Positions 1 through 59,653 of a stretch of DNA of 59,653 nt are shown here, one piece after another. The notes under the pieces were generated by a model. It made no database searches, was not told the origin of the DNA, and saw only the letters and a list, made by a program, of their open reading frames with translations. The translations under genes were made by a program, and so were the position numbers. Positions within the stretch are counted from its first letter, which is position 1. Every line of letters begins with the position of its first letter. This DNA is from Planctomycetales bacterium (GTDB lineage: Bacteria; Planctomycetota; Planctomycetia; Isosphaerales; Isosphaeraceae), in NCBI GenBank assembly GCA_027451885.1, contig DAIDHX010000155.1:1-59653 (forward strand), given 5' to 3'.

Positions 1-8
1 AAGACGCC

Positions 9-365
9 ATGAGCACCACTCGGCAGGCCCGGCTGGGATCGCTCGCCCGCACCCGCTCGGGAGACAAGGGTGACCGCTCGAACATCGGCGTGCGCGCGCT
101 CAACGCAACGGCATATGCCTGGTTATTGACTCATCTCACCGAAGAGCGCGTGGCCGACTTTCTGGCCCCCATGGGCGTCGGCCGGGTGACGCGCTATTGC
201 ATCCCAGGGCTGCTCGCGTTCAACTTCGTGATCGAACACGCGCTTGGCGGGGGCGCGAGCCGTTCGTGCCGGCTCGACACCCAGGGCAAGGCGCTCGGGA
301 CAGTCCTGCTCGAGCTGCCGATCCCCGATCCCGCCGCGCCGGCCGCTTGCGAGGCTGAATCATGA
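9..365 (+). CDS. AtuA-like C-terminal (ferredoxin-fold) domain protein, stand-alone
   Basis: This 118-residue protein matches the small C-terminal domain of AtuA, a protein of acyclic terpene/acyl-CoA catabolism. Visible motifs are ARTRSGDKGDRSNIGV near the N-terminus and FVIEHALGGGASRS plus LDTQGKALG towards the C-terminus, the usual landmarks of that domain. In classical AtuA it is fused behind a large DUF1446 domain; here it stands alone, so the DUF1446 partner may lie just upstream of the window (inference). Its stop overlaps the next gene's start as ATGA, so the two are translationally coupled. Biochemical role is not established. Only 8 bases precede the ATG, so neither its ribosome binding site nor a longer upstream start can be assessed. 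Confidence 0.8.
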   Translation: MSTTRQARLGSLARTRSGDKGDRSNIGVRALNATAYAWLLTHLTEERVADFLAPMGVGRVTRYCIPGLLAFNFVIEHALGGGASRSCRLDTQGKALGTVLLELPIPDPAAPAACEAES

Positions 366-1186
366 CATCAACAGATCTTGTTTTATGCGAACATCGCGGC
401 CCAACCGCGATCCTCATGCTCAATCGGCCCGATCAGCGCAATGCGCTTTCGCTGGCGCTGCTTGATCGCCTGTTCGATCAGCTTGCCGCCGTGCTGGGTG
501 ATGAGCGGGTGCGCGCGGTCGTGCTCACGGGCGCGGGAGCGGCCTTCACCGCGGGAATGGATCTCAAGGAAGCCGGGGCGGAGGCTGCACTCGGCGATCT
601 GCAGCGCAACCAATCCGCGCGGGTGCGGCTGGAGCGGCTCGCGCGCATTTTGACCACGCTGCATGCGTCACGCAAACCCACGATCGCGGCCCTGAATGGC
701 GACGCCATCGCGGGTGGGGCGGGGATCGCAGGCGCATGCGACGTGGCAATCGCGGCCGAGAACGCCCGCATTGGCTATCCCGAGGCCAGGCGCGGGCTGG
801 TGGCCGCGGTCGTGCTGCCCGATCTTGTGCGCGCGATCGGCGATCGCCGGGCGAGGCGGCTCCTGCTGACAGGCGAGCTGATCCCGGCCAGGCAAGCCTG
901 CGACTGGGGACTCGTCACCTCGGTCACCACGCGGGATGACTGCGTGGCCGAGGCGCTCCGGATCGGATCGCTCATGGCGGAGGGTGGGCCCGATGCGCTT
1001 GCCGCGATCAAGGGATTGCTTGAGGAAAGGACAGGAACGCCCGCGCTCACAGCCGCGATCGAGGCCAGCCTCAAGGCACGCGATTCCGACGAAGGGCGTG
1101 AAGGCGTACGCGCATTCCTGGAAAGGCGCCCGCCCGCCTGGGCGCAGCACGACCCGCGCAGCCCAGCACGCGAAGCACATTCCTGA
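362..1186 (+). CDS. Enoyl-CoA hydratase/isomerase family protein
   Basis: This is a 274-residue crotonase-fold protein. The CoA-binding/oxyanion segment AFTAGMDLKE lies near residue 62, and the second block AALNGDAIAGGAGIAGACD around residue 105 is followed by IGYPEARRGL. Aligned by eye to classical hydratases, the second catalytic Glu (in YPEA) is kept, but the first (the Glu of GGGCEL-type blocks) is replaced by Gly. The reaction could therefore be hydration, isomerisation or another crotonase chemistry. It lies between an AtuA-C-like protein and an acyl-CoA synthetase, which suggests breakdown of a branched or terpenoid acyl-CoA, with a methylglutaconyl-CoA hydratase-like role as one option (inference). 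The start overlaps the previous stop by four bases. Confidence 0.88.
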   Translation: MTSTDLVLCEHRGPTAILMLNRPDQRNALSLALLDRLFDQLAAVLGDERVRAVVLTGAGAAFTAGMDLKEAGAEAALGDLQRNQSARVRLERLARILTTLHASRKPTIAALNGDAIAGGAGIAGACDVAIAAENARIGYPEARRGLVAAVVLPDLVRAIGDRRARRLLLTGELIPARQACDWGLVTSVTTRDDCVAEALRIGSLMAEGGPDALAAIKGLLEERTGTPALTAAIEASLKARDSDEGREGVRAFLERRPPAWAQHDPRSPAREAHS

Positions 1187-1234
1187 GCCCAGACAGGCGA
1201 ATCACCCGCGTCCTCGATCCGCGAGACCCCGGCC

Positions 1235-2920
1235 ATGAACGACGCTTCCCCCCAGGCTCCCTGGGTCGCCGGCAAGACCGTGAGCGAATCACTCCACGAG
1301 ACCGCGCAACGCTTTCCAGATCGCGATGCGCTCGTCTTCCCCGCCATCGGCTTTCGCATCTCCTGGCAAGCGCTCGATCGCCAGGTAAGTAAGGTCGCCG
1401 CGGCCTGGATCGAACTGGGCATTCAGGCCGGCGAACACGTCGGCATCTGGTCCATGAATGTCCCCGAGTGGGTGTTCGCTCAGCTCGCTGCCGCACGCAC
1501 AGGCGCAGTGCTCGTGAACGTCAATCCGTCTTACCGGATCCACGAGCTCGAAGACGCACTCGCGCTCGCCGACGTCTCCACGCTCATCGTGGGAGCAGCC
1601 TACAAGGACTCCAACTTCCGCGCCATGGTCGAAACCCTTTGCCCAGAGATCGCAAACGCCGCCGCCTCAGCATGGTCCTGCCCACGCTATCCCGCCCTGA
1701 AGCGGGTCATCGCGCTTGGCGATCGACCCGGGCACGGCTGGCTGTCCTTCCGGGAACTTGTGTCTCACGCCGATCCCGATTCCCTTGCCGTACGCGACCG
1801 CGCGCGGCAGATCCACCCGAGCCATGTGCACAACATCCAGTTCACCTCCGGGACCACCGGCCTGCCCAAGGGTGCAATGCTGACTCACACAAACGTCTTG
1901 CTCAATGCGTTCTATACCGGAGAACGCCTGCGCTATACAGAACTGGATCGCATCTGCTTGCCCGTGCCGTTCTACCACTGTTTCGGCTGTGTGCTGGGGG
2001 TGATGGTCGCGGTGGTTCATGGCGCGGCGGTTGTTGTACCCGCCCCCGCCTTCGATCCTCTCGCCACCCTGAGAGCGATTCACGAGGAACGCTGCACCGC
2101 GATCTACGGCGTTCCCACCATGTTCAGCGCTCTGCTGGATCACCCCCGCTTCAGCGAGTTCGACTATTCGAGTCTGCGGACGGGGATCATGTCAGGCGCG
2201 CCTTGCCCGCTGCCGCTCATGAACAAGGTCGAGACCGTGATGGGCGTGGGCGAAATCTGTATTGGCTACGGCCAGACGGAAGCGTCGCCAATCATCACCT
2301 TCACCTCGGTGGACGATCCGACCGAAGTTCGCGTGGGCACAGTGGGCCGGCCGATCCCAGGGCTCGAAGTCGAGATCGTCGACTCGATCTCACACTCGCC
2401 CCAGCCGCTGGGAGTCTCCGGCGAGCTTCGCGTGCGCGGGCATTGCGTGATGTCTGGATATTACAAAAACCCTGACGCCACCGCCCGGGCCATCGATGCC
2501 GAGGGCTGGCTCTACACTGGCGATCTGGCCCGCAAACGCGAAGACGGCAACTATCGCATCGTGGGCCGCAGCAAGGAGGTCGTCATTCGCGGCGGTGAGA
2601 ATATCTACCCGGCCGAGGTTGAAGAGTATCTGCACCATCACCCAGCCGTGGCCGAGGTCGCCGTCGCCGGCCTGCCGGACGCGCATTACGGCGAGATCGT
2701 GGCGGCGTGGGTCGTGCTCAAGCCCGGCGCAAGCACCAGCGAGCAAGAGCTCAAGGACTTCTGCGTGGATCAGATCGCTCGTTACAAGATCCCAAGGCAC
2801 ATCATGATCGTGCAGACCCTGCCCAAGACTGTTACTGGTAAGATCAAAAAACACGTTCTCAAGGAACAGGGCATCGAGGCGCTCGGACTCAAGGAAGCGG
2901 CGGCGATCGAGACCGCGTGA
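1235..2920 (+). CDS. AMP-binding acyl-CoA synthetase (FadD/AtuH-like)
   Basis: This 561-residue ANL-superfamily ligase should activate a carboxylic acid to its acyl-CoA through an acyl-adenylate. The phosphate-binding loop FTSGTTGLPKGA is near residue 202, the adenine-binding motif GYGQTEASP near 345, the hinge region GWLYTGDLA near 427, RGGENIYPAEVEE near 452, and the catalytic C-terminal lysine is in KTVTGKIKK near 537. Length is typical for medium/long-chain acyl-CoA synthetases. It follows the enoyl-CoA hydratase by 48 bases and probably ends the operon, supplying the CoA ester that the upstream enzymes act on. Substrate cannot be read from the sequence; the operon partners favour a branched or terpenoid acid. 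Confidence 0.9.
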   Translation: MNDASPQAPWVAGKTVSESLHETAQRFPDRDALVFPAIGFRISWQALDRQVSKVAAAWIELGIQAGEHVGIWSMNVPEWVFAQLAAARTGAVLVNVNPSYRIHELEDALALADVSTLIVGAAYKDSNFRAMVETLCPEIANAAASAWSCPRYPALKRVIALGDRPGHGWLSFRELVSHADPDSLAVRDRARQIHPSHVHNIQFTSGTTGLPKGAMLTHTNVLLNAFYTGERLRYTELDRICLPVPFYHCFGCVLGVMVAVVHGAAVVVPAPAFDPLATLRAIHEERCTAIYGVPTMFSALLDHPRFSEFDYSSLRTGIMSGAPCPLPLMNKVETVMGVGEICIGYGQTEASPIITFTSVDDPTEVRVGTVGRPIPGLEVEIVDSISHSPQPLGVSGELRVRGHCVMSGYYKNPDATARAIDAEGWLYTGDLARKREDGNYRIVGRSKEVVIRGGENIYPAEVEEYLHHHPAVAEVAVAGLPDAHYGEIVAAWVVLKPGASTSEQELKDFCVDQIARYKIPRHIMIVQTLPKTVTGKIKKHVLKEQGIEALGLKEAAAIETA

Positions 2921-2983
2921 GCCCGAACGCATCCGCCTTCCGTTTCAATTCTGCCTGCGAACGATGGCACAGGCCAGCCGTCT

Positions 2984-3670
2984 TCAGGAATCCTCGCGCC
3001 GAACCGCCGTGGATTTGGTGCGAGGCTTTGGAGGGCGAACGTTGAGCGCGGTGAGAACCCAATCACCCTCGTCGCGCTGGAGTGTGGAGAGCGAGCCGGT
3101 GGCAACACGCAAGCGCTGACAATCCGCGTGACTGAAGCCGCGCGCAAGCTGTGAGAGGATGAGGCGAATTACCATTCCATGCGTCACAACCGCGATCGCA
3201 CCACCGCAATGCCGAGCTGCCATTTCGAGGATCGGCGCGCGGATGCGCGTTTCCAGCTCACGGTACGATTCACCCCCCGTAGTTCTGAAATCCAGGTCGC
3301 CGTCTGCCCAGCGCCCCAGGAGATCCTCGAAGGCCTCCGTGCCTTCTCTCTTGGACCGCTCGCTAAGTATGCCCAGGCGTGCCTCGCGCAGCGCCTCGAC
3401 GACTTGTGCTTCGAGCTCAAGAACCGCGGAGAGGGCCGCGGCAGTCTGCCAGGCGCGTTGCATGGGCGATGTGTAGACCGCTCGGATTTCTGCGCGTGCC
3501 AGGGAACGAGCCAGCGCGAGCGCCTGCGTGTTGCCCCGCTCGCTCAGGCCGACATCCGACTCCCCGCCATGAAACCGGTCAGGCTCCGCCGTCTCGCCAT
3601 GCCGAATCAGCAAGATGCGTGTCTGGCCAGGGACAGGCTCAAACGGATCATGATTAACAAGTGCAAACAC
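2984..3670 (-). CDS. Histidine phosphatase family protein (phosphoglycerate mutase-like)
   Basis: The catalytic RHG motif is in LLIRHGETAEPDRFHGG close to the N-terminus, and the second catalytic His is in VVTHGMVIRL near residue 175. These define a branch-2-type cobalamin/PGM-like histidine phosphatase of about 228 residues. I place the start at GTG 3668-3670; a longer reading to 3895 would run back through the upstream epimerase gene in another frame and adds low-complexity sequence with no family similarity. It lies 43 bases downstream of the epimerase on the same strand, so co-transcription is likely. Substrate is unknown (sugar phosphate, nucleotide or alpha-ribazole phosphate are all possible for this family). 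Confidence 0.8.
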   Translation of the reverse strand: MFALVNHDPFEPVPGQTRILLIRHGETAEPDRFHGGESDVGLSERGNTQALALARSLARAEIRAVYTSPMQRAWQTAAALSAVLELEAQVVEALREARLGILSERSKREGTEAFEDLLGRWADGDLDFRTTGGESYRELETRIRAPILEMAARHCGGAIAVVTHGMVIRLILSQLARGFSHADCQRLRVATGSLSTLQRDEGDWVLTALNVRPPKPRTKSTAVRREDS

Positions 3671-3713
3671 GTTGGCAAGTATCTCTGAGTCCTCGTTACC
3701 TCTGTTCCCCGCG

Positions 3714-4682
3714 TTACTGCCGCAAGCTGGGGTGGGCACGATACCAGTCGACATACGCCGCCAACCCCTCGGCAAGCGGTGTTCTTGGCGCGTACCCAAG
3801 TTCAGTCGCGGCACGGGTGATGTCGGCGTACGTCTGCTGGACATCGCCCGGCTGCGCAGGCAGTTGATTGATGATCGGCGTCTTGCCGAGCGCATGGCCT
3901 ATCGCTGTGATGAGTTGATGGAGCACAACGGGATCGCTGTTCCCCAGGTTGTAGAGATGATGACCGCGGCAGTTCTCGATCGCGCGCACAATGCCATTCA
4001 CAATGTCCGCCACGAACGTGTAGTCGCGCCTGGTCGAACCGTCGCCGAACATCGGCACGGGCTCGCCCCGGTCGATGAGACGCGTGAACTTCGCAATCGC
4101 AAGATCCGGCCGATTACGCGGGCCGTACGCCGTGAAGAATCGCAACCCCGTGACTGGCAGCCCGTGCAGGTGATGGAAGACGTGGGCGTAAAGCTCACAC
4201 GCTTTCTTCGAGGCCGCATAGGGGCTGATTGGAAGATCCACCGAATCCGTCTCGCGAAAAGGCGCATCATGTCGATCGCCGTAGACGCTGGAGCTCGAGG
4301 CGTATACGAACCGCGGCAAGGGTCGCAGCCGGCACGCCGACTCAAGCCAAACGACTGTCCCCGTCACGTTCACGTCGTTGTAAAGCTCGGGGCTTTCAAT
4401 ACTGGGCCGAACCCCAGCCCGCGCTGCCAGGTGGACAATCGCCTCTGGATGGAACTCGCTCACAAGCGCCCGCACACCCGCCGTGTCGCGAATATCCAGC
4501 TCCACGAGCCGGCAGTTCGAATTCGCGATCGCCCTCGCGAGGTTTGACTCCTTGATCGCACGTCCGTAGAAAGCGTCGAAGTTGTCGACCACAACGAGAC
4601 TGTGGCCTTCATCCAGCAGCCGATCAACCAGATGCGAGCCAATGAAGCCCGCCCCTCCCGTCACGATTACGCGCATCATCAA
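3714..4682 (-). CDS. NAD-dependent sugar-nucleotide epimerase/dehydratase (UDP-glucuronate 4-epimerase-like)
   Basis: This is a 322-residue extended short-chain dehydrogenase/reductase. The NAD-binding Rossmann motif GGAGFIGSH is at residues 9-17, with VVVDNFD at the end of strand 2. The active-site Tyr-Lys pair is in SPYAASKKACE, and the preceding Ser block is in VYASSSSVYG. The GLRFFTAYGPRNRPDLA segment is characteristic of the GalE/uronate-epimerase branch. It probably interconverts a UDP-sugar or UDP-uronate for envelope glycan synthesis, which fits the divergent glycosyltransferase/exporter module on the other strand (inference). GalE itself cannot be excluded. About 300 non-coding bases separate it from the divergent adaptor gene. 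Confidence 0.85.
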   Translation of the reverse strand: MMMRVIVTGGAGFIGSHLVDRLLDEGHSLVVVDNFDAFYGRAIKESNLARAIANSNCRLVELDIRDTAGVRALVSEFHPEAIVHLAARAGVRPSIESPELYNDVNVTGTVVWLESACRLRPLPRFVYASSSSVYGDRHDAPFRETDSVDLPISPYAASKKACELYAHVFHHLHGLPVTGLRFFTAYGPRNRPDLAIAKFTRLIDRGEPVPMFGDGSTRRDYTFVADIVNGIVRAIENCRGHHLYNLGNSDPVVLHQLITAIGHALGKTPIINQLPAQPGDVQQTYADITRAATELGYAPRTPLAEGLAAYVDWYRAHPSLRQ

Positions 4683-5096
4683 AGCTTCACTTTCACAGAT
4701 CTAAGATCAATCACTGCGTCACGCCAGGGTTGACTCGGTGGCTTAATGCATGGCAGGGCAATTGGGTGGCAATCGGTCCAGCGCGACACAAAATGAGCCC
4801 GAACCGTGGAATTCACGACGCGTCCGCGTCACGCTTTACGATTCTTTATAGTACCCTGCCTCGGGTCAAGCGTCTCTCTCCCTTTCGGATTCTGACTCTC
4901 CGGCACGACACCTGGGCAACGCCTGAATCCGAAAAAGTTCGGAGAAATAGCGAACAAGCGTTGGCGTGAGTGATGCATCATGCGTTTGGTTGTGGATTGG
5001 AATTCGGCGAGAAGCGGAGGTGCGTTGAGGCCCTTGACGTTTTGCAAACGGAAGCGAGTATTGCGAGTGGAAGTTGGTACAGGGATCTCAACGAAT
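4683..5096. other. Divergent intergenic region, no gene seen
   Basis: This stretch lies between the epimerase (-) and the HlyD-like adaptor (+). I see no convincing coding sequence. A reading frame continuous with the adaptor extends back to an ATG at 4980, but its translation carries no signal or domain. An AT-rich patch at about 4835-4852 includes TATAGT, without a good -35 box at normal spacing. The region must hold the two divergent promoters, but I could not place them. Confidence 0.4.
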
Positions 5097-6437
5097 ATGC
5101 GATTGTGCATGTGTGGTCTGCTTCTGTTATTCACGAATTTTATGTCGGGTTGCGGTGGATTGGCTGCGGCCAGGGATCGCGATCCGAGTTTTGAGGTCCG
5201 GCGTGGCGTGCTGGAGGAAACGATTTCCGCGGGAGGTGTCACAACCAGCGCCCGGATGAGTACGGTTCGTTGCCAGGCGGAGCGGCTGAAGGGAACAGAC
5301 CGTGCCGTGGCCCTGCCTCGAGGGGCGTCAACAACGATTCTCAGTGTGGTCCCGAATGGCGCTTTCGTCCGCAAGGGTGAGGTAATCTGCCGGCTCGACG
5401 CCTCGGCCCATGAAGCTCTGGTCATCGAGCAAAAGATACTCGTCGAGGCGGGCAGGTCGCGCTGTACGAGTGCGCGACTCGATCTGCAAGTCGCGGAGGA
5501 ATCGCTGCGCGAGTACCGCGACGGTCTGCTCACGCAGGAACGGCTTGAATTGAGCGGCAAGCTCGCCGAGGCGCGGTCGCAGCTCATGGCGCTTGCGATC
5601 CGCCGCGACTGGTTGGGGCGGATGCTTTCCAAGGGGTACGTCTCCAGGGCGCAGGTCGGCCAAAGTGACGTGTCACTGGAATCGATGCGAGTCTCGCTCG
5701 ACCGTCTGGATCGAGAAAACACCAATCACGAGGTTTATGAGGCTCCCACTCGTCTTCGTACGCTGGAAGCCCGGATCCATGAGGCCCGGACAAACTTCGA
5801 AAACGAAGCAGCGCGGCTGGGATTGCTCGAGCGGAGGCTTGCGCGGCTCGAGAAGCAGGTCGCATCCTGCGTGATCCGTGCGCCTCACGAGGCGTTCGTG
5901 GTTCATGCCAACAGGCCGAAAAAAGACTTCGTGGTCGAGCCAGGCGCCCCGGTGCGATTCAGGCAGGAAATCATGGAGTTGATTGATCCGACCGAAATCG
6001 AGGTCGAGGTTCTGATTCACGAAACTGTGGTTGGGAGAGTCGCGCCTGGCATGCAAGCCCGGGTGCGAACCGAGGACGCGCCTGAACTGGTTCTGGAAGG
6101 AACGCTCGCAAGCCTCTCGAATTTGCCGATGCGCGATCGCTCGAAATACGCAAGTAACGAAACAGCTTACTACATCGGCCGTGTGGTACTCCGCGAGGTT
6201 CCGCCTGGCACGCATCTGGGCGTCTCGGCGGAAGTCGAAATTGTGACAAATCGAAAAAACCGCGCGCTGTTTGTGCCCGTTGTTTCGCTAAACAGAATTG
6301 GAGACAGCGCGGCGTGCCGCGTACGCACTCCGGAAGGGATCGAGGTTCGTCCGGTCGTAACCGGTCTCGCCCTGAGTGATGTAATCGAGATCGTGGAAGG
6401 GTTGAGGGAGCACGAGGAAGTTTTGTTGCAGAAGTAA
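5097..6437 (+). CDS. HlyD/RND-type periplasmic adaptor, probable lipoprotein
   Basis: This membrane-fusion-type adaptor has about 446 residues. From ATG 5097 the protein begins with a hydrophobic signal ending in NFMSGC, a reasonable lipobox, which favours this start over ATG 4980 (39 residues longer, with no signal). A biotinyl-lipoyl-like half-motif follows (TILSVVPNGAFVRKGEVICRLD), then a long alpha-helical hairpin rich in Arg/Glu/Leu, the second lipoyl half (SCVIRAPHEAFVVHAN), and a beta-barrel/membrane-proximal region (VFVPVVSLNR-like, near the C-terminus). This is the family architecture. No RND or MacB partner is adjacent; the nearest transporter is the ABC exporter at 10.3 kb, in the same orientation after three glycosyltransferases. 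The adaptor probably couples inner-membrane export of a glycoconjugate to the periplasm (inference). Confidence 0.82.
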   Translation: MRLCMCGLLLLFTNFMSGCGGLAAARDRDPSFEVRRGVLEETISAGGVTTSARMSTVRCQAERLKGTDRAVALPRGASTTILSVVPNGAFVRKGEVICRLDASAHEALVIEQKILVEAGRSRCTSARLDLQVAEESLREYRDGLLTQERLELSGKLAEARSQLMALAIRRDWLGRMLSKGYVSRAQVGQSDVSLESMRVSLDRLDRENTNHEVYEAPTRLRTLEARIHEARTNFENEAARLGLLERRLARLEKQVASCVIRAPHEAFVVHANRPKKDFVVEPGAPVRFRQEIMELIDPTEIEVEVLIHETVVGRVAPGMQARVRTEDAPELVLEGTLASLSNLPMRDRSKYASNETAYYIGRVVLREVPPGTHLGVSAEVEIVTNRKNRALFVPVVSLNRIGDSAACRVRTPEGIEVRPVVTGLALSDVIEIVEGLREHEEVLLQK

Positions 6438-6597
6438 ATGCTGCGCGATAGGGGCCGCGGTTTCGAAGGGAATCCGAGCCAGGGCCGGGTCGTATGAGCG
6501 TTTTCACTCGGAGTCTCGATCGATGGATCATCTCGGCGCGGCTGTACCGGCCAACGACCTGGCGACGGCGTGTTTTGTACCTGGAGAGAGAGCAACG

Positions 6598-7815
6598 ATG
6601 GGGGCTGGCGATCGATCGAATGAGGTGCGGGTCGCCTTATATTCGCATGATACCATGGGTATAGGGCACTTGCGCAGGAACCTGCTGATTGCAGAGGCGC
6701 TTGCGGCAGGGAGTTCTCGTGCGGATATTCTCCTGATCGCGGGAGCGCGGGAGGCAAGCGCGTTTGGTCTGCCCCGTGGCGTCGACTGTCTTACGTTGCC
6801 CTCGTTACGGAAGGATGAGAACGGCAAGTACGATTCCTTGCGCTTGCATCTGAAGCTCGACGACCTGATTGAGCTCCGCGGCCGCACGATCGAAACGGCG
6901 CTGGATCATTTTCGACCTGACGTGTTCATTGTCGATAAGGTGCCGCGCGGGGTTCAAGGCGAGCTCGATCGTGCACTTTGCCGTCTGCGAGACCAGGGGC
7001 GTACAGCGCTCGTGCTTGGTTTGCGCGACATTCTTGACGATCCGGCGACGGTCGAGCGGGAATGGCGGAGCACGGCGAGCGAGGAGGCGGTGCGCGACTT
7101 TTACGACGCGATCTGGGTCTACGGCGATCCCGCGGTTTACGACCCTGTTGTGGAGTACAGTTTCTCGAAGACGGCGGCTGCCAAGGTGCGTTACACGGGC
7201 TATCCGGATCAGCGCAAGCGTTCGCGTTACGCGAGTGAAGGGGCGGGCGATCCCATCGAGCATTTGCTTTCGGCGCAGGGGGAGCTCATCCTGTGCATGG
7301 TCGGCGGCGGACAGGATGGCGACCAGCTTGCGGAGGCGTTCTCGCAGGTTGAATTCGCGCCTGGGACCTTCGGCGTGCTTGTCACGGGTCCCTTCATGCC
7401 CGCGGATGTAAGCCGCCGGCTCAAGCTCCGGGCCGCGTCCAATCCGCGGCTTCATTTGCTCACATTCGTAACCGACTCGGACAGCCTGATGCGAAGGGCC
7501 GACCGTGTGATTGCGATGGGGGGTTACAACACCGTTTGCGAGATCCTCGCCTTCGAGAAGGTCGCGCTTGTGGTGCCCAGGGTCAAGCCCAGGCTGGAAC
7601 AACTCATCCGCGCTGAGCGGATGCGCGAGCTGGGGCTGCTCGATCTCATCCTTCCCGATGCGCTCACGCCGCAAAGCATCGCCTCCTGGATCGCGGAGCC
7701 CAGGCTCCCACCCCCAGTTCGCGACCTGATCGACATGAACGCGCTCGCCCGCTTACCCAGCCTGCTCGGCGAACTGCTGCCCGTGAGCCCGATCCACTTC
7801 TCTCCCACGATCTAA
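6598..7815 (+). CDS. Predicted glycosyltransferase (COG4671-like, GT-B fold)
   Basis: This protein of about 405 residues resembles the uncharacterised COG4671 glycosyltransferases, distantly related to MurG/UGTs. The N-terminal ALYSHDTMGIGHLRRNL segment is the acceptor-side glycine-rich loop with the conserved His. The C-terminal half has a donor-binding-like block (MGGYNTVCEIL near residue 308) followed by VPRVKPRLEQLIRAERM, the usual MurG/UGT arrangement. ATG 6598 is preceded by a strong GGAGAG at 6583-6588; an upstream ATG at 6523 has no comparable site. The gene is followed after 10 bases by a GT4 enzyme and so belongs to the envelope-glycan operon. Sugar donor and acceptor are unknown. 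Confidence 0.82.
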   Translation: MGAGDRSNEVRVALYSHDTMGIGHLRRNLLIAEALAAGSSRADILLIAGAREASAFGLPRGVDCLTLPSLRKDENGKYDSLRLHLKLDDLIELRGRTIETALDHFRPDVFIVDKVPRGVQGELDRALCRLRDQGRTALVLGLRDILDDPATVEREWRSTASEEAVRDFYDAIWVYGDPAVYDPVVEYSFSKTAAAKVRYTGYPDQRKRSRYASEGAGDPIEHLLSAQGELILCMVGGGQDGDQLAEAFSQVEFAPGTFGVLVTGPFMPADVSRRLKLRAASNPRLHLLTFVTDSDSLMRRADRVIAMGGYNTVCEILAFEKVALVVPRVKPRLEQLIRAERMRELGLLDLILPDALTPQSIASWIAEPRLPPPVRDLIDMNALARLPSLLGELLPVSPIHFSPTI

Positions 7816-7825
7816 GGAAATTGCG

Positions 7826-9100
7826 ATGTCGAAGCAGAGACCGTTGCGTGTCGGCTACCTTGTGAAGCGGTATCCGCGCTATTCCGAAACCTTCATCGTT
7901 CGAGAAATCCTGGCGCATGAAAAAGCCGGTATGGAGGTTGAGATCTTTTCGCTCAGGCCGCCGAACGACGGCCATTTTCAGGAGCTCATCGCGCGTGTAA
8001 AGGGGAGGGTCAACCCGCTCTACTTCCCTTCGGAGGGGCTTCTGCCCGAGACGCTTGCAAGCGCGATGCTGCCGGCCTCTCATTTCTGGGAGACCCTCAA
8101 GCGCGTCGCGCTCGACGCGCCTGAGATCTGGTTCAATCTCGAGGAGCTCAAGGACGCCAGAGCTCCGGAGGTCTACCAGGCGCTCAGCCTGGCGCACGAG
8201 ATTCGGCAGAAGGGCATCGACCACCTGCACGCGACCTTCGCGAGCGACGCGGCCACCGTGGCGCGGCTGGCGAGCAAGCTGACCGGCGTCAGTTACAGCG
8301 TCACCGCCCGCGCCAAGGATATCTTCCACGACTCCGCCCAGCGTGAGGATCTGATCCGAAAGTTCCAGGACGCCTCGGGCGTGATCACAATCAGTGATTA
8401 CCATCTCCAGTATCTGGTGGACCATTTTGGTCTCTCGCGTGATCATATCACACGCGTGTACAATGGATTAGATCTGACGGAGTTTCCGTATTCATCGCCG
8501 TTCGACCGAGCTCCGATGATCCTCTCGGTGGGACGACTGGTGGAAAAGAAGGGGTTTGGCGACCTGATTAACGCCTGCGGGATTCTGCGTGATCGCGGTT
8601 TGCGGTTTGGATGCCGGATCGTCGGCGCCGGCAAGTTGCGTGCGGAGCTTGAGCAGCAAGTTCATCGGCTCGATCTGGTGGATCAGGTGCGTCTTGTCGG
8701 TCCGATGCCCCAGTCGGGCGTGATCGAAGAGATGCGCCGGGCCGCGGTGATGGCGCTGCCGTGCATCGTGGGGGCCGATGGCGATCGCGACGGCCTCCCC
8801 AACGTGATCCAGGAATCGCTGGCCCTGGGGACGCCGGTTGTCACGACGGACGTAACCGGGATCCCGGAAGTGGTCCGTGATGAGGACACTGGACTTCAGG
8901 TTCCCCAGCGCGATGCGGTTGCGCTCGCCCGCGCGATTGAACGGCTTCTGCTCGATCCGTCGCTCCGGGTTCGTCTGGCCGAGGGTGCCCGGCGGATGAT
9001 GGAAACCGACTTCGACATCGATCGCAACGCCGCACGCCGCCGCGCGGTCTTTCAGGCCGGCCGCGAAGCCGCGTCGATGTGCGCTGGAGGCGTGCGATGA
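7826..9100 (+). CDS. Glycosyltransferase family 4 protein (WcaL-like)
   Basis: This 424-residue GT-B/GT4 enzyme begins with RVGYLVKRYPRYSETFIVRE, typical of the WcaL/colanic-acid-type subgroup. The donor-binding C-terminal domain shows ILSVGRLVEKKGFGDLI near residue 232 and the catalytic EX7E-like block in GLPNVIQESLALGTPVVTTD near residue 325. A ribosome binding site (AAGGAAATT) precedes the ATG, 10 bases after the preceding gene. The stop overlaps the next gene's start (ATGA). Role: transfer of a sugar from a nucleotide-sugar to a lipid-linked or surface glycan intermediate at the cytoplasmic face. The specific linkage cannot be inferred. Confidence 0.9.
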   Translation: MSKQRPLRVGYLVKRYPRYSETFIVREILAHEKAGMEVEIFSLRPPNDGHFQELIARVKGRVNPLYFPSEGLLPETLASAMLPASHFWETLKRVALDAPEIWFNLEELKDARAPEVYQALSLAHEIRQKGIDHLHATFASDAATVARLASKLTGVSYSVTARAKDIFHDSAQREDLIRKFQDASGVITISDYHLQYLVDHFGLSRDHITRVYNGLDLTEFPYSSPFDRAPMILSVGRLVEKKGFGDLINACGILRDRGLRFGCRIVGAGKLRAELEQQVHRLDLVDQVRLVGPMPQSGVIEEMRRAAVMALPCIVGADGDRDGLPNVIQESLALGTPVVTTDVTGIPEVVRDEDTGLQVPQRDAVALARAIERLLLDPSLRVRLAEGARRMMETDFDIDRNAARRRAVFQAGREAASMCAGGVR

Positions 9101-10317
9101 AGATCGCGTACATCTGTGCGGATCCAGGCATTCCCGTTTTCGGTCGAAAGCGAGGACGGGTCCAGGTGAAGGGCTGCACGATCCACGTGCGCGAGATGAT
9201 TCGTTCGTTTCAGCGTCTAGGAGCATGTGTGAGCCTTTTTGCCGCGTGCGCGGAGGGTGATCCTCCAGCCGACGTGGAGGGCGTGGCAGTTCACAGGATG
9301 CCCGAGATTGCCGCCGCCGATCCCGCCGAGCGCGAACGATTTGCACTGGCTGCCAATGACTCACTGCGAGACGCTCTCGAGCGTAACGGGCCTTTCGATC
9401 TGGTCTACGAGCGCTACTCGCTCTGGAGTTACGCAGGGATGAGCTACGCCCGCGGCACCCACACGCCGGGCCTGCTCGAGATCAACGCACCATTAATCGA
9501 TGAGCAGATTGCGCATCGGGTTCTGGTGGATCGCCCTGCCGCCGAGGCGGTTCTGGACCGGGTGCGCAACGAGGCGACTGCGCTCCTCGCCGTCTCGAAC
9601 GAGGTTGCCTCGTATCTCAATGGATTGCCAGGGCCAGGCGCGCCGGTTGTCGTGGTGCCCAATGGGGTCGACCCGGAGCGGTTCCGTCCGGGGCTGCCGG
9701 CCGCGCTTCCATCGGCTCCCGGCGGCTTCACAATCGGATTTGTGGGGGCGCTCAAGCCCTGGCACGGGCTACCCAGGCTCATCGACGCCTTTGCGTTGCT
9801 CAGCCGGCTTGCTCCCGAAGCCAGACTTCTCATCGTGGGGGACGGCCCCGAAGCCGAGCGTGTCGCTCGGGCGCTTGGGGAACACGGAGTGCGAGATCGG
9901 GCGCATTGCACGGGCGCGGTTCAGCCCGGCCAGGTGCCCGGCTACCTGGCGTCGATGGATGTGGCTGTTGCACCTTATCCCATGGCAGAGCAGTTCTATT
10001 TCTCGCCGCTCAAGGTCTACGAGTACATGGCGGCGGGATTGCCGGTCATCGCCAGCCGGATTGGTCAGCTAGACGGCCTAATTACGCATGGTGTCAACGG
10101 CTGGCTTTGCGACGCCGACGATCCGCTCGCGCTCGCGACGGCGTTTGAAACTCTGCGCAAGCAGCCGCTGCTGCGCCAGCAACTAGGCCGCGCTGCGCGT
10201 GACACGATCCTCCGCGGCCACACCTGGGAATCGGCTGCGCTGCGCGCGCTTGCCGCCGCTCGATTCGAGTCTTCCGCTCGCATTCGGGACGGCGTCTGCC
10301 AGGGAATCGCAACATGA
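9097..10317 (+). CDS. Glycosyltransferase family 4 protein
   Basis: This is a second GT4 enzyme of about 406 residues. The N-terminus MKIAYICADPGIPVFGRKRG and the nearby IHVREMIRSFQRLG are the acceptor-domain hallmarks. The donor domain has IGFVGALKPWHGLPRLIDAF near residue 214 and the EX7E-type block YEYMAAGLPVIASRIGQL near residue 309. I start at ATG 9097, which overlaps the preceding stop and has GGAGG at 9085-9089; a GTG at 9077-9079 would add six residues. The stop overlaps the ABC exporter start as ATGA. Tight coupling to the exporter implies that it builds the exported glycan or glycolipid. Confidence 0.88.
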   Translation: MKIAYICADPGIPVFGRKRGRVQVKGCTIHVREMIRSFQRLGACVSLFAACAEGDPPADVEGVAVHRMPEIAAADPAERERFALAANDSLRDALERNGPFDLVYERYSLWSYAGMSYARGTHTPGLLEINAPLIDEQIAHRVLVDRPAAEAVLDRVRNEATALLAVSNEVASYLNGLPGPGAPVVVVPNGVDPERFRPGLPAALPSAPGGFTIGFVGALKPWHGLPRLIDAFALLSRLAPEARLLIVGDGPEAERVARALGEHGVRDRAHCTGAVQPGQVPGYLASMDVAVAPYPMAEQFYFSPLKVYEYMAAGLPVIASRIGQLDGLITHGVNGWLCDADDPLALATAFETLRKQPLLRQQLGRAARDTILRGHTWESAALRALAAARFESSARIRDGVCQGIAT

Positions 10318-12116
10318 CGCTCCGTCACGCACGCGCTGGCTTTGGGCGCATCGCTCGACGCTTTAGCCCATACCTGCGCGAACACAAAATTATGCTTGCG
10401 GGATCCTTTCTGGCCCTCCTGGCCGAGGTCGGCTTCCGCCTGCTCGAGCCCTGGCCGATCAAGTTCATCTTCGATGCGCTGTTCCACGGCAAGAGCAAGA
10501 AAAGCTGGTTCCCCGCGCTCGACCAGATCAGTCCCGACTGGTTAATCCTGGGCTCGGCCCTGGCGATCGTGGTTGTGACCGGGCTCCGGGCTCTGGCTGA
10601 TTACGCGAGCGTGCTCGGATTCACCAGGCTTGGCAGCAAGGTCGTCACGCAGCTTCGCCACGATCTCTACCGCCACTTGCACCGGCTCTCTCTCGGGTAC
10701 CACTCGCGGATTCGAAGCGGCGACCTGATCGTTCGGCTCATGGGGGATGTGAATCTCCTCAAGGACGTGAGCGTGAACGCGGCGATTCCGCTGCTTTCAA
10801 GCGCGCTTGTGCTGGTGAGCACCATGGTCGTGATGTTCTTGCTGCACTGGAGACTTGCGCTCGTAGCCTTCATGCTATTGCCTGGATACTGGCTTTGGAC
10901 ATCTCGGTTGGGCACGCGCATCCGTGAGTCAGCACGCGAACAGCGGAAGCGTGAATCGGCGATGGCGGGAACGGCTGGCGAGACGATGGGCGCGATACGC
11001 GTGGTGCAAACGCTCGCGGTTGAGTCATACTTCGAGGATCGGTTTGATTTGCGTAGCGGCGAAAGCCAGGGGCAAGACTTGCGAAGCGCGCGGCTCAGCG
11101 CCCTTCTGGTGCGGTCGGTGGGCTTTGTGGTTGCCATCTCGACAGCGGTCGTGCTTGCGATGGGGGCAAATCTGGTTCGGCGAGGCGAGATGACGCCAGG
11201 GCAACTGATTGTTTTTCTAACATATCTAAAGCAGGCGTTTCGTCCGCTGCGTGAATTTGCCAAGTACACGAGCCGGATTGCCAAGGGGGCGGCGGCGGGT
11301 GAGCGTGTGCTCAACGTGCTCGACCAGGAACCGGAAGTTCAGGACCTGCCAGGTGCGATCCCAGCGCCTGTGTTTCGCGGTGAGGTGAGCTTTCGGAACG
11401 TGCGGTTCGGTTATCGCGCGGATCGGCCGATCCTGCGGGGACTGGATTTGACGATTGAGGCCGGCCGCAGGGTTGCGATCGTCGGCGCCTCGGGGAATGG
11501 CAAGTCCACACTCGCGAGCCTGATCTCACGGCTCCATGATCCCGACGAGGGTGAGGTGCTGATTGACGGCCGAGACGTGCGTGAATTCACCCTTGCCTCG
11601 CTCCGAAAGCAGATCAGCGTGGTGCCGCAGGATACGACGCTCTTCGCGCTGAGCGCGCATGAGAACATTGCTCTGGGAGTGGACGGCGCGTCCGAGGAGG
11701 ATGTGGTGCGAGCGGCGAGGGCGGCCAACGCCCACGATTTCATCATGGCTCTTCCCGAAGGCTATGGCACCATTCTCGGTGAGCGTGGGGCGACGCTCTC
11801 AGGCGGTCAGCGGCAGCGGATTGCGATCGCCCGTGCAGCGATTCGGAACACGCCTGTTCTCATTCTCGATGAGCCCACGACCGGGCTCGATGAGGAGAAC
11901 GAACGCATTGTGCTCGAGGCGCTTGAAAGGCTTTCCCGGGGCCGAACGACCATCATCATCACGCACGATCTGGGCCTGGCCGCGGGCGCGGAGCTAATTA
12001 TTCACCTGGAGCATGGACGAGTGCTCGAGAGCGGAGCGCACAAGGAGCTTCTGCTTCAACGCGGACCTTACGCCGGGATGGCCACAGGAAGCTCGAAGCT
12101 CGCCTGGGGCATCTGA
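10314..12116 (+). CDS. ABC transporter, fused permease/ATPase (MsbA-like exporter)
   Basis: This 600-residue type IV ABC half-transporter has a transmembrane domain with about six helices over residues 25-320, followed by a nucleotide-binding domain. Walker A is GASGNGKSTL near residue 391, the signature is LSGGQRQRIAIARA near 495, Walker B is VLILDEPTTGLD near 518, and the switch His is in ITHDL near 550. It should work as a homodimer, flipping or exporting a lipid-linked or hydrophobic substrate with ATP. As the last gene of a glycosyltransferase operon with ATGA overlap to the preceding gene, a glycolipid or lipid-linked oligosaccharide is the likely cargo (inference). Confidence 0.92.
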   Translation: MTLRHARAGFGRIARRFSPYLREHKIMLAGSFLALLAEVGFRLLEPWPIKFIFDALFHGKSKKSWFPALDQISPDWLILGSALAIVVVTGLRALADYASVLGFTRLGSKVVTQLRHDLYRHLHRLSLGYHSRIRSGDLIVRLMGDVNLLKDVSVNAAIPLLSSALVLVSTMVVMFLLHWRLALVAFMLLPGYWLWTSRLGTRIRESAREQRKRESAMAGTAGETMGAIRVVQTLAVESYFEDRFDLRSGESQGQDLRSARLSALLVRSVGFVVAISTAVVLAMGANLVRRGEMTPGQLIVFLTYLKQAFRPLREFAKYTSRIAKGAAAGERVLNVLDQEPEVQDLPGAIPAPVFRGEVSFRNVRFGYRADRPILRGLDLTIEAGRRVAIVGASGNGKSTLASLISRLHDPDEGEVLIDGRDVREFTLASLRKQISVVPQDTTLFALSAHENIALGVDGASEEDVVRAARAANAHDFIMALPEGYGTILGERGATLSGGQRQRIAIARAAIRNTPVLILDEPTTGLDEENERIVLEALERLSRGRTTIIITHDLGLAAGAELIIHLEHGRVLESGAHKELLLQRGPYAGMATGSSKLAWGI

Positions 12117-12178
12117 GCCACGGGACGGGCAAGCGGTCGAGCCTCTGAGAGTCCTGGCATCTGGGGTGCGATTCAGGC

Positions 12179-14545
12179 TTAGGCTGCGGGCTTGGCGGCT
12201 GTGGCCAGGCCTCCGCTGGCGTTGAGCTGTTTCTTCTCGACGGCGAGCGCAGCGGCTTCGGCCTGGAGTGCGTTGGCGCGGGCGAGCGCTGCGTCGACGG
12301 CGGGCTTGCGGTCGGCGAGCGACTTCTCGGCCACTGCCTTCTGCGCCAGGGCCTGGTCGTTTTCCTTCTTTGCGGCCGCAAGGCTTGCCATCGCTGCCTG
12401 ATGAGCAGCGCGGGCCTCGTTTGCGATCTTTTCGGCCGCCGCGCGATCCTGCTCGGCACGGGCGGCTTTATCCCGAGCTGACTGAACCGCAAGTGAGACG
12501 GCCTTGGCCTTCAGCCGCGAGTCATTGGCGACCGAAGGTGCAGCCGTCTTCGCTTTCTGGGCCTGCTCAAGGACCTGGAGAGCCTTCGTTTCGGCGTCGC
12601 ACGCAGCCGTAACCGCCTGCGCGAGCTCGACCGAACGCTGCGCAATCCTGGAAAGTTCGCTCGAAGCCCTGGAGATCTCAGCCGGGGTCCTTGCGGCATC
12701 GAGCGCGGTTGTAGCCCGGGCGAGCGCAGGGTCGTGGGCGGATTTCTCCGCGACGGCCTTCTTGATGGCGGTCCTGGCGGCGATGAGAGCGTCGTTCGCA
12801 GCCTTTTCCGCGGTCGCCGCGCTCGCGGCCGATTTCTCGGCGGCCTGGACCGCGGCCGTTGTGCTGGCCTCGAGCTGCTCGGCAGCCCGGGTCGTGGCGC
12901 GGATTTCTTCAAGTGTCGCCTGCCTGGCCTTGAGCACCTGTTCGGCCGCGGCGACGGCCTTGCCACGTTCGCTCACCACTTTGTCGGCTGCGCCTACCTT
13001 GAGCTGCGCTGCCTCGACTGCCTTTGCACGCGTCTGTGCGTCCGCCTGGAGCTGAGCGAATTGCCGGGAGAGAGCGTCTGCCTCGGACTTTGCCACCGCG
13101 AGTGCCTGGTTCGTCTGTTCAAGGCGCACGGCGATGGGGCGCGGATTCACAGCCAGGTTGGCGAGCCGCTTTCCGTCCTTCGAATCATAAACGCGAATCT
13201 CGCCTGTCCAGTCGGCGGCAATCACGCGTGATTCGTCCTGGGTGAAGACGGCCTCGAGCGCCAGGTCGCTGAAAGGCTCGAGATCACGCTGCTTGTTTCC
13301 GTTCGCGTCCCAGATGCGGGCCACGCGGTCGCGGCCGGCGGAGAGGAGGCGCCCATCCTTGCCGAACCGCACCGAGAGCGTGCCGCCGCCATGGGCGCCG
13401 ATCGTCTTGATGTTATTGCCGTTCTCCATCTCCCAGAGCCGGATCGAGCCGTCCTCGGAACTCGAGGCCAGCACGTTGGAATCCAGCCGCCAGGAGACGT
13501 CGCTGATCGCCGCCTGGTGGCCGCGGAGGTCGAAGTATTCACGCGCGGTTCTGGCTTCCCACACGATCAGCCCGTTATTGCGATCACCAGTGGCCAGGAG
13601 CACGCCATCGGGACTGTACTCGACCGCGGTGATCCATTCGGTGTGTTTGCGCATCTCCGCCACGAGCGAGCCGTCGGCGGTGTTGTAGATGCGGACAACC
13701 TTGCCGGGTCCGCCGAGCGCAACCTGGCTCTGGTCCGGTGTGATATCGGCCGCGAGGACGATGTCGTATTCCTTGCCGACCTCAAAGACGCGGGTGCCTT
13801 TTTTCACGTCCCAGGCGACGGCAACGCCGGACTGGCCGCCGCGCCCACCGCCCGAGAGCAGCAGATCGCCGGAGCGGCTAAACTTGAGGGTATAAATAAG
13901 CCCTTCCGGAAACGGCAGAACCCCAACCAGGTGATTGTCGGTGGTTCGGTAGAGGAGCACTTGCTTGTGTCCGGCGATTGCGGCCAGAGGCGCCCAGGGG
14001 CTTGCGGCCATGGCCACCACCGCGCCCGGCCTGGCGTTCGGCACGAAAGGTTCTGTGAGCACGCCTTGCGGCATGGCCGGCTCGCCCTTGGGCTTGCCCA
14101 TCGACGCGGCATCGAGCTTGAACTCGAACTTCGGCCTGGCCTTCACCATGGCCACGCTGCCTGAGCTCTCAAGTGCCCCCCCCTCGATCCACTTGCGGAT
14201 GGTCTCGAGCTCGGCGTCGGGAATCCGGGGTGAGTTCGGCGGCATCTTCGGCTCTTCCTTGTGGCTTACCACCAGGAAGATCGTGCTCGAATCAGGATCG
14301 CCAGGTTCGACGACCTTGCCCGAGCTGCCGCCCTGCATCGCCGCGCCGTAGTTGTCGAGATTAAGACCGCCCTTTTGCTTGTCCTGGTTGTGGCACGAGC
14401 CGCAGCGGGTGCGGAAAATGGGGGCTACGTGCTCCTGATAGGTCGTCTTGGCGGTCTTGGGGCCATCGGCGGCCGTGGCGCTTCCGAGCGCAAAAGCCAG
14501 GCAGCACAATCCCGCGCTCGTGATCGCCGCAATCGTCCTTCGCAT
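12179..14545 (-). CDS. Planctomycete-type cytochrome c domain plus WD40 repeat protein with Ala-rich coiled coil
   Basis: This exported protein of about 788 residues has a signal peptide from ATG 14545 (MRRTIAAITSAGLCCLAFA, ending near ATAAD). A GTG at 14590 is an alternative start that adds 15 residues before the signal. A PSCyt-type domain follows with the haem-like motif CGSCH near residue 43, then LNLDNY and KMPPNSP, possibly supplying a distal Met ligand. Residues of about 180-470 form WD40 blades (for example HTEWITAVEYSPDG, HQAAISDVSWRLD). The remaining 300 residues are Ala/Lys/Glu-rich and predicted coiled coil. It is the last gene of a four-gene minus-strand unit of exported proteins. 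Function of this widespread planctomycetal family is unknown; electron transfer or a periplasmic scaffold are possibilities. Confidence 0.85.
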   Translation of the reverse strand: MRRTIAAITSAGLCCLAFALGSATAADGPKTAKTTYQEHVAPIFRTRCGSCHNQDKQKGGLNLDNYGAAMQGGSSGKVVEPGDPDSSTIFLVVSHKEEPKMPPNSPRIPDAELETIRKWIEGGALESSGSVAMVKARPKFEFKLDAASMGKPKGEPAMPQGVLTEPFVPNARPGAVVAMAASPWAPLAAIAGHKQVLLYRTTDNHLVGVLPFPEGLIYTLKFSRSGDLLLSGGGRGGQSGVAVAWDVKKGTRVFEVGKEYDIVLAADITPDQSQVALGGPGKVVRIYNTADGSLVAEMRKHTEWITAVEYSPDGVLLATGDRNNGLIVWEARTAREYFDLRGHQAAISDVSWRLDSNVLASSSEDGSIRLWEMENGNNIKTIGAHGGGTLSVRFGKDGRLLSAGRDRVARIWDANGNKQRDLEPFSDLALEAVFTQDESRVIAADWTGEIRVYDSKDGKRLANLAVNPRPIAVRLEQTNQALAVAKSEADALSRQFAQLQADAQTRAKAVEAAQLKVGAADKVVSERGKAVAAAEQVLKARQATLEEIRATTRAAEQLEASTTAAVQAAEKSAASAATAEKAANDALIAARTAIKKAVAEKSAHDPALARATTALDAARTPAEISRASSELSRIAQRSVELAQAVTAACDAETKALQVLEQAQKAKTAAPSVANDSRLKAKAVSLAVQSARDKAARAEQDRAAAEKIANEARAAHQAAMASLAAAKKENDQALAQKAVAEKSLADRKPAVDAALARANALQAEAAALAVEKKQLNASGGLATAAKPAA

Positions 14546-14599
14546 GGAAACAGGTCTCGCAAGGGAGAGATTCGAAGGGGCCGGACGCACAACCTTCGA

Positions 14600-17095
14600 T
14601 CAATGATTGAACAGGAATTCGCGACTATTGAGCAGCGCCCAGAAGACATCCTCGAGCGCTTGCTGCTGATTCTTGTTTTCCTTGATCTTCGCGGCGAGAC
14701 CGACAACTTCAGTCGGCGTTGGCTTTCTCGCGACCGTGCGCACGTAAAGCTCGCCAATGATGTCCTCGGGCGATTTCTTGGCCTGGAGCATTCGGCCGAT
14801 GATGTTGCCCTGGCGGATCTTGGCGTTGACGGTGTCGCCGTTCAGGAGGTGGAGCGCCTGCGACAGCGTGGGCTCCATTTTGACTTCGCAGGAGCAGGGG
14901 GTTTCTCGGGTGGCGCGGCCGAAGGTGCGGAGGAAGTAGGTCGAGCGTGTGCCGTCCGCGATCTGCACTGCGCGGGCGCCCACGGGCAGGCCGTCGAACT
15001 TGTCCTTGGTATCGGTGACGGCGCTGATGGTGTCGAGCAGATTCTCGGCCTTGATCCTGCGCACGAGCGCGTGGGCGAAGTTGCGATCGTCGCTCTCGTT
15101 CGACGGATTCCTGTGCGTCGTGCGCTGATATGTGCGAGAGTTGCAAATGTCACGCACGAGGGCCTTCAGATTGTACTTGGTGTCGGTGAAGTGCTTGCCG
15201 AGCGCTTCAAGGAGTTCCTGGTTGGTAGCGGGGTTGCTCACGCGGAAATCATCCACGGGCTCCACGATCCCCATGCCCATGAAGTGCGCCCAGACGCGGT
15301 TTGCGAAGGAGGTGGCAAACCAGGGGTTGCGCGGCGAAGCAAGCCACTCGGCGAGCACCACACGGCGATCGCGGCCCTTGAGCTCGGGCGCTTCCGCCCC
15401 CAGGAACTTGGGAGGCATCGCCCGGCCGCCGACGGGGTGGCTCACCTCACCGCCGTTCGAGTTGAAGACGATCGTTTCGCGATAATCCTCGCCCCCCTTG
15501 CGCCCGATCTGGGCGAAGAACGCGGCGAAGCTGTAGTAGTCGTCCTGCGTCCAGCGATCAAACGGATGATTATGGCACTGCGCGCACTGCACGCGGATGC
15601 CCATGAAAACCTGGGCCACGTTCTCGGCAAGCGGCAAGGTCTCGCTCGTGAGCTGATAGAAGTTGGTCGCCGGGTTCTTGAAGGTGCCGCCGCTTGCGCC
15701 CAGGAGCTCCCTGGCCATCTCGTCCATGGGCATGTTGTGAGACAGCTTGTCGACCAGCCAGTTGTAGTAAAGGAACATGGCCTTCTGGCTGACGTTACGC
15801 GTCGGATCGGTGCGGATCTGGAGCAGCTCCGCCCACTTCGAGACCCAGATCTCGGCGAATTCCTTGCGTTCGAGCAGCTCGTCAACCCACTTCGACCGTT
15901 TCTGAGGATCGGTCGAGGCCATGAAGCGGCTGTATTCTTCGGAGGTTGGGGGCAAGCCGACGATGTCGAGTGCGGCCCTGCGCAAGAAGGTGGCGTCGTC
16001 ACAGAGCCCGGAAGGAGCGATGCGCAGCTTCTTGAGCTTGGCGTAGACGAGCTCGTCGATATAGTTCGCGGCCGGTTCGCTGGGGAATTCGAATTTGAGC
16101 CCCCTGGGCAGCACGATGAACTGCGAGCCCACGGTATGGGTTTCGAAGCGTGCCATGACGAACGCCTCGCCTCGCTCGCCGGCGGTGACGAGTCCCTCCG
16201 CGCTCACGGGCGCGGAGACGTCATTATTGGTGAGGAAAACGGCCAGTTGAGTGACGTCGCGATCGGTGCCGTCGGAGTAGCGTGCGCGCACGGTCATCTG
16301 CTGGGTCGCCCCCTTGCCGTCAAGCACACCTTGCCTGGGATAGAGGTCGACACCGACGACCCTGGGGAGCTTGGAGACATCGTCATTGGGCGCCCCGGCC
16401 TCGATCCAGCCCAGGAGTGTTTGGTAGAGCTCGCTTGATGTCTCAAACCGCTTGCCACCGGTATGCGGCACCGCACCGACGGCTTTTTCGAGCAGCGTGC
16501 TGTCGGAAGGGACGGCGAGATTGACGCGGCGGCCAACCATCTCGCGCGTGAGCCGGAAATGATCTCCTTGGGGATCGAATCCGAACAGTGAGATTCGGAA
16601 GCCATCCTTGCCCCGCGCTGCGCCGTGGCAGCTCCCGGTGTTGCAGCCGGCGCGCATGAAGACGGGCATGACGTCCAGGCGGAAGCTGAGAGGCGTCGTC
16701 GTCTTCGCCTGCTTAACTGCAAAAGGCAGCGTGAGCGACTTGCCGCCGTAAGCGACGGTGAGCGTTGTCGAGCCGTCGGCGAGCGGGTAATACGTTGCGC
16801 CGGTCCTGCGCGCGAGCTGGGAATCCGCCAGCGCGAAATTGCACTGGCCCGTCACGTCGCGCGTGATGCCGTCGGCATAGGTTGCCTGGACCACGATGGA
16901 CTGGCGGTCGCGTGTGGTGGTGAGCGAGATTTCAGGCGGATAGACCGCGAGGCTCACGAGAGGCGCCTGCGGAGCGGGGGCGAAGACCTGGTCCGGCAGT
17001 GTGCCTGGATTGCCGGCGGCGACCTCCGTTGCTGGCAAGGCCGCGGCCAGAATCATGGCGGCCACGATCGAGGTCAGATTCCGGTTCTTGATCAT
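14600..17095 (-). CDS. DUF1549/DUF1553 (PSCyt2/PSD1) protein with Ig-like and cytochrome motifs
   Basis: This exported protein has about 831 residues; ATG 17095 is preceded by GAGAGAGGA and opens a signal peptide. Domain order is an N-terminal Big-2/Ig-like strand region (ATYADGITRDVTGQC), a planctomycetal cytochrome segment with CNTGSCHG (CX4CH) near residue 146, a second Ig-like region (ARYSDGTDRDVT), DUF1549 with CAQCH near residue 505 and YYSFAAFFAQIG, then DUF1553 ending in SREFLFNH. The block CSCEVKMEPTLSQALHLLNG near residue 755 is a family hallmark. Two haem-like sites suggest a redox role outside the cytoplasm, but no function is known. It sits between the PPC-domain and WD40-cytochrome genes. 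Confidence 0.9.
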   Translation of the reverse strand: MIKNRNLTSIVAAMILAAALPATEVAAGNPGTLPDQVFAPAPQAPLVSLAVYPPEISLTTTRDRQSIVVQATYADGITRDVTGQCNFALADSQLARRTGATYYPLADGSTTLTVAYGGKSLTLPFAVKQAKTTTPLSFRLDVMPVFMRAGCNTGSCHGAARGKDGFRISLFGFDPQGDHFRLTREMVGRRVNLAVPSDSTLLEKAVGAVPHTGGKRFETSSELYQTLLGWIEAGAPNDDVSKLPRVVGVDLYPRQGVLDGKGATQQMTVRARYSDGTDRDVTQLAVFLTNNDVSAPVSAEGLVTAGERGEAFVMARFETHTVGSQFIVLPRGLKFEFPSEPAANYIDELVYAKLKKLRIAPSGLCDDATFLRRAALDIVGLPPTSEEYSRFMASTDPQKRSKWVDELLERKEFAEIWVSKWAELLQIRTDPTRNVSQKAMFLYYNWLVDKLSHNMPMDEMARELLGASGGTFKNPATNFYQLTSETLPLAENVAQVFMGIRVQCAQCHNHPFDRWTQDDYYSFAAFFAQIGRKGGEDYRETIVFNSNGGEVSHPVGGRAMPPKFLGAEAPELKGRDRRVVLAEWLASPRNPWFATSFANRVWAHFMGMGIVEPVDDFRVSNPATNQELLEALGKHFTDTKYNLKALVRDICNSRTYQRTTHRNPSNESDDRNFAHALVRRIKAENLLDTISAVTDTKDKFDGLPVGARAVQIADGTRSTYFLRTFGRATRETPCSCEVKMEPTLSQALHLLNGDTVNAKIRQGNIIGRMLQAKKSPEDIIGELYVRTVARKPTPTEVVGLAAKIKENKNQQQALEDVFWALLNSREFLFNH

Positions 17096-17135
17096 CGATT
17101 CCTCTCTCGCACGTTTACCTGAGTCGCTCAGTGAT

Positions 17136-19565
17136 TCATTTACCGCCGGCGGCCTGTTTGGCCTCGAGCCGCAGCTTCTCGAGTCGAGAAAGCGGCTTTG
17201 CCGCGGGCGCCGCGGCGGGCCTGGGAGCGGCCGCGGGCTTGGGCTGCGCGGCGGTTTGCGGCCTGGGAGGCAAGGGCACATCAATCCGGAGCGTGCCGGT
17301 GCCAATGTTGTGCACCACAGGCTCGCCGTTCTGCAGGACCGTGACCTGGCAGAACAGGCTCTGGTGATTGCCCGCCGGCGAGGCCTTGTCGGTCTTCAGG
17401 TGGAAGATCAGGTCAGTTGTGTCCCTGGTGATTTTCTTGGCGTCGGTGGTGACCTTGTTTGGCAACCCGAGGAGGACGACCTGCGCTTCGCCCGCGAAGT
17501 CGGCGAGCTTTTGAACCTTGATGGCGAGGTCGGTTTCCTTGCCTTGCTCAACGCTGGCGCCCTGGAACGCCAGACCAACAAACGGCGGCGCGATGGTGAG
17601 ATTTGCGAGCTGGGAGGAGACCATGATCGGCCCGCTTGGAACCCCCGAGGCGCCATTGACCACGATCTTCCAGGTTCGGAGCTCCGCGCCGCCATCGGCG
17701 TTCATGGCGATCACGGCTTCGTTTTGATTCTCGGGGATCGTCACCCCTCCTTGAGATCCGACACCGGGCGGATTCCAGGGGAGATAAACCGAGATTCCCG
17801 CCTTGAAGCCTGGCTTGCGGATCGCGCGGACCTTGAGCCCCATCTGCCCGCTCCGCACAAGGGGCGCCCTGGGCTCGACGATCTCGATTGAGTAGGGGCA
17901 TTCCTCGGTGACGCCAACCGCGAGCCGGTCGATCTTGCGTGACCAGACGTTGACATTGTTTTGCCCGAGCACGAGCACCGATTCCGACAGGAACGAAGCC
18001 GGCACCTTGAGCTTCTCATCCACAGGGCGGCCAGTCACCATGGCGAGGGCTCCGGCAACGGCAGCATCGGCCTTCGCCTCGAAGAGCACCGGCACGACCA
18101 CCTGGCTGGAGACGATCGTGGGCGCATTTGCCGTCACGCCCGCGGGCAGGTTGGAAACCGACAGGGCAAGGTCCCCGCCGAAATCGGCCCGGTTGCCGTA
18201 AAGCAGAATGGCCTGGCGATTGCCGCGGGGAACTGCAATCGACATCGGCCCGGTGCCCAGGGGAATTTGCTCGGCGTTCGTGGTCACGGTGAGGCTGGGC
18301 TGGACTGGTGTGACCTCGATGCGGTAGGCGTAGTCGCGCCCCCCCTTGCCAAGCTGGTCAACGAGCCAGACGACGTACTCGGCGGTTTCGGGCGCCTGGA
18401 ATCGGAAGTAGCTGTCGGGGCCGATGGAGTCATCCGCTCCGACCATCGCGCCGCCCCCTTTCTTGCCCAGATACATGACCGGGTCGAGGGCGGATCGAAT
18501 GCGCCTGGCGTAGCAGTGGACGTCGTAAACCTGCCCCTTTTCCATCTTGAAGAGGTAATGATCCACATCACCCGGCTTTTCGATGATGCCGTTCAGAGCC
18601 ATGGGCGCGGTGAAAGGAGTCGCGTGGGCGTGGTCGTCGTTCGGCTCCTGCTCGAGTACGTTGTCGAAGTTCGAGAGTCGAAAAACGTTGGGATAAGGCG
18701 AGATGCCCTTCGCGTCCGCCCGGGTGACGCCGAAATTGGGATCGGGCGTTGTGGGGAGGGTGATGGTCTCGGTGGTATCGCCGAGCGGGTCGCCGATGAA
18801 CTTGACCTGCACCTTCGAGCCCAGCTTGCCCCCCGCGGGCAGGAGGGCCGTGGCGCGGGGAAACGAGCCGATGTGGGCGCGATAGAGACAGCCGCCATTG
18901 CCGGCGTACGCGCTTTCGCGAATCTGGACGATGTATGTGCCGTCCTCCGGGGCGACGACGGCGGCGTATCCATCACGCCAGGCGAGCGCGGCGTCATCGC
19001 TCGAGGCGATCTCGAAGCGCCTGGAATTGAGGATCGCGACGTAGGGATCGAATTCGCTGATACCCAGCCGCAGCCCCTCGACCTCGACCGAGATTCGCTC
19101 CCCTTTTTTGACCTCGATGGCGTAGTAGTCCACGTCCTCGTTGTCCGCCACGCCGTTGACCGTGACGTTGAACGGAACCTTCTGGGGCTTGAAGAAGTCG
19201 TTATTGGGCTCGAGCTCGGCGACGTCCTTGAGGGCGCCCACACTGAAGGTTCGAAGCTCGCTTACGCCGGTCGCGGTACGAACGCGGAAGTCATGCAGGC
19301 CGAGCGGGCAATCAGCGGCGATCTTGAGCCGGGCCTTCACGTTATTGTCGTCGACCTTTTTGAGCTCGAGCGTGGCAATGCCTGGCTGGTAATAGAAAAT
19401 CTCCCTGGCATCGCCCAGTCGGGCGCCCGAGAGAGTGATTTCAACCTCTGTGCCGCGCTGGCCGCCCGTGGGTCGGATGGCGGCGAGTGAGGGGCCGGCC
19501 GCGCTCGCGTGCGCGCAGGCCATAAGGGTCAAGACAAGTGCGGCGAGTCGGGAGGTGCGGCTCAT
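17136..19565 (-). CDS. Pre-peptidase C-terminal (PPC) domain exported protein
   Basis: This large secreted protein has about 809 residues with a signal peptide (MSRTSRLAALVLTLMACAHA, cleavage near ASA). Residues 26-100 resemble an IPT/TIG or Ig-like domain (IRPTGGQRGTEVEITLSGA). Two PPC-type beta domains follow, recognisable by ELEPNND...VDYYAIEVKKGE near residue 120 and EQEPNDD...DVDHYLFKMEKG near residue 310. The rest is beta-rich, with a Pro/Ala-rich C-terminal linker (AAAPRPAAAPAAK). There is no protease catalytic motif; PPC domains usually act as adhesion or folding modules. It lies 40 bases upstream of the DUF1549/DUF1553 gene in the same unit. Two adjacent ATGs (19568, 19565) are equivalent starts. 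Confidence 0.85.
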   Translation of the reverse strand: MSRTSRLAALVLTLMACAHASAAGPSLAAIRPTGGQRGTEVEITLSGARLGDAREIFYYQPGIATLELKKVDDNNVKARLKIAADCPLGLHDFRVRTATGVSELRTFSVGALKDVAELEPNNDFFKPQKVPFNVTVNGVADNEDVDYYAIEVKKGERISVEVEGLRLGISEFDPYVAILNSRRFEIASSDDAALAWRDGYAAVVAPEDGTYIVQIRESAYAGNGGCLYRAHIGSFPRATALLPAGGKLGSKVQVKFIGDPLGDTTETITLPTTPDPNFGVTRADAKGISPYPNVFRLSNFDNVLEQEPNDDHAHATPFTAPMALNGIIEKPGDVDHYLFKMEKGQVYDVHCYARRIRSALDPVMYLGKKGGGAMVGADDSIGPDSYFRFQAPETAEYVVWLVDQLGKGGRDYAYRIEVTPVQPSLTVTTNAEQIPLGTGPMSIAVPRGNRQAILLYGNRADFGGDLALSVSNLPAGVTANAPTIVSSQVVVPVLFEAKADAAVAGALAMVTGRPVDEKLKVPASFLSESVLVLGQNNVNVWSRKIDRLAVGVTEECPYSIEIVEPRAPLVRSGQMGLKVRAIRKPGFKAGISVYLPWNPPGVGSQGGVTIPENQNEAVIAMNADGGAELRTWKIVVNGASGVPSGPIMVSSQLANLTIAPPFVGLAFQGASVEQGKETDLAIKVQKLADFAGEAQVVLLGLPNKVTTDAKKITRDTTDLIFHLKTDKASPAGNHQSLFCQVTVLQNGEPVVHNIGTGTLRIDVPLPPRPQTAAQPKPAAAPRPAAAPAAKPLSRLEKLRLEAKQAAGGK

Positions 19566-19676
19566 CATGCTTCGGAGTTCCCAGGGGGTCGATCAGGCCG
19601 GCGATTTTGCCAGGCGCGATCCAGGAACGCCGGCGCTCCCCGCGGCCGCGAGGAGCGCTGGCGAGCGTGCGTCGAA

Positions 19677-20987
19677 TCAGGCCAGGAGTTCCTTGACAAC
19701 CTTGCCGCCGTCGACGATCTCGATCGGCCGGTTGCCGGGTGCCATGAGCTCCTTGTCGGCCACGATGCCGAGAAGCTGGTAAACCGTGGTGGCGAGATCC
19801 TCTGGCCCAACGGCGTCGCGCTCGGGTTCGGTCGCCGTGGCGTTCGACGCGCCGTGGATGTAACCACGCTTCACGCCGCCGCCGGCCAGCATCACGGAAA
19901 AGACCTTGGGCCAGTGATCGCGGCCGGCGTCCTTGTTGATCTTGGGCGTGCGGCCGAATTCGCTCGAAACCATGACCAGCGTGCGATTCAGGAGCCCACG
20001 GCTCTCAAGGTCGCGGATCAGGCATGAGAGCGCCTGGTCGAGCGGCGGCATCTGGTTGCGCATCTGCGGGGCGATCTGGGTATGCATATCCCAGCCGCCG
20101 TATTCAACGACGACGAAGCGAACTCCCGCCTCCACCAGCCGTCTGGCCATCAGCAGCCGCTGCCCAGCCGGGTTGCGGCCGTACTCGTCGCGGATCTTGG
20201 CCGGCTCGGCATTGATGTTGAACGCCTCACGCGCCTTCTGTGAGCTGATCAGGCTGTAAGCCCGGTCGTAGAAGGTGTCCATGGCGGCGATGTTGTCGCT
20301 CTTCTCGCGGGCGGCGAAGTAGCCGTTGACCGCCTCGAGCATGCTCCTGCGCGACTTGAATCGCCCTTCCGGCACGTCGCCCGGCAGGTTCAGGTCCTGA
20401 ACCTGGAAACCGTTGTCGGCCGGATCGCGGCCGAGCGAGAACGGCGAGAACGACGAGCTCAGATATCCCGTACCGGCGTAAACGTTGGGCTGGTTGGGCA
20501 CGCAAACGTAAGGCGGCAGATTGTTGCGCGGGCCGTACTCGTGCGATACCACGCTCCCCATGCTCGGATACTGCAGCGCGGGGCTTGGCCGGTAGCCGGT
20601 GAACATGTTGTGCGTGCCGCGCTCGTGCGCGGCTTCGCCGTGCGTCAACGAGCGGATCACCGTGATCTTGTCGGCGATTTGAGCCGTCTGACGGAGCGTT
20701 TCGCTGAACTTCTCGCCGTCGATCTTGCTATCGACGCTCCCCATCTCACCCCGATACTCCACCGGCGCGAAAGGCTTGGGGTCGAACGTCTCCTGGTGCG
20801 CGATTCCACCCGGGAGGAAAATGTGAATCACCGAGTCAGCCTTCGCGGGAATCGGCGCGTAATTCTTGAGATCAGCCCGCGCCTCCAGCCGAAGCAGGTC
20901 CGCGAGCGTTAGACCTCCCAGCCCAAGCGCTCCAACCGTCATGAAGCCGCGGCGGTGCATCCCGCCCACTCGACCAAATCCTCTCAT
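19677..20987 (-). CDS. DUF1501 family protein (twin-arginine-like signal)
   Basis: This protein of about 436 residues belongs to DUF1501, an alkaline-phosphatase/sulfatase-like superfamily very common in planctomycetes. The N-terminus has HRRGFMTVGALGLGGLTLAD, a Tat-like signal. Family landmarks are IHIFLPGGIAHQETFDPKP near residue 74, HNMFTGYRPSP, SSEFGRTPKINKDAGRDHWP near residue 360, and DLATTVYQLLGI near the C-terminus. ATG 20987 is preceded by GGGAG at 7-base spacing; ATG 20960 is an alternative and a longer reading to 21038 is less likely. It is the first gene of the minus-strand unit containing the PPC, DUF1549/1553 and WD40-cytochrome proteins. Such neighbours often co-occur in planctomycetes, but substrate and role are unknown. 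Confidence 0.9.
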   Translation of the reverse strand: MRGFGRVGGMHRRGFMTVGALGLGGLTLADLLRLEARADLKNYAPIPAKADSVIHIFLPGGIAHQETFDPKPFAPVEYRGEMGSVDSKIDGEKFSETLRQTAQIADKITVIRSLTHGEAAHERGTHNMFTGYRPSPALQYPSMGSVVSHEYGPRNNLPPYVCVPNQPNVYAGTGYLSSSFSPFSLGRDPADNGFQVQDLNLPGDVPEGRFKSRRSMLEAVNGYFAAREKSDNIAAMDTFYDRAYSLISSQKAREAFNINAEPAKIRDEYGRNPAGQRLLMARRLVEAGVRFVVVEYGGWDMHTQIAPQMRNQMPPLDQALSCLIRDLESRGLLNRTLVMVSSEFGRTPKINKDAGRDHWPKVFSVMLAGGGVKRGYIHGASNATATEPERDAVGPEDLATTVYQLLGIVADKELMAPGNRPIEIVDGGKVVKELLA

Positions 20988-21460
20988 CGAACGACTCCCA
21001 TCAGAAACGAACACGCGTGCGATTGGATGCCGGTTCACTCGATATTACCCAGGATCGACTTCGATCATGCAGCCGTGATTTCACGCTTGGGTGGCCTGGC
21101 TCCGCATCTCCGTGGGTTTGCTTCGTTTGCACTCTTTGATGATAATAAAACAATGGCCGCCGGTTGCCCGACATTGCCTGGCCATCGGATGTAACCTCAA
21201 ATTCAATAGGGGTTTGTGAGGTTAATCGTGTGCCAGAAGAGACGCCATTCTGGGAAGGATCAGGGCAGGTTGAGTCATGTTGAAAACGGGAACGAAGCCG
21301 CTTTCGGCCTGGGTTTAACCTAGGATACGGCTTTCTGGGGTTGGTCGTTGGCGCGATCTCTCAAAAAATCCATCACTGCCTCGACTTTCCGGATTATAAC
21401 GGACGGGTAGGCTGCGGCTTCAAGATGTTGCCGTGGCGTGAGGCCATCGGGCGACGTGCA
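20988..21460. other. Divergent intergenic region, no gene seen
   Basis: This stretch lies between the DUF1501 operon (-) and the HsdR-N-like gene (+). No convincing coding sequence is visible. A TTG-initiated extension of the downstream gene back to 21341 is possible but lacks a ribosome binding site. An AT-rich patch at about 21138-21152 is a candidate promoter element for either strand, but no paired -35/-10 hexamers at normal spacing were found. Confidence 0.4.
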
Positions 21461-22381
21461 ATGGCAGAGAAGCTTGCCTCTCGGGTGCGGTGCGAGGAAC
21501 GGATCCAGGGATCGTGGCAGGAGTTTCTGGCGAAGAGAAGCCAGAGGCTTGTGCAGCAGGATCGGAATGGAGTGGCGGCCGAAAAGGTTGCCGAGAACAT
21601 TCTCGAGGATCTGTTCACAATGGTCCTTGACTGGCCGCTATCCGACCTGAACAACCAGGTTGAGTACGCGGATATGGTTCTGACGTCGCACGGGATCAAG
21701 CATCTTGTGATCGAGGTCAAACGGCCGGGCGCTCTCACCTGGAACCGCCGAGCGGTTGGCGCTGCGCTTGATCAGGCGCGCCGCTACGCCGATGAGCAGA
21801 AGGTGAAGTCGATTGCCGTAAGCGATGGGCAGATGCTTTACGCGGCGGATGTCGCGGGGGGAGTGCTGCGGGATCGCGTGTACGCGTCGCTCTGCGGCGC
21901 GGAGCCTCCGCAATCGCTGTGGTGGCTCTCAGTTCATGGGATTTACCGCGACCCGACCGAGGAATCTGGGATTTGTCTCGCCTTGCCTGAGACAACGGCG
22001 GACACGGAGGCGCTCCGGGACACGTTCGGGGGAACTCCGCTTTTGCATTCCAAATATCAGATACCCGCGTGCTGTTTCGCTTATGTGGGAAATGCGGGGA
22101 ATCCCGCGACCTGGAAGCTGCCTTATCGGAAGGCGGATGGAACGGTCGACTTCAATCGCTTGCCGAAGGCGATTCAGTGCATTCTGAGCAATTACCGGGG
22201 CGCGAAGGTGCGTGACATTCCCGAAAGTGCGATTCCTGAGGTGCTGGTTTTGCTGGCCCGCGCGGCGGCTGACGAAGGCAAGTTGCCACATCAAACTCCC
22301 GCGCCGGCGGGGGTCTACATCAAGCTGATGGAGGCCCTCGACCAGCTCGGGAGGCTGAGTGAGATCCAGCACGGGCGTTAG
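21461..22381 (+). CDS. Solitary type I restriction HsdR N-terminal-like (PD-(D/E)XK) protein
   Basis: This protein of about 306 residues has a PD-(D/E)XK nuclease-like core at residues 65-95: YADMVL supplies the acidic residue and LVIEVKRPG the ExK motif, with a downstream QARRYADEQ helix as in HsdR N-terminal domains. No helicase motor, HsdM or HsdS is present nearby, so it is not a working type I system in this window. I choose ATG 21461 because similarity-like sequence begins there; ATG 21425 and TTG 21341 are alternatives. Its stop overlaps that of the convergent SGNH hydrolase gene by four bases. It could be a stand-alone nuclease-fold protein or a remnant. No function is assigned. Confidence 0.72.
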   Translation: MAEKLASRVRCEERIQGSWQEFLAKRSQRLVQQDRNGVAAEKVAENILEDLFTMVLDWPLSDLNNQVEYADMVLTSHGIKHLVIEVKRPGALTWNRRAVGAALDQARRYADEQKVKSIAVSDGQMLYAADVAGGVLRDRVYASLCGAEPPQSLWWLSVHGIYRDPTEESGICLALPETTADTEALRDTFGGTPLLHSKYQIPACCFAYVGNAGNPATWKLPYRKADGTVDFNRLPKAIQCILSNYRGAKVRDIPESAIPEVLVLLARAAADEGKLPHQTPAPAGVYIKLMEALDQLGRLSEIQHGR

Positions 22382-24024
22382 AACGAGCGCATCGGGTGTT
22401 TCCGCGGCGTGGGGACGCCGATGAGCACTTCGACCGCGTTTTTGCTCGCCGCCAGCGCCTGGGGCGGCAGAGCGGATCGGCCGGCCGGTCCGCTGCTCGC
22501 TCCGTGGGGGTGCAAGACCGCACGCCTGGCCACAAAGTGCAGGATCGCCCGCGCGACCTGCCGCGGCGTGTAGCCGCGCTTCAGGAAGCCCAGCCAGCGA
22601 TCGATCTGCGGCCTCGACGCCTGAAATTCGATGCGCCGCTCGAGCTGATCAAGGAAGTTCAGCACGCGAACCTGCGCGGGGCTGCCCACGACCACCGACT
22701 CGGGCGAGGTCGTCGTCGGCGGGTAAATCGTGTTGCCGCCGTAGTACGCCACAATGGAATGGAACCCCGGCCCAAGTGCCGGAACGCTCAAGGTGGCGAC
22801 TCCCGTCGGGCCAAGTTGCGCGATTCCAATGATACGGTTGCGGTTCGCCTGGTCGACGAACGTCACCGACCCGGTCGCCGCAGGATAGAGATAGAGATTG
22901 TTGGGCAGGGGGGGCACGTTCGAGGTTTCGTAGTTTGGCGGGAAGGTGGCGACCGATGCGGTCAGCGTGACGGGCGTTTGCGGAGTCGCCGTCCCCGCGC
23001 TCACCGTGAGCGTGGCCTGCGTGACAGGCTCGGCCTGCTGCGCCAGCGCGAGGATCTGGGAATCCGTAAGCGGAGTCACCGCGCCGGGGAAGAAGCGATC
23101 AACCTGGCCGATGATCGCATTCGCCAGAATCCCTTGCACAATTGTGCCAGGATGGAATCCATCACCCACGAACATGTCGGTGTAGAGCGGGCCGCTGCCG
23201 AGCGGGTTGATGTACGCCCCATCAATAACAGGGTTCGCGAGAAACGACTGGAATAGCCCGTTGATATCCACCAGGCCCAGCCCGTTCGTCGTGGCGTAGG
23301 TTGTGATCTCCTGGTTCACCATGTTCACGTAGTTGGTGATGACCGCCGTGACCAGATTGCCCACGGTTCCTGACGCGACCGAGAGAATCTGCTTGAAGAT
23401 CGCTGTATTGGTGATGTTGGGAACCGTGTCGAGGATGATCCTGGTATTCGGGTTTGCCTGTTCGATCAGCGGGACCACCGTCTGAATCGCCGTCATGATG
23501 CCGGTATTGGCGTTTTGGAAATTCTGCGGAGTCTGGCTCAGGTTGAGCACCGACTGTTCCACTGCGCGAAGATAGTCGTTGCCGCCGATCAAGATGTTGA
23601 CAGCGTTCACCCCCGAAATGCCACCGGGCTGGGTGAGCAGCCCTGGCGAACCAGGCGTGAACCCGCCGTTATACTGATTGATGAAGGTCGTACCCGCGCC
23701 GGCGAGGTCGGTTCCGCTTGCGGTCGCGCTCGAGCGGGCCCAGTCCTGTGAATAACCCTGGTTGCGAGTCTCGCCCCGAGTCGACGGCGTGAACGAGCCC
23801 ATGTTGATTTGCGAGGAACGGAGTGCTCCCAGGATCTCCGGCCAGTTGAGCGCAGCGGTGCGATAAGGGGCGTAGAACTGGTACTCGTCGGTCAGGCTAT
23901 CGCCGAGAGCGGCGATGGTGATCGACAACATCTGCCGTTCCTCGAGCGTCTCGAGCTCCAGCCGCCGCGGCTGCTTTCGTGACCTGCCGTTGAGAATCTG
24001 AGCGCGAACCAGGGTTACTTGCAT
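22378..24024 (-). CDS. SGNH/GDSL hydrolase with LEPR-XLL-type N-terminus and Ig-like domain
   Basis: This protein has about 548 residues. The N-terminus is basic and contains LELETLEERQMLS, the planctomycetal LEPR-XLL-type motif found on surface or secreted giant proteins. SGNH blocks follow at once: LGDSLTDEY (nucleophile Ser, block I), IGGNDYL (block III Asn) and GDGFHPGTI (block V Asp-His) near residue 300. An Ig-like/Big domain of about 90 residues (VTLTASVATF to VAYYGGNTIYP) comes next, then an Arg-rich tail. It is probably an exported esterase or lipase; an esterase acting on carbohydrate esters is possible. ATG 24024 has GAGG 7 bases upstream and is preferred over 24084. Confidence 0.85.
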   Translation of the reverse strand: MQVTLVRAQILNGRSRKQPRRLELETLEERQMLSITIAALGDSLTDEYQFYAPYRTAALNWPEILGALRSSQINMGSFTPSTRGETRNQGYSQDWARSSATASGTDLAGAGTTFINQYNGGFTPGSPGLLTQPGGISGVNAVNILIGGNDYLRAVEQSVLNLSQTPQNFQNANTGIMTAIQTVVPLIEQANPNTRIILDTVPNITNTAIFKQILSVASGTVGNLVTAVITNYVNMVNQEITTYATTNGLGLVDINGLFQSFLANPVIDGAYINPLGSGPLYTDMFVGDGFHPGTIVQGILANAIIGQVDRFFPGAVTPLTDSQILALAQQAEPVTQATLTVSAGTATPQTPVTLTASVATFPPNYETSNVPPLPNNLYLYPAATGSVTFVDQANRNRIIGIAQLGPTGVATLSVPALGPGFHSIVAYYGGNTIYPPTTTSPESVVVGSPAQVRVLNFLDQLERRIEFQASRPQIDRWLGFLKRGYTPRQVARAILHFVARRAVLHPHGASSGPAGRSALPPQALAASKNAVEVLIGVPTPRKHPMRSF

Positions 24025-24328
24025 CGAATGCCTCGGGGGTGTCGTGTCTCTGGGCGGTGTCGGTGCCTTGGCGTGGCTGCGCAAGGTCGCGAATACGGGC
24101 CGACAAGAGGATCTATGCCGGACTTGCGAGGAGAAATCAATCCTTCACTCACCCAATTTGTCCGCGATTTGCAGCGCAGTTTGAGGCGTGCGGGGTGCTG
24201 GCGGGCGAGTAATTGCTCTGGCCCGCGCGATCACGGGCGGGCGATACTTGAGACTGGTTTGCTTTTCCCGCGAGTGCTCCGCCTGGACGGTCGCCTGCCG
24301 CAATGCCTCGAATGGAGAACATCGCTCG

Positions 24329-25408
24329 ATGCGGTACCTGAGAATCCTCGGCCTTGTTGTGTTGCACGTGGCCGCCGCTGGTGCGAACCTGAGCGCGCAA
24401 AATTTGCGTGAGGAGCGTGTGTTTGGGCCTGAGGTTCCGACAGGTCCGTACAAGCATCCTGCGTGCATCACTGAGCTTTCGAACGGCGACCTTTACCTCG
24501 TTTACTACGGCGGCTCGGGTGAATACGCAGTCGATACATCCGTCTTCGGTGCTCGGCTGCGCAAAGGGGAGACGGCCTGGTCCAGGCCGCGGGTGATTGC
24601 GCATGATCCTTTGCGCTCGGTGGGCAATGGCGTCATCTGGGAGGCGCCCGACGGCGTGGTGTGGCTGTTCTATGTGGTGCGCTACGGCGACACGTGGTCG
24701 ACCTCGCGTATCCAGTGCAAGCAAAGCCGAGACGGCGCGGAGACGTGGTCGGACGCCTCGGTACTTTCGCTCGTTGAGGGGGACATGGTCCGCGGCCGTC
24801 CGATCGTGATGCAGGGAGGGGATTATTTGCTCCCGATCTACAACGAGACGGGCCACGATCCTGAGATGACCGGGCCCGACAGCGTCTCGCTCATGCTCCG
24901 ATACAACCCCGCCAGACGGACCTGGACGAGATCGAAACCGATCCGGTCCGCGAAGGGGAACATTCAGCCCTCGATCGTACAACTCGACGATGGGCGAATC
25001 ATCGCCTATTGCCGCCGCGGCGGCGATTACAAGCCTGAGACCAGGGGCTACATCGTGCGGGCTGAATCGCACGACGGCGGCCTTACCTGGAGCGAGGGAC
25101 AGGATACCGAATTCCCGAACCCGAACGCCGCGGTTGACCTTATTCGGCTCGCGAGCGGCAGGCTCTTCCTTGTCTACAACAACAGCATGACCAAACGTGC
25201 GCCGCTTTCCATCGCCATCTCGAGCGACCAGGAGAAGCACTGGGAAGTGAAGCTGGACCTGCTCACCGAGGACAAGGATTACGGCTACCCCATCGCCATG
25301 CAGTCCCGGGATGGGAAGATCCACCTTGTGTACACATCAGAGCATCGCAAGGTGATCAATCACGCGGTGCTTGACGAGAGCTCGATCCCCGGGCTATCAC
25401 GGAAGTAA
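24329..25408 (+). CDS. Exported sialidase-like (BNR/Asp-box) beta-propeller protein
   Basis: This protein has about 359 residues with a signal peptide from ATG 24329 (MRYLRILGLVVLHVAAAG, cleavage near LSAQN). GGAGA at 24314-24318 supports this start over a frame opening at 24188. Asp-box repeats SRDGAETWSDA and SHDGGLTWSEG are clear, and a degenerate third is SSDQEKHWEV. The fold should be a six-bladed sialidase propeller. The FRIP-like Arg and the Tyr/Glu nucleophile pair of true neuraminidases could not be assigned by eye, so sialidase activity is uncertain. Many planctomycetal homologues are annotated only as exo-alpha-sialidase family. It precedes a VIT/vWA protein gene, apparently as a separate unit. 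Confidence 0.82.
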   Translation: MRYLRILGLVVLHVAAAGANLSAQNLREERVFGPEVPTGPYKHPACITELSNGDLYLVYYGGSGEYAVDTSVFGARLRKGETAWSRPRVIAHDPLRSVGNGVIWEAPDGVVWLFYVVRYGDTWSTSRIQCKQSRDGAETWSDASVLSLVEGDMVRGRPIVMQGGDYLLPIYNETGHDPEMTGPDSVSLMLRYNPARRTWTRSKPIRSAKGNIQPSIVQLDDGRIIAYCRRGGDYKPETRGYIVRAESHDGGLTWSEGQDTEFPNPNAAVDLIRLASGRLFLVYNNSMTKRAPLSIAISSDQEKHWEVKLDLLTEDKDYGYPIAMQSRDGKIHLVYTSEHRKVINHAVLDESSIPGLSRK

Positions 25409-25542
25409 GTGGCGTTCCGCGCGTTCAGAAAGCGCGGAGCCTCCCTCTAAGAAATCGCGCGTTCGACCGTCTCACTTTACGGTTGACCGGGTTTCCCGCC
25501 GCGGGAAGACCAGTTTCCGCGGCCCATGTGGAGGATCGTCAC

Positions 25543-27921
25543 ATGAATCACAGGGCATTTCCCAGCGCGGCCCGCGAACGAGCATTCCTTGCCCGGCTCG
25601 CCCGGCCCCGGTTCTTCGTCCAGGCGCGGGCGTGGCTCGCCGTCCTTCTCGCGGGCCTGGGATCGTGGTCCCAGGCGCAGGAGGCGACAAGCCAGGTCGT
25701 CCGCGAGCCTGGAGGAAGGGTCGCTCCCATGACGCAGATCCATGAGATCCGCGCGCTCGAGGTCGATGCGCGGATCCACGATCAGATTGCCGAGGTGCGG
25801 ACGTCGCAGACGTTCCACAATCCGACCTCGTTTCCGATCGAGGCGGAATTTGTCTTTCCCCTGCCCGAAGAGGGCGTGATCAGCAACCTGACCCTGATCG
25901 TCGATGGCAAGGAAATGGCCGGGCGTCTTTACGACAAGGACGAGGCCAGGCGTGTGTATGAGGAGATCGTTCGCCGCCGGCGCGACCCCGCGCTCATGGA
26001 ATATCTGGGCCGAGGACTCTACCGCGCCAGCGTCTTTCCGCTCGCGCCGCACGCCGAGAGCCGTGTCGTATTTCGTTATACTCAGGTGATCAAATCTGAG
26101 TCTAAAACGATGGAGTTCGCCTATCCATTCGCGAGCGTGCGGCAGAAGTCAAAGCCCATCCAGCAGCTTGCAATCCGCGTGTCGATCGAGGATCGGGCGG
26201 GCCTGCGCTCGATTTACGCGCCGCGAGACGAGATCGACGTCGAGCGCGAGAACGCCCACCGGGCGCGCGTTCTGTTCGAGCGCAGGGATGCGGAGCCCGA
26301 CCACGATTTCCGGCTCGTGATCGGTCTTGGCGACGAATCCGTCGGCGCCTCGCTGCTTTCGTACCGACCGTCAGCCGATGAGCCGGGCTATTTCCTCGTG
26401 CTCGCGAGCCCTCGCTTCGACATGGGGTCTGACAAAACCGTCCCCAGGACGATGCTCTTTGTGCTTGACCGCTCGGGCTCGATGGCCGGCGGCAAGCTCA
26501 GGCAAGCCAGGCAGGCGCTCGAGCGTGCGATCGAGGCTCTGAACGACGGCGACCTTTTCAACATCGTGGTCTTCGATGACGCGGTGGAGACCTACAAATC
26601 CGAACTTGTGCGTGTCTCACACAGGACGCGTGAGGCGGCCGTCAAGTATTTGAGAGGCGTCCGCGAAGGCGGCGGCACCAATATCGCCGATGCGCTTGCG
26701 GCCGCACTCGCGATGATTCCTGGCGGCAACGAGCGGCCTGCCACCATCGTCTTTCTAACCGACGGCTGCCCGACGACCGGTGAAACCCGCGAGCTCGAGA
26801 TCGCCAGGCAGGTGCGCCAGGCCAATTCCGCCCGGGCCCGGCTGTTTTCGTTCGGCGTGGGCCACGACGTCAATTCGCGGCTGCTCGACCGGCTCACCGG
26901 CGGCAATCGCGGCACGACCGAGTACGTGCGGCCCGACGAGGAAATCGAGAGCCGCGTCAGCCGGTTCCTCACGAAAATGGAGCGGCCCGCGCTCGCCGAC
27001 GTGGCGATCGAGCTCGAGGGAGCCGAGACCAGGCGCGCCTACCCCCGCGATCTCCCCGACCTCTTTGTGGGAGACCAGCTTCTCTGGGTGGGGCGATACG
27101 AGGGATCGGGACCGACACGGATTCGACTGACGGGGAAGATCGGCGTGCGCAAGCATACGTTTGAGTTTCCGGCCGAGCTGGCGAAGCCCGGCGAGACCAG
27201 GGGACGCGATTATGTGGCTCGGATCTGGGCCTCGCGCAGGATTGGCGATTTGATCGATCAGATCGACATGAATGGGCGCAATCCGGAGCTGGTGGACGAG
27301 CTCGTGTCGCTGAGCAAGCGGTTCGGGATCATGACGCCATACACGTCGTTCCTGGCGGATGAAACCATGCCGCTGCAGGCGGCGGGACTGCACCGCCGCG
27401 TTGCGGTGCAGGAGCTCGAGGAGCTGGGCCAGACCGCGGGTGCTTCCGCGTTCGGCCAGCGCAGTCTGAAGCAGCGAATGCTGGGCGCCAGGGTTGACGC
27501 CCCGCCCGCCCCCGCGTCCCTGGGAGCCATGATGGGAGGCGCAGCGATGTCCGCCCCGGCAACAGACCTGGGTCGGAGCGGGGCGGGAGCGAACCAGGCG
27601 GAGACCAAGGCCCGACTGCCGCATGCACACGCGGCCGCGGCCGAGCCGGAGCTCCCCGCCGCGCACAAGCCGCACGACGCCATCCGCCGCGCGGGCGGGC
27701 GCACGCTGTACTGGAAAAACGGCCGCTGGGTCGACGAGGGGCTGGACGCCAGGGATTCCGCCAGGGCAAAACGCCTGACGCAGTTCTCGGACGAATACTT
27801 CGCCCTCGCACGGGCGCTCTCCGGCGATGAGCTGGCGCTCCTCTCGCTCGACGAGCCCGCGATCGTTCGCATCAAGGGCGATGTCTACGAGATTCAGCCG
27901 GCCGCGCCAGACGAGCGCTGA
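25543..27921 (+). CDS. VIT domain and von Willebrand factor A domain protein
   Basis: This protein has about 792 residues. ATG 25543 is preceded by GGAGG at 25530-25534, and a hydrophobic segment at residues 30-46 (WLAVLLAGLGSWSQA) acts as signal or anchor. The VIT domain follows (IHEIRALEVDARIHDQIAEV to FVFPLPEEGVISNL), then the vWA domain with the MIDAS motif DRSGSM near residue 309 and the Thr/Asp MIDAS residues in GGTNIADAL and FLTDGCP. The C-terminal 250 residues are Ala/Pro/His-rich and less conserved. MIDAS is complete, so metal-dependent ligand binding is expected. Family members in planctomycetes are usually called marine proteobacterial sortase-type or trypsin-inhibitor-like proteins, without proven function. 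Confidence 0.88.
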   Translation: MNHRAFPSAARERAFLARLARPRFFVQARAWLAVLLAGLGSWSQAQEATSQVVREPGGRVAPMTQIHEIRALEVDARIHDQIAEVRTSQTFHNPTSFPIEAEFVFPLPEEGVISNLTLIVDGKEMAGRLYDKDEARRVYEEIVRRRRDPALMEYLGRGLYRASVFPLAPHAESRVVFRYTQVIKSESKTMEFAYPFASVRQKSKPIQQLAIRVSIEDRAGLRSIYAPRDEIDVERENAHRARVLFERRDAEPDHDFRLVIGLGDESVGASLLSYRPSADEPGYFLVLASPRFDMGSDKTVPRTMLFVLDRSGSMAGGKLRQARQALERAIEALNDGDLFNIVVFDDAVETYKSELVRVSHRTREAAVKYLRGVREGGGTNIADALAAALAMIPGGNERPATIVFLTDGCPTTGETRELEIARQVRQANSARARLFSFGVGHDVNSRLLDRLTGGNRGTTEYVRPDEEIESRVSRFLTKMERPALADVAIELEGAETRRAYPRDLPDLFVGDQLLWVGRYEGSGPTRIRLTGKIGVRKHTFEFPAELAKPGETRGRDYVARIWASRRIGDLIDQIDMNGRNPELVDELVSLSKRFGIMTPYTSFLADETMPLQAAGLHRRVAVQELEELGQTAGASAFGQRSLKQRMLGARVDAPPAPASLGAMMGGAAMSAPATDLGRSGAGANQAETKARLPHAHAAAAEPELPAAHKPHDAIRRAGGRTLYWKNGRWVDEGLDARDSARAKRLTQFSDEYFALARALSGDELALLSLDEPAIVRIKGDVYEIQPAAPDER

Positions 27922-27935
27922 ACCCGCCCGAAAAG

Positions 27936-27968
27936 GCTTGGCCAGTCTCAGTTCGAGGCTGGCCAAGC
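27936..27968. terminator. Perfect 10-bp inverted repeat after the vWA gene
   Basis: GCTTGGCCAG at 27936-27945 pairs exactly with CTGGCCAAGC at 27959-27968, with a loop of 13 bases that can form three more pairs. It starts 14 bases after the vWA stop. There is no T-run after the right arm on the plus strand; on the minus strand the hairpin would be followed by TTTT. It may be a transcription end or an RNA-stabilising hairpin. Confidence 0.45.
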
Positions 27969-28079
27969 GTGAAGAATAGTAAAGAAAAGCGATCGAGATG
28001 CCACCTTGTCGCGGTCCAGATTCAGTTTTCGTTTACAAACTGGAATGACCAGCAGACGGCATGAGGATCGATCGCAAGG

Positions 28080-28970
28080 ATGGCGACCCACCGACCCGAT
28101 TTTCTTGTGATCGGGGCCATGAAGTGCGCGACGACCACGTTGCACGAGCAACTGGCCGGCCAGCGCGGCGTGTTCATGACCCCGCCCAAGGAACCGAATT
28201 ATTTCAGTGACGACGTGAATTTTGCGCGCGGCTGGCGGTGGTATTCCTCACTCTTCGAGCCTGCGCGAACAGGTGAGGTCCGCGGTGAATCGAGCACGCA
28301 TTATTCGAAGCTTCCGACGTATCCGGAGACGGTGCGGCGCATTCGCTCCGCGCTGGGTGAAATCAAGCTTATCTATGTGATGCGTCACCCGATCGACCGT
28401 CTGGTCTCGCACTATGTTCACGAGGCGGCCGCGGGGAGCTTTGAGGGACCGCTCGAGCGTGCGATCGACACTCGGCCAGAGCTCGTGGACTACGGCCGTT
28501 ACGCCTTGCAGCTCGAGCCGTATCTGGATGTCTTTGGGCCGGCGAGCATTTTGCCAGTGTTCTTTTCGAGGCTTGTGGATCGCCCCGTTGCGGAGTTTGC
28601 CCGGATCGGGCGATTCCTGGGTGTGAGTGAGCCTTTCTGTTGGGATGAATCGCTGCCTCCACGGAATCGCGGCGTTGACCGGTTGCGTCCCAGCCCGCTC
28701 CGCGAGGCGCTTGTGACATCGCCGATGCTCACGCCGATCCGCCGCACGCTTGTGCCGCGCAAGATCTCCGCGACGCTCATGAAGCTCTGGCTGGCGGATG
28801 TGCAACGTCCGGCGGTGCCGCTGGAGCTCCAGGAGCGTCTGGCCGAGATCTTCGACGCCGATCTGGCCCAGCTTGGCTCATGGCTGGGCGTCGCCCTCAA
28901 CTGCGCGCGGTTCGACACGGTCGCCCTGGCGGACGGCGTTGACTGGCGTGGCATCGCGCCTCGCGAGTAA
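28080..28970 (+). CDS. Sulfotransferase family protein
   Basis: This 296-residue PAPS-dependent sulfotransferase fold protein has the 5'-phosphosulfate loop in FLVIGAMKCATTTLHEQL at residues 9-26 and the 3'-phosphate-binding segment in LIYVMRHPIDRLVSHY near residue 97, together with SPTH-like ESSTHYSKLP. It should transfer sulfate from PAPS to a carbohydrate or other hydroxyl acceptor; the acceptor is unknown. Similar planctomycete enzymes are thought to modify surface polysaccharides. The gene stands 158 bases after the vWA gene, separated by a hairpin, and is followed by a DUF1080 gene. It is unrelated in sequence to the sulfatase-family gene at 55.3 kb. Confidence 0.88.
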   Translation: MATHRPDFLVIGAMKCATTTLHEQLAGQRGVFMTPPKEPNYFSDDVNFARGWRWYSSLFEPARTGEVRGESSTHYSKLPTYPETVRRIRSALGEIKLIYVMRHPIDRLVSHYVHEAAAGSFEGPLERAIDTRPELVDYGRYALQLEPYLDVFGPASILPVFFSRLVDRPVAEFARIGRFLGVSEPFCWDESLPPRNRGVDRLRPSPLREALVTSPMLTPIRRTLVPRKISATLMKLWLADVQRPAVPLELQERLAEIFDADLAQLGSWLGVALNCARFDTVALADGVDWRGIAPRE

Positions 28971-29019
28971 ACTGCGGTTTCCGCTTTTGGTTTCTTCCAC
29001 CCGCCGAGACGACGCAACC

Positions 29020-29709
29020 ATGACTATCCGCGCCTGCTTTGGGCTTTCGAGCCTGCTTGTGCTTTCCGCCACAGGAATCACGTTCGCCCAGAAACCATCT
29101 GATGAAACCCTGGGCGCGAAGCCCCCCGAGGGGGCTGTCGTGCTCCTCGACAGGTCGGCCAAGGCGATGGCCGGCTGGGTACGAAACGACGGCAAGACCC
29201 CGGCTGACTGGCCCGTCGTCGATGGAGTAGCGACGGTCGGCCGTGGCGACGTGATGACCGAAAAGCGCTTCGGCAGCTTCGCGCTTCACCTGGAGTTCAA
29301 CGTGCCGTACATGCCGCAAGCACGCGGCCAGGGCCGGGGCAATAGCGGCGTCTACCTCGGCGGGATCCACGAGCTCCAGGTGCTCGATTCCTACGGGCTC
29401 AAGTCGCAGAACAACGACTGTGGCGCCATTTATTCGCAGATCGCTCCCAGCGTCAACGCATGCAAGCCGCCGCTCCAGTGGCAGACCTACGACGTGACCT
29501 TCCACAAGGCGAAGGTGGAAGGTGGCAAGGTGGTCGCGAAGGCGCGCGTGACGGTGATTCAGAATGGGATTGAGATTATCAAGGATCGCGAAATCGATCC
29601 CACGCCGGGCGGACTGGGAGCGCTCAAGGCAGGCGAGGATGGGCCGCTTTTGCTCCAGGATCACGGCAACAAGGTCGAGTATCGCAATATCTGGATCAAG
29701 CCTCTCTGA
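29020..29709 (+). CDS. DUF1080 (3-keto-disaccharide hydrolase-like) exported protein
   Basis: This protein has about 229 residues with a signal peptide (MTIRACFGLSSLLVLSATGI, cleavage near TFAQ). It is a concanavalin-like DUF1080 domain: SFALHLEFNVPYMP, then GNSGVYLGGIHELQVLDSYG near residue 110, and LLLQDHGNKVEYRNIWIKPL at the C-terminus are diagnostic. DUF1080 proteins are linked to 3-keto-glycoside hydrolysis in some bacteria and are extremely abundant in planctomycetes. ATG 29020 is chosen because it opens the signal peptide; frames opening earlier run through the sulfotransferase gene. Substrate is unknown. Confidence 0.88.
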   Translation: MTIRACFGLSSLLVLSATGITFAQKPSDETLGAKPPEGAVVLLDRSAKAMAGWVRNDGKTPADWPVVDGVATVGRGDVMTEKRFGSFALHLEFNVPYMPQARGQGRGNSGVYLGGIHELQVLDSYGLKSQNNDCGAIYSQIAPSVNACKPPLQWQTYDVTFHKAKVEGGKVVAKARVTVIQNGIEIIKDREIDPTPGGLGALKAGEDGPLLLQDHGNKVEYRNIWIKPL

Positions 29710-29715
29710 GCAGCA

Positions 29716-29751
29716 GGAGAGCGGCTCTGGCCACGCGCAGGGCCGCTCTCC
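29716..29751. terminator. Hairpin between convergent DUF1080 and tpx genes
   Basis: GGAGAGCGGC at 29716-29725 pairs perfectly with GCCGCTCTCC at 29742-29751 (10 bp), with a 16-base loop containing a further CTG/CAG pairing. It sits in the 59-base gap between two convergent genes, where a bidirectional terminator is expected. No T-run follows on either side, so intrinsic termination is uncertain. Confidence 0.45.
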
Positions 29752-29768
29752 ACGTGGCTCGTGCTCGA

Positions 29769-30299
29769 TTAGACTTTCGCCGCCGTCTTGAGCGCGGCGA
29801 GAGCGGGTTCGTAATTCGGCTCCTGGGTGATCTCGGGCACGATCTCCACGTAGGTGATCGTGTCCGAAGGATCAACCACAATCACCGCGCGGGCGAGCAG
29901 CGGGATCGGCAGCCCTTCGATGAGAACGCCGTAGTTCTGGCCGAAGCTGTGGTTATGCACGTCCGACAGATTCTGCAGGTTCTCGATCGCGGCGTCGGTG
30001 CAGAAGCGCGCCATCGCGAACGGCAGATCCAGGCTGACGGTGTAGGCCGCGGCCTTCTCACCGAGCGCCTTCATTTCCTCGGCGAACTTGCGGGTCTGCT
30101 TGTTGCAGACGGGCGTGTCGAGCGAGGGGACGATATTAAAGAGCCGCGCCTTGCCGGTGGTATCGGCCAAGGTCACGACGGCCAGCCCCGCGCCCACGCA
30201 TTTAAAATCAGGGGCCTTGGCACCCACCGTCGGCCTGGGGCCGACGAGAGTCACCGGGTTTCCCTTGAACGTCACTTCGCCTGTACGTGTCTGTGCCAT
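29769..30299 (-). CDS. tpx: Thiol peroxidase (Tpx, atypical 2-Cys peroxiredoxin)
   Basis: This peroxiredoxin has about 176 residues. The peroxidatic Cys is in PSLDTPVCNKQTRKF and the resolving Cys in PFAMARFCTDA, about 34 residues later, the spacing typical of Tpx. Other family landmarks are the N-terminal TFKGNPVTLVG and SFGQNYGVLIEGLPIPLLAR. It reduces H2O2 and alkyl hydroperoxides with electrons from thioredoxin in the cytoplasm. ATG 30299 (MAQTRTGEV) is the usual family start; an ATG five codons upstream is possible. It is monocistronic, convergent with the DUF1080 gene and divergent from mnmG. Confidence 0.95.
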   Translation of the reverse strand: MAQTRTGEVTFKGNPVTLVGPRPTVGAKAPDFKCVGAGLAVVTLADTTGKARLFNIVPSLDTPVCNKQTRKFAEEMKALGEKAAAYTVSLDLPFAMARFCTDAAIENLQNLSDVHNHSFGQNYGVLIEGLPIPLLARAVIVVDPSDTITYVEIVPEITQEPNYEPALAALKTAAKV

Positions 30300-30485
30300 G
30301 GTCTTTGCTTTCAATGGATGTTTGAGGAATGTCCCTGGTTCACAAGCACGTAAGGTAGCGATCGCGTGCGAAGGGATGCAAGGCAGAGGCCTGGGCGTGC
30401 GAGCGGTCTACGCGCGAGGCTCGGGCTGGCTCTATGATGAGAAGGAACGGGCGCGACTGGGGATGAGCGAACGAGGAGCAGGGGA

Positions 30486-32312
30486 GTGTCGCGGGGGTTT
30501 TACGATTTCGACGTGGTGGTGGTCGGCGGCGGCCACGCGGGGATCGAGGCTGCGCTTGCGGCGGCCAGGGTGGGAGCGCGGACCGCACTTCTGACCGCGA
30601 ATTGCGACACAATCGGCCAGATGAGCTGCAATCCCGCGATCGGCGGGATTGCCAAGGGGCAGATTGTACGGGAGATCGATGCCCTTGGGGGCGCGATGGG
30701 CCTGCTGGCCGACCGCTCCGCGATACAGTTCCGCCTGCTCAATCGCGGCAAGGGGCCTGCCATGCATAGCCCCCGTGCCCAGTGCGACAAGAAGATCTAT
30801 CAGCTTCTCGCCAAGCAGATGGTCGAGCATCAGCCGGGCCTTTCGATCCGCCAGGAGATGGTTGAGGCGGTCGCGGTCGAAGGAGGCCGCGTGTCCGGGG
30901 TGGTTTGCCGCGGGGGCGGCCGCTATTGCTCCCGCGCGGTCGTGCTTACGACCGGCACGTTTCTTCAGGCGATCATGCACACCGGCGAATCGAAGACCAG
31001 GGGCGGGCGCGGTGGCGACGTCTCCGCCGAGGGCCTCTCGGGCAGTCTGCGCGAGCTGGGATTCGTGCTCAGCCGCTTCAAGACCGGCACCCCGCCGCGT
31101 CTCAACGGCCGCACCATCGATTTCGACCGCCTCGAGCGCCAGCCCGGCGACGCCGAGCCCGTGCCATTCTCATTCCTCACCGACCAGCCCAGCGAGCCGC
31201 AGCTTGACTGCCATCTCACCGCAACCACGCCCGCAATCCACGACCTGATCCGCCAGAACCTGCACCGGGCGCCCATGTACTCAGGCCAGATCGAAAGCAC
31301 TGGCCCACGTTATTGCCCCTCCATCGAGGATAAGGTCGTGCGCTTCGCTGATCGCGAGAGCCACCAGATTTATCTCGAACCCGAGGGCCGCAATACGCTC
31401 GAATACTATTGCAACGGCATCTCCACCAGCCTGCCGCGGGATGTCCAGGAAGCCCTGATCGCCATGACGCCTGGTCTCGAGCGGGCGGAGATCATGCGCT
31501 TCGGGTACGCCGTCGAATATGACTTCGCACCACCGGATCAGCTTCTGCCAAACCTCCAGACCAAGCTGGTCCCCGGGCTCTTTTTCGCTGGGCAGCTCAA
31601 CGGCACCACCGGTTACGAGGAAGCCGCCGCACAGGGGCTTGTGGCGGGGCTCAACGCCGGCCGCCACGTTCTTGGGCTGGAGCCGGTAACGCTCGCACGG
31701 TCGCAGGCGTATATCGGTGTTCTGATCGACGACCTCGTCACCCGTGGCGTCGACGAACCTTATCGAATGTTTACGAGCCGCGCAGAGTATCGCTTGCTCC
31801 TGCGGCACGACAACGCCGACCTGCGGCTCACCGAGCTGGGCCGGTCCCTTGGGCTCGTCGACGACACACGCTGGCGGCGATTCGAAGCCAGGCGTGAGGG
31901 GGTGGAACGGCTCCGCAAGCGACTCGAAACCACACGCTCCGGCGGCGATCCGCTCTTTCAAATCCTGCGCAGACCCGAAACCACCTGGACCGACCTGGCC
32001 AGTCTCGATCCCGCCCTCGATCACCCCAGCTATCCTCCCGACGTTCTGGAGCAGGTTCGCATTCTGGCCAAATACGACGGCTACATCACCCGCCAGCTCG
32101 AGCAGGTTGAGCGCTTCCGCCGTCTCGAGGACAAGGCCCTCCCAGGCGACCTCGATTATCACGCAATCCCCCAGCTTCGCGCTGAGGCCAGGGAAAAACT
32201 GGGACGGGTTCGGCCCCGCTCGCTCGGTCAGGCCGGGCGCATCAGCGGGATCAGCCCCAGTGATCTCGCCACTCTACTCATCCACATCAAGCAAGGGACC
32301 GGCAACGCCTAG
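30486..32312 (+). CDS. mnmG: tRNA uridine 5-carboxymethylaminomethyl modification enzyme MnmG (GidA)
   Basis: This 608-residue FAD-dependent enzyme works with MnmE to install the cmnm5/nm5 group at U34 of tRNAs. The FAD dinucleotide-binding motif VVVGGGHAGIEAALAAAR is at residues 11-28. The two GidA signatures are present: GKGPAMHSPRAQCDK near residue 92 and GQLNGTTGYEEAAAQGL near residue 366, plus CNPAIGGIAKGQ with a catalytic Cys. Length is normal. It starts with GTG after an AGGGGA site. No mnmE is adjacent within the window. Confidence 0.96.
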   Translation: MSRGFYDFDVVVVGGGHAGIEAALAAARVGARTALLTANCDTIGQMSCNPAIGGIAKGQIVREIDALGGAMGLLADRSAIQFRLLNRGKGPAMHSPRAQCDKKIYQLLAKQMVEHQPGLSIRQEMVEAVAVEGGRVSGVVCRGGGRYCSRAVVLTTGTFLQAIMHTGESKTRGGRGGDVSAEGLSGSLRELGFVLSRFKTGTPPRLNGRTIDFDRLERQPGDAEPVPFSFLTDQPSEPQLDCHLTATTPAIHDLIRQNLHRAPMYSGQIESTGPRYCPSIEDKVVRFADRESHQIYLEPEGRNTLEYYCNGISTSLPRDVQEALIAMTPGLERAEIMRFGYAVEYDFAPPDQLLPNLQTKLVPGLFFAGQLNGTTGYEEAAAQGLVAGLNAGRHVLGLEPVTLARSQAYIGVLIDDLVTRGVDEPYRMFTSRAEYRLLLRHDNADLRLTELGRSLGLVDDTRWRRFEARREGVERLRKRLETTRSGGDPLFQILRRPETTWTDLASLDPALDHPSYPPDVLEQVRILAKYDGYITRQLEQVERFRRLEDKALPGDLDYHAIPQLRAEAREKLGRVRPRSLGQAGRISGISPSDLATLLIHIKQGTGNA

Positions 32313-32859
32313 CGGGCGCTCTGAACCGGGGCTTTCGTATCTCGCTCGACCTGCGCCAGCGCACTTTGCAGGTGATTGGCCCCCCACCGTCCCAAACTCG
32401 CCAGGATTCAGAATCCCCGGAATCTGCTTACCTGGTAGAATCTGGCCAGCTCGCGGAACTTTCCTCATTAAAGTTTCGCTGATTCACCTAATTTTCCTCG
32501 AATTCACGAATGTGATGCCGTACAACACGCGTCTAACGCAAAACGCGCAAAGCCGGGATGTCTAGCGAATCTTGCCCGCGAGGTGTCTTCGGAATTGACA
32601 AGACCGTTAGGCGTTTTACAATTGGTTGGATCGGCAAGACTGGTAATTTCTGTAGTTTTCGTAGACTTTAACAAGGGCGATTGGAAGGCGGGCGGGCCGG
32701 GCTTTTCAAGGGAGTTGGCCTGCTGGAAATTTGCCCTTGGTCGGGTGTGGATCCGCACGGAGGCCGATCAAGCGACGTCTTGCCGCTCGGATCGAGTCTC
32801 AGCGCGCCAGGGTCGGGGGATGGAACGTCCTTGATCTCGCAAGATGGGACCTGCAGAAG
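32313..32859. other. Intergenic region with one promoter-like element, no gene seen
   Basis: This region of about 550 bases lies between mnmG and the response-regulator gene. I found no supported gene. The part from 32460 to 32660 is clearly more AT-rich than the surroundings and contains a promoter-like pair (see the next entry). Frames opening before 32860 are low-complexity and unrelated to the regulator. Confidence 0.4.
32595..32622 (+). promoter_or_regulatory. Sigma70-like promoter candidate
   Basis: A perfect TTGACA at 32595-32600 is followed after 16 bases by TACAAT at 32617-32622 (5 of 6 to TATAAT), inside a locally AT-rich patch. It would give a leader of about 230 bases for the response regulator/kinase pair starting at 32860. 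Confidence 0.5.
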
Positions 32860-33441
32860 ATGAAGACGGTTTTCACCACGGGCGAGGCGGCCAAGATTTG
32901 CAAGGTCAGCCAACAGACCATCATTCGCTGCTTTGACTCGGGGCAGCTCAAGGGATTTCGTGTGCCTGGGTCGCGGTTTCGGCGTATTCCACGTGATGCG
33001 CTCTATCGCTTCATGAAGGAAAACGGGATCCCGACCGACGCGCTTGAGAGTGGGCGGCGGCGGGTGTTGATCGTCGACGACGATCAGGCCGTGGTGGACC
33101 TGATTGCCGAGGTTTTGGCGAACGACTCGCGATTTGAGACAAAGATCGTCAACAACGGCTTCGGCGCGGGGATGCTCGCCAAGGAGTATCACCCTGATCT
33201 GATCATCCTGGATGTGATGCTGCCGGATATCAACGGCCAGGCGGTTTGCGAATTGATCCGCCGGGATCCGACGATGTCGGACATCAAGATCATCACGATT
33301 TCGGGCATGATTGAAGAGGACAAGATTCAGGAGCTCAAGGCGTCCGGGGCGGACGAGTTTCTGCACAAGCCGCTCGATATCGATGAATTGATGCGGCAAG
33401 TTTGCCGACTCTTGGAGATGGAGTCGAACGTCCCAGGCTAG
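32860..33441 (+). CDS. Response regulator with N-terminal excisionase/MerR-like HTH and C-terminal receiver
   Basis: This is a 193-residue protein with inverted order compared with common regulators. Residues 1-55 are an excisionase-type helix-turn-helix (TTGEAAKICKVSQQTIIRCF, then LKGFRVPGSRFRRIPRDAL). Residues 65-185 are a CheY-like receiver with the acidic pair in VLIVDDDQ, the phospho-acceptor Asp in DLIILDVMLPD, the Thr/Ser in ITISGM and the Lys in FLHKPLD. All key receiver residues are present, so phosphorylation is expected to control DNA binding. ATG 32860 begins the HTH exactly. The HDOD-like kinase gene follows after 57 bases and is the likely partner. Confidence 0.88.
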   Translation: MKTVFTTGEAAKICKVSQQTIIRCFDSGQLKGFRVPGSRFRRIPRDALYRFMKENGIPTDALESGRRRVLIVDDDQAVVDLIAEVLANDSRFETKIVNNGFGAGMLAKEYHPDLIILDVMLPDINGQAVCELIRRDPTMSDIKIITISGMIEEDKIQELKASGADEFLHKPLDIDELMRQVCRLLEMESNVPG

Positions 33442-33498
33442 GTTCGCGGTTTGGTTTGGGGATGAGAAGGACGTTCCGCGCGGGGAAGGAGACCTGCC

Positions 33499-35514
33499 GT
33501 GGGGCGGATGGGCACGGTCCCTGGGGCCGTTGAGGTCGGGCTCTCCAGGCGCGTTTTGGGCCTGGAGCGGCTTCCGCTTGCGCCTGTCTCGGCCCGCGCG
33601 GTGATTGAGTCGGTTGGAGATGCCGTCGAAGACGACGCGCGACTGGGCGAGCTGGGGCTGAAGCGCAAGCTGGCCCGGCTCGACCTTGATCCTGGTTGGG
33701 TGCTCGCCCGAGCACGAGCCCCGCATGCCTCGCCTCTCGAGATCATCGCCGAAACCGCCTGGTGGCCGAGCGCGTCGAGCCTGGGCCTGATTGGCCAGGT
33801 TCTTGATCGAATTTGGCGTAATTCGGTCGCGACCGCCATTTCCGCCTCGCGGTTTGCGCTCGATGCCGCCGACTCGGATGCTCCCGCCGTCTTTCGGGCT
33901 GGCTTGCTCGCGAATCTGGGGCTCTGGGCGGCGGCGGCGGTCGATCTTGCCTGGGTTGCTCGCTGGTTTCAAACTTCCGGTCCGCAAGCACGCAGGCAAC
34001 TGGAAAAAGCTGACCTGGGTCTCGAACTGGCCGAGGTTGGGCGGAGCCTGGCGGAATCGTGGGGGCTCGAGCCGCTTCTGGTGGATGCCGCCTGGCTTCA
34101 TCGCGACCGGGCGCCTGAGCTCCTGGCTCTGGCCCACGCGCCCGAGCGGCTGCGGTGGATTCAGGAAGGTGTGCGGCTGGCTGAATCCGGCCCCTGGTCG
34201 CTCCATGGAATCGCGCAGGGTCGGCCCACGGTTGGTGGATCACCTGGCTTGACCATGCCGGGCGACACCCGCGCCAGCCTGATTGAAGGCGAGGTCAAGG
34301 CGCGCTGCGCGGGAGGATTCCTGGGACAGGACTTCTCGCAGGCTGAGGAGCAGGTTGTGCGCAGGTTCGCCCGGGTGCGGCGTGCGCTTGCGCACGAGCG
34401 AGCTGAGCGTGGGCGAGCCGAGGCGTTCCAGGCCGCGTTTGCCGCGTTTGATCCCGGTCGATCCGCCGCGGAGTGGGCCGATGCGGCCGCGTTTTCGCTT
34501 TGCCAGCAAGACGGCGTCCACGCCGCGCAGGTGGAATGGCTGCCGGCTCCCGGCGAAGCCGCCGCGACGCCAGCTTCCGCACACAAGCCGCCCGCTTTCG
34601 AGACGCCGCTCCTTGTTCGCGGCCGGCCCGCGGCGTTCGTGAGGCTTTGGGGCGACCCAGGCTCACCCGTGATCCGCGACTGGACGCAGGGGCAAGCTCG
34701 CGTCGCCTGGCAAAACTGGGCTGCCCTCATCACCGCGCACGAACGCGCGGAGACGCGCTCCCACGCCCTCGCCCATGCCATCCGGGGGGCCGAATTGTCG
34801 CACGACGACCGCCTGGCACGCGAGAAGCTCGACGCTCTGGCGGAATTCGCGGCGGGCGCTGGGCATGAGCTCAACAATCCGCTCGCGGTCATGATCGGAC
34901 GCGCCCAGTTGCTGCTCACCTCCGCAACAGATGCGAACGCCAGGCGCTCGCTCAAGCTCATCGTCGAACAGGGCAATCGGCTCCATCGCATGCTGCGCGA
35001 CCTCATCTTCATCGCGCGGCCGCCTCAGCTCACGATATCGCCGACTCATCCCGCTCACGCACTCCAAAAGGCAATCGATGAGCTCGCTCCCGATCTCAAG
35101 GCACGCGAGATCCAGCTTATTCCCGTCTGGGATGCTCCCACCGACCTTCTGCTCGAGGCAGACCCCGCTGCGCTTGTGCATCTCGCGGCACTGCTGCTCA
35201 AGAACGCCATTCAGGCCACGCCTGTGGGGGGCGCAATCACTGTTCGATCCGTCTGGAGCGACCAGGGACTCACCTGGAGCTTCGAGGACTCCGGCCCTGG
35301 TTTCTCACCAGAGCACGCCCTGCGCCTGGTTGATCCCTTCTACTGCGGGCGCGAAGCCGGACGCGGGCTTGGACTGGGACTACCACGTGCCGCCATCCTC
35401 GCCGAACGCCTGGGCGCACAGCTCGGCTGGTCGTCATCTCGTGAATCGGGCGCGATCTTCACGGTCCAGTTTTCCAGGTCGTCTCCGCGCTCGACTACCT
35501 CCCGAATTGCCTGA
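33499..35514 (+). CDS. Sensor histidine kinase with N-terminal HDOD-like domain
   Basis: This protein has 671 residues and a GTG start with AAGGAG at 33486-33491. Residues 20-190 look like a degenerate HDOD domain (LERLPLAPVSARAV, then WRNSVATAISASRFA and GLLANLG where HDOD proteins usually have GLLHDIG). A GAF-like middle region follows. The kinase core has the H-box GHELNNPLAVMIGRAQLLL near residue 455, N-box LLLKNAIQAT near 570, G1 FEDSGPGFSP near 596 and G2 GRGLGLGLPRAAILA near 620. There is no transmembrane segment, so it is probably a cytoplasmic sensor. It is likely to phosphorylate the HTH-receiver protein encoded just upstream; its signal is unknown. Confidence 0.86.
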   Translation: MGRMGTVPGAVEVGLSRRVLGLERLPLAPVSARAVIESVGDAVEDDARLGELGLKRKLARLDLDPGWVLARARAPHASPLEIIAETAWWPSASSLGLIGQVLDRIWRNSVATAISASRFALDAADSDAPAVFRAGLLANLGLWAAAAVDLAWVARWFQTSGPQARRQLEKADLGLELAEVGRSLAESWGLEPLLVDAAWLHRDRAPELLALAHAPERLRWIQEGVRLAESGPWSLHGIAQGRPTVGGSPGLTMPGDTRASLIEGEVKARCAGGFLGQDFSQAEEQVVRRFARVRRALAHERAERGRAEAFQAAFAAFDPGRSAAEWADAAAFSLCQQDGVHAAQVEWLPAPGEAAATPASAHKPPAFETPLLVRGRPAAFVRLWGDPGSPVIRDWTQGQARVAWQNWAALITAHERAETRSHALAHAIRGAELSHDDRLAREKLDALAEFAAGAGHELNNPLAVMIGRAQLLLTSATDANARRSLKLIVEQGNRLHRMLRDLIFIARPPQLTISPTHPAHALQKAIDELAPDLKAREIQLIPVWDAPTDLLLEADPAALVHLAALLLKNAIQATPVGGAITVRSVWSDQGLTWSFEDSGPGFSPEHALRLVDPFYCGREAGRGLGLGLPRAAILAERLGAQLGWSSSRESGAIFTVQFSRSSPRSTTSRIA

Positions 35515-35824
35515 GCGTCCTCAACCGCGATGGCCTCGGGCGCACTCCGCTTCGGCCTCTAGAAAACGAATGCACGTAAAGCTGTGTAACGGCGGATGCA
35601 AGCTCTGTTCGTTTTTGAGAATGCCCGTGTTGATTTGAATCACCACGAATTGATTGTGTGCAACTGTGTGACTACGATGTCGTTCGTTGATGCAGACGGT
35701 CTGGCGACCTCGGCGTTCCATCATGAGGCGACGACCGGCTCGGCCGACGATGGCCCTCCAGGGGAAGGCGCCCGTGTTCTGGTCGTCTGTGAAGTAACAC
35801 TTAGTCTACACCAAGGAGTGATCT
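35515..35824. other. Intergenic region upstream of the PEP-CTERM gene, no gene seen
   Basis: These 310 bases separate the histidine kinase from the PEP-CTERM protein. A frame starting at 35596 has no recognisable similarity and runs into the PEP-CTERM gene in another frame, so I do not call it. A strong ribosome binding site, AAGGAG at 35813-35818, serves the downstream GTG. Confidence 0.4.
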
Positions 35825-36835
35825 GTGAAGTTTCGCATGAAGATGTCCCTCGCCATGCTGGGCGTTTGTGCTATTGGGGTGGGTCGGGCTGAGGCTGGTT
35901 CGCAGTTCCTGGGGAATGCTGCTTCGTACAACGTATTTGCTTTTGGCAATGTCACGCAGAACGGTGGTGACTCAAAGGGTGCATTGGCCGCCAGTGGTAA
36001 TGTGGTGATGAGTGGGACCAGTGTCGCGGCGAATCTCTCGTCGTCGACAGGTGATTCGCTCGTGGTTGGCGGGACACTGAACTTTTCGAACGGTCAGGTC
36101 AACAACGGCAATGTTCGTGGTATCGGAGTTGTCACCTACGCGACTGGCGTGGGCCTTCAGGGTGGCCAGATCTACTATGGCACGCAGACTGGCAACAACA
36201 TCGCGAGCTATATCACGAGCAGCTATGCCTCGAACGCGGGTATTGCGACCAACTTCTTCTCGAGCACTCAGGCGGATTTGACGGCGAAGTCAGCGGAGCT
36301 TGCCGCGCAGACGGCGAATGGCACTGTCTCGGGCAGCAACTCGCTTTCACTGACGGGGACGAGTTCGAAGACCAACTACTTCAACTTGACGGCCGCGCAG
36401 CTTGCGGGTGCGACATCCCTCTCGATCAGCGCACCCACGGGCTCGACGGTGATCGTCAATGTCTCGGGAACTTCCGTGAGCGAGGCCGGCGGCTTCAGCC
36501 TCTCAGGCATTTCGGCCAGCAACGTGCTGTTCAATTTCTACCAGGCGACGTCGCTCTCGCTCTCCGGCATCAGCTTCGAGGCCAGCATCCTGGCGCCTGA
36601 CGCGATCCTGTCCGGCAAAAATGGCAATGCTGACGGTAACACGATTGTCGCCGGCATTAACGACAACAACTCGGGCTTCGAGTTCCACACGGGCACTTAC
36701 TTCAACGGCACTCCCTTGATTGCCGTGCCGGAGCCGAGCTCCGTGGTGATGATGGGGATGTCCGCGGTGGTGGGGATTGCGGTGCTTGGTTTCCGCACCC
36801 GGCTGGGCCGGCGCAGCGAGGGGGCTCAAGCCTGA
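35825..36835 (+). CDS. Choice-of-anchor A family protein with PEP-CTERM sorting signal
   Basis: This exported protein has 336 residues and a GTG start after AAGGAG. A signal peptide (MKMSLAMLGVCAIGVGRAEA) precedes a choice-of-anchor A domain: SYNVFAFGNVTQNGGDSKGA near residue 35, then long Ser/Thr/Asn/Gly-rich beta repeats, and FEASILAPDAILSG near residue 250. The C-terminus is a classic PEP-CTERM: VPEPSS, a hydrophobic helix (VVMMGMSAVVGIAVLGF) and a basic tail. Such proteins are processed by exosortase and anchored or released at the surface, often with exopolysaccharide. No exosortase gene is in this window. A strong terminator follows 34 bases later. Confidence 0.92.
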   Translation: MKFRMKMSLAMLGVCAIGVGRAEAGSQFLGNAASYNVFAFGNVTQNGGDSKGALAASGNVVMSGTSVAANLSSSTGDSLVVGGTLNFSNGQVNNGNVRGIGVVTYATGVGLQGGQIYYGTQTGNNIASYITSSYASNAGIATNFFSSTQADLTAKSAELAAQTANGTVSGSNSLSLTGTSSKTNYFNLTAAQLAGATSLSISAPTGSTVIVNVSGTSVSEAGGFSLSGISASNVLFNFYQATSLSLSGISFEASILAPDAILSGKNGNADGNTIVAGINDNNSGFEFHTGTYFNGTPLIAVPEPSSVVMMGMSAVVGIAVLGFRTRLGRRSEGAQA

Positions 36836-36868
36836 TCGACTGATCTCCTGGAACGGGATTGTAGCCAG

Positions 36869-36909
36869 ACCCGCCTCAACCAAAGCCAGGTTGGGGCGGG
36901 TTTGTTTTT
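36869..36909 (+). terminator. Rho-independent terminator after the PEP-CTERM gene
   Basis: ACCCGCCTCAACC (36869-36881) pairs with GGTTGGGGCGGGT (36889-36901) over 13 bp with one G-T wobble and a 7-base loop, followed by TTTGTTTTT. It is a textbook intrinsic terminator on the plus strand. It also lies just beyond the end of the convergent ROK kinase gene. Confidence 0.92.
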
Positions 36910-36925
36910 GGGGGGTCTGGAAGGA

Positions 36926-37978
36926 TCAGGCTTTCGACCCGGGCGGGGCGGCGAGTGCAGGCTGGGCGGATTCTGGATGGTGCGCGCGGGGGATTTCACC
37001 CTGGGCGAACCGCTCCTGAGCGATGATGGCCGCACCCAGGATGCCTGCGTTGTCCCCGAGCGCTGCCCGGCGGATGATCGTCACGTGCTCGGGATCGGCG
37101 ATCGCACGATTGTGGGCCGAGTTCGCGACCATCTCGGTGTAGGAATCACCGAGAGCGTGGGAAACCCCGCCGCCGATGACGACGGCCTCGGGTCCGAGCA
37201 CGTTGATGAGGTTGCCTAACCCCACGCCCAGAAAGTGCGCAGAACGCTGAACTTCGTTCAACGCGACGAGATCCTTGGCCTGGACGGCTTCCGCCAGGTC
37301 GCGGCTCTTAAGTCTTCCCTTGCGTGCGATCCGCTCGCCAAGGACGCTTGGCAGCCCTTTGCGCACCGCTTTTTGGATGCGTCTAGCGATGGCGGTCTTG
37401 CTGGCCAGCGACTCGACGCAGCCCCGCGATCCACAGCCGCAGCGCGGGCCGCCGACCTTGATCACCATGTGCCCGAGCTCGCCGGCATTGTGGGTCACGC
37501 CGTCGATGAGCTCGCCGTTGACCACCACGCAGCCGCCAATTCCCGTGCCCACGAAGGCAAACACGACATTGCGATAGTCACGCCCCGCGCCCAGGCGGTA
37601 TTCGGCATAGCCGCCGGCCCGGACGTCGTTTTCGAGGGCCACGGGACAACCGAGGCCGCGGCTGAGCTCAGAGGCGATGGGAAAGTCGCGCACATTCAGG
37701 TTCGCGCTCCAGCGGATCACGCCCGCGTGCACGTCGAGCGGCCCTGGCGAGCCGATGCCCGCGAGTGCAACCTGGTCGGAGCTCAGTCCGGACGACTGGA
37801 TCGCCTCGCCCGCCGCATCGAGAATCGCGGTCACGATTGCGGGGCCGCCTTCCGACGCGGGGGTGGAGCGTTTGGCTCGACTGATCACATTGCCTTCTCG
37901 GTCGACCACGCCGACGAGGATCTTCGTACCACCGAGGTCGATCCCGAGCGTGAACGCCGGATCCCAGCGAAAATTCAT
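36926..37978 (-). CDS. ROK family sugar kinase (glucokinase-like)
   Basis: This 350-residue ROK kinase has the ATP phosphate loop GIDLGGTKILVGVVD at residues 12-26, the catalytic Asp in ALENDVRAGGYAEY near residue 115, GTGIGGCVVVNGELIDG near residue 146, and the ROK zinc motif GHMVIKVGGPRCGCGSRGC (His plus three Cys) near residue 170. The family phosphorylates glucose or related hexoses with ATP in the cytoplasm. No DNA-binding N-terminal domain is present, so it is an enzyme and not a NagC-type repressor. Precise sugar specificity is uncertain; a glucokinase role is most common in this arrangement. Confidence 0.92.
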   Translation of the reverse strand: MNFRWDPAFTLGIDLGGTKILVGVVDREGNVISRAKRSTPASEGGPAIVTAILDAAGEAIQSSGLSSDQVALAGIGSPGPLDVHAGVIRWSANLNVRDFPIASELSRGLGCPVALENDVRAGGYAEYRLGAGRDYRNVVFAFVGTGIGGCVVVNGELIDGVTHNAGELGHMVIKVGGPRCGCGSRGCVESLASKTAIARRIQKAVRKGLPSVLGERIARKGRLKSRDLAEAVQAKDLVALNEVQRSAHFLGVGLGNLINVLGPEAVVIGGGVSHALGDSYTEMVANSAHNRAIADPEHVTIIRRAALGDNAGILGAAIIAQERFAQGEIPRAHHPESAQPALAAPPGSKA

Positions 37979-38098
37979 GAAGCTAGCTCTCCCAGGACAG
38001 CCCGGGGGACGCTTCGCAAGCGCCCGCGGACCATGATTCTACCTGTTCAGCGCCAGAAAGCGTACTGGCTCTTTCGTGTGGAGGGGTGCCGGAGGCGA

Positions 38099-40006
38099 TC
38101 AGGGGGGAGTGACGCCCGCGCTATCGTGGCTGCGTCTCCGCCCTCGTGCGGGCTCCATGGCGGGTGGAACGAGCGCGGCGGTTGAAGGCAGCGTGGGGGG
38201 AAGATGAGGCGCGAGCGGCTCAACCCGCCTGGCCTTGGACAGATCGATTCGCTCGTCGGCAAGCGCCACCTCGAACTTGCGATTCCCCGGCAGGAGCAAG
38301 GGCACGCGCACCGTGAAGGTGCTGCCAACGCCAGGCTCGCTTTCAAGCTTCACGTCGCCGCCCAGCATGCGGGTGAGCTCGCGCACGATCGAAAGCCCAA
38401 GCCCTGTGCCCTGGTGTTCCCGTGTGAGCACGGAATCGCCCAGGCCGGGCGCCTTGGCCTGGCGGAATTTCTCGAAGATGGTTTCGCGATCTTCCTCCGC
38501 GATGCCCACGCCGGTGTCGCGCACCTCGAGCACCATGGTGCGTGCCTCGGTCCAGGCACGTAGCGTGACGCGCCCTCCCTCGGGCGTGAATTTGATCGCG
38601 TTGGAGAGCAGGTTGTAGAGGATTTGCCGCAGTTTTCCGGAATCCTGCCGTAAGAGCGGAATCGCGTCATCGAGCCGGCATTCGAGGGTGATGTTCTTGC
38701 GCTCCGCGACCGGCCGGGTGAGATTCACCAGCCCCTCGCAAACGTCGCGTATCGAGAAATCCTCGCTGCGGATCTCCATCTTGCCGCTCTCGATCTTGGC
38801 CAGGTCGAGAATGTCATTGATCATCGACAGCAGCATGCGGCCCGAGGTCTGAATGTTGCCCGCATAGCGCTTGTGCCGCTCGGTAAGCCCATCCGCCGCC
38901 GAAAGCACCTCGGAAAAACCAATGATCGAGTTCAGTGGCGTGCGCAGCTCGTGGCTCATGGTCGCCAGGAAGTCGCTCTTGAGCCGGTTCATCTCGAAGA
39001 GCGCCATGTTCGCCTGGGCAAGTTCGTCCACCTTTTTGTCCAGGTCGTTGTTGACGTCGCGCAGCTCCTGCTGCATGGCCACAAGATTGTGGAGCATGCG
39101 GTTGAACGCGTGAGAAAGCTCCTCGAACTCGTCCCCGGTGTGGATCTGGCTGCGAATGGTGAGCCGGCCGGCGGCGATGGCGTCCGACACGTCGCGCAGG
39201 TGCTTCACGGGCTTTACAATCACGTATCGCACAATCATGTACGACGAGAACATGGCCAGGATCGCGGTGACAAGCGCGGCGGTGATCAGGATCGCCCGAT
39301 TGTTGCTGATCGCCTTGTTGGTCTGGTCCATCGGCAGGTTGATGACCACCAGGCCCGCCAGGTCCCCCGGCTGCGTTTCCACGAAATGCTCGCCGTCCGG
39401 CAGCGGCTTGTAGACGTGGTTGTCGATCTGGATGTCTTCGTTTTTGTTGACGCCGTGGCAGGCCATGATACAGCTTGGCTGGTAAAGCACGGCCTGAATG
39501 TACTGGAATTCCTGGCCTTCCTTCCGGCCCTGCATCACCCGCTGCACGGCCTTGGGCGTGCCATCGGGGAAAAAGCCCGGGCGTTCCCGCGCGGCGTCGA
39601 CGTTTTTCGCCGGATCATCTCCCGCCGCGCGGACGAAATCGGCCAGCGTCTTCTCTTCAAAAGCGTCGACCGGTTTCTTGGCGGGATCGCTCGTCCGGTA
39701 TGGGTAAAGTACACGCGCGGTGTGGTACGGCAGATCGTCGAGCGGCTTCAGATCGCGGGCAAGCTGGTTGACCAGCGGCTGGAAGTCCGAATTCCCAAGC
39801 GCCTTGTAGTGGATGTTGAGCAGGCTCAGGTTGACGAGCATCCGCGCGGTCTGAGTCGTTTGCTTCTTGACCAGACTCTCAGTCTTCTGGCCATAAAGCA
39901 AAAATGAGAATGTCACGAGCACGAGAATGCCCAGGCCGAAGATGAATCGGCACTTGCGCTCGAGACTCGTCTCACCGAGCAGATGTTTGAAACTGCGATA
40001 GGACAC
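38099..40006 (-). CDS. Membrane sensor histidine kinase with DUF3365-like sensor (CX3CH) and HAMP
   Basis: This kinase has about 635 residues. GTG 40006 (VSYRSFKHLLGETSLERK) is preceded by AGGGAGGA; longer frames lack a start signal. Order is TM1 at residues 21-38, a periplasmic DUF3365/Tll0287-like sensor with SCIMACHG near residue 182 (CX3CH, not CXXCH), TM2 near 235-255, HAMP, coiled coil, then the kinase: H-box FLATMSHELRTPLNSIIGFS near residue 352, N-box LLSNAIKFTPEGG, G1 VRDTGVGIAEED and G2 GTGLGLSIVREL. All kinase boxes are intact. If haem is bound, the sensor may report redox or gas state. No receiver gene is adjacent; its partner is unknown. Confidence 0.88.
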   Translation of the reverse strand: MSYRSFKHLLGETSLERKCRFIFGLGILVLVTFSFLLYGQKTESLVKKQTTQTARMLVNLSLLNIHYKALGNSDFQPLVNQLARDLKPLDDLPYHTARVLYPYRTSDPAKKPVDAFEEKTLADFVRAAGDDPAKNVDAARERPGFFPDGTPKAVQRVMQGRKEGQEFQYIQAVLYQPSCIMACHGVNKNEDIQIDNHVYKPLPDGEHFVETQPGDLAGLVVINLPMDQTNKAISNNRAILITAALVTAILAMFSSYMIVRYVIVKPVKHLRDVSDAIAAGRLTIRSQIHTGDEFEELSHAFNRMLHNLVAMQQELRDVNNDLDKKVDELAQANMALFEMNRLKSDFLATMSHELRTPLNSIIGFSEVLSAADGLTERHKRYAGNIQTSGRMLLSMINDILDLAKIESGKMEIRSEDFSIRDVCEGLVNLTRPVAERKNITLECRLDDAIPLLRQDSGKLRQILYNLLSNAIKFTPEGGRVTLRAWTEARTMVLEVRDTGVGIAEEDRETIFEKFRQAKAPGLGDSVLTREHQGTGLGLSIVRELTRMLGGDVKLESEPGVGSTFTVRVPLLLPGNRKFEVALADERIDLSKARRVEPLAPHLPPTLPSTAALVPPAMEPARGRRRSHDSAGVTPP

Positions 40007-40253
40007 GCGACTCGTCCTCCCTGGATCGACCGCGTCCGCCGGTAAATCGCCCTCAAAGTTAGCCGAAATCGCCGCTTCCCGCCAGTGCGAGAGACGCACC
40101 GAAATTTCGGCTTCACCGGCGCTGGGGAAACCTCTGAACGTCGCATTCAATCACGCAGTCGTCTGGAATGTGCTTCGGCGGTTTTTGGAATTTTTGAGAA
40201 TTCTTGTGCTCGCGGCGATCGGCATCGGGATTAACTTGGGTAGGGAGTCTTCA

Positions 40254-40879
40254 ATGGCCGAGTCCGCAAGCGAGAGTCTTCCACTGATTGCCGAAGGGAC
40301 GCCGGATCCGGAAGCGTTTGGACGGGTGTGGGAACATGACCGTCCTCGCCTGCGAAAGGTGGTTCGCCTGCGCGTGGATCGGCGTCTGCAGGGGGCGTCT
40401 GGACGCCGCCGACATGCGCCAGGATGCGTTTGTGGATTTCTCGCGGCGGGTAGCGGAGTACGCCCGGAATCCGGAGCTGCCGTTATTCCAGGGCTCCGCC
40501 TGCTGGTTGGACAGGGGCTTCATCGCCCGCATCGTCATCACCTCGGAACGCAAATGCGTGACGCGGGGCGCGAGGTGTCGCTCCATCGCGGAGCAATGCC
40601 CCGGCCACGAACGGTTCGCTCGCTGTGCAGCTCCTGGGGCGGTTCACGTCCGTGACTCAGGCGATTCCGCGTGCCGAGATGCAGCTTTCGCTTCGGCATG
40701 TGATCAACGCCATGGAGCCGATCGACCGGGAGTTCCTCGCGCTTCGGCACTTCGAGGAGCTTTCGAACAAGGAGGCAGCGCAGGTTCTGGGGATCAAGCC
40801 CTTGGCCACGAGTATGCGAGACATCCGAACACTCGAAGGGTTGCGAGAGACATTGGATAAAGACGCCCGGCTTCTTTGA
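40254..40879 (+). pseudogene. ECF RNA polymerase sigma factor (kinase-associated planctomycete type), three frameshifts
   Basis: Segments of one sigma factor are spread over the three forward frames. Frame one from ATG 40254 encodes the N-terminus (ESLPLIAEGTPDPEAFGRVW to VVRLRVDRRLQG). An extra base near 40391-40397 shifts to LDAADMRQDAFVDFSRRVAE. A lost base near 40486-40492 returns to LRLLVGQ...HHLGTQMRDAGREVS. A lost base near 40600-40607 moves to QLLGRFTSVTQA and the intact region 4 (DREFLALRHFEELSNKEAAQ). Joined, they make a full-length protein of about 205 residues. Such sigma factors typically sit next to planctomycetal Ser/Thr kinases, and a kinase follows 18 bases later. Three shifts argue for decay, though sequencing error is possible. 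Confidence 0.8.
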
Positions 40880-40897
40880 TAAGGATCGGGGGTTGTC

Positions 40898-44314
<3,417 letters not shown>

Positions 44315-44579
44315 AGTGCTGGGCGGAACGCTCGGCGAGCGGTTCCCGCGGAGGAACAGGTCGAGATGAACCATCTGATGGAATCGACCTCCACGCGGGG
44401 ATGGGAGCGCGAGCCGGCGGCGAATCGGCTGCTGGGATCAAAGCTCCGTCACTTCATGGGCGACTTTCACGACGAGCCGCGTGGTCTGGCTCCCGATCGA
44501 AGCATTCCGCGACCCGGAAATGACCTGGCTCGGGCAGGCCAGGCAGCGATCGGGGTGACGCCCACGATCGCGGTGACGC

Positions 44580-45434
44580 TCACGATCGCGGCCCCCTGGC
44601 TCCCTTGCGCTGGCAGCGCGGGCAGAAGTGCGTGGGTCGACCGAGGAGGCCGGCGATGTTCGTCTTGACGATCGGCCGAGCACACGTTGGGCAGGGGGCG
44701 CCTGCGCGGCCGTAGACAGAATTCTCGGCCAGAAAGCCCCCTTCGAGCGCGAGCACTGTGCGGTAGCCGGCGTCGAAGGATGAGCCCTCGAGCTCGATCG
44801 CCCGCGTGAGAATCGCGCGCATCGCCGTGTGAATTCGCGAGAAGTCGGCTGGTTTGAGCCGGTTCGCGGGGCGTTCAGGGTGCAGCCGCGCGGCGTGGAG
44901 GATCTCATCCGCATAGATGTTGCCGATCCCCGCCACGATCTTCTGGTCCATGAGCGCGGGCTTGATGGCCCGGCTGGTGCGGCCGAGCCGCGTGCGAAGC
45001 TCTTCCACCCTGATCGCGAGCGCATCGGGCCCGTGCGAGCGGGCAAAGGCCGCCTCCGCCGCGGCAAGGTCCGCGTACCAGGCGATTCTGCCCAGTCGAC
45101 GCGTGTCGCAATACCAGACGATCGTGCTGGGTCTCTCCAGGTGAAATACCAGGCGGATGTGGTCGAGTCGATCGGGCTCGACCAGCCAAAAGCCTCCTGT
45201 CATGCGCGGCTGAATGACGATAATCCCCCGTGAACCCCCAAGCGTGATCGCGACCCACTTTCCTCGACGAAACACCCCCGCCACAGTCGCGCCCCTCGCC
45301 TGGGCTTCCAGTTTGACCGCCGAAACGCCTTCGAGCATCGACGGATCTCGAATCTCAACCCGCACCAGCGCTCGCTCCACCAGCGCGGGTCGCAGGCCGC
45401 GGACCATGGTTTCAACCTCGGGCAGCTCGGGCAC
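44580..45434 (-). CDS. mutM: Formamidopyrimidine-DNA glycosylase (Fpg/MutM)
   Basis: This DNA repair glycosylase/AP lyase has about 284 residues. The start is GTG 45434, which gives the mature N-terminus PELPEVETM with the catalytic Pro in position 2 and Glu in position 3; GGGAGGAA lies 8 bases upstream. A TTG six bases earlier would displace the catalytic Pro and abuts the ribosome binding site, so I reject it. The conserved Lys is in FRRGKWVAI, and the helix-two-turn-helix is IVAGIGNIYADEILHAARLHP near residue 165. The C-terminal zinc finger has CPTC and CPRC. It excises 8-oxoguanine and related lesions. It is divergent from the microcompartment operon regulator, with about 190 bases between. 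Confidence 0.95.
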   Translation of the reverse strand: MPELPEVETMVRGLRPALVERALVRVEIRDPSMLEGVSAVKLEAQARGATVAGVFRRGKWVAITLGGSRGIIVIQPRMTGGFWLVEPDRLDHIRLVFHLERPSTIVWYCDTRRLGRIAWYADLAAAEAAFARSHGPDALAIRVEELRTRLGRTSRAIKPALMDQKIVAGIGNIYADEILHAARLHPERPANRLKPADFSRIHTAMRAILTRAIELEGSSFDAGYRTVLALEGGFLAENSVYGRAGAPCPTCARPIVKTNIAGLLGRPTHFCPRCQRKGARGPRS

Positions 45435-45622
45435 AACCAATTCCTCCCGTCCTGGAATACGAGACGAAGCTTAGCCACATGAACCAACCAATCACGAGAT
45501 CCTGCCCGGGTTTTGCCAAAATCCATCAAAGTCATTCATCTTCGATCAGCTTGCTTGACATTTTGTGATTGCTGCTGGAGACTATTGTTAGATCTCTGGA
45601 ACGATTAGCTCCAGGACGAGGC

Positions 45623-46450
45623 ATGCTCGCTGAGACGCGCCGGCGCCACCTGCTGGAAATGATCACGCGCCAGGGTTACGCAACCCTGGAAGAGCTTGTT
45701 CGCCAGCTTGGGGTCTCGGACAGCACGGTGCGGCGAGACCTGGAGGCGCTCGATGCCCAGGGGGCGATCAAGCGGACGCACGGTGGGGCGGTGTACGCGG
45801 GTGAGGTGCGACTCATGCCCGCGTTTGACGACCGCACCGGTACGGCCGCGATCGAGAAGAGGGCGATCGGCCATCTGGCCGCGAGCCTGATTGCCGACGG
45901 TGACACGGTGCTTCTGGACGGCGGCACAACCACGCTTGAGGTTGCCCGGGCGCTTGTGGGCAGGCGGGTGCAGGTGGTGACGAACAGCTTACCGATTGCT
46001 CAGCTTCTGGCTTCGAGCCACGAGACCGACCTGATCATGCTTGGGGGATACATCTCGCCGCGAACGGGGGTGGCGCTTGGGCCGCTCACGATTCAGGCGA
46101 TGGAGTCGATCCGGGTTCGGACGGCGATACTGGGGGCCGGCGGAATCGTGGCCGAGGGGATCTATAACTCAAATTCGCTCCTGGTTGAGACTGAGCGTCG
46201 CATGATGCGGTCGGGCCAGGAGGTGATGATCGTGGCCGACCATACCAAGTTTGGCCGCATGGCCCTTGCGCGGTTGTGCGGGCTCGAGGAGGCGCATTCG
46301 ATCGTCGTCGATACCGGCGTGAGCGAGGCGAATCTGGCGATGCTCAGCCAGGCGGGGCTGCGCATCCACCTGGCGCGACTGGGCGATCTGCGAACCAATG
46401 GCGCGGCTCCCGAGCCAGCCGCCGCAACCGGGAAAAGGAGCGAGGGATGA
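45623..46450 (+). CDS. DeoR family transcriptional regulator of the microcompartment operon
   Basis: This protein has about 275 residues. The DeoR-type helix-turn-helix is at residues 1-55 (ETRRRHLLEMITRQGYATLEE, then GVSDSTVRRDLEALDAQGAI and RTHGGA). The C-terminal ISOCOT-like sugar-phosphate sensor has DGDTVLLDGGTTTLEVARAL near residue 92 and VVTNSLPIAQLL. DeoR regulators usually repress sugar-catabolic operons and respond to a phosphorylated intermediate. ATG 45623 has AGGA at 45613-45616; a longer frame from 45569 is less likely. The stop overlaps the pduL start (ATGA), so it is part of the operon it presumably controls; the inducer could be fuculose- or rhamnulose-1-phosphate (inference). 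Confidence 0.92.
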   Translation: MLAETRRRHLLEMITRQGYATLEELVRQLGVSDSTVRRDLEALDAQGAIKRTHGGAVYAGEVRLMPAFDDRTGTAAIEKRAIGHLAASLIADGDTVLLDGGTTTLEVARALVGRRVQVVTNSLPIAQLLASSHETDLIMLGGYISPRTGVALGPLTIQAMESIRVRTAILGAGGIVAEGIYNSNSLLVETERRMMRSGQEVMIVADHTKFGRMALARLCGLEEAHSIVVDTGVSEANLAMLSQAGLRIHLARLGDLRTNGAAPEPAAATGKRSEG

Positions 46451-47124
46451 CCGCAACGGCCGCACCCAGCCGCGCAGACATCGAGACGATGGTGCGACGG
46501 ATTCTCGAACGCCAGGGTTTGAACGGGCTTGCCGCGGCGGCCAGGCCCGCCCCCCGGGTCGTGGTGAATATCTCCGCGCGGCACTGCCATTTGACCCAGG
46601 AAGATCTTGAGGTTCTCTACGGTAAGGGCTACCAGCTCACCCAGCTCAAGCGGCTCTACCAGGACACCGACTTCGCGGCCAACGAGACGGTCGCGGTGGT
46701 TGGTCCCCGGCAGCGGATGATCCCGGGCGTGCGCATTCTGGGCCCGTGCCGTAAATTCACCCAGGTGGAGCTCGCCTTCACCGATGCCATCAGCCTGGGC
46801 ATCGACTTGCCGGTCCGGCTTTCGGGAGATATCGAGGGGACGCCCGGCTGCTTGCTCGTGGGCCCCAAGGGAACGCTCGAGCTCAAGAACGGCGTGATCC
46901 GCGCGGAGCGGCACGTGCACATGGGCCCGGCCGACGCCTCGTATTACGGCGTCCAGCATCTTGATCGTATGAACATGAAAATAGACAGTCCGTGCCCGTC
47001 GATCCTGAACGGGCTGCTGGTGCGGGTGCATCCCGACTGGAAGCTCGAGGTGCACATCGACACGGACGAGGCGAATTGTTGCGACCTGACCCACGCCACG
47101 AACGTTGAGCTCGTGAAGGCGTGA
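46447..47124 (+). CDS. pduL: PduL-type phosphate acyltransferase (microcompartment)
   Basis: This PTAC enzyme has about 225 residues and converts an acyl-CoA plus phosphate to an acyl-phosphate, recycling CoA within the shell. The two PduL domains are recognisable by the metal-binding His motifs NISARHCHLT near residue 38 and ERHVHMGPADASYYG near residue 154, together with VRILGPCRKFTQVELAFTDA. Residues 9-24 (RADIETMVRRILERQ) form an amphipathic helix like the encapsulation peptides of BMC-associated PduL. ATG 46447 overlaps the regulator stop, with AAGGAG upstream. Acetate kinase, encoded downstream, should convert the acyl-phosphate into ATP. Confidence 0.95.
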   Translation: MTATAAPSRADIETMVRRILERQGLNGLAAAARPAPRVVVNISARHCHLTQEDLEVLYGKGYQLTQLKRLYQDTDFAANETVAVVGPRQRMIPGVRILGPCRKFTQVELAFTDAISLGIDLPVRLSGDIEGTPGCLLVGPKGTLELKNGVIRAERHVHMGPADASYYGVQHLDRMNMKIDSPCPSILNGLLVRVHPDWKLEVHIDTDEANCCDLTHATNVELVKA

Positions 47125-47190
47125 GGTTGGGTTGCGGGTGGGATTGTGCGCGGGGAGTGATTTCGACGACCTGTGGTAAGGAGGGGCGAC

Positions 47191-47508
47191 ATGGCCTCGG
47201 CATCGGTGGAAGCGCTTGGAATGATCGAGACGAAGGGCTTTGTGGCCCTGGTGGAGGCCTCTGACGCGATGGTCAAGGCCGCCAATGTGGACCTTGTCGG
47301 TTGGGAAAAGATCGGCAGCGGTCTGGTGACGGCCTTCGTGACGGGCGACGTGGCGGCGGTGAAGGCGGCGGTTGACGCCGGCTCGGCCGCGGCCAGCCGC
47401 ATTGGCGAGGTTGTCAGCGTGCAGGTGATCCCGCGTCCGCACGAGGACCTGGGTGGCGTGCTCGCCTTTACCAAGGCGTCGAGCGCACCGAAGAAGGAAG
47501 GGGCGTGA
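47191..47508 (+). CDS. BMC-H shell protein 1 (pore motif KIGSG)
   Basis: This is a 105-residue single-domain BMC (Pf00936) hexamer protein. [20 protein letters not shown] opens the domain; the predicted pore loop is KIGSGLV, the same type as PduA, followed by [14 protein letters not shown] and IPRPHEDL. An Ala/Lys-rich tail of about 15 residues follows. ATG 47191 is preceded by AAGGAGG; a frame from 47173 adds six residues and is less likely. It tiles the shell facets and should conduct small polar metabolites through its central pore. Confidence 0.95.
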
Positions 47509-47512
47509 TTCG

Positions 47513-47839
47513 ATGGCCACACTGGAAAAATCGCGTGGCAAGGCGGGCGGCAGCGGCTCGGGGGGCATCGGCGACGCGCTTGGGCTCATCGAGACCAAGG
47601 GGCTTGTGGGCATGATCGAGGCGACCGACGCCATGCTCAAGGCGGCCTCGGTTGAGCTCGCCGGCCGCGTGCAGGTCGGAGGCGCCTTTGTGACCACGCT
47701 CGTCAAGGGTGACGTCGGCAGTGTGCGCGCGGCCGTTGAGGCCGGGGCCGAGGCCGCCGGCAAGGTCGGCGAGCTCGTCAGTGCCCACGTCATTCCCCGG
47801 CCTGATGAAGTGGTGCTCCGGACGTTCCTGGGCTCGTGA
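47513..47839 (+). CDS. BMC-H shell protein 2 (pore motif QVGGAF)
   Basis: This is a 108-residue single BMC domain with a Gly/Ser-rich N-terminal extension of about 22 residues (ATLEKSRGKAGGSGSGG). DALGLIETKGLVGMIEATDA begins the domain, the pore loop is QVGGAFV, and VKGDVGSVRAAVEAG plus VIPRPDEVV close it. It is more similar to shell protein 3 than to 1. It starts 4 bases after the previous stop. It should form hexamers with a different pore chemistry from the first paralogue. Confidence 0.95.
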   Translation: MATLEKSRGKAGGSGSGGIGDALGLIETKGLVGMIEATDAMLKAASVELAGRVQVGGAFVTTLVKGDVGSVRAAVEAGAEAAGKVGELVSAHVIPRPDEVVLRTFLGS

Positions 47840-47878
47840 CTTCTACCGACTCCTGACACGCTAAAGGACCTGAGTTCC

Positions 47879-48154
47879 ATGAACGGCAATGCCCTGGGCC
47901 TCATCGAGACGATGGGCCTGGTTGCGCTCATCGACGCGGTCGACGCGATGCTGAAGGCCGCGTCGGTCGAGCTGGCGACCTCGGTCATCAAGCTCGACGG
48001 CGGCGTGGTGAGCGTGATGGTGCGGGGAGACGTGAGCAGCGTACGAGCCGCGGTCGAGGCGGGCGCCCAGGCGGCCGCCAGGGTCGGCGAGCTCCGCGCA
48101 GCGCACGTGATTCCGCGGCCTGATACCTCCGTCGTCCGCGCGTTTGGAGGCTAG
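47879..48154 (+). CDS. BMC-H shell protein 3 (pore motif KLDGG)
   Basis: This minimal 91-residue BMC-H domain has no N- or C-terminal extension. GNALGLIETMGLVALIDAVDA opens it, the pore-facing loop is KLDGGVV, and VRGDVSSVRAAVEAG and VIPRPDTSVVRAF end it. The pore region carries an Asp not seen in the other two paralogues, so permeability may differ. AAAGGA lies 10 bases before the ATG, and the acetate kinase start follows 4 bases after the stop. Confidence 0.95.
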   Translation: MNGNALGLIETMGLVALIDAVDAMLKAASVELATSVIKLDGGVVSVMVRGDVSSVRAAVEAGAQAAARVGELRAAHVIPRPDTSVVRAFGG

Positions 48155-48158
48155 GCTT

Positions 48159-49361
48159 GTGAAAATCCTGGTCGCCAACCTTGGAAGCACGAGCTTCAAG
48201 TACCGACTGTTCGACCTTGGCCTCGCCGGCGAGCCGGTGCTGGCCAAAGGCGGCATCGAACGCATCGGCTCGGACCAGGCCAAGGTCAAGGTCTCGTCGT
48301 CGCGTGGCGAGCGCGAGCTCGTCCGCCCGATCGCCGATCACGGCGAGGCCGTCGACCTCTGCCTGAACCAGCTCGTCGATCCCGAGATCGGCGTGCTCAC
48401 AAACCCGGACGAGGTTGCGGCGATCGGCTTCAAGGCGGTGCACGCGCGGAATCTGACGGGCGTGCACAGGGTCGACGAGTCGGTGCTGCAGGCGATGGAG
48501 GCGTTTGCCGATGTCGCCCCCGCGCACAACCCGCCTTATACCCGTGCGATGCGCACCTTGCTCGCGCGGTTTCCCAGGCTCCCCCTGGTCGCGGCCTTCG
48601 AGACCGGCTTCCACCGCTCGATTCCCGAGGCCTCGCAGCGCTACGCGATCCCTGAACAGTGGGCGACCGAATTCGGCGTCCGCCGCTGGGGATTCCATGG
48701 CGCCAGCCATCGTTACATCGCCTGGCGCAGCGCAGAGCTCGCGGGCAAAAACGACATCAAGGTCATCTCCTGCCACCTGGGCGGCAGCTCCTCGCTCTGC
48801 GCCATCAAGAATGGACAGTCGATCGGTTGCAGCCTGGGCATGAGCCCCCAGACCGGGTTGCCGCACAACAACCGCGTGGGCGACTTCGACGTCTTCGCGC
48901 TGCCGGTGATCCTCCGCGAGACGGGCAAGTCGCTCGAGCAGGTGCTCGACGACCTGGCCAATCGTTCGGGGCTTGAAGGGGTTGGCGGCGCAGGGCGAGA
49001 CCTGCGCGACATCGAGACCGCGGCCGCGAGCGGCAACGCGCGGGCCCAGCTTGCGATCGACGTCTTCGTGAATTCGATCCGCCACTACCTGGGGGCGTAT
49101 CTCTTCGAACTCGGCGGCGCGGACATGATCGTCTTCACCGGCGGCATCGGCGAGAACTCTACCACCATCCGTTCGGGCGTGCTCCGCGGCCTGGATTGGT
49201 TCGGCATCTCGATCGACCCCGCGCTCAACGCCTCGGGACCAGCCGAACGCAAAATCTCAGCCCCGGGCTCACGCGTCCAGGTCTGGACCTGCCCCACGAA
49301 CGAAGAACTGGTGGTCGCGCGGCAGTCGAAGACCTTGCTGGAATCGGCAACCAGGGCGTGA
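48159..49361 (+). CDS. ackA: Acetate/propionate kinase (AckA family)
   Basis: This acetokinase has about 400 residues and converts the acyl-phosphate made by PduL to a carboxylate with ATP formation. The N-terminal phosphate block is VANLGSTSFKYRLFD, a BMC-type variant of the common NxGSSSxK. The substrate/ATP blocks are VAAFETGFHRSIPE near residue 145, WGFHGASHRYIAWR near 177, LGGSSSLCAI near 205 and the C-terminal FTGGIGENS near 327. GTG 48159 with GGAGG 8 bases upstream is the start. In PVM microcompartment operons this kinase accompanies PduL and the aldehyde dehydrogenase; the substrate is probably propionyl-, acetyl- or lactyl-phosphate (inference). Confidence 0.93.
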   Translation: MKILVANLGSTSFKYRLFDLGLAGEPVLAKGGIERIGSDQAKVKVSSSRGERELVRPIADHGEAVDLCLNQLVDPEIGVLTNPDEVAAIGFKAVHARNLTGVHRVDESVLQAMEAFADVAPAHNPPYTRAMRTLLARFPRLPLVAAFETGFHRSIPEASQRYAIPEQWATEFGVRRWGFHGASHRYIAWRSAELAGKNDIKVISCHLGGSSSLCAIKNGQSIGCSLGMSPQTGLPHNNRVGDFDVFALPVILRETGKSLEQVLDDLANRSGLEGVGGAGRDLRDIETAAASGNARAQLAIDVFVNSIRHYLGAYLFELGGADMIVFTGGIGENSTTIRSGVLRGLDWFGISIDPALNASGPAERKISAPGSRVQVWTCPTNEELVVARQSKTLLESATRA

Positions 49362-49391
49362 AGACGTCCCGCTTTTAAGGAATGGCAGCCC

Positions 49392-49709
49392 ATGTTCCTG
49401 GGTCGGGTGACGGGGAGCGTCGTGGCCACGCAGAAGGTTGGGTCGATGACGGGGCGCAAGCTCCTGCTCGTCGAGCCCTACCGTGTCGAGGACAAGGGCT
49501 CTCCCCGGCTCGCACCCACGGGGCGGTCGTTCGTGGTGGTCGACTCGCTCGGCGCGGGCCTGGGTGAAATGGTGCTCGTCTGCCAGGGCTCAAGCGCCCG
49601 GCTCACGAGCGAGACCGAGAAACTTCCCATCGACGCGGTCGTGATCGGACTCGTCGACACTGTCGACGTCAAGGGCCAGGTCGCCTACCGCGCCGGCGAC
49701 ATCGACTAG
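49392..49709 (+). CDS. BMC-P (EutN/CcmL) pentameric vertex protein 1
   Basis: This is a 105-residue EutN/CcmL-type (Pf03319) protein. MFLGRVTGSVVATQKVGSMTGRKLLL is the signature first strand-loop-strand, followed by VDSLGAGLGEMVLVCQGSSAR and the closing AVVIGLVDTVDV. It is longer than the second BMC-P because of an insert (EDKGSPRLAPTGRSF). It caps the five-fold vertices of the shell. Confidence 0.94.
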   Translation: MFLGRVTGSVVATQKVGSMTGRKLLLVEPYRVEDKGSPRLAPTGRSFVVVDSLGAGLGEMVLVCQGSSARLTSETEKLPIDAVVIGLVDTVDVKGQVAYRAGDID

Positions 49710-49755
49710 AACGCATATACTGTCGCAAGTCCACCAGGCATAAACGAGTAATGCC

Positions 49756-51180
49756 ATGCAAATGACGGAAGACCTGATTCGCAACGTGGTGCAGGAAGTG
49801 CTTGCCCAGATGGGTACAGGCACTCTTGCCAATGGCAAGGCCGGGGGCAAGCCGAGCGGCGACCTGGGCGTGTTCCGCTCGGTGGATGACGCCGTGAGCG
49901 CGGCGGCCGCGGCGTTCAAGAGCTTCCGCACCCGCCCGCTCGCCGATCGCAAAAAGGCTGTCGAGGTCGTGCGGCAAATCTGCGTGCAAAACGCGGAAGA
50001 GCTGGGCCGGCTCGAGCTCGAGGAAACCAGGATCGGCCGGCTCGATCACAAGATTGAGAAACTGAAGAATGCGATCGCCGTCGTGCCGGGCGTCGAGGCG
50101 CTCAGGACCGACAACGCGACCGGCGACGACGGGCTCACGCTCACGGATTATGTGCCCTTCGGCGTCATCGGCGCGATCACGCCGGTCACGCACAGCCTGC
50201 CGACCCTGGCCGGTAACGCGATCAGCATGCTGGCTTCGGGCAACACGGTGGTCTTCAACGCCCATCCCTCGGGTGCGCGGATCGCTGCCGAGGGCGTGCG
50301 CAGATTCAACCGCGGCATCAAGGAAGCGATCGGTATCGAGAACCTGCTCACGATCATCGACCCGCCGACGCTCGAATCGGCCGCTGGGCTTTTTGATCAT
50401 CGCGACGTGCGGCTGCTGGTGGTGACGGGCGGTCCCGCCGTGGCCCGGGCAGCGCTTGCCAGCAAGCGCCGCGCGATCGTGGCCGGGCCGGGCAATCCTC
50501 CGGTCGTCGTCGACGCCACCGCCTGCATCGAGAACGCAGCGCGGTCGATCGTCTCGGGCGCGGCGTATGACAACAACCTGCTGTGCATTGGCGAGAAGCA
50601 GGTCTTCGCGGTGAGCTCGATCTTCGACGCGCTCATGGAGGCCGTCGGCCGGCACGGCGGTTTCCGCCTCACCTCGCAACAGGTCGACGCGCTCACAACC
50701 GCGGCATTCGTCAAGGGGTCAGACGGGGCGCTTCACGTGAACAAGGACCTGGTCGGCCAGGATCCCGCGGTGCTGGCGCGGCACGCCGGCGTGACCATCC
50801 CGGCGGGCGTGCAGATCCTTTACGCCGAGACAGGCGCGGATCACCCGTTCGTCGATCACGAGCAGATGATGCCCTTCGTGCCGTTTGTGCGCGTCTCGAG
50901 CGTGGACAGGGCCATCGAACTCGCGAAAGAGTCGGAGCAGGGCTACGGCCACACGGCGATCCTGCACTCGCGCGATACATCGGTCATGTCCAAGATGGGC
51001 CGGATCATGGACTGCACGATCTTTGTGATCAACGGTCCCTGCACGGCGGGGCTTGGCCTGGGAGGCGAGGGCACGTTGTCGTTCTCCATCGCGGGGCCGA
51101 CGGGCGAGGGCGTCACCACTCCGCTGACCTTCTGCCGCCAGCGCAGGACGAGCGTGATCAAGGGTATGCGATTTGTTTGA
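49756..51180 (+). CDS. CoA-acylating aldehyde dehydrogenase (PduP/EutE-like), BMC-associated
   Basis: This 474-residue ALDH-superfamily enzyme should oxidise propionaldehyde/lactaldehyde-type aldehydes with NAD and CoA to acyl-CoA. The catalytic Cys is in YDNNLLCIGEKQVF near residue 275, with the NAD-binding GPAVARAALASKRR near residue 228 and ITPVTHSLPT near 139. Residues 4-20 (TEDLIRNVVQEVLAQMG) form an amphipathic helix followed by a Gly-rich linker, like the N-terminal encapsulation peptides of PduP. It is the signature enzyme of this BMC. The gene lies between two BMC-P genes. Confidence 0.95.
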   Translation: MQMTEDLIRNVVQEVLAQMGTGTLANGKAGGKPSGDLGVFRSVDDAVSAAAAAFKSFRTRPLADRKKAVEVVRQICVQNAEELGRLELEETRIGRLDHKIEKLKNAIAVVPGVEALRTDNATGDDGLTLTDYVPFGVIGAITPVTHSLPTLAGNAISMLASGNTVVFNAHPSGARIAAEGVRRFNRGIKEAIGIENLLTIIDPPTLESAAGLFDHRDVRLLVVTGGPAVARAALASKRRAIVAGPGNPPVVVDATACIENAARSIVSGAAYDNNLLCIGEKQVFAVSSIFDALMEAVGRHGGFRLTSQQVDALTTAAFVKGSDGALHVNKDLVGQDPAVLARHAGVTIPAGVQILYAETGADHPFVDHEQMMPFVPFVRVSSVDRAIELAKESEQGYGHTAILHSRDTSVMSKMGRIMDCTIFVINGPCTAGLGLGGEGTLSFSIAGPTGEGVTTPLTFCRQRRTSVIKGMRFV

Positions 51181-51225
51181 TCTCTTGGGTTCGTCGCCAG
51201 GCGCACGCAATTGGGGGGTGGTTGA

Positions 51226-51507
51226 GTGCAGGTCGGAGTGGTGATGGGCACGGCAACGGCGACGATGAAGCATCCCACGCTTACGGGGGAGCGGATGCTA
51301 GTCGTGCAGCTTCTTACCGGCTCAAGCACGGCCGACGGCGAGCCCGTGATTGTGTTCGATCGCCTGGGCGCGAGGCGGGGTGATCGCGTACTTGTGACCA
51401 ATGACGGCCGCGCCTTGCAAGAACTGCTCGGGGCCACCACTCCCGGGCGCTGGAGCGTCATGGGCATACCCGATCTGGGTTCAGGCGAAGGCGAGGCGCT
51501 GCCATGA
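51226..51507 (+). CDS. BMC-P (EutN/CcmL) pentameric vertex protein 2
   Basis: This 93-residue EutN/CcmL domain starts at GTG 51226. MGTATATMKHPTLTGERMLVVQ, VFDRLGARRGDRVLVTNDGRALQ and the WSVMGI end are family landmarks. The stop overlaps the start of the third BMC-P (ATGA), so the two are translated together. It is one of three pentamer genes in the operon, as in described PVM loci. Confidence 0.93.
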   Translation: MQVGVVMGTATATMKHPTLTGERMLVVQLLTGSSTADGEPVIVFDRLGARRGDRVLVTNDGRALQELLGATTPGRWSVMGIPDLGSGEGEALP

Positions 51508-51839
51508 GAATCGGCGAGATCATCGGCCGCGTCACGCTCTCGCGCTCTGTGCCTGAAATCAAGGGAGGGCGGCTGCTCCTCACACGCCCGCTGCCCTTTG
51601 CCGCGCTCGCCCAAGGCGCACCCGATCGCGGCGAGGATCTGGTTCTTTACGACGAACTGGGCGCGGGGGCCGGAGCGATCGTGGCCATCAGCGAAGGCCG
51701 CGAGGCCGCAAACCCCTTCGGCAAGGTCAAAACGCCGATCGACGCCTATTGCGCTTGCCTTTTTGACTCCATCGACGTCGATCCCGACGTCACGCTCGAA
51801 CCACCCACATCCTCCAGAAAAGGATCGAGGAATCGATGA
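51504..51839 (+). CDS. BMC-P (EutN/CcmL) pentameric vertex protein 3
   Basis: This 111-residue EutN/CcmL protein begins MRIGEIIGRVTLSRSVPEIK, contains VLYDELGAGAGAIVAISEGREAA and closes with a Cys-containing AYCACLFDSIDV. A basic C-terminal tail (PPTSSRKGSRNR) distinguishes it from the other two. It overlaps both neighbours by four bases (ATGA), coupling shell and aldolase translation. Confidence 0.93.
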   Translation: MRIGEIIGRVTLSRSVPEIKGGRLLLTRPLPFAALAQGAPDRGEDLVLYDELGAGAGAIVAISEGREAANPFGKVKTPIDAYCACLFDSIDVDPDVTLEPPTSSRKGSRNR

Positions 51840-52801
51840 ACGTCAACGGATCGATCACAAACGAGTGGAAGCTGCGCGAGCAGATGTGCGAGATCGGCCG
51901 CCGCGTTTACAACAAGGGCTTCGCGGCCGCCAACGACGGCAACATCAGCCTCCGCCTCGACCAGGAACGCGTGCTCTGCACGCCAACCCGCGTCTCCAAG
52001 GGCTACATGAAGCCCGATGACCTCTGCATCGTCGACCTCGACGGCAAGCAAATCTCCGGCAAGCGCAAGCGCTCGAGCGAGATCTTGCTCCATCTTACGA
52101 TCATGAAAGCACGCGACGACGTGCGCTCCGTGGTGCACTGCCATCCCCCACACGCCACCGCGTTCGCCGTCGCCCGCGAGCCAATCCCCAAGTGCGTACT
52201 CCCCGAAATCGAGGTCTTCCTGGGCGAGGTGGCCATCTCTCCTTACGAGACGCCAGGCGGCCAGAGCTTCGCCGATACCGTGCTCCCGTTCGTGAAGGAC
52301 ACCGAGACGATCCTGCTGGCTAACCACGGCACGGTGACTTACGGATCCGATCTCGAGGACGCCTACTTCAAGACCGAGATCATCGACGCCTACTGCCGGA
52401 TCTTGATCCTGGCCAGGCAGCTTGGACGCGTAAACTATTACAGCGATCAGATGGCGGCCGAACTGATCAGCCTCAAGCCCAAACTGGGCATCCCGGATCC
52501 GCGGATCGAGCGCGGGCTCGAGAACTGCGACCTCTGCGGCAACAGCCTGTTTCGCGAGGGCTATGGCGCGCCTCCGCCCGAGCCCAAGGTGTTTGTGCAC
52601 CCCAAGATCGCGAGCGAGTTCCCGAACTCGCCGATTGAATCGTCCTACACGCCGCTCGGGCGCGACAGCCAGGGCAAGCCGCAGCCGGCGCCCGCGGCCT
52701 CAACCAACGGCCGCACCACCGTCGCGGCAACGGATACCGAGGCCATCGTGCAGGCTATCACCGACCAGGTCATGCGTGCGATGTCAGGGGCGGGCCGTTA
52801 G
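51836..52801 (+). CDS. Class II aldolase/adducin family protein (fuculose-/rhamnulose-1-phosphate aldolase-like) with C-terminal targeting helix
   Basis: This protein has 321 residues. The class II aldolase core shows AANDGNISLRL near residue 24, the Zn-binding HCHPPHATAF near residue 101, and the second metal His in LANHGTVTYGSDLED near residue 164. It should split L-fuculose-1-P or L-rhamnulose-1-P to dihydroxyacetone phosphate and lactaldehyde. A Pro/Ala-rich linker (residues about 275-298) leads to a C-terminal amphipathic helix, TEAIVQAITDQVMRAM, a likely encapsulation peptide. The core is about 215-230 residues in free-standing homologues, so the tail is an addition. It overlaps the preceding BMC-P gene by four bases. 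Confidence 0.93.
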   Translation: MNVNGSITNEWKLREQMCEIGRRVYNKGFAAANDGNISLRLDQERVLCTPTRVSKGYMKPDDLCIVDLDGKQISGKRKRSSEILLHLTIMKARDDVRSVVHCHPPHATAFAVAREPIPKCVLPEIEVFLGEVAISPYETPGGQSFADTVLPFVKDTETILLANHGTVTYGSDLEDAYFKTEIIDAYCRILILARQLGRVNYYSDQMAAELISLKPKLGIPDPRIERGLENCDLCGNSLFREGYGAPPPEPKVFVHPKIASEFPNSPIESSYTPLGRDSQGKPQPAPAASTNGRTTVAATDTEAIVQAITDQVMRAMSGAGR

Positions 52802-52861
52802 CCCGCGCCCGGCGAGCGCGAACCAGTGAGCTTAAATCAAGACTTGTCCAAAGGAACCTGT

Positions 52862-53908
52862 ATGCGAGTCAGCATCATTGGCGGCGGCGGCCTGGTGGGA
52901 TCGTCCACGGCATTCGCGCTTCAGTGCGGCGGCGTGGTGGATGGCATTGACCTCATCGACGCCAACGCGGATCTGGCGAAGGGGCAGGCGCTCGACCTGC
53001 TGCATGGCGCATCGCTCGTGGCCGACCAGCGGATCAGGGCCGGCGGCTATGAGCTGATTCCGTCGAGCGACGTGATCGTGATCACGGCCGGGCTCAGGCG
53101 CAAGCCGGACGAAAGCCGGCTCGATCTGATCAACCGCAACGTCGAGCTGTTTCTCTCCATCCTCGGCCAGGCCGCGGCGGCGGGACTTAAGCGCGAAGCG
53201 ATCGTGGTCGTGGTGTCGAACCCCGTCGATGTGCTGACCTACCTGGCGGTGAAGAAGCTGGGGCTGCCGCCTGAACAGGTGATCGGGCTGGGCACGGTGC
53301 TCGACACTGCGCGGTTCCGAAGTCTGATCGCGGAGTCGCTCGTGCTGCCCCCCACGCAGGTGACAGCACTCATTCTGGGCGAGCACGGCGATAGCATGGT
53401 GCCGATCTGGTCCGCCGCGCAGGCGGCGGGATTGCCGCTCGACAAGTTTCCAGGCTGGAATTCCGGGACGGCCGAAGCGCTCTTCAAACGCACCCGTGGC
53501 AGCGGCGCGGAGGTGATCAAGATGAAGGGGGGCGCAGGCTACGCCGTCGGCCTCTCGATTCGCGAGGTCGTGCACGCCGTGGCGCTCGACTCCCAGCGCA
53601 TCTTGCCGGTCTCAACCCTGGTGAACGGGCCCTACGGCATTCGCGACGTCTGCCTCTCGATCCCCACGGTCGTTGGCCGCGCAGGTGCGGTCAAGCAGCA
53701 TGAAATCGCGCTTTGGCCCAAGGAAATGCAGGCGCTCGAGCAGTCCGCCGGCGTGCTCCGGGAGACGATCGAGGCCGTTTACAAGAGCAATCCCAGGGCC
53801 GCGGGGGGCTCGATCGCACCCCCGCAGAAACCCACGAACTCAAGCGGATCCGTGCTCAAACCCGCACCCCGGGTCACCATCTCAGGCGGCGGCCGAAGGG
53901 GCGTCTGA
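52862..53908 (+). CDS. Lactate/malate dehydrogenase family protein
   Basis: This NAD-dependent 2-hydroxyacid dehydrogenase has about 348 residues. The Rossmann motif is IIGGGGLVGSSTAFAL at residues 5-20, the catalytic His is in LILGEHGDSMVPIWS near residue 178, and the mobile-loop Arg region is LRRKPDESR near residue 79 with NPVDVLTYL downstream. The NAD-recognition Asp is in LIDANADLA. The EHGDSMV block and PDESR loop fit the malate-type branch. A Pro/Ser-rich extension of about 35 residues follows the catalytic domain. It probably re-oxidises or uses NADH from the aldehyde dehydrogenase in the compartment (inference). ATG 52862 has AAGGAAC upstream. Confidence 0.92.
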   Translation: MRVSIIGGGGLVGSSTAFALQCGGVVDGIDLIDANADLAKGQALDLLHGASLVADQRIRAGGYELIPSSDVIVITAGLRRKPDESRLDLINRNVELFLSILGQAAAAGLKREAIVVVVSNPVDVLTYLAVKKLGLPPEQVIGLGTVLDTARFRSLIAESLVLPPTQVTALILGEHGDSMVPIWSAAQAAGLPLDKFPGWNSGTAEALFKRTRGSGAEVIKMKGGAGYAVGLSIREVVHAVALDSQRILPVSTLVNGPYGIRDVCLSIPTVVGRAGAVKQHEIALWPKEMQALEQSAGVLRETIEAVYKSNPRAAGGSIAPPQKPTNSSGSVLKPAPRVTISGGGRRGV

Positions 53909-53913
53909 TAGCC

Positions 53914-55254
53914 ATGCAAAAGTCGCTCGACCGCAAACTGGCCGCCATTCTGGCGGACCCAAACTGCGGGGAATTCATCATCGCCGACGCCAAGGACGCC
54001 GACATGGCCACCGGCCTGGGCGCGCCTGGCGCATCGCCCGAATCGCACCCAGGCGAGGTCCGCTTCAAGACCCTCGCGCAATACCGTGAACAAATGCGGA
54101 TCATTGCACGATCCGAGCTCGTTGACATCATGCTCATGTCCGCGAGCTCCAGCCACGCCCTCACCATCGAGGAGCGGTTCTTCGACAACTCGCCCGTCAC
54201 CCCCGCCGTCCGCGCCAATGACACCACAGATATCCACCTGGCACGCGGCGGGCATTACCACGAAAGCCCCTCACGCCCGTTCCGCACCGCCAACATCGAC
54301 CACATCCAGTGCGGCTACCTCGACTGCGCGCCCGAGGAACGAACCCGGGGCGCGAACCTGGGGCTTTACAGCGTCACCTTCAATAATGATTTGAATCATG
54401 ATCTGATCACACTCGAACGCTTTCATGCTTTTCGAGAAGAGGCCGAGCGCAAGGGCTTTCGCTACTTTCTTGAGATCTTCGATCCCAACGTTCCCAACGC
54501 GGTCCCGCCCGAGATACTGCCCCGCTTTTTGAACGACATGATCACGCGGATGCTGGCCGGGGTTGCGCCCGCGGGGCGGCCGGTGTTTCTGAAGCTCGTG
54601 TACCACGGGCCAAGAGCGATGGAAGAGCTCGTGCGCTTCGACCCGCGCTTGATCGTCGGCGTGCTGGGGGGGTCGGCAGGCACCACACGCGACGCATTCC
54701 AGCTTATCCACGATGCGCAAAAATATGGTGCCAAGGTTGCGCTTTTCGGGCGCAAGATCAACGGCGCTGAGAACCAGCTTGCGTTCGTGCATTTTTTGCG
54801 TTTGATCGTCGAGCACCAGATTGGACCGGCGGAGGCGGTGCGTGCCTATCACGCCGTACTCGAGCGGCTGGGACTTCGGCCGCATCGCCCACTTGACGTC
54901 GACCTGCAAGAAACAGCGCAGTCGATGAGCTATGCGGGATCAGCACCGGTGATGGTCACGAAGCCTTCGACGCCCGCGGCGGAGCCTGTTCTCGTGTCTG
55001 CTGTCGCTCCTGCACCCGGGGCCAAGGCCTCGGCCTGCGGATGCCATGGCGCGGAGCCAAAGCCGTCTGCGGCTCCGCCCGCGGATTCAAGCTGCAAGTG
55101 CCACGCGCGCCCGCTTGTCACCGAGTCGAGCGCATGGCGGCGAACGGTCGCCAGGCAGCAACCCATCCCCAGCACAAACGGCTGGCCAGACTTCGCTCGC
55201 ATGTCCGCCGCGGAACGGCTTGCGTATCATCGTAACCGCCTCGGGCTGGGTTGA
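53914..55254 (+). CDS. Unrecognised TIM-barrel/class I aldolase-like protein with Cys-rich tail, BMC-linked
   Basis: This protein has about 446 residues and starts 5 bases after the dehydrogenase stop, which places it firmly in the microcompartment operon. I do not recognise a named family. Residues 35-345 look like an alternating beta/alpha barrel: DIMLMSASSSHALTIEERFF near residue 69, GRPVFLKLVYHG near residue 222 (possible Schiff-base Lys), LIVGVLGGSAGTTRDAFQLI, and KVALFGRKINGAENQLAF near residue 275. These resemble DeoC/LacD/FbaB-type barrels. The C-terminal 90 residues are Ala/Pro-rich with two CXCH motifs (CGCHG, CKCH). It may process the aldolase product or metal-bind in the lumen; function is unassigned. 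Confidence 0.8.
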   Translation: MQKSLDRKLAAILADPNCGEFIIADAKDADMATGLGAPGASPESHPGEVRFKTLAQYREQMRIIARSELVDIMLMSASSSHALTIEERFFDNSPVTPAVRANDTTDIHLARGGHYHESPSRPFRTANIDHIQCGYLDCAPEERTRGANLGLYSVTFNNDLNHDLITLERFHAFREEAERKGFRYFLEIFDPNVPNAVPPEILPRFLNDMITRMLAGVAPAGRPVFLKLVYHGPRAMEELVRFDPRLIVGVLGGSAGTTRDAFQLIHDAQKYGAKVALFGRKINGAENQLAFVHFLRLIVEHQIGPAEAVRAYHAVLERLGLRPHRPLDVDLQETAQSMSYAGSAPVMVTKPSTPAAEPVLVSAVAPAPGAKASACGCHGAEPKPSAAPPADSSCKCHARPLVTESSAWRRTVARQQPIPSTNGWPDFARMSAAERLAYHRNRLGLG

Positions 55255-55268
55255 ACGCACCAGAGCGC

Positions 55269-57170
55269 TCAGGAATCCCCCAGCCGTGCTGCCAGCTTGC
55301 GGCGGTACTCCTCGAGTCTTGCGCGATGCTCGGGCAAGCGGCTCAGGTCGCGCGTTTCGTCTGGATCGGCTTCAAGATCGTAGAGTGCTTCGCCGTCGTG
55401 CTCGCGGAGATGATAAACATACCGGCCGGCCGCGATCGCGCGCGCTGAGCCGTGCGCAACCCCAGGCGACCTGCGCTCATGCCCGTGCTCAACCTGGGCA
55501 TGAAGCTCGGAAAGCACGCCCCCATCCGCGTTCATCGTTCCGCCCTCGCCGCCCCAGAATCGCGAAAGCGAGCAGCCTGGGAAACGCGCTTCACCCCCTG
55601 AACCGGCCATCTCCATCACAGTTTGCGCCACATCCCGCAAGCTAACGGGCTCATGCACGTGAGTGCTCCCCGGAACACGCCCGGGCAAGGAGATGACAAG
55701 CGGCACGTGGACTTCCGAGCGATACAGGCTCAGCCCATGCCCAATCCCGCCGTGCTCGTAGAACTGTTCGCCATGGTCGGCCGTGATGATCACGAGCGTT
55801 CGATTGAGCAGCCCGCGTAGATCCAGTTCGCGGAAGAGCTGGCCGAGCTCGGCGTCGAGGGCAGCGAGGCAATCGTCGTAGGAGTCACGTGCAAGTTCCA
55901 GAAACTCAAGCGCGGGGGCGGCACGCGCCAGCATTCCCCAGTCGCGCAGAATCATGGACTCTCGCCGGGTGCGCGGAGTCTCGCCAAACGGATGCGCAGG
56001 CGGTGCGGGGGGCAGATAAGGATCATGCGCATCGAAGAAATTCAAGAACGCAAAGAACGGCCTGGGCTCATGCGTGTCCAACCAGTCGGTGAATTCCCTG
56101 CGCACGGTCGCGGCCGGCTTGCGATCGAAGTCAAGGCTCACACGCACGGGTCGAGCGGGTGCGAGGGCCCAGAGCAGCTCTTCACGCATCCGCTCGATCT
56201 TGCGAGAGATAAGCCATCCCAGGCTTGACGAGCGAACGATCGTGCCCAGGGTAACAGGGAAATCGTGGTAGGCCTCGAATCCGCGCGCCAGACCCGACTC
56301 ACGCCCGCAGAAGAAGGTATTACCAACGAAGCCGGCTGTGGCATAGCCGCGGTCGCGCAGGTGCTCCGCGAGCGTGGGCCTGGCTCGATCGAGCCAGCCG
56401 CGTTCCTCAACGCCGAGCTCATGCGGCCAGCGCCCGGTAAAGAGGCTCGCGTGCGAGGGCAATGTCCAGGGCGCAGCGGCCCTGGCCCGATGAAATACGA
56501 CGCCCCGCTCGGCAAATCGCTTGAGGTTGGGCGTGGTGTTGCGTGCATAGCCGTGGAGACTCAGGTGGTCTGCGCGAACCGTGTCGAGCACCACGAGCAG
56601 AACGTTCGGGCTGAACGGTGGCGCGGGTTTCGAGGCAGATCGCCAACGCCGCGACGCGATCTCGATGGTCGTCGGTGCGAGCGCCAGAATGACCAGCGAG
56701 AAAACAAGCGATGGCAATGTGCGCGCAGTGACCCTCTCGAATCCAGCCGAACGGTCCGCGAGCCAGCGGCTCCCGCGATAGCTGATCCCCGCGGCGACCA
56801 GAACGCACGTCACAAGATGTACGCCGGGAATCACGAGCGTCAGCGCGAGCATCGCAAAAGCCAGATTCACCGCCAGAACAAGACGCCCCGAGATCCGCGC
56901 GCCGGCATGCACGGCCAGGCCCCACCCCGCCCCCATCGCTCCGAAGAGCAAGAGATCCGAGAGCGGGATCATCCACACAAACTGCCGGCTTCGCAGCACG
57001 AATCCCTTCTCGAACAAGAACGCTCGCAGACCAACGAGCACGAGCTCGCCCACCCCGGTCATGAGACCGAACCAGAGGCAGGATACGAGCACCAAAACCG
57101 GTGTTTGGCCGTGAACAGGTTGTTGACGCGCAGAGGCTTCGCCACCCGCGAGGGATTTGCTACGCCGCAC
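55269..57170 (-). CDS. Membrane sulfatase/phosphatidate-transferase-fold protein lacking the formylglycine motif
   Basis: This protein has about 633 residues with a GTG start and GGAG upstream. Five or so hydrophobic helices over residues 24-190 precede an extracytoplasmic alkaline-phosphatase-fold sulfatase domain: NVLLVVLDTVRADHLSLHGY near residue 188, APWTLPSHASLFTGRWPHE near residue 232, DAHDPYLPP near 370 and ITADHGEQFYEHGG near 458. In place of the Cys/Ser-X-Pro-X-Arg formylglycine site there is Thr-Leu-Pro-Ser-His, as in LtaS/phosphoethanolamine-transferase-like enzymes. It is therefore probably a phosphotransferase or phosphodiesterase, not a classical sulfatase (inference). Metal-binding Asp/His residues are present. 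The gene is convergent with the microcompartment operon, 14 bases apart. Confidence 0.88.
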   Translation of the reverse strand: MRRSKSLAGGEASARQQPVHGQTPVLVLVSCLWFGLMTGVGELVLVGLRAFLFEKGFVLRSRQFVWMIPLSDLLLFGAMGAGWGLAVHAGARISGRLVLAVNLAFAMLALTLVIPGVHLVTCVLVAAGISYRGSRWLADRSAGFERVTARTLPSLVFSLVILALAPTTIEIASRRWRSASKPAPPFSPNVLLVVLDTVRADHLSLHGYARNTTPNLKRFAERGVVFHRARAAAPWTLPSHASLFTGRWPHELGVEERGWLDRARPTLAEHLRDRGYATAGFVGNTFFCGRESGLARGFEAYHDFPVTLGTIVRSSSLGWLISRKIERMREELLWALAPARPVRVSLDFDRKPAATVRREFTDWLDTHEPRPFFAFLNFFDAHDPYLPPAPPAHPFGETPRTRRESMILRDWGMLARAAPALEFLELARDSYDDCLAALDAELGQLFRELDLRGLLNRTLVIITADHGEQFYEHGGIGHGLSLYRSEVHVPLVISLPGRVPGSTHVHEPVSLRDVAQTVMEMAGSGGEARFPGCSLSRFWGGEGGTMNADGGVLSELHAQVEHGHERRSPGVAHGSARAIAAGRYVYHLREHDGEALYDLEADPDETRDLSRLPEHRARLEEYRRKLAARLGDS

Positions 57171-57189
57171 AGAATACTCCGCAACGCCG

Positions 57190-57480
57190 TTAACGGCGAC
57201 TCCGGACGCCGTACACCGAGATCCTGCGCCTGAGCCAGCGCAGGGGTGCAGCCCCGACCAGAAGAATCACGCCCGAAACCGCCCCCAGGATCGAGGTCAG
57301 CGGCAATTGAACCTCAGGTCCAAAATATGCGAGAAGAACATATGTGCCTGGCATATACCGATCGTTTCCCAGCGATTCGAAAGCCATGCAATAGCACGAG
57401 CACGCAGGCTTCGAGCCGCGAACCTGAAAGAATTCGGTGCCGATGTTACGCACAGGGGCTCGAAGGATTGCCACAGGCAA
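57190..57480 (-). CDS. Small hypothetical membrane protein
   Basis: This is a 96-residue frame ending 20 bases upstream of the sulfatase-family gene on the same strand, so co-transcription is likely. The C-terminal half has one clear transmembrane helix (LTSILGAVSGVILLVGAAP) followed by a basic stretch (RWLRRR), and is preceded by YVLLAYFGPEVQLPL. The N-terminal 30 residues are Cys-containing and look less protein-like; ATG 57387 (MAFESLGNDRY) would give a 65-residue protein. No function is assigned. Confidence 0.5.
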   Translation of the reverse strand: MPVAILRAPVRNIGTEFFQVRGSKPACSCYCMAFESLGNDRYMPGTYVLLAYFGPEVQLPLTSILGAVSGVILLVGAAPLRWLRRRISVYGVRSRR

Positions 57481-57963
57481 TCTGGCCGTGTGAGGAAGGG
57501 CCAGGATCGTGGCGGAATGACCTGTACAAGCACGTTGTGAGACAGTGACCCGGTGCGCGATTGCTCCCTAACTTCAAATCGCGGTTGGCGCATCCATGAG
57601 CGACCACCCGCGTGTGTCATCCACACCTGGGTCGGCGTCATTCCGGAGCCCGATGCGCCCGGATTTTCTGTTAAGTTGCCTTAACTAACTGAAAACGATC
57701 TCCATCGGAGACGCGGCAGGAACTGGCAGTGGGATCGCCGATATCCCAGATCTGGAGTCAATCACGGGCCAACCTTCCCTGCCGTTTGAGCAGGATCTGG
57801 GGCATCATTTCGCGTCTGGGTGGCTCTCAGCCGGTAATGAATGTTGATTCTGGCGGCGGTGCTGGGCTTGAGTCGTCGTGGAACGGCTGGCGCTGAGTTG
57901 CCTCGCAACGCGCGATCCGGGAAGATTAGGGGCGATTCTGATTCGTCCGAAGCGAGGATGCTC
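57481..57963. other. Divergent intergenic region with a small palindrome, no gene seen
   Basis: This region of about 480 bases lies between the small membrane protein (-) and the glucosidase (+). No supported gene was found. Its composition is somewhat more AT-rich than the surroundings near 57660-57700, where a short palindrome sits (next entry). Confidence 0.4.
57670..57685. promoter_or_regulatory. GTTAAG-TTGC-CTTAAC inverted repeat, possible operator
   Basis: GTTAAG at 57670-57675 and CTTAAC at 57680-57685 form a perfect 6-bp inverted repeat around TTGC, inside an AT-rich patch of a divergent intergenic region. It could be a regulator-binding site; it is too weak to act as a terminator. 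Its position, 185 bases before one gene and 279 bases before the other, fits an operator only loosely. Confidence 0.3.
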
Positions 57964-59653
57964 ATGTTCAATCGCCTGGCCACCGCCGAACAACGTCGTC
58001 TCGAGGAAGACCGTCTGGGGCAACGCGACTGGCGGCGCTGGGGACCGTATTTGAGCGAACGCCAGTGGGGCACGGTGCGCGAGGATTACAGCTCCCATGG
58101 CGACGCCTGGAACCATCTGCCGCACGATCACGCCCGCAGCCGTGCCTATCGCTGGGGTGAGGACGGCATCGCGGGCCTGAGCGACGACCCCCAGCGCCTT
58201 TGCCTGGCCCTCGCCCTCTGGAACGGGCGCGACCCAATCCTCAAGGAGCGGCTTTTCGGCCTCACGAACGCCGAGGGTAATCACGGCGAGGACGTCAAGG
58301 AGCTTTATTACTACCTCGACGCCACTCCGACGCACTCCTATCTCAAATACCTTTACAAGTACCCCCAGCGCGAGTTTCCCTACGAATTCCTGGTCGCGGA
58401 GAACGCGCGGCGGACCAAACAGGATCCGGAATTCGAGCTGCTTGACACCGGTGTCTTTGACGACGATCGCTATTTCGACGTCGTGGTGGAATACGCCAAG
58501 GCCGCGCCCCATGACATCGTGGCCCGGGTTACGATCCACAATCGCGGGCCCGATAGCGCAGTGATTCATGTCTTGCCGCAGCTCTGGTTCCGCAATGACT
58601 GGGCCTGGCGCCAGGGTGTGCCAAGACCCACGATTCGCCGTCTGAGCGAAGATGCCCTGCTGGCGGAGCGAGACGGCATCGGCGCCTACTATTTCCGCGC
58701 GGATTGCCTGGCCACGCCCCTGTTCTGCGACAACGAAACGAACGTCGTTCGGCTCTACGGCCAGCACGCTCCCGGTCCGTTCAAGGACGGCTTTCATGAC
58801 CATGTGATCAACGGACGCCGAGACGCGATCTCGAGCGATAACCAGGGGACCAAGGCTGCCTTTCACGCGGTGCTCACCATCCCCGCGCGGGGCGAGCGGC
58901 AGCTCGATTTCAGCCTTTGCCGATCCGAGTCCGCCGCCGACATCGACGGCATTCTCGCCCTCCGCAGGGACGAGGCAGACGAGTTCTACGCCCGTCTCCA
59001 GCGCGATATTCCCGATTCCGACGCCCGGCTGGTGCAGCGCCAGGCGCTCGCAGGCATGATCTGGAGCAAGCAGTTCTTTCGCTACGATGTCTCGGAGTGG
59101 CTCGACGGCGATCCCGCCCAGCCCGAGCCTCCAGTCGAACGCCACAGGGGACGCAATCACTCCTGGCGGCATCTCAAGAACGCCGACGTCGTCTCCATGC
59201 CCGACAAGTGGGAGTATCCCTGGTATGCCGCCTGGGATCTTGCCTTTCATATGATCCCGCTTGCACTCATTGATTCTGAATTCGCCAAGAACCAGCTCCT
59301 GTTGCTCACCCGTGAATGGTACATGCATCCCAACGGCCAGCTCCCGGCCTATGAATGGGAGTTTTGCGACGTGAACCCGCCCGTGCACGCCTGGGCGACG
59401 TATCGTGTGTTCCAGATCGATCGCAAGCAGCGCGGGGATGAGGGCGATCTCGCGTTCCTCGAGCGCGTTTTCCACAAGCTGCTCTTGAACTTCACCTGGT
59501 GGGTCAACCGCAAGGACGCCCAGGGCCGCAATATCTTTCAGGGGGGCTTTCTGGGCCTGGATAACATCGGTGTCTTCGACCGATCCGCCCCCTTGCCGAC
59601 CGGCGGATTCATCAATCAGGCCGATGGCACGGCCTGGATGGCGATGTATTCGC
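57964..59653 (+). CDS. MGH1-like glycoside hydrolase (GH63-related glucosidase), 3' end outside window
   Basis: An open frame from ATG 57964 runs to the window edge (563 complete codons, no stop). It encodes the N-terminal part of a glucosidase: [20 protein letters not shown] near residue 37, [48 protein letters not shown] near residue 110, [10 protein letters not shown], and later [20 protein letters not shown] near residue 408 and [15 protein letters not shown] near residue 528. These match MGH1-like glucosidases related to GH63, which trim glucose from oligosaccharides or glucosylglycerate-type compounds. ATG 57958 is an alternative; GAGG at 57953-57957 favours 57964. The catalytic C-terminal part is beyond the window. 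Confidence 0.92.

Follow-up and report, generated by a model that had tools for sequence, protein, structure and literature searches.

PVM microcompartments have been described with a single aldolase, a class II enzyme (PF00596). Why, then, does the PVM operon of this planctomycete end with a second aldolase-like gene, and what could its product do in the compartment? The window, by which we mean the whole stretch of DNA analysed (59,653 nucleotides), holds a complete operon for a PVM microcompartment (BMC), whose genes are arranged in the following order, with the aldolase-like gene closing it:

45569..46450, + strand: DeoR-family regulator, PvmA-like (PF00455/PF08220)
46444..47124, + strand: presumed PduL-type phosphotransacylase with an EP-like N-terminus (from its translation and conserved position, assigned by family knowledge rather than by an HMM)
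47191..48154, + strand: three BMC-H shell proteins (47191-47508, 47513-47839 and 47879-48154; PF00936)
48162..49361, + strand: acetate/propionate-type kinase (PF00871, TIGR00016)
49392..49709, + strand: BMC-P shell protein (PF03319, match at 49392-49658)
49756..51180, + strand: acylating aldehyde dehydrogenase of the EutE/PduP type with an EP-like N-terminus (NF011927, above cut-off)
51226..51507, + strand: BMC-P shell protein (PF03319)
51504..51839, + strand: BMC-P shell protein (PF03319)
51836..52801, + strand: class II aldolase, the PVM signature enzyme, with a C-terminal linker and a canonical EP-like helix (PF00596)
52826..53908, + strand: LDH/MDH-like dehydrogenase, the predicted NAD recycler of the BMC (PF00056/PF02866)
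53914..55254, + strand: class I (Schiff-base) aldolase-like gene, 446 aa, the final gene of the operon (open reading frame and orthologues)
55269..57170, - strand: sulfatase-family gene (PF00884), convergent with the operon end

The open reading frame on which the first-pass annotation rested is real, and its translation runs exactly 446 residues from the ATG. The gene starts 5 nt behind the LDH-like gene and, as had been proposed, is the last of the operon, because the convergent sulfatase gene faces it. It represents a real, unnamed aldolase subfamily that belongs to PVM compartments and has two unusual features in its tail. We consider it probable that the protein is a class I, metal-independent sugar-phosphate aldolase of the DhnA/LacD superfamily, which would be carried as PVM cargo and act as a second DHAP-type aldolase in the lumen. 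Its fold, the equivalence of its lysine, its association with PVM systems, and the conservation of its tail were all computed. The parts of the protein to which we refer are these:

53920..54903, + strand: TIM barrel, about residues 3-330 (AlphaFold2 model; Z 20-22.6 to class I aldolases)
54592..54594, + strand: codon of K227 in strand 6, the predicted Schiff-base lysine (PVFLKLVYHG; from invariance and alignment)
54934..55185, + strand: disordered Ala/Pro-rich linker, residues 341-424 (pLDDT <50 over 341-415; unalignable between orthologues)
55039..55107, + strand: CGCH (C376-H379) and CKCH (C395-H398), a form of a recurrent CxC...CxC module
55189..55242, + strand: conserved C-terminal helix, residues 426-443 (DFARMSAAERLAYHRNRL; pLDDT block means 78-89)

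The earlier description of the protein as TIM-barrel-like and similar to class I aldolases agrees with the AlphaFold2 model, built on a 63-row alignment, and with structural alignments. The model is a TIM barrel whose core pLDDT is mostly >90 (strands at 22-26, 72-75, 96-100, 149-155, 183-189, 226-229, 248-252, and 275-278), followed by a disordered linker and a terminal helix. The best Foldseek matches are LsrF (E 4e-10), LacD, and ADH synthase, with E about 1e-9, and VIA-align gives Z scores of 22.6 for ADH synthase, 21.7 for archaeal FBP aldolase (FBPA), 21.1 for sulfohexulose-1-P aldolase, and about 20.5 for LacD and YihT. LsrF aligns within the range 20-22, and class I aldolases overall at Z 20-22.6. 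The statement that no family could be named stands in part: the protein is absent from Pfam, but its superfamily can be named as that of the DhnA/LacD-type Schiff-base aldolases, with LsrF and ADH synthase nearest. A Pfam profile search assigned no family to it, and 20 orthologues searched at E up to 1 gave four stray single-member Pfam matches (E 0.02-0.22), none of them an aldolase; PF01791, the DeoC/LacD family of Pfam, was matched by none of these 20 members at that threshold. Scores against the NCBIfam models of ADH synthase (NF005556/TIGR01949; 19.4 bits, cut-off 241) and class I FBPA (NF040816; 16.3 bits, cut-off 299) are far below cut-off. Sequence searches of the PDB with the protein and its profile returned designed TIM barrels and a single weak Rumi match, which were set aside as giving no direct family. 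Two weak matches of the protein search within the phylum, in genomes G030 and G096, belong to the DhnA-type aldolases themselves.

The active site can be placed in the same framework. K227 lies on strand 226-229 of the model and is invariant in 63 sequences. In hhalign comparisons with DhnA-type proteins from genomes of the phylum (probability 95-97), FLKLVYHG falls opposite IVKCVYTG, and the DhnA-type lysine is in turn aligned with the lysine of LsrF, ADH synthase, and the archaeal FBPA of T. tenax. The search for a fold and an active-site lysine suggested by the first-pass annotation returned a class I aldolase-like barrel with K227 as the predicted Schiff-base lysine. The LsrF entry 4p2v has an alanine at this position, and we take it to be a deliberate mutant. 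D25, E187, G252-G253, and G279-R280 are also invariant in the 63 sequences; the two glycine-containing pairs follow strands 7 and 8, respectively, and align with DhnA-type proteins as phosphate-binding motifs. E187 precedes K227 by 40 residues, which we take to be close to the spacing between Glu163/164 and the lysine of LacD. Membership of the DhnA/LacD-type superfamily is well supported by the fold, the lysine equivalence, the phosphate motifs, and the weak DhnA-type matches, and aldolase activity would follow from it.

Comparison with solved relatives shows what is shared and what is particular to this subfamily. With LsrF, ADH synthase, and archaeal class I FBP aldolase (3glc, 2qjg, 1w8s), it has in common the TIM barrel, the Schiff-base lysine in strand 6, and the GG and GR phosphate-loop motifs, but identity to them is about 15%, the barrel is longer here, and the DhnA-type proteins lack the C-terminal linker and tag. 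With LacD, YihT, and sulfohexulose-1-P aldolases (3mhg, 7ag7, 8tnf), it shares the fold (Z 20-21), whereas identity is 11-15% and those enzymes have no link to BMCs. A DeoC-type aldolase (PF01791) of SPU BMCs (PMC8217296) provides another case of a class I aldolase as a BMC enzyme; however, DeoC is recognised by Pfam and belongs to another BMC type, while the protein described here has no Pfam match and a different C-terminal tag. The class II aldolase of the same operon resembles it in the type of reaction proposed and in having a C-terminal linker and terminal helix, but its fold is unrelated, it belongs to a metal-dependent family, and its helix has the canonical I/L/V pattern. The conserved tail of the protein probably places it inside the compartment, which suggests that PVM compartments use two different, structurally unrelated aldolases rather than one.

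Is the gene really tied to PVM compartments? We searched 195 Planctomycetota genomes and found a homologue covering the whole barrel in 21 of them. BMC-P is over the cut-off in 72 genomes, 30 of which have a PVM-type class II aldolase, defined by at least 45% identity (the remaining genomes reach at most 38%). The gene is present in 20 of these 30 PVM-type genomes and in none of the 42 other BMC-P genomes. The single carrier lacking BMC-P (G059) encodes a tailless protein. Within Isosphaeraceae, 42 of 45 genomes have the gene, as do 26 of 26 genomes of good quality. Most of the 80 named loci for which enough sequence is available have it directly behind the LDH gene or the class II aldolase gene, and it closes the operon in most complete loci. 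The BMC linkage proposed earlier is thereby borne out in other PVM loci: by co-occurrence the gene is PVM-specific and part of PVM compartments in many planctomycetes, and its product would be inside the shell. Linkage is not strict: in seven of the 20 carriers the gene is far from the BMC locus, with the tail kept in six of those seven. Ten of the 30 PVM-type genomes do without the gene, which is therefore dispensable for the pathway. Around the BMC-unlinked copies, no neighbour is widely common. Within about 10 kb of such copies, five loci (L044, L065, L072, L084, L085) encode members of one protein cluster; the member tested is DUF1501 (PF07394), and the cluster is possibly just common in planctomycetes. 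On a KSB1-labelled contig (L099:9121-9975), a tailed orphan class I aldolase immediately follows a class II FBP aldolase (PF01116), and no BMC gene was detected within the 13 kb of contig examined.

Within the tail, conservation is highest in the C-terminal peptide, which the first-pass annotation had not mentioned. A motif of the form [DN]Fxx-M-[TS]xx[EQ][RK]LAYHRxRL occurs near the C-terminus in 79 of 80 relatives (consensus DFxxMTxxERLAYHRxRL, with F in 72/79, M in 77/79, and Y in 73/79), behind linkers of 23-99 residues. In the model, the helix itself spans residues 432-442, with flexible linker before it. Position and linker resemble those by which encapsulation peptides are defined (PMC8217296). 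Yet the peptide does not look like a textbook encapsulation peptide: the hydrophobic moment of its helix is not above that of shuffled sequences, although by this measure the EP-like helices of the other three enzymes of the operon are not clearly above either. Its sequence also seems more conserved than we would expect of an encapsulation peptide. Since it is kept even where the gene is far from the operon, it is probably a docking or encapsulation tag, though we would not call it a canonical encapsulation peptide. There are exceptions: one genome with a PVM BMC (G078, locus L022) has a class I aldolase that stops right after the barrel (...LSYS), and in genome G127 the tail is degenerate. 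No credible second copy of the peptide was found elsewhere in the genome.

The second unusual feature lies in the linker. The tail had been described as Ala/Pro-rich with CGCHG and CKCH motifs about 24 residues apart; composition and motifs are as described, but the spacing is 19 residues. The motifs are in the disordered linker and not in the active site, and c-type haem binding was rejected on the grounds that the motif is CxCH or CxC rather than CxxCH and that the histidine is not conserved. Among 91 linkers, 33 contain cysteine, 25 contain exactly four, and 29 carry at least two CxC motifs, compared with a mean of 0.3 and a maximum of 3 in shuffled linkers; the exact CxCH form is confined to eight linkers, only two of which have it in pairs. 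In the Isosphaeraceae operons with both aldolase linkers readable, CxC is found in the class I linker only (29), the class II linker only (8), or both (1), and never in neither (Fisher 1.8e-7, ignoring relatedness). The loci with CxC in the class II linker and none in the class I linker are L033, L037/L174, L039/L161, L090, L101, L143, L146, L149, L151, L158, and L165, of which L090 and L101 are labelled Phycisphaerae; L140 has one CxC in each linker. Once relatedness is corrected for, the pattern reduces to four changes within Isosphaeraceae and six over 74 operons, the differing states always being opposite in direction; the sign test for a swap is not significant, and four to six changes are too few to reach significance. 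The module is not universal, since 20 operons, mostly outside Isosphaeraceae, have it in neither linker. The linker sequences are consistent with a lineage-specific metal or redox module of the lumen. A more specific proposal, which we put forward tentatively, is that the linker of either aldolase can carry an exchangeable CxC...CxC module, often with histidine, which in the lumen binds a metal or Fe-S centre or makes a redox disulfide, and that together with the new sequence-specific docking peptide this module makes up a second cargo-organising system of BMCs. A sequence-specific cargo tag and a cysteine module that apparently alternates between two cargo proteins would make the metal or redox chemistry of the lumen testable.

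Homologues outside microcompartments separate the barrel from the tail. Rhizobial and Vibrio plasmid homologues share about 50% identity with the protein and end at the barrel: none of 47 plasmid homologue records covers the tail or spans 80% of the query, and the annotated ones are named 'hypothetical protein'. In these tailless proteins, which have no BMC context, the active-site residues are equally invariant. The linker cysteines are thus unlikely to be needed for chemistry, because the catalytic residues persist where the whole tail is absent. The Shinella and Pararhizobium genes follow a sugar ABC transporter and overlap a gene for a PfkB-type kinase. The Vibrio gene is flanked by a GlpD-like dehydrogenase and an aldehyde dehydrogenase, and an FGGY kinase is encoded close by. 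Such sugar operons are the context that would be expected of a sugar-phosphate aldolase.

What the enzyme would do can be framed by the known pathway. The PVM BMC breaks down fucose and rhamnose via lactaldehyde (PMC4207490), with fuculose- or rhamnulose-1-P cleaved to DHAP and lactaldehyde (PMC4207490; PMC8857213), and the pvm promoter of P. limnophila is induced by rhamnose (PMC11958385). In the mechanism that we propose, a ketose-1-phosphate would be held by the GG (252-253) and GR (279-280) phosphate loops, and K227 in strand 6 would react with its keto carbon to give an imine. Cleavage of the C3-C4 bond would release DHAP and a short aldehyde, at best guess lactaldehyde from L-rhamnulose-1-P or L-fuculose-1-P, and the aldehyde would pass to the encapsulated acylating aldehyde dehydrogenase, while the flexible linker and C-terminal peptide would target or dock the aldolase in the shell. 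As a second aldolase next to the class II enzyme, acting on the same or a stereoisomeric ketose-1-P, it could provide a wider stereochemical or sugar range or more flux. The earlier claim of a role beyond that of the other enzymes is uncertain: two genes upstream lies the class II aldolase, whose aldol cleavage the protein may repeat or extend. Its substrate can only be guessed, because neither canonical L-rhamnose isomerase (RhaA) nor fucose isomerase (FucI) co-occurs with the gene, for which reason we dropped a functional coupling to them, and because the gene is missing from a third of PVM genomes. If confirmed, the second aldolase would shed light on the processing of both fucose and rhamnose in one compartment, or would point to a further substrate.

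That further substrate leads to the alternative that survives best, one that we regard as possible although clearly less likely than the proposed reading: the enzyme might act on a different ketose phosphate (e.g., a pentulose-1-P, which would yield glycolaldehyde, or some other deoxy- or sulfo-sugar), extending PVM beyond fucose and rhamnose. The lack of co-occurrence with the two isomerases fits this, as do the seven carriers with the gene away from the BMC operon, the ribulo-/xylulokinase-like and PfkB kinases of the rhizobial and Vibrio operons, and the fact that 6-substituted hexulose-1-phosphates are the substrates, actual or implied by name, of the structural neighbours YihT and sulfohexulose-1-P aldolase; yet the gene is the last of the operon, behind an LDH-like gene, in most complete loci, and unlinked copies have no consistent second sugar cluster alongside. 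Sulfofucose catabolism was discarded as a precedent, since PMC12421959 credits a different aldolase.

It is rather unlikely that the protein is an FBP/TBP-type aldolase joining the DHAP made by the class II enzyme to glyceraldehyde-3-phosphate, or an enzyme of general glycolysis found in or near the BMC by chance. Archaeal FBPA and LacD are among the nearest solved relatives, the PVM pathway yields DHAP as a by-product, and the Vibrio homologue matches a class I FBP aldolase model, but this match is weak and far under the cut-off (22.6 bits, cut-off 430). Furthermore, within the sampled phylum the gene is confined to PVM-type BMC genomes and its tail tracks the BMC, which would be odd for a housekeeping aldolase, and the free-living homologues are in specialised sugar operons. 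That the protein is mainly a scaffold, with a barrel past the need of catalysis carrying the CxC linker (for metal or disulfide) and the C-terminal peptide to organise the cargo core, is very improbable: the peptide is highly conserved and the CxC module recurs and alternates between the class I and class II aldolase linkers, but all aligned members, tailless homologues included, have the active-site residues unchanged.

One of the tailless homologues has neighbours of interest in their own right. On a plasmid of Vibrio nigripulchritudo (L110:7599-14556), the class I aldolase homologue is encoded together with an FGGY kinase, a zinc dehydrogenase, a GlpD-like oxidoreductase, and an aldehyde dehydrogenase, a set that looks like an uncharacterised polyol catabolic pathway.
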